A stretch of 54,543 nt of DNA from a bacterium (GTDB lineage Bacteria; JAJRZV01). The stretch lies in contig JAJRZV010000017.1 in NCBI GenBank assembly GCA_024275095.1, forward strand, positions 1 through 54,543, written 5' to 3'. A model generated the notes under the pieces. The model saw nothing but the letters and a program-made list of their open reading frames with translations. It was not told the origin of the DNA and did no database searches. Each line of letters opens with the position of its first letter. The stretch's first letter is position 1. Position numbers and translations under genes: made by a program. Of this stretch, positions 1 through 54,543 are shown one piece after another.

Positions 1-66
1 CCTTCGATTTAATGGGGGATTCTCTCCTTCAACCTTCGTGCCAGTAACACATCAAAAGTAAAAAAT

Positions 67-780
67 TCAGCGTCGATAGCCGGCTTTTTCAAGAGGGGAC
101 GTCTTACGTGGAACAGGAACGCGCCTGAAAAAGCGCCTGGCCTCACTGAAGGCATCTTCAGGAGAAAGGCCTGAACGTACTCCTAACACCGTTAGTTCAC
201 TCATGAGGGTAAAATGAAAGTGAGAAAGATTTTCTGGAGACATGGAACGCACCATTTGAAGAGCTCTTGAGGGTTCTATTCCGCGACTGGAGAACACCGT
301 CGCCGTCTTGACCAGATCCACTACCGAAAGCACTTCCAGCCTCCGGGCCCGGCCGAAATGGGAACAGAACACCTCAAACATTTCCCGGCTCATACCCGCG
401 TGAAGTCCCCCCATCACAAACGTGAGGGCAATTTGCTGGTGAGAACGACTTGTTGAGCGAAAACAACGGCTCAATGCCTGTACAGCCCAGTCAGCACTTT
501 CCGCCATTCGCTTTAAGGTTTTCAGAATCACTGAATGATTTTTACGCTTGAACGCTCCTTCGAGGAGTTTCATTTCCATCAGCCGCAACACCACAGGATG
601 AGATACATTTTCCACAATACGGCTCAACTCCGCACGTTCGGGAAGGGAGAAGTCAAGCATCCGTGCATGTGTATGAATGCGCTGGCGTACCAATGTTGCC
701 TGAGGATTGTCTTCCTCTGCTATTGAAATGGACGGCACGAGAAAGAAAAGAAATGCCAAAAATCCAACAGACCACCTCAT
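67..780 (-). CDS. exported protein of unknown function in ECF sigma operon
   Basis: This 237-residue protein begins with a clear Sec signal peptide (MRWSVGFLAFLFFLVPSISIA, cleavage probably near residue 21), so it should act in the periplasm or envelope. The rest is predicted mostly helical, rich in Arg and Ser, with no motif I recognise. The ATG overlaps the stop of the anti-sigma gene by 4 bp (ATGA), so it is translationally coupled as the third gene of the sigma/anti-sigma operon. That position suggests a co-regulator or a target of the envelope signal, but this is inference. No homologous family is claimed. The 66 bases to its left up to the window edge hold nothing I can assign. Confidence 0.8.
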   Translation of the reverse strand: MRWSVGFLAFLFFLVPSISIAEEDNPQATLVRQRIHTHARMLDFSLPERAELSRIVENVSHPVVLRLMEMKLLEGAFKRKNHSVILKTLKRMAESADWAVQALSRCFRSTSRSHQQIALTFVMGGLHAGMSREMFEVFCSHFGRARRLEVLSVVDLVKTATVFSSRGIEPSRALQMVRSMSPENLSHFHFTLMSELTVLGVRSGLSPEDAFSEARRFFRRVPVPRKTSPLEKAGYRR

Positions 781-1427
781 CGGTTCACCACCACCATCAC
801 AGCATCTGTGCCGCCAAAACCATCAGGAAGAAAATTATCTGCATTCATATCGGGTATAAGAATTTTCCCATCCACGAGAAACTGATAACTAAACGCACCC
901 TCAGGAATGGTAACCTCTGCATACCAGTCTCCTTCACCCGTGGTATCCACCATGGGGTTGGCATTCGGATTCCATGCGTTGAAATCACCCACCACACTCA
1001 CGCTTCTTGCACCAGGAAGCTTGATACGAAAGGTTTTCAGGGCAACTCCTTTCTCTTGTGTATCTGAAACAGCCACGGGGCTCCTTTCAACATGGCCACC
1101 GTTTTTCAAATAGACCGCAACAAATGTGAACACGAGCAAAGCAATTGCAGCGATAGAGCCACCAACAACGAAAATCCTGGAACGCCTGCTGCGTTCTCGT
1201 CTTCTTAACGGTCCTGCGTTAAACACGTACGCATCGAGTTCTGGAGGTCTCTTCTTCAGTCTGCACAGGGGAAGAAAAGCGTCAAGCCTCTCCAGCCTTT
1301 CCATCAATTCCTGAAGTTCACGGTCTGAAGAGAGAAGCTTTTCAAAACGCTTCCTCTCCAGCGGTCGCATCTCTCCATCGAGATACCTTCTGAGCAGCTC
1401 GAGCTTGCGTTTGCGACCAAATAACAT
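777..1427 (-). CDS. anti-sigma factor with periplasmic CBM48/E-set domain
   Basis: The likely start is the ATG at 1427, which shares its A with the sigma gene stop (TGATG); the track start at 1430 is a GTG one codon upstream. The N-terminal 60 residues are helical and charged, like the cytoplasmic sigma-binding part of short anti-sigma factors. One membrane helix spans about residues 85-107 (IFVVGGSIAAIALLVF). The periplasmic C-terminus (about 130-216) carries the hallmark VSVVGDFNAWNPNANPM and YQFLVDGK of the AMPK-beta/CBM48 'isoamylase early set' fold, which binds alpha-glucans in its known members. No Zn-binding HxxxCxxC motif is visible in the N-terminus. By position it should inhibit the adjacent ECF sigma factor. 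Sensing of a glycan by the E-set domain is inference. Confidence 0.82.
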   Translation of the reverse strand: MLFGRKRKLELLRRYLDGEMRPLERKRFEKLLSSDRELQELMERLERLDAFLPLCRLKKRPPELDAYVFNAGPLRRRERSRRSRIFVVGGSIAAIALLVFTFVAVYLKNGGHVERSPVAVSDTQEKGVALKTFRIKLPGARSVSVVGDFNAWNPNANPMVDTTGEGDWYAEVTIPEGAFSYQFLVDGKILIPDMNADNFLPDGFGGTDAVMVVVNR

Positions 1428-1978
1428 CACAGCATCCCCTCCAGCATTTCGAGGAGCTTCATCCTCGCACGAAACACTCTTACCTTGAGGGTTTTTGTGT
1501 TCACACCGGTGAGCCTGGCAATTTCATCGTAATCCATGCCGAGTACAGCGTACATAATAAGGGGCTCGCGAAGCTTGGGGGAAAGACGGTCTATTGCTTC
1601 GGACACTTTCTCCAGAACCTCTGCATCCACAATGCGCCTGTGAGGATTGGACCATGGAGTATCTTTTATCGCATCATTTTCTATCACTATGAGGGGATGT
1701 CTGGATCTCACGCGCACCTTCTTCCAGTGATCTATAACCAGATGTCTTGCTATAGCGTACAACCACACCTGAAAATTACTTCCGTTAAAAGTGTTAATCT
1801 TGGCAAGAGCCCTGCAAAAAGTCTCCTGGAAAAAGTCCTCTGCAAGGTCATAATCTCTGACCATGTTCAGAAGATACCCGAAAAGAGAGCTCCGGTAACG
1901 CTGGTACAATTCTTCAAAACACTGCACATCCCCCTCTTTGACCCTCAGGGCCAGGATCTCGTCCGGTACCTGCTTCAA
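1427..1978 (-). CDS. ECF-family RNA polymerase sigma factor
   Basis: The protein is a two-domain sigma factor. Region 2 holds FEELYQRYRSSLFGYL and the -10 recognition helix around QVWLYAIARHLVIDHWKK. Region 4 near the C-terminus has LSPKLREPLIMY and the helix-turn-helix YDEIARLTGVNTKTLKVRVFRA. Length (183 aa) is normal for ECF factors. The track start at 2017 is a GTG. I prefer the TTG at 1978, because it has an SD GGAGAG seven nucleotides upstream and because a TATAAT lies at 2001-2006, between the two candidates, so transcription probably starts downstream of the GTG. It heads an operon with its anti-sigma factor and an exported protein and would direct RNA polymerase to envelope-stress or nutrient genes, targets unknown. 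Confidence 0.88.
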   Translation of the reverse strand: MKQVPDEILALRVKEGDVQCFEELYQRYRSSLFGYLLNMVRDYDLAEDFFQETFCRALAKINTFNGSNFQVWLYAIARHLVIDHWKKVRVRSRHPLIVIENDAIKDTPWSNPHRRIVDAEVLEKVSEAIDRLSPKLREPLIMYAVLGMDYDEIARLTGVNTKTLKVRVFRARMKLLEMLEGML

Positions 1979-2000
1979 TGCTGACTCTCCATGCACGTTT

Positions 2001-2006
2001 ATTATA
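2001..2006 (-). promoter_or_regulatory. putative -10 box of the ECF sigma operon
   Basis: The minus strand reads TATATAATAAACG here, giving a perfect TATAAT. It lies 22 bases upstream of the preferred TTG start and just upstream of the SD GGAGAG. No convincing TTGACA sits 16-18 bases further upstream. Assignment rests on the hexamer and its position only. Confidence 0.4.
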
Positions 2007-2109
2007 TACGAAAACACGCACCATTAATTACCGCTTTTTTGAAACCATGGGAGAAGCCAGACGTAAAATCAAGATAAAGACAAAGGTACCCCGCTCCCCC
2101 TCCATCATA

Positions 2110-2143
2110 GCAGGCGGCAATTTAAATCGACCGCCTGCTTTTT
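2110..2143. terminator. GC-rich hairpin with T-tract on the plus strand
   Basis: An 8-bp perfect stem, GCAGGCGG (2110-2117) with CCGCCTGC (2131-2138), has a 13-nt AT-rich loop and is followed on the plus strand by TTTTT. It begins 2 bases beyond the stop of the small membrane protein gene, so it probably ends that minus-strand operon. On the minus strand the A-tract precedes and only TATG follows, so it is not a textbook terminator in that direction. The 127-base gap 2018-2144 otherwise holds nothing I can name. Confidence 0.55.
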
Positions 2144-2144
2144 A

Positions 2145-2414
2145 CTATTCCTGAGAAGAGCTTTCGACTTTACCAGAAGTCAGAGCATTGTAGATAGAAG
2201 TAAACAAAGCTCCACCGATGGCTCCGTAGATAAAACCGTACACAAAAGCGATACAAATTCCTATGCCGCTCACTGAATAGCCTGGAAACACCACCGTAAG
2301 AGCTCCCAGCGTGGCTCCGCCTCCACGCGCAAGTGAAAAAATTGTTGCAACCGCCACAGCAATTGCACACACAATACCTGCCGCGATACTTCCTGCTTTT
2401 ACGTCAAGTTTCAA
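2145..2414 (-). CDS. small two-helix membrane protein, 'holin'-annotated family
   Basis: This 89-residue protein has two hydrophobic segments, about residues 8-30 (AAGIVCAIAVAVATIFSLA) and 45-78, with a Gly-rich turn and the pattern FVYGFIYGAIGGALFTSIYNAL. The start MKLDVKAG and the GFIxGxIGGxxFxxxYN ending resemble a widespread family of small chromosomal proteins that databases often label 'bacteriophage holin'. No phage gene is near, so I do not read it as prophage. It is the last gene of the GNA1162/CsgG/SPFH cluster, 16 bases after the SPFH gene. Function is unknown; an envelope role with its neighbours is inference. Confidence 0.7.
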   Translation of the reverse strand: MKLDVKAGSIAAGIVCAIAVAVATIFSLARGGGATLGALTVVFPGYSVSGIGICIAFVYGFIYGAIGGALFTSIYNALTSGKVESSSQE

Positions 2415-2430
2415 GATATCACCCCCTTTT

Positions 2431-3237
2431 TTATTTTTTATTTAGGGGAATAATAGGAAGCATATCCTGTCCAAAGGGTAAAATAATGACTGTATTGTTG
2501 GGCGAGTTCACAAGTTTCTCAAGAGTATCAATGTATTTCCATTGAAGATACTTTTGAGATAGTGACCCAGCAATAATGCGGTTGGCATCCGCAATGCCCC
2601 GGGCCTCGAGTTTCTTTCTATCCGCTTCCTGCTTCTCTTTTTTGAGAACAAACTCCATGCGCTCGGCTTCCTGCTGTGCCTGGATCTTCATTTCAATGGC
2701 CTGCACGACTTTTTGTGGAATTTCAATGTTTCTCACAAGCACTTCTTCCACATAAATATGCTGGGCACCAAGCTTGTCTTTGATCATTTTCTGAAGTTCA
2801 TCACCGAAAATCGTTCTTTTCTGATACAGGTCCGAGGCAGTGTACTCTGAAGCCACGTCTCTGGCGGCGGAACGAAGCGTGGGGGTAATAAGGCGATCAT
2901 CCCAGGAAGGACTGTAACGAACAATGGTTTCAGCGGCATATTGTGGGTCGAGTCTGTAAAGAATTGTCACATCTATTTTTACATTGAGCCCGTCTTTCGT
3001 AAGGGTTGAAATGGAATTCACACCCACAAAGTCCAGCTTTTTCACCCTCACGTCCACGGCACGTATGATCTCTACTCCGGGAATAAAGAAATGCAATCCG
3101 GCCTGCAGCTCTTCTGGCTGAACCTTACGAAACCGGCTCTTTACCCCGACAAAACCCGACTCTATAGTTGTACATGAAGCGAACCCCGCAACAATCAAAA
3201 AAGAAAGCACTCCGTATTTAATGGCTCGTGTGATCAC
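2431..3237 (-). CDS. SPFH/prohibitin-family lipoprotein
   Basis: The N-terminus has a basic stretch, a hydrophobic run and a lipobox ending FASC (Cys about 22), so the protein is probably a lipoprotein rather than TM-anchored, which is less usual for this family. The Band-7 domain follows: VKSRFRKVQPEELQAGLHFFIPG, IDVTILYRLDP and SAARDVASEYTASDLY are typical of prohibitins. A charged coiled coil (KIQAQQEAERMEFVLKKEKQ) and RGIADANRIIAGSLSQKYLQWKY match the C-terminal SPFH signature. Prohibitins form large membrane-bound rings and scaffold or protect membrane proteins. The start codon is GTG, 7 bases after the CsgG-like gene, with GGAGGAGG within that gene's end serving as SD. It is the third gene of a four-gene unit. 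Confidence 0.9.
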   Translation of the reverse strand: MITRAIKYGVLSFLIVAGFASCTTIESGFVGVKSRFRKVQPEELQAGLHFFIPGVEIIRAVDVRVKKLDFVGVNSISTLTKDGLNVKIDVTILYRLDPQYAAETIVRYSPSWDDRLITPTLRSAARDVASEYTASDLYQKRTIFGDELQKMIKDKLGAQHIYVEEVLVRNIEIPQKVVQAIEMKIQAQQEAERMEFVLKKEKQEADRKKLEARGIADANRIIAGSLSQKYLQWKYIDTLEKLVNSPNNTVIILPFGQDMLPIIPLNKK

Positions 3238-3244
3238 AGCTGGA

Positions 3245-4249
3245 TCATTCCTCCTCCTCAGGAGGTTCCAGTTTTACCACAGCGCCCTTTAAAGCCTTTC
3301 CGGAAAGGAGTCTTGCCTTGGCGTATTTATTGTCACCGTAAAATTTCACAACCTTCGCTTTTCCAATGTACTCTTCCTCGTATCCGATAATTTCACCCGT
3401 GTCAGGATCTTCAATGGGTTCTCCTTTGGCGTAGATATAAAGAACATCTCCCTTTTGCAGACCTTCATTCTCTCCAGCATTGAGATAAAGATAGATTTTC
3501 CCTGTGTTCTTCGAGCGTCTCACAGAAGCAACAGATGCTTTCCAAGGCAGCTCCCCCAGTTTCCGCACAAGCCTGTCAACCAGGTTACTGATGGCTGCTC
3601 TCAGGGCTTTGCCGGCAAGCGCGAGGTCAAAAGTCTGGGCACTTCCCACCCCCAGGAAAGAACCGCTGGAGGTCTGGGCCGTTCCAACTCCCCGGTCTGC
3701 AAAAAGGATCTTTCCTGTTTCCACATCTACCACCCGTATGTCCACCTCCGCTTCAGCCACCTGAGATTTGGATTGTGCAAGACCCAGAAAACTTCCGCCC
3801 TTGAGCTTTACGCCAAAATTTGTAACAGCTCCGGTGATAATGGCGTTTACACCCAGAAGACGCCCGATGCGGGCGGCTGTCCGGGGATTCACAAGGTCAG
3901 ACAACCCAAGCCTTTGCTCTTTAAGCAGTGCATTGAGTTTGTCACGCTCAATCACGGTAAATTTGCCTGATTTAACCAGCTCCGTAATAAGAATATCTGT
4001 CGCGTCAGATGCAAGCTGAAGTCGCCCCAGCTTTGATTTCATCTCGAAGTCCACCACCGCCACTCTTTTCTTCAACGCCCTGACTTTTGCACCTTTACCG
4101 GGAGCCGCTTCTTCCTCGCTGACCGCCTTCATTTTCTCCTTCGCTCCTTTTTCTACTGTCGTGGTGACTGCTGTACCGCAGGCACTGATAAAAATAACAC
4201 CTGCAACGGCAAAGAATATCCGGTAGACTTTTGGAGCCATAGCCCTCAT
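3245..4249 (-). CDS. CsgG/HfaB-like lipoprotein
   Basis: A lipobox (FISAC, Cys 24) ends the signal peptide. From about residue 60 the protein shows the CsgG fold: KKRVAVVDFEMKS, LVKSGKFTVIERDKLNALLKEQ, GRLLGVNAIITGAVTNFG and a VDIRVVDVETGKILFADRG strand. CsgG proteins form outer-membrane secretion pores for curli, or related peptidoglycan/holdfast anchors (HfaB). The C-terminal third (GKIYLYLNAGENEGLQKGDVLYIY, an OB/SH3-like strand set) is an extension seen in many CsgG-like lipoproteins that are not curli exporters. A strong SD (AAGGAGG) seven bases before the ATG at 4249 fixes the start. No curli subunit genes (csgA/B/E/F) are present, so curli export is unlikely. Confidence 0.9.
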   Translation of the reverse strand: MRAMAPKVYRIFFAVAGVIFISACGTAVTTTVEKGAKEKMKAVSEEEAAPGKGAKVRALKKRVAVVDFEMKSKLGRLQLASDATDILITELVKSGKFTVIERDKLNALLKEQRLGLSDLVNPRTAARIGRLLGVNAIITGAVTNFGVKLKGGSFLGLAQSKSQVAEAEVDIRVVDVETGKILFADRGVGTAQTSSGSFLGVGSAQTFDLALAGKALRAAISNLVDRLVRKLGELPWKASVASVRRSKNTGKIYLYLNAGENEGLQKGDVLYIYAKGEPIEDPDTGEIIGYEEEYIGKAKVVKFYGDNKYAKARLLSGKALKGAVVKLEPPEEEE

Positions 4250-4292
4250 CGTACCCCCTCCTTAAACTGGAATTTTCTCATGCCTCATAACC

Positions 4293-4922
4293 TCAATACG
4301 GAATGGTGCTTACCATAGTATTTATGATCTGAACGCAGTACTTGTAAAGAGGATGGCCGGTGATGGCCTGAGACACGGCGCTTTCGGCAATCTCGGCTGC
4401 CGCAGCTTTTAACATGTCAGCTGGCTTAAGTGCAATGGTCGTCTCTCCTGCCTCCCGTTCATCTTCCCAGAGTTTATCACCTGTACGGGCGTCGATAAGA
4501 TATACCGTGGCCTTTACAGCCTTTCGATTGTATATGCCAGTCACAACCGTTTGAGCTTTTTCCACAAGCCCCATGAAAATTCCGTCCACCTTGAGTGCTT
4601 TAGCAAGCCGTTCAAGTTCCACAAGTTTCAGCTGTTCTCCAAGGGTAATTTCAAACTCCTCTCTCAAAATCCTGTTTGTCTCTTCTATTGGCTGGACCAC
4701 AAATCCACGAGAAGGCAATCGCTGGGCCAGGAGTCTTCGAAGAATATTCGGGATTTGAATGTCATTTGTGAGATTTTCAAATGGTGCGATGGCCACAAAA
4801 TGAGGTTTTCTTGCTTCAAAATCCGGAACAATAAACTTGGGTTTCAAGCACGCTGCCAGAAAAGGCAACACACCTATTACAACCAACCACTTTATCCCGT
4901 GTCTCCTTTTCATCTCTTTCAC
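4293..4922 (-). CDS. GNA1162/DUF799-like lipoprotein
   Basis: A 209-residue lipoprotein (lipobox LAAC, Cys 25). The mature part (HFVAIAPFENLTNDIQIPN, RLLAQRLPSRGFVVQP, LAKALKVDGIFMGLVEK, VTVYLIDARTGDKLWED-like strands) matches the DUF799/GNA1162 family, whose members are outer-membrane-associated lipoproteins structurally related to the TolB N-domain and CsgG. In Neisseria and other proteobacteria GNA1162 travels with a CsgG-like and a DUF4810 lipoprotein. Here CsgG follows after 43 bases and no DUF4810 gene is present. It is the first gene of the cluster and lies behind a readable sigma70 promoter. Family assignment is by pattern memory, hence moderate confidence. Confidence 0.78.
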   Translation of the reverse strand: MKEMKRRHGIKWLVVIGVLPFLAACLKPKFIVPDFEARKPHFVAIAPFENLTNDIQIPNILRRLLAQRLPSRGFVVQPIEETNRILREEFEITLGEQLKLVELERLAKALKVDGIFMGLVEKAQTVVTGIYNRKAVKATVYLIDARTGDKLWEDEREAGETTIALKPADMLKAAAAEIAESAVSQAITGHPLYKYCVQIINTMVSTIPY

Positions 4923-4943
4923 CCCCGACCGGCTCTTCTGGAA

Positions 4944-4971
4944 AATATACCCAATTAAACCGCGGTTTCAA
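4944..4971 (-). promoter_or_regulatory. sigma70 promoter of the GNA1162-CsgG-SPFH operon, with palindrome
   Basis: Minus strand TTGAAA (4971-4966), a 16-bp spacer, then TATATT (4949-4944): five of six matches to each consensus box. The -10 ends 21 bases before the ATG at 4922, leaving room for a short leader. The spacer contains the perfect 12-bp palindrome AAACCGCGGTTT (4957-4968), overlapping the -35. This is well placed for a dimeric repressor, although a single 12-mer palindrome could occur by chance. Confidence 0.55.
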
Positions 4972-5005
4972 AGAAAAAATACTATTTCAATATATTAAGC
5001 GACTG

Positions 5006-5824
5006 TTACCCGGAGGCAACCAGCGATTCTAAATTTCCCAACGGAATCTTCTCCACATGAGACAACTTTTTCCCAAGAAACAAACATCCCAAATCAGCAA
5101 ATCTCCGAGGGTCATCGGTGACGTAAAACCGTAGTTCTCGCGAATTTTTACCAGAACCAGCTTCTATAAACTCGTGCAGTTCTTCAGCTACTGCTTCCCC
5201 TGAATCAATGAGAAGCACTGAAGACCCCAGAAATTGCGATATGGTTTTTTTTAAAAGAGGATAATGGGTGCAACCCAGCACAAGCGCCTTTATCTTGTCT
5301 TTCAAAGATTTCAGGTAAAACTCCACGGTAGAGTAAGTAATCAAATGATCCACAAGGCCCTCCTCGGCCAGGGGTACGAACAAAGGGCAGGCCTGTTGGA
5401 TCACCTCCATGTGGGGAGCGAAGGATTTGATTTTTTCAGGATAACTGCCACTTTCCACTGTAGCACGTGTGCCAATAATCCCCACGGGACCCTCTTTCTC
5501 CTTCTTGAGAAGACTTCTGACACCGGGCTCTATCACCCCCATCACCGGCACTTTGAGCCGGTCGCGAAGATAGGTAATGGCAGCAGCAGAAGCCGAGTTG
5601 CATGCAACCACGATAAATCGGGCACCTTCCTGTTCGAGAAAACGGCAACCTTCCAGTGCAAAACGCCTGATCACTTCCGGGGATCGAATTCCGTAGGGCA
5701 CACGTGCTGTGTCACCGAAATAAAAAAAATCTACCCCGGGAAATGCTCTTAACAATTCCCGCAGCACCGTGAGCCCACCCACGCCGGAATCAAATACGCC
5801 TATGGGACCGGTATTAACCTTCAT
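5006..5824 (-). CDS. murI: glutamate racemase
   Basis: MurI interconverts L- and D-glutamate in the cytosol, supplying D-Glu for peptidoglycan. The 272-residue protein has all the signatures: GVFDSGVGGLTVL at the N-terminus (catalytic-site Asp/Ser), YFGDTARVPYG, the first catalytic Cys in VVACNSASA (Cys 75) and the second in LVLGCTHYPLL (Cys 185). Length is standard. It is the last gene of the glycan operon, 27 bases after the GT4 gene, linking it to envelope synthesis. The 83 bases after its stop hold the promoter of the next operon and no obvious terminator. Confidence 0.97.
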   Translation of the reverse strand: MKVNTGPIGVFDSGVGGLTVLRELLRAFPGVDFFYFGDTARVPYGIRSPEVIRRFALEGCRFLEQEGARFIVVACNSASAAAITYLRDRLKVPVMGVIEPGVRSLLKKEKEGPVGIIGTRATVESGSYPEKIKSFAPHMEVIQQACPLFVPLAEEGLVDHLITYSTVEFYLKSLKDKIKALVLGCTHYPLLKKTISQFLGSSVLLIDSGEAVAEELHEFIEAGSGKNSRELRFYVTDDPRRFADLGCLFLGKKLSHVEKIPLGNLESLVASG

Positions 5825-5851
5825 AACCGTGAATCATACCTTCATTTGAAC

Positions 5852-6934
5852 TTATCTTAAAGCCGCTCCAAAAGCTTCCTCAAATACACGGGCATTATCT
5901 GCCGGGGTAACGGCACATGACTTCTTTTGTGCATTGCGGGCCATTTCTTCAAGATTGGAAGCGAGAGCCTCAACGAGAACTTCGCTAAGACGGGATGCAC
6001 TCTCATTCTGAAAGGTCCACCCTGTAACCTTTTCTTCTATCAAATCATCCACACATCCGCACACATCGCTCACAACACAGGGAACTCCGGCAGCCATGGC
6101 TTCGTTAACCACCAGCCCCCATGGCTCCCGCCTGGAAGGCAGCACAAAAAGCTTGCTGATACTGAAGATTCGCGGGAGGGCCCTGCGGGGAACCGTGCCT
6201 GTAAAAAAGATTCTGCGACCGAGAAAACCACCGGCAAGTCTTTCCAGAGAAGCCCGCTCTGGTCCATCACCACAAATGAGCAAACCGGCTTCTTCGTGCA
6301 TTGGAGCAATTTCCAAAAAAGCCCTGATAAGCACATCCACGCCTTTCACCTGAACAAGCCTGCCTGCATACGTGATGTATTGAAGCGGAGGAAGAGAAAA
6401 AGTGGTATAAATCTCTTTTTTCCTTTCTCGCACTCGCTCTGCTTCCGAACGGAAATATTCCACGTCCACAGTATAGCGGGCTCTTATCATTCTGCTGCGC
6501 GGAACACCGTAGTATTCCCAGTAAGCCTCATTGCGCGCACCGATGGTAAGAAAAATTTTTATGCGGGATGCAAGTCGAGACAGCACCATTCTTTTGAGCA
6601 TGCGATGATACAAAGGTTTTAATAGTTCATCAGATATGTTGGAGTCCGACCGCATGAGAAGGGGGACGTTGTTTCTCAAGGCCCACCACAGGGCCTGTTG
6701 AGCATTTCTGTAAGAATATCCATATACAAGTACAACATCAGGGCTAAATGCTTGTAATGATAAAGAAACAGAGCGTGTAAACTCGTGGGGATACGCATCA
6801 GTGTCAGACATGTCCCATCCGCGGTTCTGTCTAACTGTCTGAAAAAACACCTTCAGTTTTACCTTTCCCGCCAGACAGGAGAACAAAGAATCGCGATATG
6901 GTGCAGGCACAATGGTAACAACGGCCGCTTTCAT
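5852..6934 (-). CDS. glycosyltransferase family 4
   Basis: A 360-residue GT-B fold enzyme that would add a sugar from a nucleotide donor to a growing glycan at the cytoplasmic face of the inner membrane. The C-terminal donor-binding half shows ITYAGRLVQVKGVDVLIRAF, GLLICGDGPERASLERLA and the E-x7-E motif region REPWGLVVNEAMAAGVPCVVSD, all typical of GT4. The N-terminal half (VVLVYGYSYRNAQQALWWAL) is divergent, as expected for an acceptor domain. The ATG overlaps the preceding deacetylase-methyltransferase stop by 4 bp (ATGA). Donor and acceptor cannot be read from sequence. It likely builds capsule, LPS or exopolysaccharide with its neighbours. Confidence 0.92.
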   Translation of the reverse strand: MKAAVVTIVPAPYRDSLFSCLAGKVKLKVFFQTVRQNRGWDMSDTDAYPHEFTRSVSLSLQAFSPDVVLVYGYSYRNAQQALWWALRNNVPLLMRSDSNISDELLKPLYHRMLKRMVLSRLASRIKIFLTIGARNEAYWEYYGVPRSRMIRARYTVDVEYFRSEAERVRERKKEIYTTFSLPPLQYITYAGRLVQVKGVDVLIRAFLEIAPMHEEAGLLICGDGPERASLERLAGGFLGRRIFFTGTVPRRALPRIFSISKLFVLPSRREPWGLVVNEAMAAGVPCVVSDVCGCVDDLIEEKVTGWTFQNESASRLSEVLVEALASNLEEMARNAQKKSCAVTPADNARVFEEAFGAALR

Positions 6935-8424
6935 GATTTTTTTCTGGCCTTAATAAATACATATTCACCGGCATTTCCATATGGTAAAAAGCGTGAGAAA
7001 GCAACCATCAAAGGATACAGCAGGAGCAGAGGCCTGAATTTGAGAGAAGCATCAAACATTTGAAAAAGGGATCTCATCACTCTGCCCGGTCCTCGCTGGA
7101 AAGTGTAAATTGTCATACCTTGTGTTTTTAAATGTTCTGCAACTTCTTCGCCCGAAACAGTGTTTCTTCTGAAAAGATCCCTGTCCCTTACGTCTTTTTC
7201 GTGAAAGCGCAAAAGCAATAAACCACCGTCTGTTAGCAAAGCAACCATTCTGTTCAACGCCTCAAAGGGGTCCTGCATATACTGGAGAGTTTCCAGGCAG
7301 ACCACACAGTCAGCAAATCCGTAACCCAAGGCATCCTTTTCAATGTCTTTTTCCTCAAAATGAACGCGGATGTTTTCCAGACGACGTGCCACCTCCCTTG
7401 CCTGGACAACTGCCTCCGGGTTAATCTCTATTCCCATTGCTTTCTTTGCAAAACGCCGTCGAACCACATAAAACGGGAACAATCCCAGACCTGTCCCTAT
7501 ATCCACCAGAACCTCCACCCGGTTTTTCTTCAATTCTTTCAGAGCCCGCTGGAAACGCACCCTGGCAGGAAGATCCACCAGACCTGTCAGGGCAATTAAC
7601 AAACGGGCAACTCCTCTCCAGCGCGGATAAAATGCATATTCAAATCCCAATGGCATTACAGACATCGACAAATCTCTGACTTTTACCATTCCATGGTAAA
7701 CAAACTGGGCAGCCCCGCTCATAAAAAATGCTGTTTCGTTTTTCGACCACTCTGGCTGGAGAGAATCCCGGAAAAGAAATGAACCGGCACCCGGGTTCTG
7801 ATTCCATCCGCGCACAGCGCTGAAACAAAATTTATATCCTGCACTGAACACTTCTTCCACTGCTGCAAAATTGAAATCTCCCAATCGTCCGTATGGAAAT
7901 GCAAATGTTTCCACCGGTTTCCCGGTCATGTCTTCCAGGAGTTTTCTGGAATCTACCAATTCTTTTTTCATCTCGTCTCTGTTAATTGCTGAAAATCTGG
8001 GGTGAGTGAACGAGTGAGAACCAACGAGGTGACCTGCTGCCGCGAGCTCCCTTAGATGATGTGCCTGCATGTAGCCTTTACGGCCCACTCTGTCTGCAAT
8101 GATAAAAAAAATTCCTTTCATCCCGGCTTTCTCAAGGGCAGGCACCCCATGTCGGAGGTGGTCTTCTGTGCCGTCATCAAAAGTTACAAGGAGAGGGATC
8201 CCTTCCTGGTTTCTATGCCACTGAGTGGTTAAAAAGTCTTCCACAGCAAGGGGGAAAAAGCGAAGATCCTTCAGCATACAAAGCTGGTGGTAGAGGCTTT
8301 CCGAGCTAAGAATCGAATGGTACGTGATAACCCGCAAGGGCCTGCGGCGAAGCTGAATCCTGTGCATGAGAGCAGAAAAGCCTGTGACTTTGGCAACGTG
8401 AGAGGCAAACTTATTTTTTCTCAT
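6931..8424 (-). CDS. polysaccharide deacetylase - SAM methyltransferase fusion
   Basis: The track ORF begins at 8583, but the real start is probably the ATG at 8424 (MRKNKF), which overlaps the O-antigen-ligase stop by 14 bp and gives 497 residues. Residues about 40-230 form a NodB-type carbohydrate esterase 4 domain: RVITYHSI, LVTFDDGTEDH (catalytic Asp and metal-binding Asp), the metal-binding GSHSFTHP and FAFPYG. Residues about 310-440 form a class I methyltransferase: VLVDIGTGLGLFPFYVV is the SAM-binding loop, GIEINPEAVVQAREVARR the acidic second strand. One chain could thus deacetylate and methylate sugars of the same glycan. The fused order is unusual. No stop or frame change separates the halves. 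Confidence 0.9.
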   Translation of the reverse strand: MRKNKFASHVAKVTGFSALMHRIQLRRRPLRVITYHSILSSESLYHQLCMLKDLRFFPLAVEDFLTTQWHRNQEGIPLLVTFDDGTEDHLRHGVPALEKAGMKGIFFIIADRVGRKGYMQAHHLRELAAAGHLVGSHSFTHPRFSAINRDEMKKELVDSRKLLEDMTGKPVETFAFPYGRLGDFNFAAVEEVFSAGYKFCFSAVRGWNQNPGAGSFLFRDSLQPEWSKNETAFFMSGAAQFVYHGMVKVRDLSMSVMPLGFEYAFYPRWRGVARLLIALTGLVDLPARVRFQRALKELKKNRVEVLVDIGTGLGLFPFYVVRRRFAKKAMGIEINPEAVVQAREVARRLENIRVHFEEKDIEKDALGYGFADCVVCLETLQYMQDPFEALNRMVALLTDGGLLLLRFHEKDVRDRDLFRRNTVSGEEVAEHLKTQGMTIYTFQRGPGRVMRSLFQMFDASLKFRPLLLLYPLMVAFSRFLPYGNAGEYVFIKARKKS

Positions 8425-9826
8425 GAAGTACCCCTTTTTTCTGCACACCCCAGGCAAGGGCTGAGGCCATGACAAGCCAGAAAAGCACGGAAATATAGCC
8501 TCCCACCGATAGAAGCCACGACATGAAAAACGAGTACACCAGAGAGCCGCACAGTATGGCGAGGTAGGCAGCAGAACGATCACGCCGGAGTTCTTCCGTT
8601 TCTCTTTTCACCAGATTCCAGCAATGAAAAAAAAGGCTCCCGAGCATCACCATGAAAATGAACATGCCCACCAATCCAAGGGTCACGAGCACCTCCACGT
8701 AAATATTTTCAAAATACGGCCCCTTAACCTCACTGACGTTGAGCACATTCATGCGCGGTTCGTAATATTTCGCCCAGGTGTAGGGACCGGTGCCGTGGCC
8801 GTGACCAAGAAACGGCCTTTTCAGAAAAAATTTTATACCATAACGCCACAGCTGTATCCGGCTTTCTTCCACTGAGGTAGCAAACGTGACCTCTCCTCCT
8901 TTCTTGGTCAGCAGAGTTTCTGTAACCCGCGATACTCTGGGAGACAGGACAATGCTGGCAACACCAACCGAAAAAGCAAGCATGAGATGCGGCAGGTAGC
9001 GATATGCCCGGCCTGTGGATATCAAAAACACAACCATTGAAACAAACACGCCCAGCATGGCCGAACGCGCACCACTCATGGCAGTGAACAGCAGCGTGAG
9101 AGCAACAACACCCTTGAAAAACGCACCTTTTCTCGTGGCACTTAGGTAAAGTGCGGAAGGCACAGCGAGGTTGCAGATCATGCCAAACTGATTGGGATTG
9201 TAGGAAAGGCCTCGCAAACGCAGCAGGTTCCCCTGCATGAAAATATTCCATTGGCCTGCAAGCTGCATCACCCCACCAATGGCAAGCGAAAGGAACAGAA
9301 CCAAAAGGGGCAGGAAAAACACCCACTCGCCTTCCCTTTCATCTTCAATAAATTCCTGCTTTGCAAACAGGAACACGATCACCCAGAGCATGATGAGGGT
9401 TCCTGCTCTTAAAAGGGTAACCAGCGGCCTGATGGAATAGGAAACACTGATAATGCAGTACATTGAAAACACGAGGAACCACCATTCAGGCGGGCTCAGG
9501 CGGGTATCTTCCCTCCTGAGGAGCCACCTGAATGAGGCATGCAGAAAGAGAAGGGAGAAAAAGAACCAGCGCAAATTGGAGGCGATGGTTTGACTCAGCA
9601 TATGATGAAGGCGGGGATTGTCCACAAAAAACGATGTCACGATAAAACACATGAGCAGAAGCTTCCAGCGGGTAACCGCTCCCAGGGTAATGAAAATTCC
9701 CGCGACAGCAAGGGTAATTTCCTGGGGTGATAACTGCCTGCCTGTTAAAATCACAATTGCGCCTGCAGCAGTCAGGGCACTTACAAGCGCAACAACTGTT
9801 AAATTTGTCTTGCGAATACGTTCCAT
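8411..9826 (-). CDS. O-antigen ligase / polymerase (Wzy/WaaL-like) membrane protein
   Basis: A 471-residue protein with about 11-12 hydrophobic helices and a large periplasmic loop between about residues 310 and 380. That loop contains RIQLWRYGIKFFLKRPFLGHGHGTGP, the Wzy_C/WaaL signature (R...F...P..GxGxG), and is followed by HIDENV-like YFENIYVEVLVTLGLVGM. Such enzymes polymerise or ligate lipid-linked glycans at the periplasmic face of the inner membrane. It lies 5 bases after the GT2 gene and overlaps the deacetylase gene, so it is in the same operon. Ligase versus polymerase cannot be told from sequence alone. Confidence 0.88.
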   Translation of the reverse strand: MERIRKTNLTVVALVSALTAAGAIVILTGRQLSPQEITLAVAGIFITLGAVTRWKLLLMCFIVTSFFVDNPRLHHMLSQTIASNLRWFFFSLLFLHASFRWLLRREDTRLSPPEWWFLVFSMYCIISVSYSIRPLVTLLRAGTLIMLWVIVFLFAKQEFIEDEREGEWVFFLPLLVLFLSLAIGGVMQLAGQWNIFMQGNLLRLRGLSYNPNQFGMICNLAVPSALYLSATRKGAFFKGVVALTLLFTAMSGARSAMLGVFVSMVVFLISTGRAYRYLPHLMLAFSVGVASIVLSPRVSRVTETLLTKKGGEVTFATSVEESRIQLWRYGIKFFLKRPFLGHGHGTGPYTWAKYYEPRMNVLNVSEVKGPYFENIYVEVLVTLGLVGMFIFMVMLGSLFFHCWNLVKRETEELRRDRSAAYLAILCGSLVYSFFMSWLLSVGGYISVLFWLVMASALAWGVQKKGVLHEKK

Positions 9827-9831
9827 GCTTT

Positions 9832-10755
9832 TCAGGCCGTTACGGGGTCTCCAGCGGAAACCACCCTGAAATCCTTCAAAACTCGAAAGAAAAAATCTTT
9901 TGCACTACTTTGGCGAGGCACCATCATCCGAACACCGTCCAGCAATAGAGTGCCTGCACGATATGAAGCAGCTTCAAGAGGACATGCGTGACGCCGTAGA
10001 AACTTAAAGGTATTGCGACGAATAAGCCGTGCCACATGAGAAGTAAGAGAATAATCACCGGACTCCAGGTGCACCACCGCCGGGACCGGAATAAAATAAT
10101 TTTTCCATCCTTTTTGCCTGCACCGCCACTGGAAATCAGCATCCTCAACGTACATGAAAATATCTTCATCGAAAAAGCCCACCTCTGTGAAAACCTTTGA
10201 ACGAATCAGGATGCACACACCATTGAGAAAAGATACCGGCATAGGGGTACGAATTTTTTCCGAGTGAGGAAGCCTTTTCGGCCACAGCATCCACAGGATT
10301 TTGTGCTTGATAAGATTCTTCAAAAAAGGGTATTCGAGAATTGTATTCTGAACCACGCCTTCTTTTTGCCAGTACACAAGGGGACCTGTAACACCAGCAT
10401 CAGAGACATTTTCCATGAATTCTACAAGCACATTGAGAAAATTCCCGTTGATCACCCGTGTGTCAGGATTTACAAGAAGTACGTATTCTGGATTCACGGT
10501 TCTTAACGCGTGCAGTATCCCTGCGTTGTTACCACCTGTATAACCACGGTTTTCAGCGAGAAAAATCAGCTCTGCCCCCCTGGGATGTTCTTTTACAAGG
10601 CGTTCTCTCTCTTCTGACCTGCTCGCGCAATCCACAATCACCATCTGCTGAAAACTTCCTCGACAAAGTTGATAAAAGGAACGAACGCAGTCAAGCGTCA
10701 GGGCGGAAGAGTTATAATTAACAATCACGATGCTGACACGAACATCTCTGTGCAT
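9832..10755 (-). CDS. glycosyltransferase family 2
   Basis: A 307-residue GT-A enzyme, similar in layout to rhamnosyltransferases. It has VSIVIVNYNSSALTLDCVRSF at the start, FLAENRGYTGGNNAGI, the DxD-like LLVNPDTRVI, FLNGVCILIRSKVFTEVGFFDEDIFMYVEDADF (acceptor/catalytic ED) and WRCRQKGW. It acts in the cytosol on undecaprenyl-linked or lipid A-linked acceptors. It is the first gene of the five-gene envelope operon. A TATAAT lies only 8 bases before the ATG and no SD is visible, so the mRNA may be leaderless. Confidence 0.93.
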   Translation of the reverse strand: MHRDVRVSIVIVNYNSSALTLDCVRSFYQLCRGSFQQMVIVDCASRSEERERLVKEHPRGAELIFLAENRGYTGGNNAGILHALRTVNPEYVLLVNPDTRVINGNFLNVLVEFMENVSDAGVTGPLVYWQKEGVVQNTILEYPFLKNLIKHKILWMLWPKRLPHSEKIRTPMPVSFLNGVCILIRSKVFTEVGFFDEDIFMYVEDADFQWRCRQKGWKNYFIPVPAVVHLESGDYSLTSHVARLIRRNTFKFLRRHACPLEAASYRAGTLLLDGVRMMVPRQSSAKDFFFRVLKDFRVVSAGDPVTA

Positions 10756-10763
10756 GGAAAGAG

Positions 10764-10772
10764 ATTATAGCA
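10764..10772 (-). promoter_or_regulatory. extended -10 promoter of the glycan operon, probably leaderless
   Basis: The minus strand reads TGCTATAAT, an extended -10 (TGnTATAAT), ending 8 bases before the ATG of the GT2 gene at 10755. Transcription would begin at or just before the start codon. There is no good -35 box 16-18 bases upstream, which is common for extended -10 promoters. Confidence 0.5.
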
Positions 10773-10817
10773 TGGAGATATTTTGCACGCTTGCACCCGT
10801 CCGTGCGTTCACCTAAA

Positions 10818-11565
10818 ATGACCACTGTGACATACAGCAAAAAATACTTTCTGTTTGGTTTTCTTTCCTTTCTTTTACTGCCTGATGTTTCATCCCGTGC
10901 GGAATTGCAGGTTGTAAAAAAAAACTCGTTGGCGCATTCAACGGGCTGAAGCATGGTACCGGCTGGTGTACTCATCCGCAAAGGCTCCGGTTTCCCTCGC
11001 GTTAAGACCCGTTGGAGGTGAGGGAGTGGACCACTGGATGGGTGTAAATTTCTTCCTCGGTCCCCGCCGGGGACTCAGGGTTTTTGCCATATACATAAAC
11101 CGGCGTGGAATGGTGAGATCCGGTGGCGGAAGTGAAATTTTTTATACATTTCTCAACAGGCCTTTTCCTCTTTTAACACTGGCCTTGGGAACCCTGGGCG
11201 ACGGAGGTGGCGCGGCTGGAATATATGGAAAAATCGAAGTAAGCGGCGAAGCGGGTGTGGTGGATTGGAACGGCTTTTTGCATCTGGAGAAAGCATTTGC
11301 CACTGAAAGGGATGTTGTCGATGTGATCCTGGGCGGGTCTGCCACAGTAAAAATCACCTCTTCTTTAAGCACAGGGTTACGGTACCTGGTACAGGATTTA
11401 GAAGATCTGTGGGAAAACGAAGAGGCAGAAGGCGGTATGCTCCAGGAAGTATCCTTTCTCATCTCCATGAAAAAAGGCACCCTGGGCGCGGGATTGGCTC
11501 CGGGAATTGTCATGGGAAGAAGCAATGGATTTTCCATGACCTTCGAAACCAAATTAATGTTTTGA
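10818..11565 (+). pseudogene. putative outer-membrane protein, reading frame broken at an A9 run
   Basis: The ATG at 10818 opens a signal peptide (YFLFGFLSFLLLPDVSSRA) but this frame ends at a TGA at 10947. The track ORF from 10966 has a GTG start with no signal peptide. Joining the two frames at AAAAAAAAA (10916-10924) by removing one A gives one protein: signal peptide, then VVKKTRWRIQRAEAWYRLVY, then the track ORF. The mature part is Gly-rich with alternating strands (GAAGIYGKIEVSGEAGVVDW) and ends in Phe (TFETKLMF), like an outer-membrane beta-barrel. Total about 248 residues. The break is a sequencing error, a decayed gene or a slippage switch. No named family recognised. The phosphoesterase gene starts 17 bases later. 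Confidence 0.72.
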
Positions 11566-11582
11566 AAGATCAGGAGAGAGCA

Positions 11583-13988
11583 ATGAAGAGACCATTCGCT
11601 CGCAGCATAGTGATATCAGTGATATTAACGGCATTCGTGACAGGAGCCTGTGAACACAAAAAGGAAAAGATCTGCTCTTTGGGAGTACCCTCCCCGATCG
11701 CATTCCTCCGTTATGGTGAGCGTTACGGCGATGCCACTTCAATTCTCAACGGTCGACTCATCTCCCCTGCAGGTGAAAGTGTATCTGTAGGGACATTTCC
11801 CCTGGGTCTTGCTGTTTCTCCTGACGGACGCTTTGTCGCTGTTTCCAACAACGGTGCAGAGGATATCTTCACCCCGGGCCTGCCTTCAACATTGTATCAA
11901 TCGATATACGTGTATTCTGTAACTGAAAAAATCATAACTGCAATACTTCCCGAACCGTCGCTTTACATCGGTGTCGCATTTTCTCCCGATGGGAGGTTTC
12001 TCTACGCGGCAGGTGGAGGTGGTAATGCAATAATGCAATACAGTGTGGACTCCGGTTTTGCTCCTTCCGCCATCTGGACGGTGTACGGGTATCCCACGGG
12101 AATTTTTGCTTCCGAAACGCGCGTGTACGTTACCCTCCAGCACGAACACACCCTTTTAACGCTCGATGCCTCCACCGGAGAAATTATCCAAGAAGCGCCC
12201 ACCGGCCCCTATCCCTATGATGTCGTCGTGGATGAAAACGCCGGTTATGCCTACGTGAGCAACTGGGGAGCGGACTATATTTCTATTATAAATTTGACCG
12301 ATTCCGCATCTTCACTTACGGTTACCGTGGGCAAAAATCCCGAAGGACTGGCACTCTCTCCCTCCGGTGACGTGCTCTATGTGGCATGCAGCGATGAAGA
12401 CGCTCTCGCGGCAGTGAGCGTCCCGGAAGGGGTGTTACTCCATAAGATCCCCCTGATCGCTTCACCCTATCCCGGGGCTGTCCCTTCCGACGTGGCGGTG
12501 ACACCCGATGGAAAGTACGTGCTTGTAACCCTATCGGGGGACAATGCCGCCGCCGTTGTGGCAACGGACACCATGACCGTTGAAGGCTACATACCCACCG
12601 CGTACTACCCTTCCTCAATTGGCATTTCACCTGATGGGAATTTCATTTTCGTGACAAATGCCAGGGGCGAAACCCCCTATCCCAACGTGGCCGGCGAGTA
12701 CATCGTGCAGGTGATCCGTGGTACGTTTTCCATCATCCCGTTCCCATCACCTGAAACTCTTGCCGAATACACCACCGCCGTAACGAGAAACAATAACGTT
12801 ACGTCTTCCTTCTTCAACATTCCCCCCGACTGCGACTCCCTGGACATTCCGGTGCCCCTGAAACACGGAAAGACCTCTCCGACCATCAAGCACGTGGTCT
12901 ACATCGTGCGTGAAAATAAAACATACGACTCCTACCTGGGCGACTACGAAAAAGGAAACGGAGACCCTGACCTTGCAGTGTTCGGGGAAAACACGGCCTT
13001 CGGAAACGTAACACCCAACACGCACGCTCTCGCCCGCCGCTTTGCCGTGTGTGACAACTTCTACGAAGAGGCAGAACAATCCCTGCAGGGCCATATCTGG
13101 ATATCCCTGGGCTGGATAAACGATTTCATGGAACGCAACTGGGCAGGCATGTGGGCGCGTCCAGGAGAGGCGGAATTCTTTTTACCCGGCATAGAACCCG
13201 CGGCAAAACCTGGCAATCGAATGCTTTTTGACCACCTGTATGAAGAAGGCATCTCTTTCAGAATTTACGGTGATATTCTGAGCATCGCATCGGATCCCCT
13301 GGGTAAATACCGTTCCAACGTCAACTGGAAATACCCCACGTGGGCGCTTCACGTGAAAGATGTGGACAAAGCACGCATCTTTATCGAAGATCTGGAAAAA
13401 GGCATTTTTCCCCAGTTTGTATACATCTGGTTGCCCAATGACCATACCCACGGGCTTACACCGGGCACACCCACCCCGGAAAGCATGATTGCCGACAATG
13501 ACGAAGCCGTGGGAATGGTGGTGGATGCAATATCCCACAGCCCGTTTTGGAAGGAAACCGTGATTTTTATCTTTGAAGACGACCCCCAGGGAACACCCGA
13601 CCACGTGGACGTGCATCGCTCTCCGTTGCTTATCGTCAGTCCCTGGGTCAAACGAGGGTATGTATCAAGTATACACTACAGCTTTCCCTCCATACACAAA
13701 ACCATGGAGCTCATCCTGGGCGTTCAACCGCTCAGCCGGTTCGATGCCCTTGCGGCTCCCATATACGATGTCTTCTCTCCCGCTCCTGATACTGAACCCT
13801 ATACCTATATCCCCCGAAAGGTGCCTGAGAGCATATGCTGTAACGCCTCAACACCACCTGAACTCGTGGCCCGCTCAAGTGCCCTGGATTTCTCCGGGCC
13901 GGACAGGTCGCCCGGGCTGGGAAGAATTTTATGGGAATACTTCAGGCCAAACACCCCTTTTCCCGAGGACTTGGCTGACGAAGAATGA
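11583..13988 (+). CDS. secreted lipoprotein: YVTN beta-propeller plus phosphoesterase (AcpA/PLC family)
   Basis: The track ORF starts at 11409, but the ATG at 11583 has a good SD (AGGAGAG) and opens a lipoprotein signal (VTGAC), giving 801 residues. Residues about 50-390 are YVTN-type beta-propeller repeats: FPLGLAVSPDGRFVAVSNNG, VAFSPDGRFLYAAGGGG, KNPEGLALSPSGDVLYVAC. Residues about 440-770 are the phosphoesterase family of acid phosphatases and phospholipases C: HVVYIVRENKTYDSYLG (the ENKTYD metal/active-site motif), LPNDHTHG and IFEDDPQGTPDHVDVHR. It likely releases phosphate from phospholipids or other esters outside the cell. It is coupled to bioF by an ATGA overlap, an odd pairing. Confidence 0.9.
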   Translation: MKRPFARSIVISVILTAFVTGACEHKKEKICSLGVPSPIAFLRYGERYGDATSILNGRLISPAGESVSVGTFPLGLAVSPDGRFVAVSNNGAEDIFTPGLPSTLYQSIYVYSVTEKIITAILPEPSLYIGVAFSPDGRFLYAAGGGGNAIMQYSVDSGFAPSAIWTVYGYPTGIFASETRVYVTLQHEHTLLTLDASTGEIIQEAPTGPYPYDVVVDENAGYAYVSNWGADYISIINLTDSASSLTVTVGKNPEGLALSPSGDVLYVACSDEDALAAVSVPEGVLLHKIPLIASPYPGAVPSDVAVTPDGKYVLVTLSGDNAAAVVATDTMTVEGYIPTAYYPSSIGISPDGNFIFVTNARGETPYPNVAGEYIVQVIRGTFSIIPFPSPETLAEYTTAVTRNNNVTSSFFNIPPDCDSLDIPVPLKHGKTSPTIKHVVYIVRENKTYDSYLGDYEKGNGDPDLAVFGENTAFGNVTPNTHALARRFAVCDNFYEEAEQSLQGHIWISLGWINDFMERNWAGMWARPGEAEFFLPGIEPAAKPGNRMLFDHLYEEGISFRIYGDILSIASDPLGKYRSNVNWKYPTWALHVKDVDKARIFIEDLEKGIFPQFVYIWLPNDHTHGLTPGTPTPESMIADNDEAVGMVVDAISHSPFWKETVIFIFEDDPQGTPDHVDVHRSPLLIVSPWVKRGYVSSIHYSFPSIHKTMELILGVQPLSRFDALAAPIYDVFSPAPDTEPYTYIPRKVPESICCNASTPPELVARSSALDFSGPDRSPGLGRILWEYFRPNTPFPEDLADEE

Positions 13989-15184
13989 GGCTTCCGGGAG
14001 AGCGCAGGTGGCAGCAGGTCCTCGAGGACCTAAAAGGGCGGAATTTGCTGAGACGACTGAGGCGCCGTGGTCCAGCCTCTGGAGCAAGGGCCGTCGTAGA
14101 AGGTCAAGAGGCCTGGATACTCTGTTCCAACGATTACCTGGGCCTGTCCACACATCCCGACGTTATTCAGGCAATGATAGATGCAACCCGACGATTTGGT
14201 GCTGGAACGGGTGCAGCACGACTGATTTCAGGAAACACCTCCCTTCACGAAGAAGTCGAAGAGAAAATCGCACGCTTCAAAGGTACAGAAGCAGCCCTGT
14301 TTTTCACCTCGGGTTATCATGCAAACGTAGGTACAATCCAGGCCCTCGCAGGTGAGGGAGATGCCATCTTCAGCGATGAACTCAACCACGCCTCGATTAT
14401 CGACGGGTGCAGGCTTTCACGGGCCCGGACATTTGTCTACAGGCATCGCGACATGAACCACCTGGAAGACCTGCTTCGCAGAGAAGGTTCACGTGCCCGC
14501 ACCCGCCTTGTCGTGACTGATACTGTCTTCAGCATGGATGGAGACGTGGCACCTCTGGAGGACATTGTCCGCCTGGCAGAACAATACGATGCGGTGGTAA
14601 TGGTAGACGAGGCGCACGCCACAGGGCTTTTCGGCGAACACGGACGGGGAATGTGTGAAGAAAAAGGGATCTCAGATAAAATCCCGGTTCAGATGGGCAC
14701 CTGCGGAAAGGCACTGGGAGTGTTCGGTGCTTACGTTGCTGGTTCCAGCGAACTCGTCAATTTTCTCATCAACCGGGCCCGCTCCTTTATCTTTACCACA
14801 GCGCCCCCGCCTGGCATCTGTTTTGCGGTCATCAAAGCCCTGGAAATTGTGGAGCGAGAAAAATGGCGGAGAGAAAGGGTTCAGGCACTTGCATCACGCC
14901 TGCGCACCCTGTTGAAAAGCAAGGGGCTCAACACGCTGAACAGCGAGACACAGATTGTTCCTGTTGTCATTGGAAGTGAAAACTCCACGCTCGCCATATC
15001 CCGGGCACTGCTCAAAATGGGATTCTTTGTTCAGGGAATTCGTCCCCCTACAGTCCCTCCTGGCACATCGCGCCTGAGAGTCACAGTCAGGGCAGACCTG
15101 CCAGACGGAATAATTGAAGACTTCTGCTGTGCCCTTGAAAAGGCCATTGGCAGCACATGGAGTCCGACAGGGGAACAACCATGA
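13985..15184 (+). CDS. bioF: 8-amino-7-oxononanoate synthase
   Basis: A cytosolic PLP enzyme that condenses pimeloyl-ACP (or -CoA) with L-alanine, the first dedicated step of the biotin rings. The 399-residue protein has the alpha-oxoamine synthase signatures: NDYLGLSTHPDVI, GTGAARLISGNTSLHEEVE, FTSGYHANVGTI, SDELNHASIIDGCRLS, VVMVDEAHATGLFG and the Schiff-base Lys in MGTCGKALGVFG. The ATG overlaps the upstream phosphoesterase stop (ATGA) and its own stop overlaps bioA. bioB and bioC/bioH are not in this window. Confidence 0.95.
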   Translation: MRLPGERRWQQVLEDLKGRNLLRRLRRRGPASGARAVVEGQEAWILCSNDYLGLSTHPDVIQAMIDATRRFGAGTGAARLISGNTSLHEEVEEKIARFKGTEAALFFTSGYHANVGTIQALAGEGDAIFSDELNHASIIDGCRLSRARTFVYRHRDMNHLEDLLRREGSRARTRLVVTDTVFSMDGDVAPLEDIVRLAEQYDAVVMVDEAHATGLFGEHGRGMCEEKGISDKIPVQMGTCGKALGVFGAYVAGSSELVNFLINRARSFIFTTAPPPGICFAVIKALEIVEREKWRRERVQALASRLRTLLKSKGLNTLNSETQIVPVVIGSENSTLAISRALLKMGFFVQGIRPPTVPPGTSRLRVTVRADLPDGIIEDFCCALEKAIGSTWSPTGEQP

Positions 15185-16566
15185 GCAGAGGCGAGCTCTG
15201 GAAAGAGATAGAGAATTCTGGACCGCAGGAATGGGATCGCTGGGACAGAGAATATGTATGGCATCCATTCACCCAGATGAGGGAATGGCTCTCTTCGCAA
15301 AACCTTACCATCGTAGCCGCCGAAGGAAATTACCTTATAGACGCGGACGGCAAACGTTATTTTGACGGAGTTTCTTCACTGTGGGTCACCATTCACGGCC
15401 ACAAACATCCCTGCCTCAACAAAGCCATTTTGGGACAGCTTAACCGTGTCGCTCATACCACGTATCTGGGGCTTGCTCATGACATGGGAGCCAAGCTGGC
15501 ACGTGCCCTTACCGGTATCTTACCCCGGCCACTGAAGCGCGTGTTTTACTCGGATAATGGATCTACAGCTGTCGAAATCGCATTGAAAATGGCCTACCAG
15601 TACTGGAGCCATCACGGACAGAAACGCCCTCGCTTCCTTTCGCTGGAGAACGCATATCACGGAGACACACTCGGTGCCGTGGGAGTGGGGGGCATTGACG
15701 TTTTTCACACTGCGTTTGGTCCCATCATTGTAAAATCTTTAAAAGCCCCATCACCCTACTGCTACAGATGTCCGCTCCGGCTGAAAAGGGAGACATGTGA
15801 TCTCGCGTGCGCTGATGAACTCGAACAGATCCTCACACAGCACAGAGACCACATATCCGCAATTATTGTAGAACCGGAAGTTCAGGCAGCAGCCGGCATG
15901 ATCGTAATGCCGGAGGGATACATCCAACGTGTAAGCGCTGCGGCACGTACACACGGCGTACTTCTTATATACGATGAAGTGGCTACCGGTTTCGGCCGTA
16001 CAGGCAGGCTCTTTGCCATGGAACACTCCGGAACAGTCCCGGATTTTGTGGCTCTTGCCAAAGGTATCACCGGCGGGTATCTCCCACTTGCTGCAACCAT
16101 CACCACAGAAGATGTGTTTGAAGCATTCTTGGGTAGTTACGAAGAATTCAAAACATTCTTCCACGGCCACACCTACACTGCCAACCCTCTGGCATGCGCT
16201 GCATCTCTTGAAAACCTGAAAATCCTTACCCACACATCATTCCTTCAACGGATAGAAAAACTTGCGCGAACTTTCTCCTGCATTCTGGAAGAGCAATTCG
16301 GGGCTCATCCCAACGCGGGCGACATCCGCATTAAGGGACTTATGGCAGGCGTCGAACTGGTAAAGGATCGAAAAAAACGTGAGCCCTTCTCCGTTGAGAA
16401 GCGGGTCGCGTGGCGCACAACGTTGAAAGTTCGAGAAAGGGGGCTGATACTCCGTCCGCTCGGCGATGTGCTCGTGTTCATGCCTCCTCTTTCATCAACT
16501 GAAGATGAACTACAATTCATGGTGGAAACGGCACGATGGGCTCTTGATGAAGTCCTCTCTTCATAA
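15181..16566 (+). CDS. bioA: adenosylmethionine-8-amino-7-oxononanoate aminotransferase
   Basis: BioA converts KAPA to DAPA in the cytosol with PLP, using SAM (or lysine in some lineages) as amino donor. Start: I take the ATG at 15181, which overlaps the bioF stop (ATGA) behind AGGGGA, rather than the track ATG at 15157. This gives 461 residues. Signatures: VWHPFTQMREW at the N-terminus is diagnostic of BioA; YFDGVSSLWVTIHGH; VFYSDNGSTAVEIALKMA; ENAYHGDTLGAVGVGG; LLIYDEVATGFGRTG; ALAKGITGGYLPLAAT with the PLP Lys; FFHGHTYTANPLACA. Confidence 0.96.
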   Translation: MSRGELWKEIENSGPQEWDRWDREYVWHPFTQMREWLSSQNLTIVAAEGNYLIDADGKRYFDGVSSLWVTIHGHKHPCLNKAILGQLNRVAHTTYLGLAHDMGAKLARALTGILPRPLKRVFYSDNGSTAVEIALKMAYQYWSHHGQKRPRFLSLENAYHGDTLGAVGVGGIDVFHTAFGPIIVKSLKAPSPYCYRCPLRLKRETCDLACADELEQILTQHRDHISAIIVEPEVQAAAGMIVMPEGYIQRVSAAARTHGVLLIYDEVATGFGRTGRLFAMEHSGTVPDFVALAKGITGGYLPLAATITTEDVFEAFLGSYEEFKTFFHGHTYTANPLACAASLENLKILTHTSFLQRIEKLARTFSCILEEQFGAHPNAGDIRIKGLMAGVELVKDRKKREPFSVEKRVAWRTTLKVRERGLILRPLGDVLVFMPPLSSTEDELQFMVETARWALDEVLSS

Positions 16567-17236
16567 ACTCCACGGCGGCATATTCATAACCGGCACTGAT
16601 ACAGGTGTCGGAAAAACCCATGTCACCTGTGAAATTGCAAGGGTGCTGCGCAACGAAGGAATTGATGTGGGAGTGATGAAACCTGTCGAAACAGGAGCGA
16701 TTGCAGGAGCCGATGACCACCTGCGCCTTGCAGAGGCTGCCGCCGTTTCAGACCCTCCTGAACTCATCTGTCCTTATCTTCTTCGGGAACCCCTGGCACC
16801 TTCCGTGGCCGCCCGCATCGAGGGCAAAACCATCCGGGCAGGAGTAATAAAAAAAGCCTTTCAAAAACTCTTGAGGCGACACAAGGTCGTACTCGTGGAA
16901 GGAGCCGGGGGACTCATGGTGCCTTTGAAAGGGAAATATACCTACGCAGAACTCATCAAAGAGCTATCTCTTCCCGTCGTCGTGGTTGCTGCAGATCGCC
17001 TGGGAGTTATCAACCACACTTTGCTCACCTGCGAAACGCTTGTTCAAAAAGGACTCCAGCTCACGGGTGTGGTTCTCAACCGCATGCCTGAATTTCAGGA
17101 TCAGTCTGCAAGGTACAACTTTGAACTGCTTCGCCGCCTTTTGAATGTACCCGTGGTTGTTTGCGAGACCAGCCTCGAGAAATCCGCTATTCAGCATCTC
17201 TTCCGGGTTCTCCTCGTGAAAGCTTCCCTTCCCTGA
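16547..17236 (+). CDS. bioD: dethiobiotin synthetase
   Basis: BioD closes the ureido ring of dethiobiotin from DAPA, CO2 and ATP. The likely start is the ATG at 16547 inside the end of bioA (20-bp overlap), giving 229 residues; the track start at 16466 is a shadow extension. P-loop IFITGTDTGVGKTHVTCEIA, MKPVETGA (substrate Lys), VLVEGAGGLMVPL and VVVVAADRLGVINHTLLT are all BioD signatures. The 3' end runs 50 bp into the convergent HD-GYP gene, leaving no room for a terminator between them. Confidence 0.95.
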   Translation: MKSSLHKLHGGIFITGTDTGVGKTHVTCEIARVLRNEGIDVGVMKPVETGAIAGADDHLRLAEAAAVSDPPELICPYLLREPLAPSVAARIEGKTIRAGVIKKAFQKLLRRHKVVLVEGAGGLMVPLKGKYTYAELIKELSLPVVVVAADRLGVINHTLLTCETLVQKGLQLTGVVLNRMPEFQDQSARYNFELLRRLLNVPVVVCETSLEKSAIQHLFRVLLVKASLP

Positions 17237-18668
17237 TCATCTTTACGAAAATACGCACCAGTTCAGGATCAAATTGCTTCCCGGCGTTCTTTTCCAGTTC
17301 CTCTACGATCAGTTCCTTTGAAAGACCTTCCCGATACGGCCTGCTGGATGCCATGGCGTCATAGGCATCTGTAATGCAGACAATCCGTGCTCCCACCGGT
17401 ATCTCCTCCCCTTTCAGTCCCTCAGGATATCCTGTGCCATCCCATCGTTCATGATGATAATACACGATCGGGACCACATCATGGAGAAAGTGCAGAGGAA
17501 GCAGAATTTCCTTCCCTATTTCAGTATGTGCTCTGAAAAGAAGGGTCTCTTCTTCGGTAAGAGTATCGGGTTTCTTGAGATAATCAAGCCTGATACCGAT
17601 TTTACCGATATCATGAAGCAGTGCTGCCTGATAAATCCGTTCTGCAAAATCCGGGGGATACCCTGCCTCAAGAGCGAGTTCTCGAGAATACCGGGCCACC
17701 CGCTCTGAATGACCGCGCGTGTATTCGTCCTTGGCTTCAATGGCCTTGATAAGGCCCTGTACTGTTTGATGAAACGCGTTGAGCAGTTCGTTGTGAACAG
17801 CTGTGTTCTCAACAGCAGTAGAAAATACCGCCGTGACAATCTGAAAAAGTTTCAGCTTGCCTTCTGTAGGCCTCTTTAGAGGATTGAACCCGCAGATGTT
17901 TAAAAAACCGTAGTGTTTACGAAAACCCTCCACTGCGTGCACAACAACAAACTCCGGTTTTGATCCACGGGAAGAAGGGAAGAGCTTTTTCACTTCTTCG
18001 CCGACAAGAACCACATAGGGTTTATCTCCCAGCAAATCCCTGGCCACCTCGGGGTTAAAATCAAAACATACTTTTCCACCGGAACGGCATTTGTGAATTC
18101 TTTCCATCTCTCCGGACTCATCAGCAACAATAAACGCGCATGCGCTATCCGCACCGATCTCCAGCAATATAAGTTCCAAGGTTCTATTCACAATTTCTCT
18201 GATCGGCATACCAGGTTTGATTTCCGTGACGAAATTGTAAAAAGCCTCTGGATGCTCCAGGTAAGGAGTTTCCGTAAGCAACACGTTGTAATCAACGGCT
18301 CTCTTTACCGTGAGGAGAAGATTCTCCAGGTCAAAGGGCTTCACTACGTAATCAAACACTCCCTTTTTCAGAGCTTCTATGGCGCTGTCCACACTTGCGT
18401 ATCCACTCATGAGAATAGGGGTGGTGGGGATATTGAGCTCTTTCATCTGGGAAATGAGCTGGGTACCACTGATCCCGGGAAGCACCAGGTCCACAAGAGC
18501 TACATCAAAATGGCCGTCCTGAAGAAGCTCCAGCGCTTCCACTGCATCCAGTGCAGTATCAACAGAAAACCCCTCACTTTGAAAAAATTCCGTAAGCAGC
18601 CTCAGCACGTCTCTCTCGTCATCAACAATCAGGATCCGCGGGCGCCTGATGCTTTGAGCATAACGCAT
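17187..18668 (-). CDS. response regulator REC-GAF-HD-GYP (c-di-GMP phosphodiesterase)
   Basis: A 493-residue regulator. Residues 10-125 are a receiver domain (ILIVDDERDVLRLL; phospho-acceptor Asp 60 in ALVDLVLPG; Lys in VVKPFDLENL). Residues about 150-305 look like a GAF sensor domain. Residues about 310-480 are an HD-GYP hydrolase: AKDEYTRGHSERVARYS, ALLHDIGKIGI, HHERWDGTGYPEGLKGEEIP (the GYP motif, intact) and CITDAYDAMAS. HD-GYP enzymes break down cyclic di-GMP, so it would turn a phosphorelay signal into lower c-di-GMP. No partner histidine kinase is adjacent (orphan). A TACAAT 6 bases before the ATG and no SD suggest a leaderless start. Confidence 0.93.
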   Translation of the reverse strand: MRYAQSIRRPRILIVDDERDVLRLLTEFFQSEGFSVDTALDAVEALELLQDGHFDVALVDLVLPGISGTQLISQMKELNIPTTPILMSGYASVDSAIEALKKGVFDYVVKPFDLENLLLTVKRAVDYNVLLTETPYLEHPEAFYNFVTEIKPGMPIREIVNRTLELILLEIGADSACAFIVADESGEMERIHKCRSGGKVCFDFNPEVARDLLGDKPYVVLVGEEVKKLFPSSRGSKPEFVVVHAVEGFRKHYGFLNICGFNPLKRPTEGKLKLFQIVTAVFSTAVENTAVHNELLNAFHQTVQGLIKAIEAKDEYTRGHSERVARYSRELALEAGYPPDFAERIYQAALLHDIGKIGIRLDYLKKPDTLTEEETLLFRAHTEIGKEILLPLHFLHDVVPIVYYHHERWDGTGYPEGLKGEEIPVGARIVCITDAYDAMASSRPYREGLSKELIVEELEKNAGKQFDPELVRIFVKMIREGKLSRGEPGRDAE

Positions 18669-18674
18669 AAAAAA

Positions 18675-18680
18675 ATTGTA
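18675..18680 (-). promoter_or_regulatory. putative -10 of the HD-GYP regulator gene
   Basis: The minus strand reads GATACAAT followed by six T and the ATG at 18668. TACAAT matches five of six consensus bases. No -35 is convincing. Placement would give a leaderless or nearly leaderless transcript. Confidence 0.35.
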
Positions 18681-18856
18681 TCACTTTAACCCGAAACCTT
18701 AGAAGGAAACCCGAATAACGTCATCTTGATTTTATCCGACCAGAAAAGCGATTCCTCCCGGTTTTTTCACAAAATCACCGAAGAATCCCGCGATGGCCGC
18801 GTTTTTTAGTGTATCTCAGGTGTATTGCGTTCATAAAAACAAAAATCTAAAAATCA

Positions 18857-18886
18857 TTGACACCAACAAAACTTTGTGGCAATACT
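18857..18886 (+). promoter_or_regulatory. sigma70-like promoter of the lipase gene
   Basis: A perfect TTGACA (18857-18862), an 18-bp spacer and AATACT (18881-18886, four of six). The -10 ends 29 bases before the lipase ATG, leaving a leader that contains the SD AGGAGG. The rest of the 247-base gap 18669-18915 is AT-rich and holds nothing else I can name. Confidence 0.5.
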
Positions 18887-18915
18887 TACTTAAAAAGTTC
18901 CCAGGAGGAACAGAA

Positions 18916-19845
18916 ATGAAAGCAAAAACTTTAACAAAAATTGCGGTACTGCTCACGGTCACTGTGTTCTCATTGGGCGCTTCCACTGAAAAAGGATGCG
19001 GAGGAAGTAAAGGCGTCCAGAAAAAGCGGCCACCGAAAATCACTCCCACAAAATACCCCATTATCCTCGCTCACGGTTTTGCAGGATTTAAAGAGATTGC
19101 CGGAATTGAATATTTTTTCGGTGTGGCAGATTACCTGAGAAAATACGGGTTCACTGTATTCGTCACCCAGGTTGATATGTTCAATACCATAGAGGTCAGG
19201 GGCAACCAGCTTGCAGACCAGATACTGGAAATTCTCAATGAAACAGGAGCAGAAAAGGTGAACATCATCGGTCACAGCATGGGTGGACTGGATGCAAGAT
19301 ATGCCATCACACATCGGGGACTCGGCGACGTAGTCGCTTCGCTGGTGACAATTTCTACTCCCCATCATGGCACTTCCATCGCTGACGTGGCACTTGGTCT
19401 GATGGATGGGCCCGTGGAGGATGCAGTATCCATCATTTCGTGGCTTGCCGGTTGTACTGTCGACGGTGTTGATTATGACACGTGTCAGCAAGATGCCATA
19501 GATGCCGCGTGGAATCTGACAATAGAATACGTTGAAAATCAATTTAATCCTCAAACCCCGAACGACGAACGCGTGGCCTACTTTTCGTACGCAGGAATCA
19601 CGGGGCTGCACTCAAAGGATATCGTAGATCCTTTACTTATCATTCCGTATGGGATTGTTTACTCCAACGAGGGTGATAACGATGGACTGTGCTCAGTAGA
19701 AAGTGCAAAGTGGGGAACATTCCTCGGCACTGTGGAAGCAGATCACTTAGACGAAATCGGCCAGCTCGTGGGAGTAACGGGATTGTTTAACTATAAAAAA
19801 TTCTATCTGAATATAGGCCGTTTTCTCGCTGCGCAGGGGTTCTGA
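18916..19845 (+). CDS. secreted triacylglycerol lipase (family I, LipA-like)
   Basis: The ATG at 18916 follows a strong SD (CCAGGAGGAACAGAA) and opens a signal sequence; the track start at 18793 is an upstream extension that overlaps the promoter. The 309-residue protein matches Pseudomonas/Burkholderia family I.1/I.2 lipases: YPIILAHGFAGF (oxyanion region), VFVTQVDMFNTIEVRGNQL, nucleophile Ser 121 in IIGHSMGGLDARY, catalytic Asp in NEGDNDGLCSVESAKWG, and His plus a Ca-binding Asp in ADHLDEIGQ. It would hydrolyse long-chain acylglycerols outside the cell. Subfamilies I.1/I.2 usually need the foldase Lif, and no lif gene is next to it. The region GASTEKGCGGS also allows a lipidated form. Confidence 0.92.
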   Translation: MKAKTLTKIAVLLTVTVFSLGASTEKGCGGSKGVQKKRPPKITPTKYPIILAHGFAGFKEIAGIEYFFGVADYLRKYGFTVFVTQVDMFNTIEVRGNQLADQILEILNETGAEKVNIIGHSMGGLDARYAITHRGLGDVVASLVTISTPHHGTSIADVALGLMDGPVEDAVSIISWLAGCTVDGVDYDTCQQDAIDAAWNLTIEYVENQFNPQTPNDERVAYFSYAGITGLHSKDIVDPLLIIPYGIVYSNEGDNDGLCSVESAKWGTFLGTVEADHLDEIGQLVGVTGLFNYKKFYLNIGRFLAAQGF

Positions 19846-19867
19846 AAAGGCAGTTTTTCACATACGA

Positions 19868-19896
19868 TTGAACTTCACCACCTTACTCCCTATAAT
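19868..19896 (+). promoter_or_regulatory. strong sigma70 promoter of the DUF481 gene, leaderless placement
   Basis: TTGAAC (19868-19873), exactly 17 bases, then TATAAT (19891-19896). The ATG of the DUF481 gene is at 19906, nine bases after the -10. Transcription start would fall at about 19902-19906, so the mRNA would have no or almost no leader. No SD is present. Confidence 0.62.
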
Positions 19897-19905
19897 GCCT
19901 CATCC

Positions 19906-20886
19906 ATGACCTCGCACATTTTTTTTACCCTCTTTCTCACCGTTAACATCTCTCCCCATGACTGCCAGATCACCACTGTCGAAGGCACCGTGCTGCACGG
20001 ACGCATTCGCGTCATTACTCCAGAGGCTGTTTTGCTGACAAGTTCTTACGGTGAATTAAAAATTCCTCTCGCTCACGTGGAAAAACTTACAACCACAACA
20101 CCACTTTATTTCTATCTTTCTTCTTACCGTCTCTCCTTCGTCGCTCCCGTCACAGGTTACAGCAAAGGCCTCGAGGTTCTGTTCACCACCAAGGGGGCCA
20201 TTCCACTTTCAACGCTCTTTTCTGCAAGAAGTGAACCCCTGAAAACTTTACGCACAGACATCAACATTGGTTTCGGCTTCACTGCGGGCAACGTTAATCT
20301 CCAGAACTGGACCCTCGAGCTGGTGCTGCATCGAGAAAAAACGATCCACAACCTCTCTCTTTCTTTCTACACTTCATATTCACGCACCGATGGTACAACG
20401 ACCAGTAACTACCAAAGAGCAGCATTCGACTACCACCCGGAGGTCCTGCCATTGCTTCTGCTCAGTGGAAATGCAACTGCTGAACGGGACGGTGTGGCGG
20501 GGCTGGACATTCGCTCAACAACTTCGGTGCAAGCAGGCTGGTACATCTTCAAACAGAACGGACGGCAACTTTCTCTCGGCGGAGGACCAGCTTACTATCA
20601 CGAAGACTACAGAGGTGCTCCTCCCACACGAGAGGCCCGGCTGCACATGAGCATTCAGGGTGTATGGAACGGCAGCCTTGCGAGCCTGGAAGGCGATGTA
20701 AACACTTACACATCACTTCAACGGATTACCGTTTTTTTCATTCAATCCACCCTCAACATAAAAACGCACATAACATCCAGCATTTCACTGTTTTTTTCGA
20801 TCATCGAAACCTATAACAATGCTCCCCCTGAGGACCTTAAAAAGAACGATATCCGCCTCAGTGCAGGTATATCTGTTCACCTGTAA
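19906..20886 (+). CDS. DUF481/YdiY-like outer-membrane protein
   Basis: A signal-like hydrophobic start (FFTLFLTVNIS) is followed by a short domain with DCQITTVEGTVLHGRIRVIT and GELKIPLAHVEKL, the SH3-like strand unit that precedes DUF481 barrels. From about residue 110 the protein shows alternating strands typical of DUF481: DINIGFGFTAGNVNLQNWTL, LSLSFYTSYSRTDGTTTSN, ERDGVAGLDIRSTTSVQAGW. It ends in SAGISVHL, an outer-membrane-compatible last strand. The family's role is unclear (salt-induced in E. coli relatives). It is convergent with the arginase-like gene and overlaps it by 10 bp. Confidence 0.8.
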   Translation: MTSHIFFTLFLTVNISPHDCQITTVEGTVLHGRIRVITPEAVLLTSSYGELKIPLAHVEKLTTTTPLYFYLSSYRLSFVAPVTGYSKGLEVLFTTKGAIPLSTLFSARSEPLKTLRTDINIGFGFTAGNVNLQNWTLELVLHREKTIHNLSLSFYTSYSRTDGTTTSNYQRAAFDYHPEVLPLLLLSGNATAERDGVAGLDIRSTTSVQAGWYIFKQNGRQLSLGGGPAYYHEDYRGAPPTREARLHMSIQGVWNGSLASLEGDVNTYTSLQRITVFFIQSTLNIKTHITSSISLFFSIIETYNNAPPEDLKKNDIRLSAGISVHL

Positions 20887-21841
20887 AAAGCGAGTTCAGG
20901 AGAAATATTTTTAAAAAACTCGGCCCACATCTGTACCGTTTTGTCTTCATCTACGAGCGTGAGCGGGGGGAAAATCTCACACAGATCCACACCTCCAAGA
21001 TGAACTTGTCCCTTATTGATAGCGCTGCCCAGTGCTGCAGCAACGGCAAAGAGCGTGTCTCTGGAAAGTCCCTCAAAATCCGCAAATCTCACTGCACCTG
21101 TGGTTTCCCTTACACTTACATCTGAATCAACGCTGAGATAGACCACATTGTAGCAAGCGTTTTTCAGTACGGTTGTTAATGTTGACACCGGATCGGCCAT
21201 CACTTCTTCAGCGGGAACAACCTTCAGTCCCTTTTTTCCATACACATCGAGAATCCTTGCCGTGATGGAACCTTTCTCCATACGCTCTGAAACACCAATC
21301 ACCCAGACATCTATTTCAGGGAATGTATTAATCACATGTTTGAGAAAGTTCCCTGAAGACACTCCCTCTGTGCGCGGTCCTTTGTAAATGTATCCCCTCG
21401 CGGCCGAGCGTTCCCACAGCTCGAACAAGTCCACATGAGCGTCAAGAACCAGGCATGTGCATTTTCCCCCTGTCTTTTCCAGACACCACAACATACCCGC
21501 CGCGGCAAAAACGTGTTCCACGGCCAGGACAAAGGGAATTTCGCCTTCTCTGACCAGATCCTCGAGCATTTTTTTAATTGATGCACCTGTTCGGTCAACA
21601 CGCCTCTATCAAAAGCCTCTATCAGAGAGGTTCTATTCACAGACGATGGGTCTGAAGGAATAGAGTTCAGGTAATCCGGACATGGCACCCGATGAACGTC
21701 TGCTGCATGCGGAAATTTGATGCAGTACGGATACACAGGCGCACCAGAGTCACACACAAAATGCGATGCTTCCTTTCGCAAAAAAACCTGTTCCGGCAAG
21801 TCTGACAAATCCAGCGAAGAAACAAAAACGCGGGGTATCAA
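20877..21841 (-). pseudogene. arginase/ureohydrolase-fold protein, frame shifted at an A7 run
   Basis: Two overlapping minus-strand ORFs make one protein. The first (ATG 21841) runs to LTEQVHQLKK; the second contains the rest. They meet at AAAAAAA (21569-21575 on the minus strand) and need a -1 shift, or one more A, to give about 320 residues. The slip site is read TTA AAA AAA, which fits the X XXY YYZ rule for -1 frameshifting. The fused product has arginase-fold marks: LAVEHVFAAAG, LVLDAHVDLFE (DAHxD metal motif), VVYLSVDSDVS (SxDxD) and GGVDLCEIFPP near the end. The canonical third metal Asp is not obvious, so the substrate is unknown. It is the last gene of a four-gene operon and overlaps its upstream neighbour by 4 bp. 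Confidence 0.75.
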
Positions 21842-22287
21842 GAACGGAGAAACTTGGAAGGAATGCGTATACCCAGCTTGGCCAGTGTTTTGATGGCTTC
21901 GTTACCCCCCAGCTTCACCATGCCCACATAGCCCTTGCGCCAGGCATCTACCAATGTAGTGGTTAGCTTGAATCGCATCCATCGGGTCTTGGTTGGATTG
22001 AGGATGCATTCATTGAGGGCTTTCACGTAATCTTTGACATCATCAGATTGAACAGATGTGATGTAATCAACAGCCTCCTTGGAGAAAACGAATATCACCT
22101 CTTGCTTTTTGGGTTCCTCCTTGATTAAGGTGGGTTTCCCTTTTTTCTTTACCAGCGTATATACGTTTTTATCTCCTTCAAATTCCACTCGTGCTGTGGC
22201 TCCCTCTACCAGGGGCTCCACCATGCGCTGGGCAACAGGGTTTGTATCAAAAAATTTTTTTAATTTTTCCGCCGGACTCTCAGCCAT
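21838..22287 (-). CDS. small cytosolic protein, possibly SCP2-like
   Basis: A 149-residue protein without signal peptide. The pattern (ATARVEFEGDKNVYTLVKKK, FVFSKEAVDYITSVQSDDVKDYVKALNECIL, then YVGMVKLGGNEAIKTLAKLGI) resembles the sterol-carrier-protein-2 fold, which binds lipids in a hydrophobic tunnel; I cannot verify this. It sits 3 bases after the Fe-S protein gene and overlaps the arginase-like gene by 4 bp, so it is co-transcribed with a redox pair. A carrier role for a hydrophobic substrate is inference. Confidence 0.65.
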   Translation of the reverse strand: MAESPAEKLKKFFDTNPVAQRMVEPLVEGATARVEFEGDKNVYTLVKKKGKPTLIKEEPKKQEVIFVFSKEAVDYITSVQSDDVKDYVKALNECILNPTKTRWMRFKLTTTLVDAWRKGYVGMVKLGGNEAIKTLAKLGIRIPSKFLRS

Positions 22288-22290
22288 AAC

Positions 22291-23418
22291 TCATCCCCCT
22301 GTAAAGAATTCTACGATATCCATAATCTTCATATCTCGAAACCTGCGGCCCTTCTGATGTCTGCTGAGGGTGTTAATACAGCGAGGGCATGCTGTTATTA
22401 CTGTATCCGCACCCGTAGCAGCAAGCTCCTCAAGTCGCGCAAGAGTTACAGCGCGAGCAAAATTTCGATTGACGAGTCCCCCTCCAAATCCACCTCCGCA
22501 ACAGAAGGTGTGTTTGCCTGTTCGTTGAGGATGTTTCACCTCCACACCGACACTTTCAAGATAAGAGCTGAGACCCTCTTCGACCTCTGCTCCCCTGGTC
22601 AGTGCACACGGGTCATGATAAGAAACAGGACCTTTATGTCCAGGCAAGGGATTACCATCAAAAATTTCCATCAAGTAATCAACGTAAAATAGCACGTCTT
22701 TTTCTATCTTTTGATTGAAAAGAGCCTGTGCATAACACTCCGGTGAGAAATACACAACCCGTGGTGGGTTGAGAGAATTGAGAAGGTTCGCGTGTTCCTC
22801 CTTCTTTTCGTGAGCAAGCTGTGAGGCACCCATTGCTTCCGGCAGGGCTCCACAGCATCCTTCCTTTTCGAGAAACGCCCAGCGAATTCTTCTGTCGGAA
22901 AGGAGCTGAGCAAACCTCAGAGCAGCGAGAGCACTTCTTTCACCAGAGAACGCAGAACAACCCCAGAATACCACCACCTCAGCTTCGTCAACTGGACTCG
23001 CGAGGGATTGAATCTGGCGATACGCGAGCATCGCCTGGCGCGCAACATTCTTACCGTTTTCACTTACCTTTCTGAGAACACTTTCCACCTTCGATGGAAC
23101 AACACCGCGCTCAACCGCTTCCTCACGCAACGCCTTTATAACAGGGATAATCTCTATACCCGAAGGACAAGCGGCCTCGCATGCGCCACAGAACATGCAT
23201 TCATATACAATTCTGCCAAATGCAGTATCCTCTTTTATTCTTTTATCCAGAACACCCTGTGCCAGATACAGCTTTCCACCGCCTGTATGACTGAAGAGAC
23301 CAAAGTACGTATATCCCGGGCAATTGATATTTTCTCCGTTAAAGGAAATAAAACATGTAGCGCAACGATTGCAGGTGTAAAGGTAAAAGGCATACGAAGC
23401 AGAGCGGTCAATCCCCAC
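22291..23418 (-). CDS. Fe-S oxidoreductase subunit (GlcF/HdrD-like, two CCG domains)
   Basis: I choose the GTG at 23418, behind GGAGGAAGG and overlapping the FAD gene stop by 11 bp, over the track ATG at 23466; this gives 375 residues. The N-terminal half carries two 4Fe-4S motifs (YTCNRCATCF...NCPGY, where the spacing is unusual, and CMFCGACEAACPSG). The C-terminal half has two cysteine-rich CCG domains (KEGCCGALPEAMG, YHDPCALTRG, FCCGGGFGGGLVN and ACPRCINTL). Such subunits pass electrons from a flavoprotein to quinone or heterodisulfide. With the preceding FAD protein it makes a GlcD/GlcF- or lactate-dehydrogenase-type pair. Confidence 0.9.
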   Translation of the reverse strand: MGIDRSASYAFYLYTCNRCATCFISFNGENINCPGYTYFGLFSHTGGGKLYLAQGVLDKRIKEDTAFGRIVYECMFCGACEAACPSGIEIIPVIKALREEAVERGVVPSKVESVLRKVSENGKNVARQAMLAYRQIQSLASPVDEAEVVVFWGCSAFSGERSALAALRFAQLLSDRRIRWAFLEKEGCCGALPEAMGASQLAHEKKEEHANLLNSLNPPRVVYFSPECYAQALFNQKIEKDVLFYVDYLMEIFDGNPLPGHKGPVSYHDPCALTRGAEVEEGLSSYLESVGVEVKHPQRTGKHTFCCGGGFGGGLVNRNFARAVTLARLEELAATGADTVITACPRCINTLSRHQKGRRFRDMKIMDIVEFFTGG

Positions 23419-24946
23419 CGCCTTCCTCCATAGATGAGCCGTACATCCCTGCGGACATCCCTGCATTCATAATATTCTGGGGGTCAAGGGCCTTTTTGAT
23501 TTTGATCAATGCCTGCCCAAAACCCCCGGTCTGCTTCAGGGTCTGTCCCCCATCAGGTGCAGGGCGTATGGGTACGGCTCCGAATTTACGCATGGCGGTT
23601 TCCATGTAACGTGCGCGGACGCGGGCTGCACGCTGAATCTGTCTCTGCGATGAATCCGGAGAAATAACAGGCGTCATGCGCAGGAAAATCGTACGACCCA
23701 TATCAACGCAGTGAGAATAATACGCCAGACCCAGCTTGAGAATGCTGGAGCGCAAAAATTTGAGCCCCCAGTCTTCCAGATCGGCAACAGTCGTGGGATC
23801 GCACAGCACAATGGGCATAACCGGATAACCTTCTGCATAAGCCCCCATGAATGTGTTTGTGGGCTGATGATGTACATAGTGGTCATAAAAGAACTTGTGA
23901 GCTCCTGGGTATTTCTCACGACATTCTTCGGTATAGTCACGGCCTCCATGTTTTTCGATCAAGCGGCGGATCGCAGCCTTTACTCCTTCCACCTGTTCCC
24001 TGTAACCAGAAAACGTGGGAACAACAATGTTGTACGGCCGGTCATCCGGGGTTTCCCACGGGTCGTATACAACAACCTCCGAAGAGGCTCCATGCCCGTA
24101 CTGTTCCAGATGGTCAATAATCGTGTACAGGCACCAGTGCCACGCACATACATGCTGAACAAGGTTGTTACGGGCCAGATCTTTCATGAATTCCACACTT
24201 TGCCTGTAAGAGGGGAATGCTGTGAGGATTGTATCGTGAACTTCGGAGACCTGATAAACCTTGACAGCACCTTTGGTAACAATGCCAAGAGTCCCCTGAG
24301 CATTAATAAAAAGCTCTGTAAGAGAAGGAAACGAGTTGGTCCAGCAAAACCAGGACACGTGCGGAAACCTCTCGGCAAAGGCCTTAGAACCGGTGCGCAT
24401 AACAGTTCCATCAGCAAGTACCACTTCCAGGGCGAGAATGTCGTGATTAATTCCTGAGGAGCGATGACTGTTCACCGCCACCTGAAGGTAATTGCCCAGA
24501 ACAGATAAGCTCGGTGGAAAGGAACCCACTGTCAGGTGTAGCCTGTGCTTTGCGAGTTCCCTGGCCAGAGCCCCGACCGTAACCCCCGGTTCCACCACCG
24601 CGTAAAAACGCTCGGGATCGACCTCCAGAATCCGGTTCATGCCGCGAAGGTCCAGGACAATCCCTCCAAAGAATGGATGGGTGCCTGGTTCCTGAGTGCC
24701 GCTGGAAACGGGAGTCAGAGGAATTCTATGGCGGGAAGCAATCCTGACGATTTCCACGACCTCTTCGGTGCTGAGCGGTCGTACGACAAAGTGAGGCATG
24801 GCGCGTGGGAAAAGCGCATTGACCCCCGAGTAAGCAACCAGCACGCCGGACTCATCGTGAACGCGGTGCTCTCCAAGCACAGAGACAAGGTCTGCTCGAA
24901 CGCGGCGCTGTTTCTTCGGCGTCAACTCTATTCTTTCCCGAATCAT
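23408..24946 (-). CDS. FAD-linked oxidoreductase (GlcD/VAO-type)
   Basis: A 512-residue cytosolic flavoprotein. The PCMH-type FAD domain (about residues 50-240) has FVVRPLSTEEVVEIVRIA, RIPLTPVSSGTQ, ILEVDPERFYAVVEPGVTVG and SSGINHDILALEVVLADGTV. The C-terminal substrate domain ends in the family marker ALDPQNIMNAGM. Members oxidise alpha-hydroxy acids (glycolate, D-lactate) or phenols. The adjacent Fe-S subunit argues for a quinone-linked dehydrogenase rather than an oxidase. The substrate cannot be read. No SD is visible before the ATG. A weak -10 (TACACT) lies 9 bases upstream, again suggesting a leaderless start for this operon. Confidence 0.9.
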   Translation of the reverse strand: MIRERIELTPKKQRRVRADLVSVLGEHRVHDESGVLVAYSGVNALFPRAMPHFVVRPLSTEEVVEIVRIASRHRIPLTPVSSGTQEPGTHPFFGGIVLDLRGMNRILEVDPERFYAVVEPGVTVGALARELAKHRLHLTVGSFPPSLSVLGNYLQVAVNSHRSSGINHDILALEVVLADGTVMRTGSKAFAERFPHVSWFCWTNSFPSLTELFINAQGTLGIVTKGAVKVYQVSEVHDTILTAFPSYRQSVEFMKDLARNNLVQHVCAWHWCLYTIIDHLEQYGHGASSEVVVYDPWETPDDRPYNIVVPTFSGYREQVEGVKAAIRRLIEKHGGRDYTEECREKYPGAHKFFYDHYVHHQPTNTFMGAYAEGYPVMPIVLCDPTTVADLEDWGLKFLRSSILKLGLAYYSHCVDMGRTIFLRMTPVISPDSSQRQIQRAARVRARYMETAMRKFGAVPIRPAPDGGQTLKQTGGFGQALIKIKKALDPQNIMNAGMSAGMYGSSMEEGGGD

Positions 24947-25095
24947 CGTCCAATAAGTGTACCACCAAAAAATATCCCCTTAAAGAAATTTCCTTATTAA
25001 TGAAGATGCTTCAGAAATAATGGGCGGAGCCATTGCCGAAAAGCCATTTCTTTATTACCCTCTTGAGGAATGGAAAAATGCAAAAGGAGGTCTGT

Positions 25096-26130
25096 ATGGC
25101 ATACAAGGCACTCGTGACAGGAGCATCCGGACTGATGGGAGGAAATCTCGTAAGGCACCTTGTAAAGCGGGATTTTGAAGTTTACGCACTGGTACGCAAA
25201 ACATCCAATACAATGGCTTTCGAGGATCTACCTGTAAAAAAAACATACGGTGACATTACAGACCCTGAATCATTGCAAGAAGCGGTGAAAGGCATGGACT
25301 ACGTGTTTCACTGTGCTGCATACGTATCAGTGTGGACCTACCACGAAAAACTCATGCGACGCGTCAATGTTGATGGTACCCGGAACGTGGTGGATGCGTG
25401 CATACAGGCAGGTGTCAAACGCCTGATACACGTGAGCACAGTCGATGCCATTGGCTTTGCTACACCCGATGGCTACGGGACAAAGGAAAAGCCCTCTACC
25501 GAAGAAGTGCCTTACCAGAATGACTGGATGAAGTACCCCTATGCCCGTACCAAATGGGAGTCGCAGGAGATCGTGCGGCAGGCTGTAAAAGAAGGGAAGC
25601 TTGATGCTGTGGTGGTCAACCCTGCTTTTATGCTTGGACCATGGGATCCCAAACCATCTTCCGGTCAGCTCATTCTGGAAGCCGTCCGGGGCGGAACCAT
25701 CGCCTACGCATCTGGGGGAAACAATGTGGTGGATGTTGAAGATGCGGTCATCGCCACCATCAACGCCCTTGAAAAAGGGCGCAGCGGTGAACTCTATATC
25801 CTTGGAAACGAAAACCTCTCCTACAGGGAACTCTTTGAAAAAGTTGCTGACGTTCTCGGCACACCCCGGCCGCGTATCCCCTTACCATACCCCATCGCCT
25901 GGATCGCCGGTAAAATCGGCGATGCATACGGCCTTGCCACGGGAAAAGAACCGACAATCTGTTCAGGACTCGTACGACTTGCATTTCTCCCCCATTATTT
26001 CTCGCCAGAAAAAGCGCGCAGGGAACTTAACCTTCCAGCCACTCCCGTGGAGGAAGCCATCGAAAAAGCCTACAGGTGGTTTGTGGACCACGGATACATA
26101 AAACCCCGAAAACGAAAAGTCGCGTCATGA
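25096..26130 (+). CDS. NAD(P)-dependent extended SDR (epimerase / dihydroflavonol reductase-like)
   Basis: The start is the ATG at 25096 with a strong SD (AAAGGAGGT), not the track start at 25033. The 344-residue protein is a classical extended short-chain dehydrogenase: LVTGASGLMGGNLVRHL (GxxGxxG), YVFHCAAYVSVW, NVDGTRNVVDAC, VKRLIHVSTVDAIG, active-site YPYARTKWESQE (YxxxK) and VVVNPAFMLGPWD. The C-terminus resembles the 3beta-HSD/DFR subgroup acting on sugars, steroids or hopanoid-like lipids. The first gene of a two-gene operon, coupled to the CPBP gene by ATGA. The 149-base gap 24947-25095 separates it from the divergent FAD operon. Confidence 0.92.
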   Translation: MAYKALVTGASGLMGGNLVRHLVKRDFEVYALVRKTSNTMAFEDLPVKKTYGDITDPESLQEAVKGMDYVFHCAAYVSVWTYHEKLMRRVNVDGTRNVVDACIQAGVKRLIHVSTVDAIGFATPDGYGTKEKPSTEEVPYQNDWMKYPYARTKWESQEIVRQAVKEGKLDAVVVNPAFMLGPWDPKPSSGQLILEAVRGGTIAYASGGNNVVDVEDAVIATINALEKGRSGELYILGNENLSYRELFEKVADVLGTPRPRIPLPYPIAWIAGKIGDAYGLATGKEPTICSGLVRLAFLPHYFSPEKARRELNLPATPVEEAIEKAYRWFVDHGYIKPRKRKVAS

Positions 26131-26849
26131 AAAGACCGGTAAAAAATGAATTGAAAGAACTCCTTTCACCCCTTCAAGATGAAGGTATCAGAGAAGTACT
26201 TCTCTTTTTGTTTCTTATCTTTCTTCAAGTTCTCATTCTCTACCCCGGAAGCTTGGACGGTTTCTTCGCTTTAAGTCATCTTCCCAAAACACCCCGAACG
26301 ATCACCTTTGCCATGCTATGGCACCACTTCTGGGTGTTCCTGCTGTTCTTCATCATCCCTCTGCTACTGTGCACGTTCGTGGATCAAACCTCCCCACGAG
26401 AAATGGGGCTGACCACAGGTGACTGGGAAGCAGGACTGCGCATCTTTCTCATCGCCGCTCTCCTCATCACTCCAGCTCTTTACCTCTCCTCTCGTGACCC
26501 TTCTTTCCGACAGGCGTATCCCCTTACTCCGGAAGCGTCATACGGAGTTTTTTCTTTCGTGCTTTACACCCTGGCATACCTTCCCTATTACATTGGCTGG
26601 GAGTGCTTATACAGGGGCTACATCCAGTTTCGCTACGAAAAAATCATGGGACTTTTACCGGCCATATTCCTGCAGACAGGCATGAGCACGCTGGTGCACT
26701 GGAACAAGCCCTTTGGAGAGACGCTCTCGGCAGCAGTCGGGGGAATCTTTCTGGGACTCTTGGCCTGGCGCACACGCTCGATATTCTGGGGACTTTTGTG
26801 GCACTGGTACCTGGGAGTTATGAACAGTCTCTTCTGCGCCTTCTTTTAA
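26127..26849 (+). CDS. CPBP-family intramembrane glutamic protease
   Basis: The ATG at 26127 overlaps the SDR stop (ATGA), giving 240 residues with about six to seven membrane helices. The active-site motifs are the WE variant YIGWECLYRGYIQF (motif 1, usually EExxxR), STLVHWNKPFGETLSA (motif with His) and GLLWHWYLGVMNSL. WE-type CPBP proteins are common and considered potentially active. Substrates are unknown. The gene ends flush against the convergent queD (stop at 26849, queD stop from 26850). Confidence 0.85.
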   Translation: MKRPVKNELKELLSPLQDEGIREVLLFLFLIFLQVLILYPGSLDGFFALSHLPKTPRTITFAMLWHHFWVFLLFFIIPLLLCTFVDQTSPREMGLTTGDWEAGLRIFLIAALLITPALYLSSRDPSFRQAYPLTPEASYGVFSFVLYTLAYLPYYIGWECLYRGYIQFRYEKIMGLLPAIFLQTGMSTLVHWNKPFGETLSAAVGGIFLGLLAWRTRSIFWGLLWHWYLGVMNSLFCAFF

Positions 26850-27218
26850 CTATTCGTTATACGTGGCCCGGGAATTCTCTGTTTCCCACACAGTCACCTG
26901 CTTTAGAAAAACCCCGGATGGAAGCGCCTTCTTTAATTCCTGAAAAACAAATCGTGCAATGTTTTCGGCTGTGGGATTAACCTTCTGAAAAGCGGCAAGA
27001 TCATTGATAAACTGGTGATCCAGCGTTTTCAACACGTCCCGTACCATCTCTTTGAGTTCGTGAAAATCCATCACCATACCGGCGGCATCCAGCTCGGCAG
27101 AAGTGACGGAAACCTCAACGGTATAGTTGTGACCGTGAATGCGTTCGCACGCCCCTGCATAATCACTCAACCGATGAGCTGCTGAAAACGTTTCCCGTAT
27201 CGTAATCTCAAAAGGCAT
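26850..27218 (-). CDS. queD: 6-carboxy-5,6,7,8-tetrahydropterin synthase (QueD/PTPS family)
   Basis: A 122-residue T-fold enzyme converting 7,8-dihydroneopterin triphosphate to CPH4 in queuosine (7-deazaguanine) synthesis. It has the zinc His set FSAAHRL and IHGHNYTVEV, the catalytic Cys in GACERIHGH, the Asp-His pair in TLDHQFINDL and the pterin-binding Glu in VTVWETENSRATY. Length is standard. No other que genes are nearby. A TATAAT lies 6 bases before the ATG and there is no SD, so it is likely leaderless. Confidence 0.93.
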   Translation of the reverse strand: MPFEITIRETFSAAHRLSDYAGACERIHGHNYTVEVSVTSAELDAAGMVMDFHELKEMVRDVLKTLDHQFINDLAAFQKVNPTAENIARFVFQELKKALPSGVFLKQVTVWETENSRATYNE

Positions 27219-27224
27219 GGCGTA

Positions 27225-27233
27225 ATTATATCA
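27225..27233 (-). promoter_or_regulatory. extended -10 promoter of queD, leaderless placement
   Basis: The minus strand reads TGATATAAT (TGnTATAAT), ending 6 bases before the queD ATG. No -35 box is recognisable upstream. Confidence 0.5.
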
Positions 27234-27302
27234 ATTTAAATGCGATACACACTCATGTCCTTAAAGTTGTAAAAAAATTCTTTCAGCATCGTCTGCACAT
27301 AT

Positions 27303-27308
27303 TATAAT
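27303..27308 (+). promoter_or_regulatory. -10 box of the GH5 gene, leaderless placement
   Basis: A perfect TATAAT ends 7 bases before the GTG start at 27316. There is no SD and no clear -35. The divergent queD promoter lies 70 bases to the left, so 27219-27315 is a compact divergent promoter region. Confidence 0.48.
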
Positions 27309-27315
27309 CTTCACC

Positions 27316-28740
27316 GTGCGCAGTTGCAGGGCCATCTTATTGATACTTTCGTGGGCATTCGTTGCTGCCTGTGGTAACACCCCAACACGTACAACTGAGC
27401 TTTTACGTACGGAAGGGCGCTGGATTGTGGACAGTGAGGGCCGGGTTGTCATCCTGCGCGGAATCAATGTAAGCGAACGAAGCAAATATCCACCCTTTTT
27501 TCCCGGAACGGGCTACGGTGACAGCTACACTGAAGCAAACACTTCTTCCGTAACAGCCCTTATTCGCTCCTGGGGCATGAATGCGGTGAGATTTCTTATT
27601 ATCTGGGAAGCGATAGAACCCGAGCCGGACGCGTTCAACGACAAGTATCTGATGCATGTGGAGGACTGGGTTAATGCCTTTGCCGATGAGGGAATATACG
27701 TGATCCTGGACATGCACCAGGACATTTATTCCCGCTACTTCGGAGGAGACGGCGCCCCCTTCTGGGCGGTAGACATGTCAATCCCTTACACGTTCACTGC
27801 TCCATGGTTTGTTAATTATCTCTCTCCGGCAGTAGTGGCTAACTGGGACATGTTCTGGAAGAGCGAAGACCTCCAAGCACACTACGCACGCGCCTGGCAA
27901 TATGTGGCAGAACGGTTCAGGGGCCATCCCTGGGTCATCGGGTATGAAATTATGAACGAGCCTTTTTATGGCTCATACAGTCCCATAACCCCTGAATTTG
28001 AACAGGAAGCTCTCCTCCCTTTTTACCAGCGCGTCATTAAAGCGATCAGAGAGGTTGATAAAGATCACATCATTCTCATAGAACCCTGTATCGTCAAAGG
28101 GGGAGGGTTGCGAAGTTTTCTTACAAATCCACGAGACAAAAACATTGTATACGCTCCTCATTACTACGACCCCACTGTCCTCTGGACCAATCCATACGAC
28201 GGTAACGCTTCGCGCACAAAAGCAGCATTCTACACAATCGAAGAAGAAGCCGACCGCATGAATGTTCCATGGGTTCTCGGGGAATGGGGCATCATTCTCA
28301 CAACCTCAGGGGCAGAGCAATACATTCGCCATCACCTGCAACTTCTGGACGAGTTCATGGCAGGATGGTTTTACTGGAACTTCAATCTTGACGACGACTG
28401 GATGTCACCGGTCCTTTCAGACGGGACAAAGCGCTGTACAAACGGCTTCTGCCTTGCAGACCTGCTCACAAGGCCACAACCTACTCACGTGGCAGGTTAC
28501 CCCTTAAGCCTCACGTACAATGAAAACACACGCACTTTCTCTCTCTGTTTCAGAGAAAAAGCAACACTCTCCACCACCGAAACTCTCCTGCGCATACCAC
28601 CTTCAATCTATCCTCGAGGATACACTGTTATCATCTCCGATGGAGAATGGAAGCGTGTAGACGACACCCTTGTTTTCAATCATTCTCCTGCGGGCGCAAA
28701 TGCAAAGCACTGCATCACCGTAGCACCCTCAGACACCTGA
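27316..28740 (+). CDS. GH5 endoglycoceramidase-like lipoprotein
   Basis: A lipobox (AFVAAC, Cys about 19) precedes a glycoside hydrolase family 5 barrel. VVILRGINVSERSK, DMHQDIYSRYFGGDGAPFW, the acid/base Glu in YEIMNEPF and the nucleophile Glu in VLGEWGI are all present. The GDGAPxW element after DMHQD and the C-terminal beta-sandwich are typical of endoglycoceramidases, which cut glycan from ceramide in glycosphingolipids; other GH5 activities cannot be excluded. 474 residues from the GTG start. The 3' end overlaps the convergent BatD-E gene by 12 bp. Confidence 0.9.
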   Translation: MRSCRAILLILSWAFVAACGNTPTRTTELLRTEGRWIVDSEGRVVILRGINVSERSKYPPFFPGTGYGDSYTEANTSSVTALIRSWGMNAVRFLIIWEAIEPEPDAFNDKYLMHVEDWVNAFADEGIYVILDMHQDIYSRYFGGDGAPFWAVDMSIPYTFTAPWFVNYLSPAVVANWDMFWKSEDLQAHYARAWQYVAERFRGHPWVIGYEIMNEPFYGSYSPITPEFEQEALLPFYQRVIKAIREVDKDHIILIEPCIVKGGGLRSFLTNPRDKNIVYAPHYYDPTVLWTNPYDGNASRTKAAFYTIEEEADRMNVPWVLGEWGIILTTSGAEQYIRHHLQLLDEFMAGWFYWNFNLDDDWMSPVLSDGTKRCTNGFCLADLLTRPQPTHVAGYPLSLTYNENTRTFSLCFREKATLSTTETLLRIPPSIYPRGYTVIISDGEWKRVDDTLVFNHSPAGANAKHCITVAPSDT

Positions 28741-31233
28741 ATCTCGTCCCAGCACTTCTTCCTGTACAATGCCCACCGCGTCACTTTTTATCCACCCCAT
28801 TCTCCCGTCAGGTAGCTCAACAGCAAACCAGTCTCCTCGAACGCGTTTGACTTTGACCTCCGTGCCTTCGTGAATACGGAAAAGCACAGCGCTTTTCACA
28901 TCCGTGCCTGAAAACACCTTCACTTCCGGCACAACCACTACAGCATCCTTTTCGAAATAAAGCCCTTTCAGCGCCAGAAAAACGCAAACACCCGCGTATA
29001 GATAAACGCACGCAAGCACAGCGCAGAATGCTCTGAAGCGTCTTTTGAGGATGAAAAAAGAAAGTGCCATCCAGAACAGCCCGTGAAAAATCAAAAACAA
29101 AACGACCGCATATTTTACCGGCCAACTGAAAGGTGAAGAGAGTATGTGTACCAGTCGTCTGCTTGAAGGTGTCTGGAACCGGTCCTTGCGCTGCTTGCGG
29201 GCCATTGCGAGGTTCCACTTCAAATCCCCGTAGAAAGGAAGATAAAAAAGCGCAGCACGGTAGTGAAGCACAGCTTCGCCCACGTGGCCGCTACGATATG
29301 CTGCATTGCCTGCATTGTAAAGAATGTATCCGTTTCTCAAACCCTGCTGATAGAGTCGAAGAAAGGCCTGGCGTGCCTCTTCATAACGACCTTCGCTGTA
29401 AACCTTTACTGCGTGCTGAAAAACCTGCTGGGATGAACCCGGAATGTTGACCAGAACGAGAAAGAGAAGGGGAACAAAAGCCGAAGAAACCAGACCCCGA
29501 GCCTTTCTTTCCACATTTTTCAAAATACTCAGGAGTTCCTGAGACACTTTTTGAATGTTCAGTTCCCCTGAATACCCATAAATAGCGCTTTCCAGCTGTG
29601 AGACCAGGCCTTTCAATCTCTGAACCTCCTCCTCGGGGAGAAACCGTGCCATCAGTGCCACAGCCTCTTCAGGTGTAAAACTCCTCTCTCCACCTGTTTT
29701 AGCAGATGCATAATTCAGAAAAGCCTTCAGCAGTGATTCTGCATTACCCGCCCTTTTTACACCCTGTTTCAGCTCAGAAAATGCTCGATGTGCGGATCTT
29801 TCTTTTGCAAACAACCTTTCTCTGTGTCCCAACCATACATAACCCACAGCGAAAATGCCTAAGAGAACAGGGAAAACCAAAACTGTATAAAGGATTGCTG
29901 GATGAGGGAAAAGCCTCTGGCGACGAAGGGCGGCCTCTCCGGTATACACGTCAAAGATGTCCTCTGCGAGATTTTTCACTTCTTCTGCTGGCCGCTTCGT
30001 CATTGCGGCGGTTATTCTGGAAGATGCTTTAAGAGAAGGTTTCACATCAACCCTATACCTCAGCGGTGGAAATGCCCTGTATACCCCTTCTGCAGGGTCA
30101 AAATACACCAGTGTTTGACCTCCAGAGTTCAGTTCATACGTTCCTGGTTTTTCAGGCATGAGGGCTGCACGCAACAGAGCACGACCTTTCAACCCTTCTT
30201 CTGCAACCTGAACCTCAACCTGGGGTTCGTCAGGGAAAAAGCGGAAGCCCGGGAAAGTAAGTCCCTCGGGAAACCGCACATTCCGCAAATTACCCGTACC
30301 GGTGATTTCCAGGGTTAACGTAAGGGTTTCATCAGCGTTTATTTTTGAAGCGGAAAGTTTCCAGCGTCCCTCAAATCTCCCGATGAGCCCTGTAAATAGG
30401 GTTCCTGGAGGTGGGGGCGGCAACGACTTTACCCGAACTTTTATGGGTTCGGCCACGAGCACACGGCGCTGGTAGCGTCGCCCGCTGAAAAAATCCTCTT
30501 CAAAAAAATCCCACAGCGGATTGGTTTGATCCCTTCGTCCACGAGGACGCGGGACTTCAACGGTCACTCGAGCACCCTGGATTTTAAACTCCCCCGTACG
30601 TAGTGGATACATGGGGTAAATGATTTTTATTACATCGTATCGCTGGCCCTGGATGTACTCGAACCCTCTCTTCTGCACCGGACCATCCTTTACCGCGGGA
30701 TCAGGGACAAAATTTTGAATATCTATGCCGCTCAAGCCTGCATTTCTCAAACCCACACGTGTGTAAAGCTTCAGCACGTACGTAAACACCTGATTGATGT
30801 AGCCCTCCCGAGGCGTAACTTCTGCTTCGAGAAAAACAGGACGTTGTCCGCCTGCGCGCTGCCGTGCTGTCGTCTTTTTCACCTCGATATTTAAAGGCGG
30901 GGTCATCTTTACACCCGATGGAGTCTGAACCTTGATGGGAGGAATGGTCACTCGACCGGTACGCAGGGGAACAAGCACATAGCGATATGAGACAGTGGAC
31001 GTCATCTGGCCATTGATGATACTGACCTGCGTGGATGAAGAGGTGGAAACAATTTGAAAATCCTGAAGTTCGGGAAGTTGGGGTTCACCTTCCTCCCCGG
31101 AAACCTCTATGGTGAGGGTAAAACTTTCCCCAAGACCCACAACCGTACGCGAAAGATATGCACGCACATCTGCTTGGGCCCGGGCTGTTGCAAAGAAAAA
31201 AAGTAATACAATACTACCAGTTTTTGCCCACAC
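28729..31233 (-). CDS. batD: BatD-BatE fusion protein
   Basis: An 834-residue protein with GTG start and signal peptide (VLLFFFATARAQA). Residues about 20-420 are BatD: VGLGESFTLTIEVSGEEGEP, SYRYVLVPLRTGRVTIPPI and FTGLIGRFEGRWKLSASKI repeats of immunoglobulin-like strands, followed by a TM helix near 460 (AILYTVLVFPVLLGIFAVGY) and a cytoplasmic helical domain. From about 590 a second part follows with TM helices, TPR repeats (YEEARQAFLRLYQQGLRNG, GYILYNAGNAAYRSGHVGEA) and a C-terminal SH3b domain (DGRMGWIKSDAVG). That second part is the architecture of BatE, normally a separate gene. No frame break is seen at the junction. Last gene of the Bat operon; implicated elsewhere in oxygen or envelope-stress tolerance. 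Confidence 0.85.
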   Translation of the reverse strand: MWAKTGSIVLLFFFATARAQADVRAYLSRTVVGLGESFTLTIEVSGEEGEPQLPELQDFQIVSTSSSTQVSIINGQMTSTVSYRYVLVPLRTGRVTIPPIKVQTPSGVKMTPPLNIEVKKTTARQRAGGQRPVFLEAEVTPREGYINQVFTYVLKLYTRVGLRNAGLSGIDIQNFVPDPAVKDGPVQKRGFEYIQGQRYDVIKIIYPMYPLRTGEFKIQGARVTVEVPRPRGRRDQTNPLWDFFEEDFFSGRRYQRRVLVAEPIKVRVKSLPPPPPGTLFTGLIGRFEGRWKLSASKINADETLTLTLEITGTGNLRNVRFPEGLTFPGFRFFPDEPQVEVQVAEEGLKGRALLRAALMPEKPGTYELNSGGQTLVYFDPAEGVYRAFPPLRYRVDVKPSLKASSRITAAMTKRPAEEVKNLAEDIFDVYTGEAALRRQRLFPHPAILYTVLVFPVLLGIFAVGYVWLGHRERLFAKERSAHRAFSELKQGVKRAGNAESLLKAFLNYASAKTGGERSFTPEEAVALMARFLPEEEVQRLKGLVSQLESAIYGYSGELNIQKVSQELLSILKNVERKARGLVSSAFVPLLFLVLVNIPGSSQQVFQHAVKVYSEGRYEEARQAFLRLYQQGLRNGYILYNAGNAAYRSGHVGEAVLHYRAALFYLPFYGDLKWNLAMARKQRKDRFQTPSSRRLVHILSSPFSWPVKYAVVLFLIFHGLFWMALSFFILKRRFRAFCAVLACVYLYAGVCVFLALKGLYFEKDAVVVVPEVKVFSGTDVKSAVLFRIHEGTEVKVKRVRGDWFAVELPDGRMGWIKSDAVGIVQEEVLGRDSGV

Positions 31234-31915
31234 CGGGTGTCCCCCCCCTGATTCTTCTCTTTTTCTTCGGAAGCTGAGGGCGGTGTTCCTTCATGCCCTG
31301 AAGTAACATTTCCGCGGCCTCTCGCGAGATCTTTCTTTTTTTCTGCCGGGGTCTGCCCACCCCTGCCTTTTCTTCTCTCTTTTTCTCCTCTTGCTTTTCG
31401 CTGGTCTGTTGCTGTTGTTTTTTATTTTTCTCTTCTGTACCGCGTTTTTCCGCCATTCGTTGAGCAGTCTGTTGTGCTTTCCTCTTCATTTTTTTAAGCA
31501 ATCGCTCCGTAAAAGCAAGATTTCTTTTCGCATCTTTATCCTGCGGATCAATTTTCAGGGCCTGGCGATATGCAGCAATCGCATCCACAAGACGTCCCTG
31601 GCGGAAAAATGTGTTTCCCAAATTGAACCATGCCTTCTCTTTAAGCCTCTCATCTTTTGCCCTGGCGATGGCCGTGAGAAAGCTCTTCTCCGCTTTTTTG
31701 TAATCTTTCATCTTATACGCGGCATTGCCGAGATTGTAGTGAAGCTCTGCAGCTTCAGGCCTTTTTACCAGCGCTTCTGTAAAAGCAGACGAGGCCTTTT
31801 CATACTCCTTTTGCCTGTAAAACTTTACACCCTCACGAAAAGAAGATGCCGAGGTGTGTACCGCGTGACCCACCATAAAGCACAGTAAAGCGATGGCCGT
31901 GACCGGAACTCTCAC
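31214..31915 (-). CDS. batC: TPR protein BatC
   Basis: I take the GTG at 31915, which overlaps the batB stop (GTGA) and follows GGAGGAG at 8 bases, over the track start at 31954; this gives 233 residues. A signal peptide (VTAIALLCFMVGHAVHTSA) leads into three to four tetratricopeptide repeats (EYEKASSAFTEALVKRPEAAELHYNLG, KAWFNLGNTFFRQGRLVDAI, ALKIDPQDKDAKRNL). The C-terminal 90 residues are low-complexity Lys/Gln/Glu, as is usual in BatC. It is exported and probably binds the VWA subunits. It overlaps the BatD-E gene by 20 bp. Confidence 0.88.
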   Translation of the reverse strand: MRVPVTAIALLCFMVGHAVHTSASSFREGVKFYRQKEYEKASSAFTEALVKRPEAAELHYNLGNAAYKMKDYKKAEKSFLTAIARAKDERLKEKAWFNLGNTFFRQGRLVDAIAAYRQALKIDPQDKDAKRNLAFTERLLKKMKRKAQQTAQRMAEKRGTEEKNKKQQQQTSEKQEEKKREEKAGVGRPRQKKRKISREAAEMLLQGMKEHRPQLPKKKRRIRGGTPGVGKNW

Positions 31916-32895
31916 ATCCACTTCTCCTCCGCAAAAACGAAAAGGGCCAGGCATAAAAGAGCCAGGGCAAGCGGATACTGGAATCTTTCCTCCCAGATTT
32001 TCCGCCTTTTCTCCTCTATGCGAGTGCGTTCCAGATTTTTCAAATGTTCCTTATACAAATATGCAAGCTGCATGTCGCCTCCTGATGCCTGAACAAATGC
32101 ACCACCTGTAAGAAGAGCTGCTTCCCTTAACGCCTCTTCGTTCACATGGGTGACAACGATGTTCCCCTGTGAATCCTTGAGAAAACCGCCCTCAGGCAGG
32201 GGTATGGGAGCCCCTTCAGAGGTCCCGACCGCCACTGTGTAGAGGACAACCTTTGAATCCTCCGCCCGCTTGACCGCTTCCTTAAATCGGCCGCTGTGGT
32301 CTTCTCCGTCAGTGATAAGAATTATAGCGCCCTGGCCTTCACCAGACCGCTCAATCATATCAAGAGCGGTATTGAGTGCGGCGTAAAGATTCGTGCCCTG
32401 AAGGGTGATCATCTCTGGATCTGCATCCTTAAGAAATTCCTGAAAAGCATCATAATCCACGGTTAATGGACACAACGGTACCGCCGCTCCTGCAAAGGCA
32501 ACCAGCCCGACTCGATCACCCTGCAATGTCTGCAAGAGATGTCGTATCTCCATTTTCGCCCGCTGAAGGCGAGATGGTTTTACATCTGTGGCGCGCATGC
32601 TGTTTGATACATCAAGTGCAATAACAATATCTGCTCCTTTATACCTTACCCTCTCATAATGATAACCCCAGCGCGGTCCCATGAGAGCAATGACACAAAA
32701 GATCATAAAAAAGATAAACAAAAGGGCAATCCACGCATTGGGGCGCGGTCGGCCTGTAACAATCGATACGATCAGCTCGGAGTCCGCCAGGTGACGAGAC
32801 ATCAGGCGGCGGCGATAGAGACAAAAAAGCCAGAATGCGACAATCACAGGCACAAGCCAGACGAGATGCAGATAGCCAAAATCGCTGAATGTCAC
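31912..32895 (-). CDS. batB: VWA membrane protein BatB
   Basis: The GTG at 32895 overlaps the batA stop (GTGA) behind AAGGAGA, giving 327 residues; the track start at 32997 is a shadow extension. Two N-terminal membrane helices (LVWLVPVIVAFWLFCLY and WIALLFIFFMIFCVIALMG), a von Willebrand factor A domain with intact MIDAS (IVIALDVSNSMRATD, LQGTNLY, ILITDGEDHSG), and a final helix (LALALLCLALFVFA). BatB pairs with BatA as a membrane-bound VWA complex handled by the MoxR ATPase. Confidence 0.92.
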   Translation of the reverse strand: MTFSDFGYLHLVWLVPVIVAFWLFCLYRRRLMSRHLADSELIVSIVTGRPRPNAWIALLFIFFMIFCVIALMGPRWGYHYERVRYKGADIVIALDVSNSMRATDVKPSRLQRAKMEIRHLLQTLQGDRVGLVAFAGAAVPLCPLTVDYDAFQEFLKDADPEMITLQGTNLYAALNTALDMIERSGEGQGAIILITDGEDHSGRFKEAVKRAEDSKVVLYTVAVGTSEGAPIPLPEGGFLKDSQGNIVVTHVNEEALREAALLTGGAFVQASGGDMQLAYLYKEHLKNLERTRIEEKRRKIWEERFQYPLALALLCLALFVFAEEKWM

Positions 32896-33890
32896 GGCAT
32901 TCTCCTTAAAGCAGAATGGGAAAGCAGGAATGCTCCTACTGCCATCAGAAATGCCGGTAGAAGAAAGAACCGGTATTCCTCGCGATATTCCGCCCACGAA
33001 CGCATCTTGCGCTCCGTTTTCTCCAGCCGATCGATGGTATCGTACACCTCCTCTAACTCTCGGGGAGAGGAAGCGCGAAAGTACCGTCCTCCCGTTGCAT
33101 TCGCCACAGCTCGCAGGGTCTTTTCGTCCAGTTGTACGCGCTGGTATACAATTCGAGGACCGAAAAGCGTCTCCACCCGAAAGGGTGAGCGCCCTTCCAC
33201 CCCAATCCCGACAGTATAAATACGAATGTGGTAACTCCGCGCAATATCCGCAGCTTCCTCAGGGGAAAGCTGACCTGCATTGTTTCTGCCGTCCGTAAGA
33301 GCAACGATAATTTTTGATTTGGACTTCAGCTTTCTGAGGCGCTTAACGGCAAGGGCGAGGGCATCTCCGAGAGCCGTGCTATCACCGGCAATCCCCACCT
33401 CTAAGGTTTCAAGAAAACCCTTAAGAAGAGCATAATCCACTGTCAACGGGCATTGAGTAAAAGCATACTCTCCGAACACCACAAGGCCGATGCGGTCACC
33501 CTCGCGTTTGTCAATGAAATCCGCAATCACGTCCTTGGCCACCTGGAAACGCGTTTTGCGGCGTTGGCCTTCGGAAAAATCCAGAGCTTTCATGCTGCCG
33601 GAGGCATCAAGCACCAGCATCATGTCCACACCGGTGGTGATGACCTCATGATGAACAGTACCTGCCTGTGGGCGCGCAAGAGCAAACACGCCCAGAGACA
33701 GCGAAGCAAAATAAAGTGCCCTCACAATGTGCCGAAAGCGAACACGCCACCCCTGGACTTGTACCGATTTAAGAACACCCGCAGGATACAGCAGGCGCCT
33801 TCGCTTCTCGTACCTCAGGTGCAGGAAAAGCAACAGGGGAATCGCCAGCAAAAGCACCAGGAAAGCGGGATCTTCAAACTTCCAGTGCAT
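32892..33890 (-). CDS. batA: VWA membrane protein BatA
   Basis: A 332-residue protein with the Bat layout: short N-terminus FEDPAFLVLLLAIPLLLFLHL, a second helix (IVRALYFASLSLGVFALARP), a VWA domain with MIDAS (MLVLDASGSMKALDF, AGDSTALGDALALAVK, IVALTDGRNNAG), and a C-terminal helix. The ATG at 33890 overlaps the upstream gene by 17 bp with GAAGGAAG just before it. The MIDAS is complete, so metal-dependent ligand binding is expected. Confidence 0.93.
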   Translation of the reverse strand: MHWKFEDPAFLVLLLAIPLLLFLHLRYEKRRRLLYPAGVLKSVQVQGWRVRFRHIVRALYFASLSLGVFALARPQAGTVHHEVITTGVDMMLVLDASGSMKALDFSEGQRRKTRFQVAKDVIADFIDKREGDRIGLVVFGEYAFTQCPLTVDYALLKGFLETLEVGIAGDSTALGDALALAVKRLRKLKSKSKIIVALTDGRNNAGQLSPEEAADIARSYHIRIYTVGIGVEGRSPFRVETLFGPRIVYQRVQLDEKTLRAVANATGGRYFRASSPRELEEVYDTIDRLEKTERKMRSWAEYREEYRFFLLPAFLMAVGAFLLSHSALRRMP

Positions 33891-34803
33891 CTTCCTTCCT
33901 TTTCTTCACATCCTCAATGTACTTTTGAACCACCTGGAAATGCTTTATCGCTTTCTCTTTCTCAAGCACTGCTCCTGCGTATCGGGGAAGATCCGAAGCC
34001 TCAAAGAAGTCCCTAAGTTCACCAGAATATCCGGGCAACCGGTGCAGCTCGGAAAGGATTTCTTCTGTGGTCATCTCCAGGGCCGGAAAATGGTATGTTT
34101 CTTCCAGGAAACGGCGAAAAATTTCGCTGAGCTGAAAATAAAAGCCTCGAAAGTCTCCCTTCTCAAGCAACTCCCTTTCTCTTAACGACTCAAGCGCCCG
34201 AAAAGCCACTGTCCACGGAGGCTCAGGAGGCCGTACCGAGCGCCTGTTCTTCAGGTATACAGCGGCCAATACTGTCCCACCAATAATGACAATTATTGCC
34301 ACCGGGAGAACAACCCATAGAGGATTTAATGGAGGAGAAATCACATCTTTTATATCCACAATATCACGCATGCCCCTGGTAAGGTCTTCGGGCCAGCCTG
34401 CCTGAATATAAAACTCAGGAGTCGCAGCAGTTCCTGTTATTCCTCCGGGCAGTGAATAAAAAAATGCAAAAGAAGGGATGTGGTACGCTCCCTCCAGATC
34501 CGCAACGAGCTGAAACTCTTTTTTCACCACAAGAAATCTATTATTAAGCCGATGCTTCTCTTCCTTTATGTCCACAATACGCAGTGCCGTAATACCTCGA
34601 TCAAACTCAGGCCACTTCAATTGTGCATCGGCCTGAAATTCCACCTCCACGGTGTAAGAGAAAGGCTCCAGAGGAGAAACCACGGAACTGGACACGGAAG
34701 CATCCACAAGAACGGGAGCGGAAACAGCCTCGCGGGCGTGAAGAGGGAGCTGTCCTGTCCGGGTACACCCGGCAAGGATAAAAATGAGGAAAATACGCTT
34801 CAC
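33874..34803 (-). CDS. Bat-operon lipoprotein with TM helix and cytoplasmic helical domain
   Basis: A short lipoprotein-type signal (FLIFILAGC, Cys about 13), a periplasmic Ig-like domain (ASVSSSVVSPLEPFSYTVEVEF), a TM helix near residues 165-190 (PVAIIVIIGGTVLAAVYL) and a C-terminal cytoplasmic helical part (FYFQLSEIFRRFLEETYHFPALEMTTEEIL). The same last part occurs in BatD-type and DUF4381-type proteins of MoxR operons. A lipobox followed by a TM helix is a double anchor and odd, so the Cys may not be lipidated. Start ATG overlaps the PpiC gene stop (ATGA). Confidence 0.8.
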   Translation of the reverse strand: MKRIFLIFILAGCTRTGQLPLHAREAVSAPVLVDASVSSSVVSPLEPFSYTVEVEFQADAQLKWPEFDRGITALRIVDIKEEKHRLNNRFLVVKKEFQLVADLEGAYHIPSFAFFYSLPGGITGTAATPEFYIQAGWPEDLTRGMRDIVDIKDVISPPLNPLWVVLPVAIIVIIGGTVLAAVYLKNRRSVRPPEPPWTVAFRALESLRERELLEKGDFRGFYFQLSEIFRRFLEETYHFPALEMTTEEILSELHRLPGYSGELRDFFEASDLPRYAGAVLEKEKAIKHFQVVQKYIEDVKKRKEDALEV

Positions 34804-35969
34804 CGGCCCATCCCAAAATACTTCACACGACCTTCGCGCACCTCTTTCTCCAGCAAATCGGAGAGGAACTCGTTTACACGGCGTGCAGTATAGGCAGCGA
34901 GCACCTGAACCCGGACTTCATCAAAATCCGGTATCTCCTTACCCGACTTGGCCACCACCTTAAACAGATACGTCTGAGAACCACAAACAAAAGGGCCAAC
35001 AACGTCATTTTCATTCGCCCGATAAAGTGCAGGTATCACATTCGGCCCGCATGATATCTGCGGTGGAATCTTACCGTTGACAACTGCGGTTTCACCGGCC
35101 ATGCCCTTTCCTGCCGAGCGATAAATCCCTTCAAAATCACCCTTGGCAGCATACTTCAACACGGACACATCGGATGGTGTCTCAGCACGCAGGTATTTCA
35201 CCTTTACCTTTCGATAACGTACAAACTCATCCTTATGAGCAAGGTAGTAATTTTGCAGGTCCTCTTCACCGGGCTTCATTTCCCGGAGTTTCTTCTCCAG
35301 AAATGCCTGGACAAGAATCTGCTGTGAGGCTTCTCGCATCCGTCTTGATACCTGAGGGTCTTTATCCAGTCCGGCCCTTTTGGCCAGCATAACAACCACC
35401 TGGCGGGCTACAAATTGACGTGCGAATTCATCAATTCTTTTTTCGATTTCTTTCCTTTCCTCCGGAGGCACATCATTCAGAGCTTCCCGCACTTCACTGG
35501 CATAAATCTTTCTGCTTCCTACTTCAGCCACAACCCTGTCCTTCTCAACCCCCTTGTTTCGAGGAGACGTGGTTCTGTCTAAGAAATATTGAGCTTGAGC
35601 AGATTTGCCTTCCGCCTCCAGGCAGGCCATAAGAATTTCATTGGCCTTCTTCTCAAGAGACCTTTCCCCTCCCGCCCTGAGCACCTCCAACACTTTCACC
35701 GAATCCCGACCCTGTCCATCACGGAAATAGAGTTCCCCTGCCTTGAGAAGCAGTTCAGCATTCCTTTCTCCATTCCAGTATGCTCTCACGTAAAGTTCCG
35801 CTGCCTCGTAATAAAATCCCTTGTCTTCCAGAGAAGCCGCTGCTCTTGTAAGCACTGAGGATGTGGACGAAGAGGCGTGCTCCCGGGAGAGAAGGAAGAG
35901 CAGCATCACTCCTTCAAGCAACACCGAAACAAGGAGAAAAATCAACACGCTGTAGCGCCATGCCTTCAT
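34800..35969 (-). CDS. membrane-anchored SurA/PpiC-like foldase with TPR region
   Basis: A 389-residue protein with one N-terminal anchor helix (SVLIFLLVSVLLEGVMLLFLL), a helical TPR-like region (FYYEAAELYVRAYWNGERNAELLLKAGELYFRD), and a SurA-type chaperone part: VVAEVGSRKIYASEVREAL, then parvulin-like strands (FVRYRKVKVKYLRAETPSDV, VVGPFVCGSQTYLFKVV). The PPIase core is short and degenerate, so chaperone activity is likelier than isomerase. ATGA overlaps couple it to both neighbours. An embedded foldase is not part of the usual Bat gene set and may fold the exported Bat domains (inference). Confidence 0.8.
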   Translation of the reverse strand: MKAWRYSVLIFLLVSVLLEGVMLLFLLSREHASSSTSSVLTRAAASLEDKGFYYEAAELYVRAYWNGERNAELLLKAGELYFRDGQGRDSVKVLEVLRAGGERSLEKKANEILMACLEAEGKSAQAQYFLDRTTSPRNKGVEKDRVVAEVGSRKIYASEVREALNDVPPEERKEIEKRIDEFARQFVARQVVVMLAKRAGLDKDPQVSRRMREASQQILVQAFLEKKLREMKPGEEDLQNYYLAHKDEFVRYRKVKVKYLRAETPSDVSVLKYAAKGDFEGIYRSAGKGMAGETAVVNGKIPPQISCGPNVIPALYRANENDVVGPFVCGSQTYLFKVVAKSGKEIPDFDEVRVQVLAAYTARRVNEFLSDLLEKEVREGRVKYFGMGR

Positions 35970-36850
35970 GCGACCCTCACTCTTCTCTCACGAATACGAA
36001 AGAGATTTACAAGGGGTTTTACATAATCCTCACCGTTCCAGACAATCGTATAATCAAGACCGTTAGACCGAAACACGTCATTGAGGTACGCCATCCGTTT
36101 ATCAAAACCCTCCCTCACCCTTCGGCGCACTATTGGATCGCTGGCATCAACCCACAATTTCTCTCCAGACTCCGGATCCTCTATCCCCAGTAATCCCACA
36201 GGAGGCAACTCCCTTTCTATGGGATCTTTTATCACCACCGGAATAATGTCGTGTTTTCGAGATGCCACGGCCAGGGCACTCTCAAAATCTTCATCCTCAA
36301 AATCAGAAATTAAAAAAACCACAGCACCCCTGCGCAGCGCACCCGTAATGTGGTTCAGGGAAGTCGCGATGCTCGTGCCGCGTCCAAGTGGCCTGGCTGT
36401 GAGTACCTGCCGTATAACCCTCCACACGTGTGAAGACCCTTTGCGCGGTGGTACGAACTCCTCCACGTGGTCGGTAAAAAGGACCAGTGCGACCTTGTCG
36501 TTATTGAACACGGCAGAAAAAGCAAGAACAGCAGCAATTTCCGCCATTGTTTCCCGTTTGAGGGAATGCCTGGAACCGGTTGAAACCGACGCACTCAGGT
36601 CCACGCACAAACACACTGTCAACTCTCTTTCTTCTCTATGCACCTTCACATAAGGCCGATTCATGCGCGCCGTAACATTCCAGTCAATGTTGCGCACATC
36701 ATCCCCCGGCGTGTACTCACGCACTTCCTCAAAGGCAAGTCCTCGTCCTTTAAAGGCGCTGTGGTATTGACCGGCCATCACTTCGTTCACAATGCGCGTG
36801 CTCATAATGTGCACGCGCCGAATGCGTGAAATAACCTCGGGCGAAAGCAC
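35966..36850 (-). CDS. DUF58 protein of the MoxR-Bat operon
   Basis: The GTG at 36850 lies one base after the moxR stop, behind GGAGGTG, giving 294 residues; the track start at 36976 overlaps moxR deeply and is unlikely. The protein has the DUF58 hallmarks: FKGRGLAFEEVREYTPGDD, VRNIDWNVTARMNRPYVK, EERELTVCLCVDLSASV (a VWA-like strand with DxSxS) and AVVFLISDFEDED. DUF58 proteins are constant partners of MoxR ATPases and are thought to be their substrate or adaptor. Cytosolic here, no TM helix. Confidence 0.93.
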   Translation of the reverse strand: MLSPEVISRIRRVHIMSTRIVNEVMAGQYHSAFKGRGLAFEEVREYTPGDDVRNIDWNVTARMNRPYVKVHREERELTVCLCVDLSASVSTGSRHSLKRETMAEIAAVLAFSAVFNNDKVALVLFTDHVEEFVPPRKGSSHVWRVIRQVLTARPLGRGTSIATSLNHITGALRRGAVVFLISDFEDEDFESALAVASRKHDIIPVVIKDPIERELPPVGLLGIEDPESGEKLWVDASDPIVRRRVREGFDKRMAYLNDVFRSNGLDYTIVWNGEDYVKPLVNLFRIRERRVRVA

Positions 36851-36851
36851 C

Positions 36852-37835
36852 TCAGGGCACCTCCACCCGTTGCAAAATCTGGGTGATAATCTGATCCGAA
36901 GTGACGCCTTCTGCCTCTCCTTCGTAGGAAAGAATAATTCGATGCCTGAGAACATCATTAGCAATGTCCTTGACATCCTGCGGCGTTACATACGGACGCC
37001 CTTTGAGAAACGCCATGGCCCGAGCCCCCAGAGCGAGATAAATACTGGCACGGGGTGAAGCTCCGTATTCAATCCATCCTGTTATCTCCTTCAGTCCAAA
37101 CTCTTCAGGGCTGCGTGTTGCAAAAACCACATCCACAATGTAATCCCGCACCTTCTCGTCCATGTGAATATCTTTAACAAGTTGCCGGGCCTCAAGAATG
37201 AACTCGGGACCTGCAATTTTCTTCACCTCAGGAAACCCTTCTATGGCTCGTCGCACAATTTCCTTTTCTTCTTCCTTGGAAGGATAATCCACATTGACCT
37301 TGAGCATAAACCGGTCAACCTGGGCCTCAGGCAACGGGTATGTCCCCTCCTGTTCAATGGGGTTCTGTGTGGCCATCACAAGATACGGTTCCTCGACGTG
37401 AAACGTATTTTCTCCTATGGTCACCTGCTTCTCCTGCATCACTTCAAGGAGTGCGCTCTGAACCTTGGCCGGTGCCCGGTTAATCTCATCAGCCAGAAGT
37501 ATATTGGTGAACACCGGACCTTTCTTTACGGAAAAAGTGCCTGTTCGGTAATCGTATATTTCAGTACCGATAATGTCCGCTGGCAGCAGGTCCGGGGTAA
37601 ATTGAACCCGTGTAAAATTCACATCCAGTGCAGCAGCTACGGTCTTCACCGCTGTTGTTTTAGCCAGTCCCGGTACGCCTTCAAGAAGAATGTGCCCATC
37701 ACAAAGGATGGCCACGAGCATCCTGGTGAGCATGTATCGCTGGCCCACGATTACCCGATCCACCTCCGTCTCCAGCTCCTTGACCTTCAGGTTCATCTCC
37801 TCAATACGCTTTTGAAGTTCTGACATCTGAGCCAT
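36852..37835 (-). CDS. MoxR-family AAA+ ATPase
   Basis: A 327-residue AAA+ chaperone-like ATPase. Walker A LLEGVPGLAKTTAVK, Walker B ILLADEINRAPAKVQSALLEVM, sensor 1 VMATQNPIEQEGTYPLPEAQ, arginine-finger region VDRFMLKVNVDYPSKEEE and the MoxR C-terminal lid (ARAMAFLKGRPYVTPQDVK). It energises assembly or activation of VWA proteins, here BatA/BatB. First gene of the operon, followed by DUF58, PpiC-like, the Bat lipoprotein, BatA, BatB, BatC and BatD-E. SD GGGGGA precedes the ATG. Confidence 0.96.
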   Translation of the reverse strand: MAQMSELQKRIEEMNLKVKELETEVDRVIVGQRYMLTRMLVAILCDGHILLEGVPGLAKTTAVKTVAAALDVNFTRVQFTPDLLPADIIGTEIYDYRTGTFSVKKGPVFTNILLADEINRAPAKVQSALLEVMQEKQVTIGENTFHVEEPYLVMATQNPIEQEGTYPLPEAQVDRFMLKVNVDYPSKEEEKEIVRRAIEGFPEVKKIAGPEFILEARQLVKDIHMDEKVRDYIVDVVFATRSPEEFGLKEITGWIEYGASPRASIYLALGARAMAFLKGRPYVTPQDVKDIANDVLRHRIILSYEGEAEGVTSDQIITQILQRVEVP

Positions 37836-37948
37836 GGTTTCCCCCGTTTTTTTGTATATCTACGACATGTGTTTTATCGTGTTTCACAAAAAAACCATCT
37901 TGTGTTTATACCCCTTGCCCGGGAAAAAATAAACGATTACGTAAAAGT

Positions 37949-37995
37949 CAGAGGTTCAACCCGTAAAACTCTGAACCGCTACGAGCCAACCTCTG
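37949..37995 (-). terminator. terminator-like inverted repeats after the hemerythrin gene
   Basis: Just past the hemerythrin stop the minus strand reads GGTTCA, a 13-nt loop, TGAACC, then TCTGACTTTT. A competing longer pairing is CAGAGGTT with AACCTCTG (37988-37995 and 37949-37956), whose far arm lies in the coding end. The T-run is short, so termination is plausible, not certain. The rest of the 143-base gap up to moxR is AT-rich. Confidence 0.35.
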
Positions 37996-38530
37996 CAAAT
38001 AAATCCGGGAAAGATTGGAAAAGATCTTTTAAACCACGGCCTTTACGCGCACGTTGAAAGAGAGAATGAATATCATCTCTATGCGGAAGTGTTTCCACGA
38101 TCCTGTAAAATACAGCTTCTTCCTCCTCCATATGATCTCGGAGATTTAGAAAAAGTTCCTTCAACAAAACCTTCAACCTTCTTGTCAGACGCACCTCTCC
38201 CATTTCAATCATATCTAAAGCAACGTGCGCCTTTTCTATAGCACGGGATATAGAAAAATGCTGATCAGAAAGACGCTTCCACCACGTGTCATCAGAGAGT
38301 ATCCCCCACTTTTTTACAAGAGGAAAAAGCACTTCTTCTGAAGGAAAATGAATGTCGAGCAGCAGAACACTGAAAAAATCCAGCGCTTTTTTCAACCTTT
38401 CACGTGCCTTTTTCCCTTCGCCCAGACGAATACCTTCCACCCATTTCACAACCTTCTCCACAGCCTCGTGCTCCTTTAAAAGCTCTTGTGTAATTTTTGA
38501 CATCGGCTCGACATTAACTTTTTCGCTCAC
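37979..38530 (-). CDS. hemerythrin-like (HHE) protein
   Basis: A 183-residue cytosolic four-helix protein with the HHE di-iron ligand pattern: KEHEAVEKVV, DIHFPSEEVLFP (H..E), SDQHFSISRAIE and LRDHMEEEEAVFYRI. Hemerythrin-like proteins bind O2, NO or iron, or repair Fe-S damage. The start is GTG at 38530 behind GAGGGG; an alternative ATG lies nine codons later with a weaker SD. It is read as a single gene between the IclR gene and the Bat operon. A 9-bp TGTCACACC shared with the IclR operator region lies 80 bases upstream. Confidence 0.9.
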   Translation of the reverse strand: MSEKVNVEPMSKITQELLKEHEAVEKVVKWVEGIRLGEGKKARERLKKALDFFSVLLLDIHFPSEEVLFPLVKKWGILSDDTWWKRLSDQHFSISRAIEKAHVALDMIEMGEVRLTRRLKVLLKELFLNLRDHMEEEEAVFYRIVETLPHRDDIHSLFQRARKGRGLKDLFQSFPDLFAEVGS

Positions 38531-38645
38531 AACTGTCCCCTCACCACCATTTGTTTTTTTCTCATATCTTGCATGTTATAACTGAAAAATCTTATTTGTA
38601 TATGACGTCTGTCACACCATCCATCTCTTTCATAATGGTGAGGGG

Positions 38646-38667
38646 CCGCCAGCCTGGCGGCTGGCGG
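38646..38667. repeat. REP-like GC hairpin
   Basis: CCGCCAGC, a 6-nt loop, GCTGGCGG: an 8-bp perfect stem of pure GC character, with a nested alternative hairpin CCGCC-AGGCT-GGCGG when read on the minus strand. No T-tract follows on either strand. It lies 40 bases beyond the IclR gene stop, between IclR and hemerythrin. Such compact hairpins often are repeated extragenic palindromes, but one copy in the window cannot prove that. Confidence 0.45.
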
Positions 38668-38707
38668 TTGCCCTCGTGGGGATATGGCTGGAGAGGGAAG
38701 GACGGGT

Positions 38708-39460
38708 TTAAGATGCCTGCATTTCCAGGCTTCCGTATCCAAGTCTCTTGGAAATTTTATCCGCAAAAGACTTTGTCACTACCACAGCACTTTCTTTTTG
38801 CGCCGGTGGAGCAAAAACACTCAACGCAGCGCAAATATCGTTGGTTCTATCTCTTACCGGAATGCTCAATTCCACAAGCCTGTCTCCAATCTCCTTTTCA
38901 GCAAATCCATTTTTTACAACCTTATCAAGCACGTTATCCTGAGACGCTTCCTCTACGAACTGCCTTACCCGTTCATCCAGATGAAATCGTGAAAACCACG
39001 CACCCAGTGCGAAACCTGCGGCCCACTGATCCAGCTCATACGGCTGGCCCTGCAGCGGCAAATCCTCAACATGAGAATGCATTGGTACCACAACCAGGTT
39101 CACAAGAGAACCTTCGTAAATCATTGATACAGAACTGGAAAAACCGTGTTCCTCCCGAATCACGAGAAGTTCCGGATACGCTTCTTTAGCCACCGCATTA
39201 CTGGTTAACAAAGCTCCTCCAATATAAGCCGCCGTGCGGCTCAACATAAAATAACTCTTGCCCCCCGCCCATCTTTCTACCAGGCCCGCCTCTTCGAGCG
39301 TGAGCAATGCTCGATGCACATTCGGGAGAGTCATGTTCACCGCAGTTGCAACATCACGCGCAGTAACAGGCTCCTTTGAGTTCATCACTGCCTGAAGCAC
39401 ATGAAATACCTTCATAAATGATTTGTGAATGCGAACTTCATTGTTCTTTTGTGTCTTCAC
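38708..39460 (-). CDS. IclR-family transcriptional regulator
   Basis: A 250-residue regulator. The N-terminal winged helix-turn-helix (about residues 12-75) has VFHVLQAVMNSKEPVTARDVA, MTLPNVHRALLTLEEAGLVER. The C-terminal GAF-like effector domain (about 85-245) has LLVIREEHGFSSSVSMIYEG, AAGFALGAWFSRF, VVKNGFAEKEIGDRLVELSIPVRD and SVFAPPAQ. IclR proteins sense small aromatic or central metabolites. GTG start behind AAAGGAGG. A promoter plus a clear inverted repeat lie just upstream, so autoregulation is likely. The ligand is unknown. Confidence 0.92.
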   Translation of the reverse strand: MKTQKNNEVRIHKSFMKVFHVLQAVMNSKEPVTARDVATAVNMTLPNVHRALLTLEEAGLVERWAGGKSYFMLSRTAAYIGGALLTSNAVAKEAYPELLVIREEHGFSSSVSMIYEGSLVNLVVVPMHSHVEDLPLQGQPYELDQWAAGFALGAWFSRFHLDERVRQFVEEASQDNVLDKVVKNGFAEKEIGDRLVELSIPVRDRTNDICAALSVFAPPAQKESAVVVTKSFADKISKRLGYGSLEMQAS

Positions 39461-39485
39461 GGTCGTTCCTCCTTTTCTGCGAAAA

Positions 39486-39531
39486 AGTTAACACACCGCG
39501 TCATTTATGTCAAGGCTTTTACGCAGTGTGT
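39486..39531 (-). promoter_or_regulatory. IclR promoter overlapped by an inverted-repeat operator
   Basis: ACACACCGCGT (39491-39501) and ACGCAGTGTGT (39521-39531) form an inverted repeat, 10 of 11 matching, with 19 bases between and 30 bp (about three helix turns) between half-site centres. On the minus strand a perfect TTGACA (39513-39508) lies between the half-sites and the -10 (TTAACT, 39491-39486, three of six) touches the left half-site. A dimer-of-dimers regulator bound here would cover the promoter. The neighbouring IclR protein is the natural candidate. Confidence 0.6.
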
Positions 39532-39575
39532 CACACCTGAAATTCGAAAAAAACTCCTTTAAGTCCCTTAAAGCG

Positions 39576-40376
39576 TTAATCCTCCAAAAAAGATAAAATT
39601 TTCTCCTCTACACCCAAATCCCCCCGAAGCATAAATGTTCCAAGGAGGTTCCGTGAAATTGTGTACATTTTTGCAGTTTCACCCAGGAAGGTCTGAAGTT
39701 TAAGCGCTGAAAAATAAAAATACGTATGGCCGGTGTCAGTAATAATGAGAAACTTCACACCTTGAGGCACTGTATAAGTTTTCAAAAGTGCCTGCACATC
39801 AAGCCTTTTAATGACCAGCGGAGGAGAAAGAAGCACCACCTTTGACACACCTCCGTAACGGACCGTTACCCACAGGGCAAGGGTGGCTCCCAGCTCTGCT
39901 CCTACCATGTAAGCCCGTGCCGTCTCCACGTTGCATTGTTTCTTCATTTCCTGAAGAGCACTTTTCACGTCAAAAACCATTTTTGCATATTGAGGTGTCC
40001 CAAAGCTTCTCCAATCAGGTGCGTTTTCTTCTTCCTCCGAGGGAGGCGGATGCCCGGGAAGATTGAAGGAGAGCACACAATAATTGCGGCTCTTCAAAAA
40101 TCGTGCAAAGGTCCGGTAATCATCCATATGACGACCAAGCATGTGGATAAGAAGCACTCCTCCTTTTACCTTTCCCTCCTCCGGAACGTCCAGCCTGCAC
40201 CGTAAAGGATACTCGAACACGGATGGGATGGAACAGTTTTCCTCTGACGCAGTCTCCTTTTCTGGGACTGTCTTCTTTTCCGCCTGTCCAAGCGCAATGC
40301 TCTGGACGAAGACAAAAATCGCACTCAATAATACACCAATAAATTTTGTGCCCGCGGGCACAATGCGTCCTCTCAT
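39576..40376 (-). CDS. exported alpha/beta-hydrolase-fold protein without nucleophilic Ser
   Basis: A 266-residue exported protein (signal FIGVLLSAIFVFVQSIALGQA). The fold signatures are present: GGVLLIHMLGRHMDDYRTFA (the HG-like oxyanion region reads HMLG), YCVLSFNLPGHPPP, then the nucleophile-elbow position AYMVGAELGATLAL. There the expected Gly-x-Ser-x-Gly reads G-A-E-L-G, so the nucleophile is Glu. A late acid/His region (KFLIITDTGHTYFYF) is retained. It may be catalytically dead, or use an unusual chemistry as in epoxide/haloalkane-type Asp nucleophiles; this cannot be settled here. It follows the zinc-finger gene by 46 bases. Confidence 0.78.
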   Translation of the reverse strand: MRGRIVPAGTKFIGVLLSAIFVFVQSIALGQAEKKTVPEKETASEENCSIPSVFEYPLRCRLDVPEEGKVKGGVLLIHMLGRHMDDYRTFARFLKSRNYCVLSFNLPGHPPPSEEEENAPDWRSFGTPQYAKMVFDVKSALQEMKKQCNVETARAYMVGAELGATLALWVTVRYGGVSKVVLLSPPLVIKRLDVQALLKTYTVPQGVKFLIITDTGHTYFYFSALKLQTFLGETAKMYTISRNLLGTFMLRGDLGVEEKILSFLED

Positions 40377-40422
40377 TTTTCAGGTTCCTGCCCTTCTGGT
40401 TCCCTGACGGTGGCGGTGTCCG

Positions 40423-40794
40423 CTACTCACCCTGAGGAAGAGAAATTTTTCCCTTCCTCCACTGCTGATAGTGTCTTGTGCAGAGCCCCTTTGCGTAATG
40501 CGGCCGATCGCAACCTTTGATTGTGCACTTCTCATGCTTGGGTTTGCGACCCGGGCGCTTGCCCTTCGCAGCACCGGTTTTCTTGCGGCCGACTTTTGCC
40601 TTGCGCCCGCTTCTGCCTGAAACCTTGCCGAGCTCTTTCCACACTCGATTAAGTTCTCTCGTAATAGACCTTTCCAGCTCCTTCTGCTGCTTGCGCAATT
40701 CCTTTACCAGTGCTTTCAGGGGCTCCTCCACCGCCGAGGCCATCAGGTCCCTGAAGGGATTAACACTTTTGCGACCTCTTTTCGCCATAGACAT
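40423..40794 (-). CDS. basic coiled-coil, AT-hook-like and zinc-finger protein
   Basis: The likely start is ATG 40794 (MSMAKRG) or 40788 (MAKRG), both without clear SD; the track start at 40836 adds an unlikely hydrophobic stretch. Residues about 15-65 form a charged coiled coil (LKALVKELRKQQKELERSI). Next comes a Lys/Arg/Gly/Ala-rich linker with KGKRPGRKPK, an AT-hook-like minor-groove motif. The C-terminus has KCTIKGCDRPHYAKGLCTRH (Cys-x4-Cys-x8-Cys-x2-His), a small zinc-finger type seen in phage and bacterial proteins. It looks like a nucleoid or nucleic-acid binding protein. Its function is unknown. Confidence 0.75.
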   Translation of the reverse strand: MSMAKRGRKSVNPFRDLMASAVEEPLKALVKELRKQQKELERSITRELNRVWKELGKVSGRSGRKAKVGRKKTGAAKGKRPGRKPKHEKCTIKGCDRPHYAKGLCTRHYQQWRKGKISLPQGE

Positions 40795-41117
40795 AAATCT
40801 AACATATAAAAATGTAAATTGAAAACAAAAAAACATGTTGAAATGATGTTTTTTATATTTTTTATTTCTTCAAAACACCTTGCATTCTATGTACTTCTTG
40901 ATCCATAAAGACATTATAGAAAGGACATCTCTACACCGAAACAGAAGAAAAAGTAAAAACATGATTAAACAGCAAGGCGTCTTTTTGAGCGGGAAATGGG
41001 ATTTTCTTCTTCATATCCAGTGCGTGTGATTTGCAAAATTTGTTTACCCTTGACCTTCCTTCTTCATGTTTACATAATGTGCGCGTGGGGATTTTAAAAG
41101 GGCATGTTAAAAAAAGA
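40795..41117. other. AT-rich divergent intergenic region
   Basis: A 323-base gap between the divergently transcribed zinc-finger gene and the big lipase gene. It is markedly AT-rich (poly-A and poly-T runs around 40815-40870). One good plus-strand promoter lies at 41050-41078 and is listed separately. I see no RNA gene, no clear SD-led small ORF and no strong hairpin. Confidence 0.6.
41050..41078 (+). promoter_or_regulatory. sigma70 promoter of the VolA-like lipase gene
   Basis: TTGACC (41050-41055), exactly 17 bases, then CATAAT (41073-41078): five of six in each box. It ends 39 bases before the ATG at 41118 and lies after the track start at 41031, which supports 41118 as the real start. 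Confidence 0.6.
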
Positions 41118-44100
41118 ATGAAAAAGAATGTAATTTCCTTTTCCGGAATTTTGCTTTTATTGCTGGTGCTATGCGGGTGCGGCGAAAGGCTGGAAGAAGC
41201 ACCTTATGCAAAAAATGCCATCCCCGCAGACGCGAGCAGCAAGGGCCCACGGGTCGTTTTTGATCCTGAGGCAACACCCGTACCCATCGTTCCGTTCCCC
41301 AGCGACATCATGACCCGCCAGGATCCCTCAAGCCCCACAGGAAAACGCCTGAACCTTCCACTCAACACTGTCACCGAGTTTGAACGAACGATCCGTGCCG
41401 CCATGAACGAGCTCGACGGGTTTGGAAATTTTACGCCTGTATCAGTCGCGTTTGATGGCCCGATAGATATTGAAAAATTCTACTATCTTATGAACGATGG
41501 CATCCCTGAAAACGATCCGGTTGTCGTGGTGAATATCAACGACCTTGCTCCCGATTACGGCTTCCCCGTCACATTTGATGTCGCCCTTGACGACAGGGTT
41601 TCCCTTTATCCTACAATGAGACCTCATAAAATCTTTTTCCCCTACGATCCCCTTGGTTCCTGGGACAATCTTCTTTTCCCCCGAAATAATACCTGCGTAA
41701 TCGGTGGGGAATCGCACTTCATCAATTTCTATTACGTGCAGGACCATATGCTTCGTCTCAAACCTCTGGTTCCATATGACGAGGGCTCGCGTTATGTGGT
41801 CATACTCCGCAAATCTCTCACCGGTGAAAATGGAGAACCCGTGCGACCTCCAAAAGGATTCAAATACGCACATGACCTCGGACATACTGAAGACATCCGT
41901 ACTGCTCTCAATGTATTGAAAGACCGCGCTGGTATTGACGTGTCTCCAGATGATGTGGCTTTTGCCTGGACGTTCACCACACAGACGGTTGTGGATGAAC
42001 TGGTCGCTTTAAGAGAAGGCCTTTACGGCAAAGGCGAGCACGCCTATCTCGCGCGTGAATACCCCGAAGACCTGGTCACAATGCACGACATCGGATTCGA
42101 CTGCGACGACGACAACCCCTATACCTTTTCTGCCACTTATTTAACCAATATGATTCTCGGAATCGTCAACTATTTGTTAAAAGAAGGACTTGTCGAGCTT
42201 CAGGGAAGCATCCGTGACCAGCTTATGATGGATAGCGTGGACTATTTCGCCTTCGGTCACTACACCTCTCCGGACCTCATCAGCAACGAAAGAAAAATTT
42301 TTACACGAAAAAGCGATGGTACATACGTGCATCAACCCGGAGAGGTCCCCTTCATGGTCGCCGTACCCAAACCATCCAAAGCCAACCACTACGCTCAACC
42401 ACCTTATCCTGTAATTATTTTTGGCCACGGGAACGGCGGTTCTCGGCTGCATGCACTGGTTTACGCCAATATTTTCGCCCGCTGGGGGTATGCCACCATC
42501 ACCATAGATGCTGCTGGCCACGGTCCCGACATTGCCCTTGCGTATCTGGGAGGGCCTCCTGAAGTACTCAAAAAAATGGTCGAAAAGGAGCTGGGGGTGC
42601 CTGTATCCCTGGTGCAGATGTTGCTCACTGTCGCTGCTGAAAATCTCTGTTACTCAATTCCAGATGACCTGAAGGATCCTGACAGGTTCGACGATTTCAT
42701 GAATTACATTACGAGCCGGGGGATCCTGCGGGAACTCACGCGTGTAGGAAGGGCTGTGGACGTTAACGGAGACGGAGTGCCCGACTCAGGAGAGACGTTT
42801 TTCACCGCCGATGTAATAAAAACACGCGACATCATGCGTCAGACTGTACTGGATGAAATGAATCTGGTACGCATCCTCAAACACAGGGGACTGGACACCA
42901 ACATGGATTCAGTAATAGATGTGGGGGGACCAGGTACCGAAGTCTACTACACAGGTCAGTCCATGGGAGGAATTCTCGGGGCCATATTTGCAGGCGTGGA
43001 AAAGGATATACACCGATTCGTGCTCAACGTACCCGGTGGAGGACTGATCGACATCATGGTGAGGACATCGCTCACATCTGTTGCACAGCGTATTTTCAAT
43101 GAACTATTGGGACCTGTCTTTGTTGGAGGACCGGTAAATGTGGATGGAACGGTCAGGTATCCGGTCACCATCAACAACGCAAGCCGCTCCACACCGGAGG
43201 TGCTGGAGAATTCTGCAGGAGAGCTGGAAATCGAGCCCGGTGATGTAATCATTGCAAAAAACCTGGACAATGGAGAAGTTTCTTCCACGGTGGTGAATAA
43301 AGACGGCACCTTTAACGTAAGCGTCCCTGCAGACGGAGGAGACCGCATTGTTCTGTACGCAGAGTCCCGGCCCGAAGGGGCCCTGCTCATCCACCTGGAC
43401 GAACGTACAAAGGGTCTGGCTATCAAACGAAACACCTACGACATGATCCGCTTTACCGATACCGCCTCCACGGCCATTGACCGCGCTGAACCCGTCAATT
43501 ACGCTGTGCATTACAACAACTCCGCTGTGTGGCGCATTAACAGGGTGCTCCCGGGTTACCAGCCACGCGATGTGCTCATTCAAATTGCTCTGGGTGATAC
43601 CACCGTGCCCATGGCCACGGGTATCGCTCTTGCCCGGGCAGCAGGATTGCTCACCAGAAAGCGCATGCAAATGCTCGTAGAAAAGGGCATTGTTTTTGGC
43701 CTTCTTGATCGTTATGAAAACGTCGATTTTCTCCCGGGCCTGCCTCCCTTCGATCCCGTTGCAAACTCAGGCGTGAGGTTCCACATGGGCGGAGAATATA
43801 AAGGACCACACGAATATTATGCTTATCCCACATACGATGAGGATACGGGAAGCGACGGGTTGTTCAACGAACAGGAACCCAACTATTCAACAGACAATCC
43901 GGACCCCGATGGAGACGACTTCTGTCCCGATTCCAACCCCGGAGGCACTGAACGAAATGGTGTCCTCGATCCTGGAGAAGATAAAAACGGGAACGGCATT
44001 CTCGAAGTAAATTATGCCCTTCTGGCACAGAACCAGTCCGGCTACTTTTTTACGTACGGAAAAATTCTCGACGGCATCGACGACATTCACGGAGGAGTCG

Positions 44101-44153
44101 ACCCCGCCGAACTCCACATTCTCACACCGCCTTACTGTGTTGTAGAGCCCTGA
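41118..44153 (+). CDS. large surface lipoprotein lipase (VolA-like, Lipase_bact_N family)
   Basis: A 1011-residue lipoprotein (signal IKE MKKNVISFSGILLLLL, lipobox VLCGC). The N-terminal part (VVFDPEATPVPIVPFPSDIM, TGKRLNLPLN, VSVAFDGPID) matches the 'bacterial virulence factor lipase N-terminal' family, known from the Vibrio lysophospholipase VolA. An alpha/beta-hydrolase domain follows: PVIIFGHGNGGSRLHAL, ITIDAAGHGPD and nucleophile Ser in YYTGQSMGGILGAIFAG. Three Asp-rich calcium-binding-like stretches (DVNGDGVPDSGE, DTNMDSVIDV, NGVLDPGEDKNGNGILEVN) resemble dockerin/thrombospondin-3 loops and may stabilise it. The 3' end overlaps the convergent glnD by 22 bp. Confidence 0.88.
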   Translation: MKKNVISFSGILLLLLVLCGCGERLEEAPYAKNAIPADASSKGPRVVFDPEATPVPIVPFPSDIMTRQDPSSPTGKRLNLPLNTVTEFERTIRAAMNELDGFGNFTPVSVAFDGPIDIEKFYYLMNDGIPENDPVVVVNINDLAPDYGFPVTFDVALDDRVSLYPTMRPHKIFFPYDPLGSWDNLLFPRNNTCVIGGESHFINFYYVQDHMLRLKPLVPYDEGSRYVVILRKSLTGENGEPVRPPKGFKYAHDLGHTEDIRTALNVLKDRAGIDVSPDDVAFAWTFTTQTVVDELVALREGLYGKGEHAYLAREYPEDLVTMHDIGFDCDDDNPYTFSATYLTNMILGIVNYLLKEGLVELQGSIRDQLMMDSVDYFAFGHYTSPDLISNERKIFTRKSDGTYVHQPGEVPFMVAVPKPSKANHYAQPPYPVIIFGHGNGGSRLHALVYANIFARWGYATITIDAAGHGPDIALAYLGGPPEVLKKMVEKELGVPVSLVQMLLTVAAENLCYSIPDDLKDPDRFDDFMNYITSRGILRELTRVGRAVDVNGDGVPDSGETFFTADVIKTRDIMRQTVLDEMNLVRILKHRGLDTNMDSVIDVGGPGTEVYYTGQSMGGILGAIFAGVEKDIHRFVLNVPGGGLIDIMVRTSLTSVAQRIFNELLGPVFVGGPVNVDGTVRYPVTINNASRSTPEVLENSAGELEIEPGDVIIAKNLDNGEVSSTVVNKDGTFNVSVPADGGDRIVLYAESRPEGALLIHLDERTKGLAIKRNTYDMIRFTDTASTAIDRAEPVNYAVHYNNSAVWRINRVLPGYQPRDVLIQIALGDTTVPMATGIALARAAGLLTRKRMQMLVEKGIVFGLLDRYENVDFLPGLPPFDPVANSGVRFHMGGEYKGPHEYYAYPTYDEDTGSDGLFNEQEPNYSTDNPDPDGDDFCPDSNPGGTERNGVLDPGEDKNGNGILEVNYALLAQNQSGYFFTYGKILDGIDDIHGGVDPAELHILTPPYCVVEP

Positions 44154-46648
44154 CCTTCCAGTGCCTCCTCTACGGTTTCTTCTATAAACTTCGCTACCTT
44201 ACGTGCCTCGCTATCACTCAGTTTGCTCCCTCCTGTATGAGTGATATAAAAGCCGTCTCGAGCCTGTTGTGCACGGGTGGTAACACGTGCCGCATGAATA
44301 TCACAGCCGCATTCTTTAACGGCCCACGTGAGCAAGTAAAGCAATCCGCGTACATCAGGAGCAATGACTTCAAGCACGGTATAGTCATCTGAAACTTCAT
44401 TGTCCACAATCACTTTCACCCGCGGCAACCATAACCCCCAGTGGTCTAACCTTCCTATACGTACACTCATTCTGTCTGCAAGATTTAATTTCCCTTTTTC
44501 CGCGTCTTCCAGGTAGTGCATAAAAAGAGCAGTGTCTGCACCAACGGTTTCTCTGTCCGAACTGGTAGAGAACACGACAAAATCATCTATTGCAATCCCT
44601 GACGCATGACTTTCAATTCGTGCGCTGACAATATTGAGTCCGGCCAGTGTCATGCACCCACAAAGAATCGCCAGCAGGCCCGGCCTGTCATTGGTAACCA
44701 CAGAAAGGTGAACATCACCTCGCTTTCTTACTTCTACAGCCACCTGGGTCTTTTTCTCTTTGATAAAGCGCGCGAAAAGAGAAAGATGGCTCCTTATGTC
44801 ATCAACATCATGCGTAAAAAAATATCTGGACGGAAGCCCGGAACTGAAAGTGCGCAGAAGCCTGCTTTCCTCCGGATCCTCTGCCTCCAGCACCTGTTGA
44901 AGATGCTGGAGACGTTCGCGCGCTTTCCTCTCCATGTAACCGGTGGTAATTTCGCCGAGCTCAAGCGCTTCTGCTGCTCGAAAATAAAGGTCGTTGAGCA
45001 GTGACCCTTTCCAGTAAGTCCATCCTTCCGGACCCAGCGCGCTCATGTCAGCCAGTGTGAGAAGAAGCAGGGTTTTTAAACGAGGAGTCTCACCGACCAT
45101 TTCAGCGAATGTCCGAAGGGTCGAAATGTCTCCCGGATCTCTGGTCTGAGAAAATCGGGTCATCATCGTATGGTTCTGAACCAGAAAACACACGTGGTCT
45201 ATTACAGAGGATGGGAATCCCAGCCTTTTCAATATTCCTCTCGCAATTCTGGCTCCGCGAATCTCATGTTCGCCACCATGACCCTTTCCAATGTCATGTA
45301 ACAGTACGCCCAAGTACAGGGCCAGTATGTCCTCGTGATTCAATTCAACACACGCATCTTCAACCGCGGGAATCAACACCGCACTCTGCCGGTTAAAAAT
45401 GGCATCAAGTGAATTTACAGCAGTTAATGTATGAGCACCAACACTGTAGTGATGGTAAAAATCAAACTGATACATGTACTGAAGTCCTGCCAGGGGTGGA
45501 AAGAACTTCCCAAGCAGCCCGGTGGCATGAAGGGCTCGTACCACCTCTCCAACCCTACCCCGGTGGGAAAAAATCCGGGCAAGCGTGCTTGTTGAAAGGG
45601 TGTTTTCCTTCCCGTTTTCGTCCTTAGCTTCCATGCCATGATAATCCCAGCATCCGGCAACGAAACGTCTGCCCGCCATCTGGTATTTTACCAGCTCATC
45701 AAGTTGCTCCGTTGCTTCAGCGGGGAGGGAAAGGCAGGGCGCATCTTTTCCATAAATTTGAGAGGCAAGAACGCCAAAAACCTTCGTGGAAAGACGGAAC
45801 AATTTTTCTGCACACATGTAATAATTGCGCATCAACTTCCTGACAGCAACTTCTGCATCCAGTGCAGAATAAAAATGCATGGCCAGGCCCCGTTGAATAT
45901 CTGGATGGAACACATCCTCTTTTCGCCGCGACAACGCGTGCATCAGATTCCTGTAGCGCAAGAGTTGTCTGTATGCCTTTGTGGCCTGTCGCCACTCCGG
46001 CACACTCACAAATGGCAATACAACTTTCTTCTTGCTTTCAGGTTGCATGAGAAAAAGCAACCATTTCAATTCGTGAAAATCTCGAAGCCCTCCAGCTGAA
46101 AATTTAATGTGAGGTTTGAGGAGGTATGGTTGAGGACCGTACTTTTCATAACGATGACGTTTTATCTCGAGCAAAAGGAATAGAAAGTCAGGATACCGGC
46201 AACCGCCCCACGTGTTCCATAACGCCCTTTTCAGTTCGCAGTAGAGCCCGCGGTCCCCGGCGACAAATCGACCATCCAGAAACGCAGTGAGAGATGTGTG
46301 GTCTTTCTGGCTGAGCTGAGCAGCATCCTCAACAGTAAGAACCACATGGCCCACATCCAGGCCAGCATCCCAGAGGGGATAAAGAATATCTTCAGGCTTC
46401 GCGTGCTCTCCCTCTACAAGCACAGCACAATCCACATCAGAAAAAGGAGCTGGTTCTCTTCTTGCGTAACTCCCTCTTGCAACAATGGCCAGTCCCTTTT
46501 TATTCCCAGGTACAAGTGTACGGAAAAAACTGTCCAGAACGTGTACGTACTCACGTGTTGCGTGCAGTGTGCCGCCTTCTTCAACAATACGCGTAATAAA
46601 TTTGTCCCTGGCCGAGCTTATCCGTTTTTTCCACTCCGTACCGGACAT
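44132..46648 (-). CDS. glnD: [protein-PII] uridylyltransferase / uridylyl-removing enzyme
   Basis: GlnD senses glutamine and adds or removes UMP on PII proteins. The start is the ATG at 46648 (SD TGAGGAA), giving 838 residues; the track start at 46726 runs into the amidase gene. Domains in order: nucleotidyltransferase (about 60-250) with VARGSYARREPAPFSDVDCAV (GS...DxD); HD hydrolase (about 440-560) with LLHDIGKGHGGEHEIRGARIA; two ACT domains at the end (LSVVTNDRPGLLAILCGCMTL and LEVIAPDVRGLLYLLTWAV). No PII or glutamine synthetase gene is in the window. It lies 4 bases after the amidase gene. Confidence 0.96.
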   Translation of the reverse strand: MSGTEWKKRISSARDKFITRIVEEGGTLHATREYVHVLDSFFRTLVPGNKKGLAIVARGSYARREPAPFSDVDCAVLVEGEHAKPEDILYPLWDAGLDVGHVVLTVEDAAQLSQKDHTSLTAFLDGRFVAGDRGLYCELKRALWNTWGGCRYPDFLFLLLEIKRHRYEKYGPQPYLLKPHIKFSAGGLRDFHELKWLLFLMQPESKKKVVLPFVSVPEWRQATKAYRQLLRYRNLMHALSRRKEDVFHPDIQRGLAMHFYSALDAEVAVRKLMRNYYMCAEKLFRLSTKVFGVLASQIYGKDAPCLSLPAEATEQLDELVKYQMAGRRFVAGCWDYHGMEAKDENGKENTLSTSTLARIFSHRGRVGEVVRALHATGLLGKFFPPLAGLQYMYQFDFYHHYSVGAHTLTAVNSLDAIFNRQSAVLIPAVEDACVELNHEDILALYLGVLLHDIGKGHGGEHEIRGARIARGILKRLGFPSSVIDHVCFLVQNHTMMTRFSQTRDPGDISTLRTFAEMVGETPRLKTLLLLTLADMSALGPEGWTYWKGSLLNDLYFRAAEALELGEITTGYMERKARERLQHLQQVLEAEDPEESRLLRTFSSGLPSRYFFTHDVDDIRSHLSLFARFIKEKKTQVAVEVRKRGDVHLSVVTNDRPGLLAILCGCMTLAGLNIVSARIESHASGIAIDDFVVFSTSSDRETVGADTALFMHYLEDAEKGKLNLADRMSVRIGRLDHWGLWLPRVKVIVDNEVSDDYTVLEVIAPDVRGLLYLLTWAVKECGCDIHAARVTTRAQQARDGFYITHTGGSKLSDSEARKVAKFIEETVEEALEGQGSTTQ

Positions 46649-46652
46649 TTCC

Positions 46653-48293
46653 TCAGATGGAAATGCGTCCTCGCTCGCGCAGATAGCGAATAATTCCTTC
46701 GGCAATCCCCTGGGCGAGGGCGTCAATGTATTGCCGATTGTTGAGCAACTTTTCTTCTCGAGGGTTGCTGATAAAGGAGGTTTCTATGAGCACGCTGGGC
46801 ATCACAGCATTTTTAAGCACGTAAAAGGGACCCGGCTTCGCTCCCAGATCACGAGTGCGATTAAGCTGTCTCACCTTCCTCAACGTGGAGCGATGTAAAT
46901 ATTCTGCAAGCACCCTGGAAAAGCGGGACTTGTAACGCGCCACCATATCAAACAGTATGTACTGGAGGTCGGACATTTCCCGGATACTGCGCACATTATT
47001 TTCACTGGCCGCCAGGCGCAAAACATCTCTATCAGACGTTTTTTCAAAATAATAGGCCTCCACACCCCGAACGCGTCTATTACGCGATGCATTTGCGTGA
47101 ATGGAAATAAACACATCAGCACCTGCACTGTTGGCAATAGCTGTTCTCTCCTCCAGGGAAACGTACACATCCCTGCTGCGTGTGAGTACAACACTGATGC
47201 CCCTGGCTTCCAATTTCTTTTTAACCAGCAATGCAAGTTTCAGCGTTACATCCTTTTCCTTGGTGCCATACCTCCCAATAGCACCAGGGTCATGGCCGCC
47301 GTGCCCGGGATCAATGACAACCACGGCGTCAAGTTTTTCCGAGTCCATCTTTTTCTGCGGTTTTTTTGGAACTTCTTTCCGCCGGGAGGGTACTGACGAA
47401 GGCTTCCTCTTCTTGCCCAGGCCCTCGATCAAAGCTGCGAGTTCATCTCCCGCTGTGTATTCAGTACCTGCAAAAATATCCACGACAATGCGAAAGGGGC
47501 TTTCAAAGTGAAACACCCTGTAGCGCGATGGAGTACTTGAAAGGTCCAGAACAACCCGGACACGCGAGCGGGCAAACTGGGCCATTCGAATACGCTTGAG
47601 ATATCCTTTCTCAACGGTTACACAATGTTGGGCCTTGCCTTTTACCTCGGCTGGTTCCAGATCCACGTAAATGCGTTCCGTTGCATCTCTTCCACCCGGC
47701 AGGCGGTTGTACTGGTAAACAACACGGTCTCCTGTTTCTATTACCACCCGTGTATAACGAGGATACGACCAGTACCTGATGTTCAAAGGAGAAACGCTGA
47801 CAGTGTGAACTTTTGCCTTCAGGTGTTCAAGCCAGTAACGTGCGCCTCTTACCTGGTCGCCGCGGGGATACAGTTCCACAATACGACGATAATAAAAAAG
47901 TGCCTTCTCCAGATTTCGGGTTCTGGCACGGTACGTATCCGCAAGCATAAAAAGTGCATCATCTGCATAACGACTGCTGGAGTAAAGCTTCCACAGCCGA
48001 TTGAGGTATTTGCGAGCGTTATCAAGGTCTTTCTCGAATCCGAAGCGGTCATACGCGTCAAGGTAGATGGTTCCTGCCATATAAAGGGCGTCATCAGCGC
48101 GATAGGATTGAGGTGCCACATCCTGCACGTGTGCAAACTCACATGCAAGATCAACAAGTTGATTATGGGATACTTTTCGTGCGGCCTTGATTTTGTAATA
48201 ATTTTTTCGAGCCTGTGCGTACAGTTTCTCCCCAGCGTCAGGGTGCGCCTGAATCACGCAGATAATAAGTAACAGAAGCCTTACCACTCGCAC
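46653..48293 (-). CDS. N-acetylmuramoyl-L-alanine amidase with TPR and AMIN domains
   Basis: A 546-residue exported murein amidase. Signal peptide (VVRLLLLIICVIQA), tetratricopeptide/YbgF-like repeats (about 25-155: RADDALYMAGTIYLDAYDRF, RYADDALFMLADTYRARTRNLEKALFYYR), an AMIN domain (about 165-275, TRVVIETGDRVVYQYNRL) for septal or cell-wall targeting, and Amidase_3 (about 325-540) with Zn ligands in VIDPGHGGHDPGA, SLEERTAIA, FISIHANAS and the catalytic Glu in VLIETSFISNPREE. It cuts the amide between MurNAc and the stem peptide during division. GTG start; its upstream neighbour overlaps by 13 bp. Confidence 0.94.
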   Translation of the reverse strand: MRVVRLLLLIICVIQAHPDAGEKLYAQARKNYYKIKAARKVSHNQLVDLACEFAHVQDVAPQSYRADDALYMAGTIYLDAYDRFGFEKDLDNARKYLNRLWKLYSSSRYADDALFMLADTYRARTRNLEKALFYYRRIVELYPRGDQVRGARYWLEHLKAKVHTVSVSPLNIRYWSYPRYTRVVIETGDRVVYQYNRLPGGRDATERIYVDLEPAEVKGKAQHCVTVEKGYLKRIRMAQFARSRVRVVLDLSSTPSRYRVFHFESPFRIVVDIFAGTEYTAGDELAALIEGLGKKRKPSSVPSRRKEVPKKPQKKMDSEKLDAVVVIDPGHGGHDPGAIGRYGTKEKDVTLKLALLVKKKLEARGISVVLTRSRDVYVSLEERTAIANSAGADVFISIHANASRNRRVRGVEAYYFEKTSDRDVLRLAASENNVRSIREMSDLQYILFDMVARYKSRFSRVLAEYLHRSTLRKVRQLNRTRDLGAKPGPFYVLKNAVMPSVLIETSFISNPREEKLLNNRQYIDALAQGIAEGIIRYLRERGRISI

Positions 48294-48928
48294 ATCCTGG
48301 ACAGGCGCTCCGGAGAGAGCACCCGAAACCCTTCGGCCGAAAGTTCAAGAATTCCCTCGCTTTCCAGGTATCCCGCTGCCAGCGCCGTTTCTACCTCCGT
48401 CATGGCGAGAAAACCCGCCAGGGCCTGAAGCATGGTATCCACATACACGTGCCCTTTGATTTCCTTCTCAGGATTCAAGTCCGAAAGCAACCAGAAAAAT
48501 CGAGCCATTCTTTTTACAGGATCCTGAACCAAATATGCCGACGGATTGATTTTCACTGTACCCTTCTTCAACAGGGCCTTCACTGGAAACTCCAGAGGTT
48601 CTTCTTCTTTCACCTTCTCCCGGACCATATTCCACGTGACCAGGCATATCTCAGTGGGAGAATCTGCCTTTACAAGTGTATGAGATCGCGCGTGCACAGC
48701 TTCATCCACAGCTCCCACAATGTCTCCCGGGAGAAGTGTCCCAAGAAGAAGTCGCTGGGACCCTGTCTCTTTGATATAAGCGAGCTGACCACTCACCACG
48801 CAAATGCCTCTTCCACTGTGAAGCCGAGACACCTCTATTTCCCGTCCTTCTTCCAGAGTTCGACGCGGCGTGTCAAACACAAAGTTGCGACCTGTAAAAC
48901 TCCAGCAACGCCTGTGCTTTATCCCCAT
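48281..48928 (-). CDS. CRP/FNR-like cyclic-nucleotide-binding-fold protein
   Basis: A 215-residue protein. The N-terminal half is a cupin-like effector domain of the CRP family (SRLHSGRGICVVSGQLAYIK, LLLGTLLPGDIVGAVDE), though the cNMP-binding Arg/Glu signature is not obvious. A connecting helix and a C-terminal alpha part follow (VYVDTMLQALAGFLAMTEVETALAAGYLESEGILEL) that could be a winged helix. It has the wing-like EGFRVL but no classic CRP recognition helix. It may be a degenerate or redox/ligand-binding regulator. It sits between rmuC and the amidase gene. Confidence 0.72.
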   Translation of the reverse strand: MGIKHRRCWSFTGRNFVFDTPRRTLEEGREIEVSRLHSGRGICVVSGQLAYIKETGSQRLLLGTLLPGDIVGAVDEAVHARSHTLVKADSPTEICLVTWNMVREKVKEEEPLEFPVKALLKKGTVKINPSAYLVQDPVKRMARFFWLLSDLNPEKEIKGHVYVDTMLQALAGFLAMTEVETALAAGYLESEGILELSAEGFRVLSPERLSRMCEW

Positions 48929-48974
48929 GTTTCAAGAATACCTGTTCCAGATTCGGCTCGCAAGAGAACGTGGT

Positions 48975-50270
48975 TTACTCTGACGACTTTTCAGGGAGCC
49001 TTACCAGGCGTTCAATCGGTTGTACGGGCGGAGTGTCTTCCCGTGCAGTGCCCAACTCACGAAAACGCCGTGCCGCCGGCATCACCATGCGTTCCAGAGA
49101 ACCAACGGAATCATTGTATGATTTCACGGCAGCATCCAGTTGCTTTCCCACTTTTTGCAAATGCCCTACGAAAGTGCCGAGGCGGTTGTGAAGTTCGCGC
49201 CCAAGTTCCGCAATCCTGCGCGCGTTTTCGGAAATCTGCTGTTGTTGCCACCCGTATGCCACGGCCTTGAGAAGAGCAAGCAGGGTTACAGGAGTGGTAA
49301 GGATCACCTTCTGTTGGATGGCATATTCCAGCAAGTCCCCATCGTATTCAAAAGCTGCTGCCAGGCACGCATCATTGGGTACGAACATCACCACCAGCTC
49401 AGGAGTATTTTCAAACTGCTCCCAGTAGCGTTTTCTTCCAAGTTCGGTCACACGACTTCTCACAGCAGTACTGTGAACGCGCAATTTCTCTCGTTTTGTG
49501 TGTTCATCTGTGGCCTCGAGTGCTTCCAAATATGCCTGCATGGGAGTTTTCGCATCGACAGGCAGAATTCCACCGTTAGGCAAATGGATAACCATGTCCG
49601 GCCTTCCTTCTTGAGTGGAGGCCTGTTCTTCAAAATCCACATGTGCGGTCATGCCGGCCATTTCCACAACGCGCCGAAGCTGAAATTCTCCCCAGCGCCC
49701 CCGTACAGTGGGAGATTTAAGAGCGGTGACCAGCTGAGTCGTTGTCTGCTGAAGTACACGATGGGTCTGCATGAGGGAATCAAGATGCTGTTTGAGCCCC
49801 TGATATGCACCTTCTCTTTTCTGTTCCAGCTCTCTCACCTGTCTGTCAAGTCCTTCCAGGGTTCGAGAAAGCGGCTCTATCAAATGTTTGAGCTCAGCTT
49901 TGTGCGTACTCCAGTCTCCTCTCACCTGCTTCAGCATGGCGTCAAGCTGGTCTCTTGCTCTTTTGAGAAATTCCTCAGCGTTGGTTTGAAGCGCCCTGCT
50001 GGCCAGGGCCTCAAACGCTTCCCGCATCTGGTCCTGTGCCTTTTCGAGAAACTGGATTTTTTCTGTATCTCCTCGACGAGCCTCTTCCAGCGTGTGTAGT
50101 TGGAGTTTCAGCTGTTCGTTTTCAGCCTTTAATCGTTCGTTTTCCTGCTGCTCTTTTTCCAGTACTTCAAGTCTCACCTGAAGGCCCGCTGTGCGGGCTC
50201 GATAAAGAAGAAACACCACGAGAGCACCCAAGCCAGCACCTGCCACAAAACCCAAGGCTACGCTATTCAT
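48975..50270 (-). CDS. rmuC: DNA recombination protein RmuC
   Basis: RmuC limits inversions at short inverted repeats. The start is the ATG at 50270 behind GGAGGGCGAC, giving 431 residues, not the track start at 50339. An N-terminal anchor helix (VALGFVAGAGLGALVVFLLY), a long coiled coil (about residues 35-190: VLEKEQQENERLKAENEQLK) and a PD-(D/E)XK-like nuclease domain (about 205-390) with WGEFQLRRVVEMAGM, EGRPDMVIHLPNGGILPVDAK and FVPNDACLAAAFEYD. All are RmuC signatures. Confidence 0.95.
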   Translation of the reverse strand: MNSVALGFVAGAGLGALVVFLLYRARTAGLQVRLEVLEKEQQENERLKAENEQLKLQLHTLEEARRGDTEKIQFLEKAQDQMREAFEALASRALQTNAEEFLKRARDQLDAMLKQVRGDWSTHKAELKHLIEPLSRTLEGLDRQVRELEQKREGAYQGLKQHLDSLMQTHRVLQQTTTQLVTALKSPTVRGRWGEFQLRRVVEMAGMTAHVDFEEQASTQEGRPDMVIHLPNGGILPVDAKTPMQAYLEALEATDEHTKREKLRVHSTAVRSRVTELGRKRYWEQFENTPELVVMFVPNDACLAAAFEYDGDLLEYAIQQKVILTTPVTLLALLKAVAYGWQQQQISENARRIAELGRELHNRLGTFVGHLQKVGKQLDAAVKSYNDSVGSLERMVMPAARRFRELGTAREDTPPVQPIERLVRLPEKSSE

Positions 50271-50521
50271 GTCGCCCTCCTCCTTCACCGGATAATTAAC
50301 CTTACTTTTTACTTTACCAGAGAACAATACGCTTGGCATCGAAGAATACGCATCCTGATCTCAAACCACTGCCCGGCCTATGAGTCTGGCATAAACACAA
50401 TCTCTGAAAGCAGTTGTTGTGAGGGTAGTTATCCATCTGTCGCTGATGTGAGAGTTGAATAAACTTTTATTCTGTGTCCCTTAGGAAAAAGCGCCTGTAA
50501 GAGATAAAATATGTCCTTGCA

Positions 50522-51820
50522 GTGCGGAAGAAGACAGATTTGAAAAAGTCAGTATTTACGCTGCTGGTACTTGGCATTGTCACCTGTGCCTGTTCTGAAA
50601 AAAAAGAAAGTGGTTCACCCACCATCGTTGAAAAGCTCGCCGGGGAGCTGAACGTTGAACCTCTCGACTATTCGCAGGAGAATTTGTGGATTTGCCTTCC
50701 ATGGAGGGAAAATGACGTCTGCAATCGGGATTTTACAATAGCAGTTGTGGAGAAGGATGGGACCTATAAGGTTCAAACCAGAACCCACAATCCTCAGGCG
50801 GAGGCGGACTGTTTTTACGTATACCCGACCGTGGATCTTTCCATTTCCACCGGCAACCACGACGACATTTATTCACAGCGGGCACCGAAACTGGCGGCAC
50901 AGGCACAGGTGGGTCTTTTCAGTTCGCTATGTCGCGTATTTGTACCATTCTACAGGCAGGTTACGATTGGCACGTATTTCACAAATCCACCAGAGGAAGC
51001 CGTACCCTACATAAAAAAAGCGTTTATGGATGTGGCCGCGGCTTTTGAGTACTACCTGGAGAACTGGAATAACGGACGTCCCATCGTTATTCTTGGACAT
51101 TCGCAGGGTGCTCAGATGAGCACCTATTTATTACGTTTTTATTTTGACGAAAATGAAGAGCTGAGAAATCGTCTGGTGGTAGCTCTTCCCATAGGGTTCA
51201 ATTTTTTTGTACCTGCGGGAAATGACAGAGGCGGTTCGCTGAAGAACATCCCCATATGCACCGCCGTGAACCAGACAGGTTGTCTCATCCATTATCGCTC
51301 GTACCCGGATGGGTACGACGAAAATTCCATCCAGCTCTGGTTCAATGAGCTCTACACACTGCTAGCAAATGAAGGCTTCATCTACAGGACTTTCGACCCG
51401 GAAACAGACGAAGTCTCCTGCGTGAATCCAGCCACCTCTGCGATTGAAAAAGGGTACGTTGCTCTTGATGTTTACGGGAATAAAATCACTGACCCCGCCG
51501 TCAGGGTTTTAAGAGGGCTATCCAACGTGGGAGGACTTCTTCTCAGATTTTCCTCTTTTGATACAGATCCTCCCCAAAACATTCTTTTGAAAAGATACAC
51601 GGCACGCTGCAGGAAGGCACCCGCAGGCATTCGATACCTTGCTGTAGGATACTATGAAAAACCAGGTGAACCTGACATCCGGGGGGATCCGATAAACATT
51701 GACAGCAAAACAAACCAGGGCTCTATGGGTGGACTCCACGTGTGGGACTATGAGCTTGCACTGCCTGATCTCCTTTACCGGACCAGCGTCAAAATCGAGG
51801 CTTTTCTGTCAGGCGATTAA
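50522..51820 (+). CDS. DUF3089 alpha/beta-hydrolase lipoprotein
   Basis: A 432-residue lipoprotein (signal FTLLVLGIVTCAC). The track start is GTG at 50522; a TTG at 50540 (reading as MKKSVFTLL) with GGAAG upstream is a fair alternative. DUF3089 hallmarks: ADCFYVYPTVDLS, FVPFYRQVTIGT, a nucleophile elbow with Ser in IVILGHSQGAQMSTYLL and a late GSMGGLHVWDYELALPDL. The family are secreted esterase-like enzymes of unknown substrate. Two consecutive TG-rich and AT-rich segments upstream (50271-50521) carry no promoter I trust. Confidence 0.88.
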   Translation: MRKKTDLKKSVFTLLVLGIVTCACSEKKESGSPTIVEKLAGELNVEPLDYSQENLWICLPWRENDVCNRDFTIAVVEKDGTYKVQTRTHNPQAEADCFYVYPTVDLSISTGNHDDIYSQRAPKLAAQAQVGLFSSLCRVFVPFYRQVTIGTYFTNPPEEAVPYIKKAFMDVAAAFEYYLENWNNGRPIVILGHSQGAQMSTYLLRFYFDENEELRNRLVVALPIGFNFFVPAGNDRGGSLKNIPICTAVNQTGCLIHYRSYPDGYDENSIQLWFNELYTLLANEGFIYRTFDPETDEVSCVNPATSAIEKGYVALDVYGNKITDPAVRVLRGLSNVGGLLLRFSSFDTDPPQNILLKRYTARCRKAPAGIRYLAVGYYEKPGEPDIRGDPINIDSKTNQGSMGGLHVWDYELALPDLLYRTSVKIEAFLSGD

Positions 51821-51831
51821 TCCAGGTTCTC

Positions 51832-52023
51832 ATGCGCCGGGAGCCTCAGGGAACAAAGGGCCTGATAGAAGAGTTAACCTTCAGATACGTGCCACCGGTA
51901 AAAAGTGCGGAAAAAGACAACTTATTCAGACAGAGGTGGAGAAACCGGGCATTCGATTTTCCTTACGGGATGGGCCGCGTAATCCCGGCGCTTGTCGAAT
52001 CCGAAAAACTGCTGAACCGTTGA
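51832..52023 (+). CDS. possible small protein (63 aa)
   Basis: An ATG 12 bases after the DUF3089 stop, with CCAGG upstream, opens a 63-codon ORF that fills the 209-base gap to the radical-SAM gene. The sequence (EELTFRYVPPVKSAEKDNLF, WRNRAFDFPYGMG) is plain and soluble-looking with no motif. Gap-filling is the main support. Without homologues I rate it uncertain. The rest of the gap shows no terminator between the two convergent genes. Confidence 0.3.
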   Translation: MRREPQGTKGLIEELTFRYVPPVKSAEKDNLFRQRWRNRAFDFPYGMGRVIPALVESEKLLNR

Positions 52024-52029
52024 ATGCCT

Positions 52030-53091
52030 TCAGGCTTCTGCATGCGCCGGGGGCACATACGCGCAATATGCCTCTTCTTGCATGTAATCTCCTGTTTCAG
52101 CGTACGCACGGGCCCGACATCCCATGCATACCCGTCGAAACTCGCACGCTCCGCACTTTCCTTTAAGGTGATCAGGAACGCGGAGATTGTTGAAAAGTTC
52201 TGAGCTCTCCCATATTTCTCTAAAAGTTCTTTCACGCACGTTGCCAGCGGAAAGTGGCAGATATCCGCAGGGCCATATGTCCCCCTGGTACGAGACAAAG
52301 CAAAAACTCTGACCGGCCAGACATCCCCGCGCAAAGGCATCCATCCCATCTTTTTCCGGTGAAAGTTGCCTTCCTTCATCCCGTGCGCGTTGCCGAATAA
52401 TCCTGTAGTAATGGGGCATGCAGGTAGCTCTCGTCTCCAGCGTCGAACGGCGCGATGCTTCATAGTACCAGTTGAGAAGCCTCTCATACTCTTCCGGAGA
52501 CGGCTCCTCACCCTGCCACTCACTGCCACGTCCAGTGGGGATGAGACCGAACAGGTGAAACGCCACAGCGCCTTCTTTTTCGGCAATTTCCATGATACGC
52601 GGCACTTCAGCGATATTACGCCGACAAACTGTTGTATTGATCTGGAAAGGAACACCCGCCTCTTTCAGGTAATGAATGGCATCCATAACCATCTGGAAGG
52701 ATCCTGCCACACCGCGAAGCGCATCATGACTCTCAGGTGTTGCCCCGTCCAGACTCAGTGATACGCGACGTACTCCAGCATCTTTAATGCGTTGTGCCGT
52801 CTTCGCATCAACCCTGGGACCGGATGTTGCAAGCACAGGGATAAGTCCCTTTTCGCTTATGTATGAGGCAATGTCGTAAATATCCTCGCGGATGAGAGGA
52901 TCGCCTCCGCTGAGGATGATAACAGGTGCCGCAAAAGAAGCAATATCTTCTACAAGAGCACGGTACTCATCAACAGTCAGTTCTTCCTTCAGGCGTTCCG
53001 GTATGGCCGCTGCTTTACAGAAGTGACATTTGAGCCCACACGCAAGGGTGGTCTCGAACACGACCAGGCGAGGAACATGCCCGTGCTCCAT
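52030..53091 (-). CDS. radical SAM / SPASM protein (AhbC/AhbD/NirJ-like)
   Basis: A 353-residue radical-SAM enzyme. FETTLACGLKCHFCKAAA gives the CxxxCxxC cluster that binds the SAM 4Fe-4S; VIILSGGDPLIRED is the GGE-like SAM motif; VSLSLDGATPESHDALRG follows. The C-terminal SPASM region (CLAGQSFCFVSYQGDIWPCG, KCGACEFRRVCMGCRARAY, YCAYVPP) ligates auxiliary Fe-S clusters. The N- and C-terminal layout, including the final CxYxPP, resembles the AhbC/AhbD/NirJ heme-synthesis branch and related peptide-modifying enzymes. No other heme gene is adjacent, so the role stays open. It lies 13 bases after the htrA gene. Confidence 0.88.
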   Translation of the reverse strand: MEHGHVPRLVVFETTLACGLKCHFCKAAAIPERLKEELTVDEYRALVEDIASFAAPVIILSGGDPLIREDIYDIASYISEKGLIPVLATSGPRVDAKTAQRIKDAGVRRVSLSLDGATPESHDALRGVAGSFQMVMDAIHYLKEAGVPFQINTTVCRRNIAEVPRIMEIAEKEGAVAFHLFGLIPTGRGSEWQGEEPSPEEYERLLNWYYEASRRSTLETRATCMPHYYRIIRQRARDEGRQLSPEKDGMDAFARGCLAGQSFCFVSYQGDIWPCGYLPLSAGNVRERTFREIWESSELFNNLRVPDHLKGKCGACEFRRVCMGCRARAYAETGDYMQEEAYCAYVPPAHAEA

Positions 53092-53104
53092 AAAAATGTC
53101 CTTG

Positions 53105-54543
<1,439 letters not shown>

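Follow-up and report, generated by a model that had tools for sequence, protein, structure and literature searches.

Four closely packed genes on a bacterial contig raise the question of whether their products build one machine that spans the cell envelope, as the original prediction had it, or whether a known pair of lipoprotein genes has been joined by other genes in a single lineage. The stretch at issue, positions 1 to 54,543 of contig JAJRZV010000017.1 (assembly GCA_024275095.1, from a genome of 2.45 Mb), is referred to here as the window. The features of the locus, in the direction of transcription, are as follows.

4944 to 4971, minus strand: sigma-70-like promoter, TTGAAA-16 nt-TATATT (10 of 12 consensus positions, the best match of the region)
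4957 to 4968, no strand assigned: perfect 12-bp palindrome AAACCGCGGTTT, a possible operator
4293 to 4922, minus strand: first gene, GNA1162-like lipoprotein of 209 aa (PF05643; lipobox; adjacency to CsgG in many genomes)
3245 to 4249, minus strand: CsgG-family lipoprotein of 334 aa (PF03783; AF2 model; Foldseek)
2431 to 3237, minus strand: prohibitin-type SPFH protein of 268 aa, a probable lipoprotein (Band_7; PHROG 200; similarity to prohibitin 1)
2145 to 2414, minus strand: two-helix membrane protein of 89 aa with a TTG start and GGGGGTGA upstream (NF037947 below cut-off; alignment; AF2 model)
2109 to 2139, no strand assigned: GC-rich 9-bp stem with a 13-nt loop, downstream of the small-protein gene

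The open reading frames and profile scores bear out the four gene identities and their positions on the minus strand, the small membrane protein being the one that stays below its cut-off. Three of the four proteins exceed Pfam gathering scores, namely, the GNA1162-like protein (34.9 bits against PF05643, cut-off 25.9), the CsgG-family protein (118.9 bits against PF03783, cut-off 20.8), and the SPFH protein (128 bits against Band_7, cut-off 23.6). The same three carry lipobox-like N termini, with the motifs FLAAC, FISAC, and GFASC, respectively, the last of which supplies the predicted lipobox cysteine of the SPFH protein, Cys 22. Because the genes are tightly spaced on one strand (gaps of 43, 7, and 16 nt) and preceded by one good promoter, all four likely form one operon, in agreement with the proposal that a single promoter serves them. 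Within this operon, the apparent Shine-Dalgarno site of the SPFH gene falls in the 3' end of the CsgG gene; together with the 7-nt gap, this suggests that the two genes are translationally coupled.

The promoter was called by consensus match only, as the top-scoring of nine promoter-like sites in the region, where 4.3 are expected by shuffling. The palindrome foreseen at this promoter is indeed present, overlapping the last part of the -35 element as well as the spacer. By simple counting, the chance of a perfect palindrome in the gap of about 80 nt is about 0.02, and the sequence may serve as an operator. A reading of the palindrome as the mark of a regulon was dropped, given that the exact sequence occurs only once in the genome. 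On the other side of the operon, the stem after the last gene is followed by TTTTT on the plus strand (2109 to 2145), while the surrounding genes all lie on the minus strand; since no T-run follows on that strand, a role of the stem as terminator of the operon is doubtful. The upstream neighbor, a racemase-family gene on the same strand that is probably murI, ends at 5006. Downstream and again on the same strand, positions 777 to 1430 and 1427 to 2017 hold an ECF sigma factor gene and then the gene of an anti-sigma-like membrane protein, which carries a C-terminal CBM48/AMPK-type glycogen-binding domain. Proteins of the Omp85/BamA type are encoded in the genome, and the host cell is therefore very probably diderm, with an outer membrane.

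The partnership claimed for the GNA1162-like and CsgG-family proteins recurs in other genomes. Matches to the GNA1162-like protein were found in 61 of the 386 genomes compared (window's genome included), and the gene adjoins a CsgG gene, with no DUF4810 gene between or beside them, at loci L032, L033, L034, L129 to L134, and L136, an arrangement that spans at least six other families. GNA1162-CsgG is already known as a widespread lipoprotein pair. The order CsgG-DUF4810-GNA1162 was seen at L137 to L139 and L141. A phylogenetic tree unites the DUF4810-linked CsgG proteins in a single clade (support 99/98), from which the window's protein is excluded; its exact place is not settled by this tree, but its nearest rows by tree path belong to DUF4810-less GNA1162-CsgG pairs, where the best identity, 41%, is also found. 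DUF4810 (PF16068) had no match across the whole genome of the window, and GNA1162-CsgG pairs of this branch normally lack it. Moreover, the gene that follows CsgG differs by lineage, encoding a PEGA lipoprotein (L032), a phosphatidyltransferase-like protein (L132 and L133), or a 205-aa protein (L129 to L131). With DUF4810-less pairs ordinary in several lineages, and CsgG followed by different genes, nothing indicates that the SPFH protein has taken the place of DUF4810, as had been proposed.

The closest known arrangement is the Neisseria NMB1162/1163/1164-type cluster, which likewise has adjacent genes for GNA1162-like and CsgG-family lipoproteins, both above their Pfam cut-offs in the window; the window differs in lacking DUF4810, in placing GNA1162 first, and in its additional SPFH and small membrane genes. 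Neisseria NMB1163/NMB1164 homologues have been listed among outer-membrane vesicle lipoproteins (PMC10097807). Our literature search found no paper with the term DUF4810 and met GNA1162 and CsgG together only in the context of vaccine antigens. A scan of genome contigs with the CsgG-family protein returned distant CsgG-family loci only. Three further CsgG-family genes are present in the window's own genome (L039, G000:C12; L040, G000:C39; and L041, G000:C21). A CsgG-family lipoprotein that bears the annotation NMB1126/NMB1164 precursor is encoded in two phage records (H21 and H22, Acinetobacter phage MD-2021a); these phage-labeled contigs are possibly mislabeled chromosomal DNA.

The third protein belongs to a common prohibitin-type family: it resembles prohibitin 1 end to end, matches PHROG 200 "lipoprotein" (1.8e-50), and has relatives at E <= 1e-15 in 76 of the 386 genomes (window's genome included). 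The Band_7 domain and the full-length similarity to prohibitin 1 tie it to prohibitins, HflK, HflC, and PHROG 200, and exposure to the periplasm is expected as for HflK/C. In contrast to prohibitins and HflK/HflC, it carries a lipobox instead of a transmembrane anchor, and neither FtsH nor NfeD is encoded next to it. Identity with HflKC was rejected, as the equivalog scores are far below their cut-offs (35 versus 159.4 and 26.8 versus 134.4 bits), and so was an NfeD-SPFH pair, for want of an NfeD gene at this place. The lipobox is found in 10 of 28 aligned members, and the remaining rows have a hydrophobic N terminus, so that the type of anchor seems to switch within the family. The lipobox cysteine, on whose conservation the original prediction relied, is retained in the two closest relatives (51%, L148 and L149) but only in this minority of the aligned rows. 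In these two relatives, the SPFH lipoprotein gene directly follows a gene for a glycine-zipper/OmpA lipoprotein, at most 2 nt away (L148:1486-3020 and L149:1486-2999). The window's genome has another, distant SPFH gene at a different place (G000:C99). Distant SPFH relatives are carried by 257 phage records, and a scan of viral contigs with the SPFH protein found no relatives. SPFH genes stand in patchy and changing genomic contexts, both at the loci read here and in a published account (PMC13086221).

We then compared the four families across the 386 genomes, among which the window's genome is the sole member of its phylum and all others are related to it at the domain level only. All four families lie together only in the window's genome. 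Not one of 29 other SPFH loci read has a GNA1162, CsgG, or small-protein gene within 1.5 kb of the SPFH gene, and the remaining SPFH genomes were compared by the coordinates of their GNA1162 and small-protein matches. Twelve genomes have both GNA1162 and SPFH, always on different contigs or more than 300 kb apart; the small protein co-occurs with GNA1162 in six genomes and with SPFH in one, adjacent in none of them. A conserved four-part machine is therefore not borne out, the families being apart in every other genome examined. Such scattering, which the original prediction had counted against itself, holds among distant bacteria, in a sample without another genome of the window's phylum. The four-gene set is most likely a lineage-specific operon, and what is new here is an unusual four-gene combination, not a proven new machine.

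How might such an operon work? The reading that we consider rather probable is that of a lipoprotein pair to which a prohibitin in the periplasm and a small protein of the inner membrane have been joined, probably for envelope maintenance. The core of this operon of a diderm lineage would be the widespread GNA1162-CsgG pair. Like the related folds FlgT, PelC, and CsgG, this pair most likely assembles into a ring-like structure at the outer membrane, on its periplasmic face. To this pair, the lineage would have added an SPFH protein of the prohibitin type, anchored by a lipid, and a membrane protein of two helices, all four being produced together. The SPFH protein, presumably lipidated at its cysteine, may form a cage or scaffold in the periplasm, similar to that of prohibitins, close to the GNA1162-CsgG pair, with the small protein as its inner-membrane contact; the sorting of the lipoproteins to the outer membrane, the contacts among the four proteins, and their oligomeric state are inferred. 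Maintenance of the envelope is the likeliest use. In favor of this reading, the SPFH gene of the closest relatives also has an outer-envelope partner beside it, the gene of the OmpA/glycine-zipper lipoprotein.

Alternatively, the shared operon could mean co-regulation alone, in that a complete GNA1162-CsgG unit and an independent unit of SPFH and small protein share a promoter, as a chance or regulatory neighborhood. The unrelated genes that follow CsgG in other lineages and the shifting surroundings of SPFH genes point in this direction. However, the suggested translational coupling of CsgG and SPFH argues for a closer tie, and a lipoprotein nature common to three genes is more than random, so that we regard mere neighborhood as a credible but doubtful alternative.

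The view of the original prediction, a single physical trans-envelope machine for secretion or tethering, would make the CsgG-family protein an outer-membrane ring and GNA1162 an adaptor, with the SPFH protein as a cage spanning the periplasm and the small protein as an anchor in the inner membrane. The genes are contiguous and probably co-transcribed, and their products suit successive layers of the envelope. In the AF2 model of the CsgG-family protein (pLDDT 80.5), a domain of the CsgG/LpoB type is followed by a FlgT_C-like one at the C terminus, and the best Foldseek matches, near full length (287 to 293 columns), are FlgT ring subunits of the flagellar LPHT ring (TMq 0.55 to 0.58), followed by pre-pore CsgG, GNA1162, PelC, and LpoB, which match the N-terminal domain. 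Both domains thus resemble the FlgT/TsaP/CsgG/PelC/LpoB fold group, the C-terminal one being like FlgT_C and like that of the LysM-domain protein 6ve2_O, which we take to be TsaP. FlgT forms a ring without a pore, and so does PelC. The hairpin regions of the window's protein, counted by eye on the alignment, measure 35 and 39 residues; they are longer than the first of LpoB (about 21) and approach those of Escherichia coli CsgG (41 and 49), which favors the machine, yet they are polar (model strands 136-155, 158-175, and 181-198). A membrane pore is possible, and a pore-less ring, as in FlgT and PelC, is at least as likely. The curli channel proper was rejected as an identity, because the protein scores 23.2 bits against the 505 demanded by the CsgG equivalog PRK15184 (NCBIfam); neither a curli gene nor PelB nor a flagellar ring gene was found among the neighbors examined. 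Considering also that the combination is absent from every other genome of the 386, we judge a physical machine of this kind unlikely. A single envelope-spanning assembly of the four proteins, in which a lipid-anchored prohibitin cage links an outer-membrane GNA1162-CsgG ring to the small inner-membrane protein, strikes us as distinctly improbable.

The small protein itself reaches 39.5 bits against NF037947 (holin_4), below the cut-off of 70, and has no Pfam match. It shares with this family the two-helix plan, the MKL start, and a conserved GY...G...YN motif, but the helix 2 position that is acidic in most members is a tyrosine here, and the protein comes without phage context. The AF2 model (pLDDT 83.6) predicts long helices at residues 5-30 and 50-84 with a shorter one between them, and a fold search gave no significant match (best E 2.6). 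A phage origin was rejected, as none of 50,697 phage records matched the protein, and none of 72,556 plasmid records did either. The holin_4 family occurs in 34 of the 386 genomes (window's genome included), and elsewhere its members are found in diverse chromosomal surroundings, housekeeping or envelope, either free-standing or fused to a flavoprotein. At two loci, the domain is the C terminus of a 603-aa flavin amine-oxidase-type protein (L093:1-1812 and L094:1420-3231), followed by a free second copy (L093:1828-2133 and L094:1099-1404) and then a glycosyltransferase-like gene; at a third, a free copy (L096:1450-1779) comes directly after a gene similar to the flavin amine-oxidase-type gene. 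In three genomes of one family (L087, L089, and L091), the small two-helix gene is flanked on one side by a lipoprotein-like gene and on the other by a large gene whose product starts with MDNLTYYL. These contexts suggest that chromosomal members are misnamed by the "bacteriophage holin" title of NF037947, and the proposed host-encoded, holin-like membrane activity finds no support in the sub-cut-off match, the lack of phage and plasmid relatives, or the flavoprotein-fused and free-standing members. Despite the NCBIfam label and two hydrophobic helices, a true holin that acts with the SPFH protein, e.g., in programmed lysis or vesicle release, is hardly credible given the evidence above and the absence of an endolysin gene beside the small gene.

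Most work on SPFH proteins concerns the inner or plasma membrane, and we know of no prohibitin scaffold described on the outer-envelope side. The item worth keeping from this locus is that prohibitins with a lipobox recur in the company of outer-envelope lipoproteins in two lineages that are unrelated, next to CsgG/GNA1162 in the window and next to OmpA/glycine-zipper lipoproteins in L148 and L149. If these proteins are lipidated and sorted outward, prohibitin cages would be present at the outer side of the periplasmic space.
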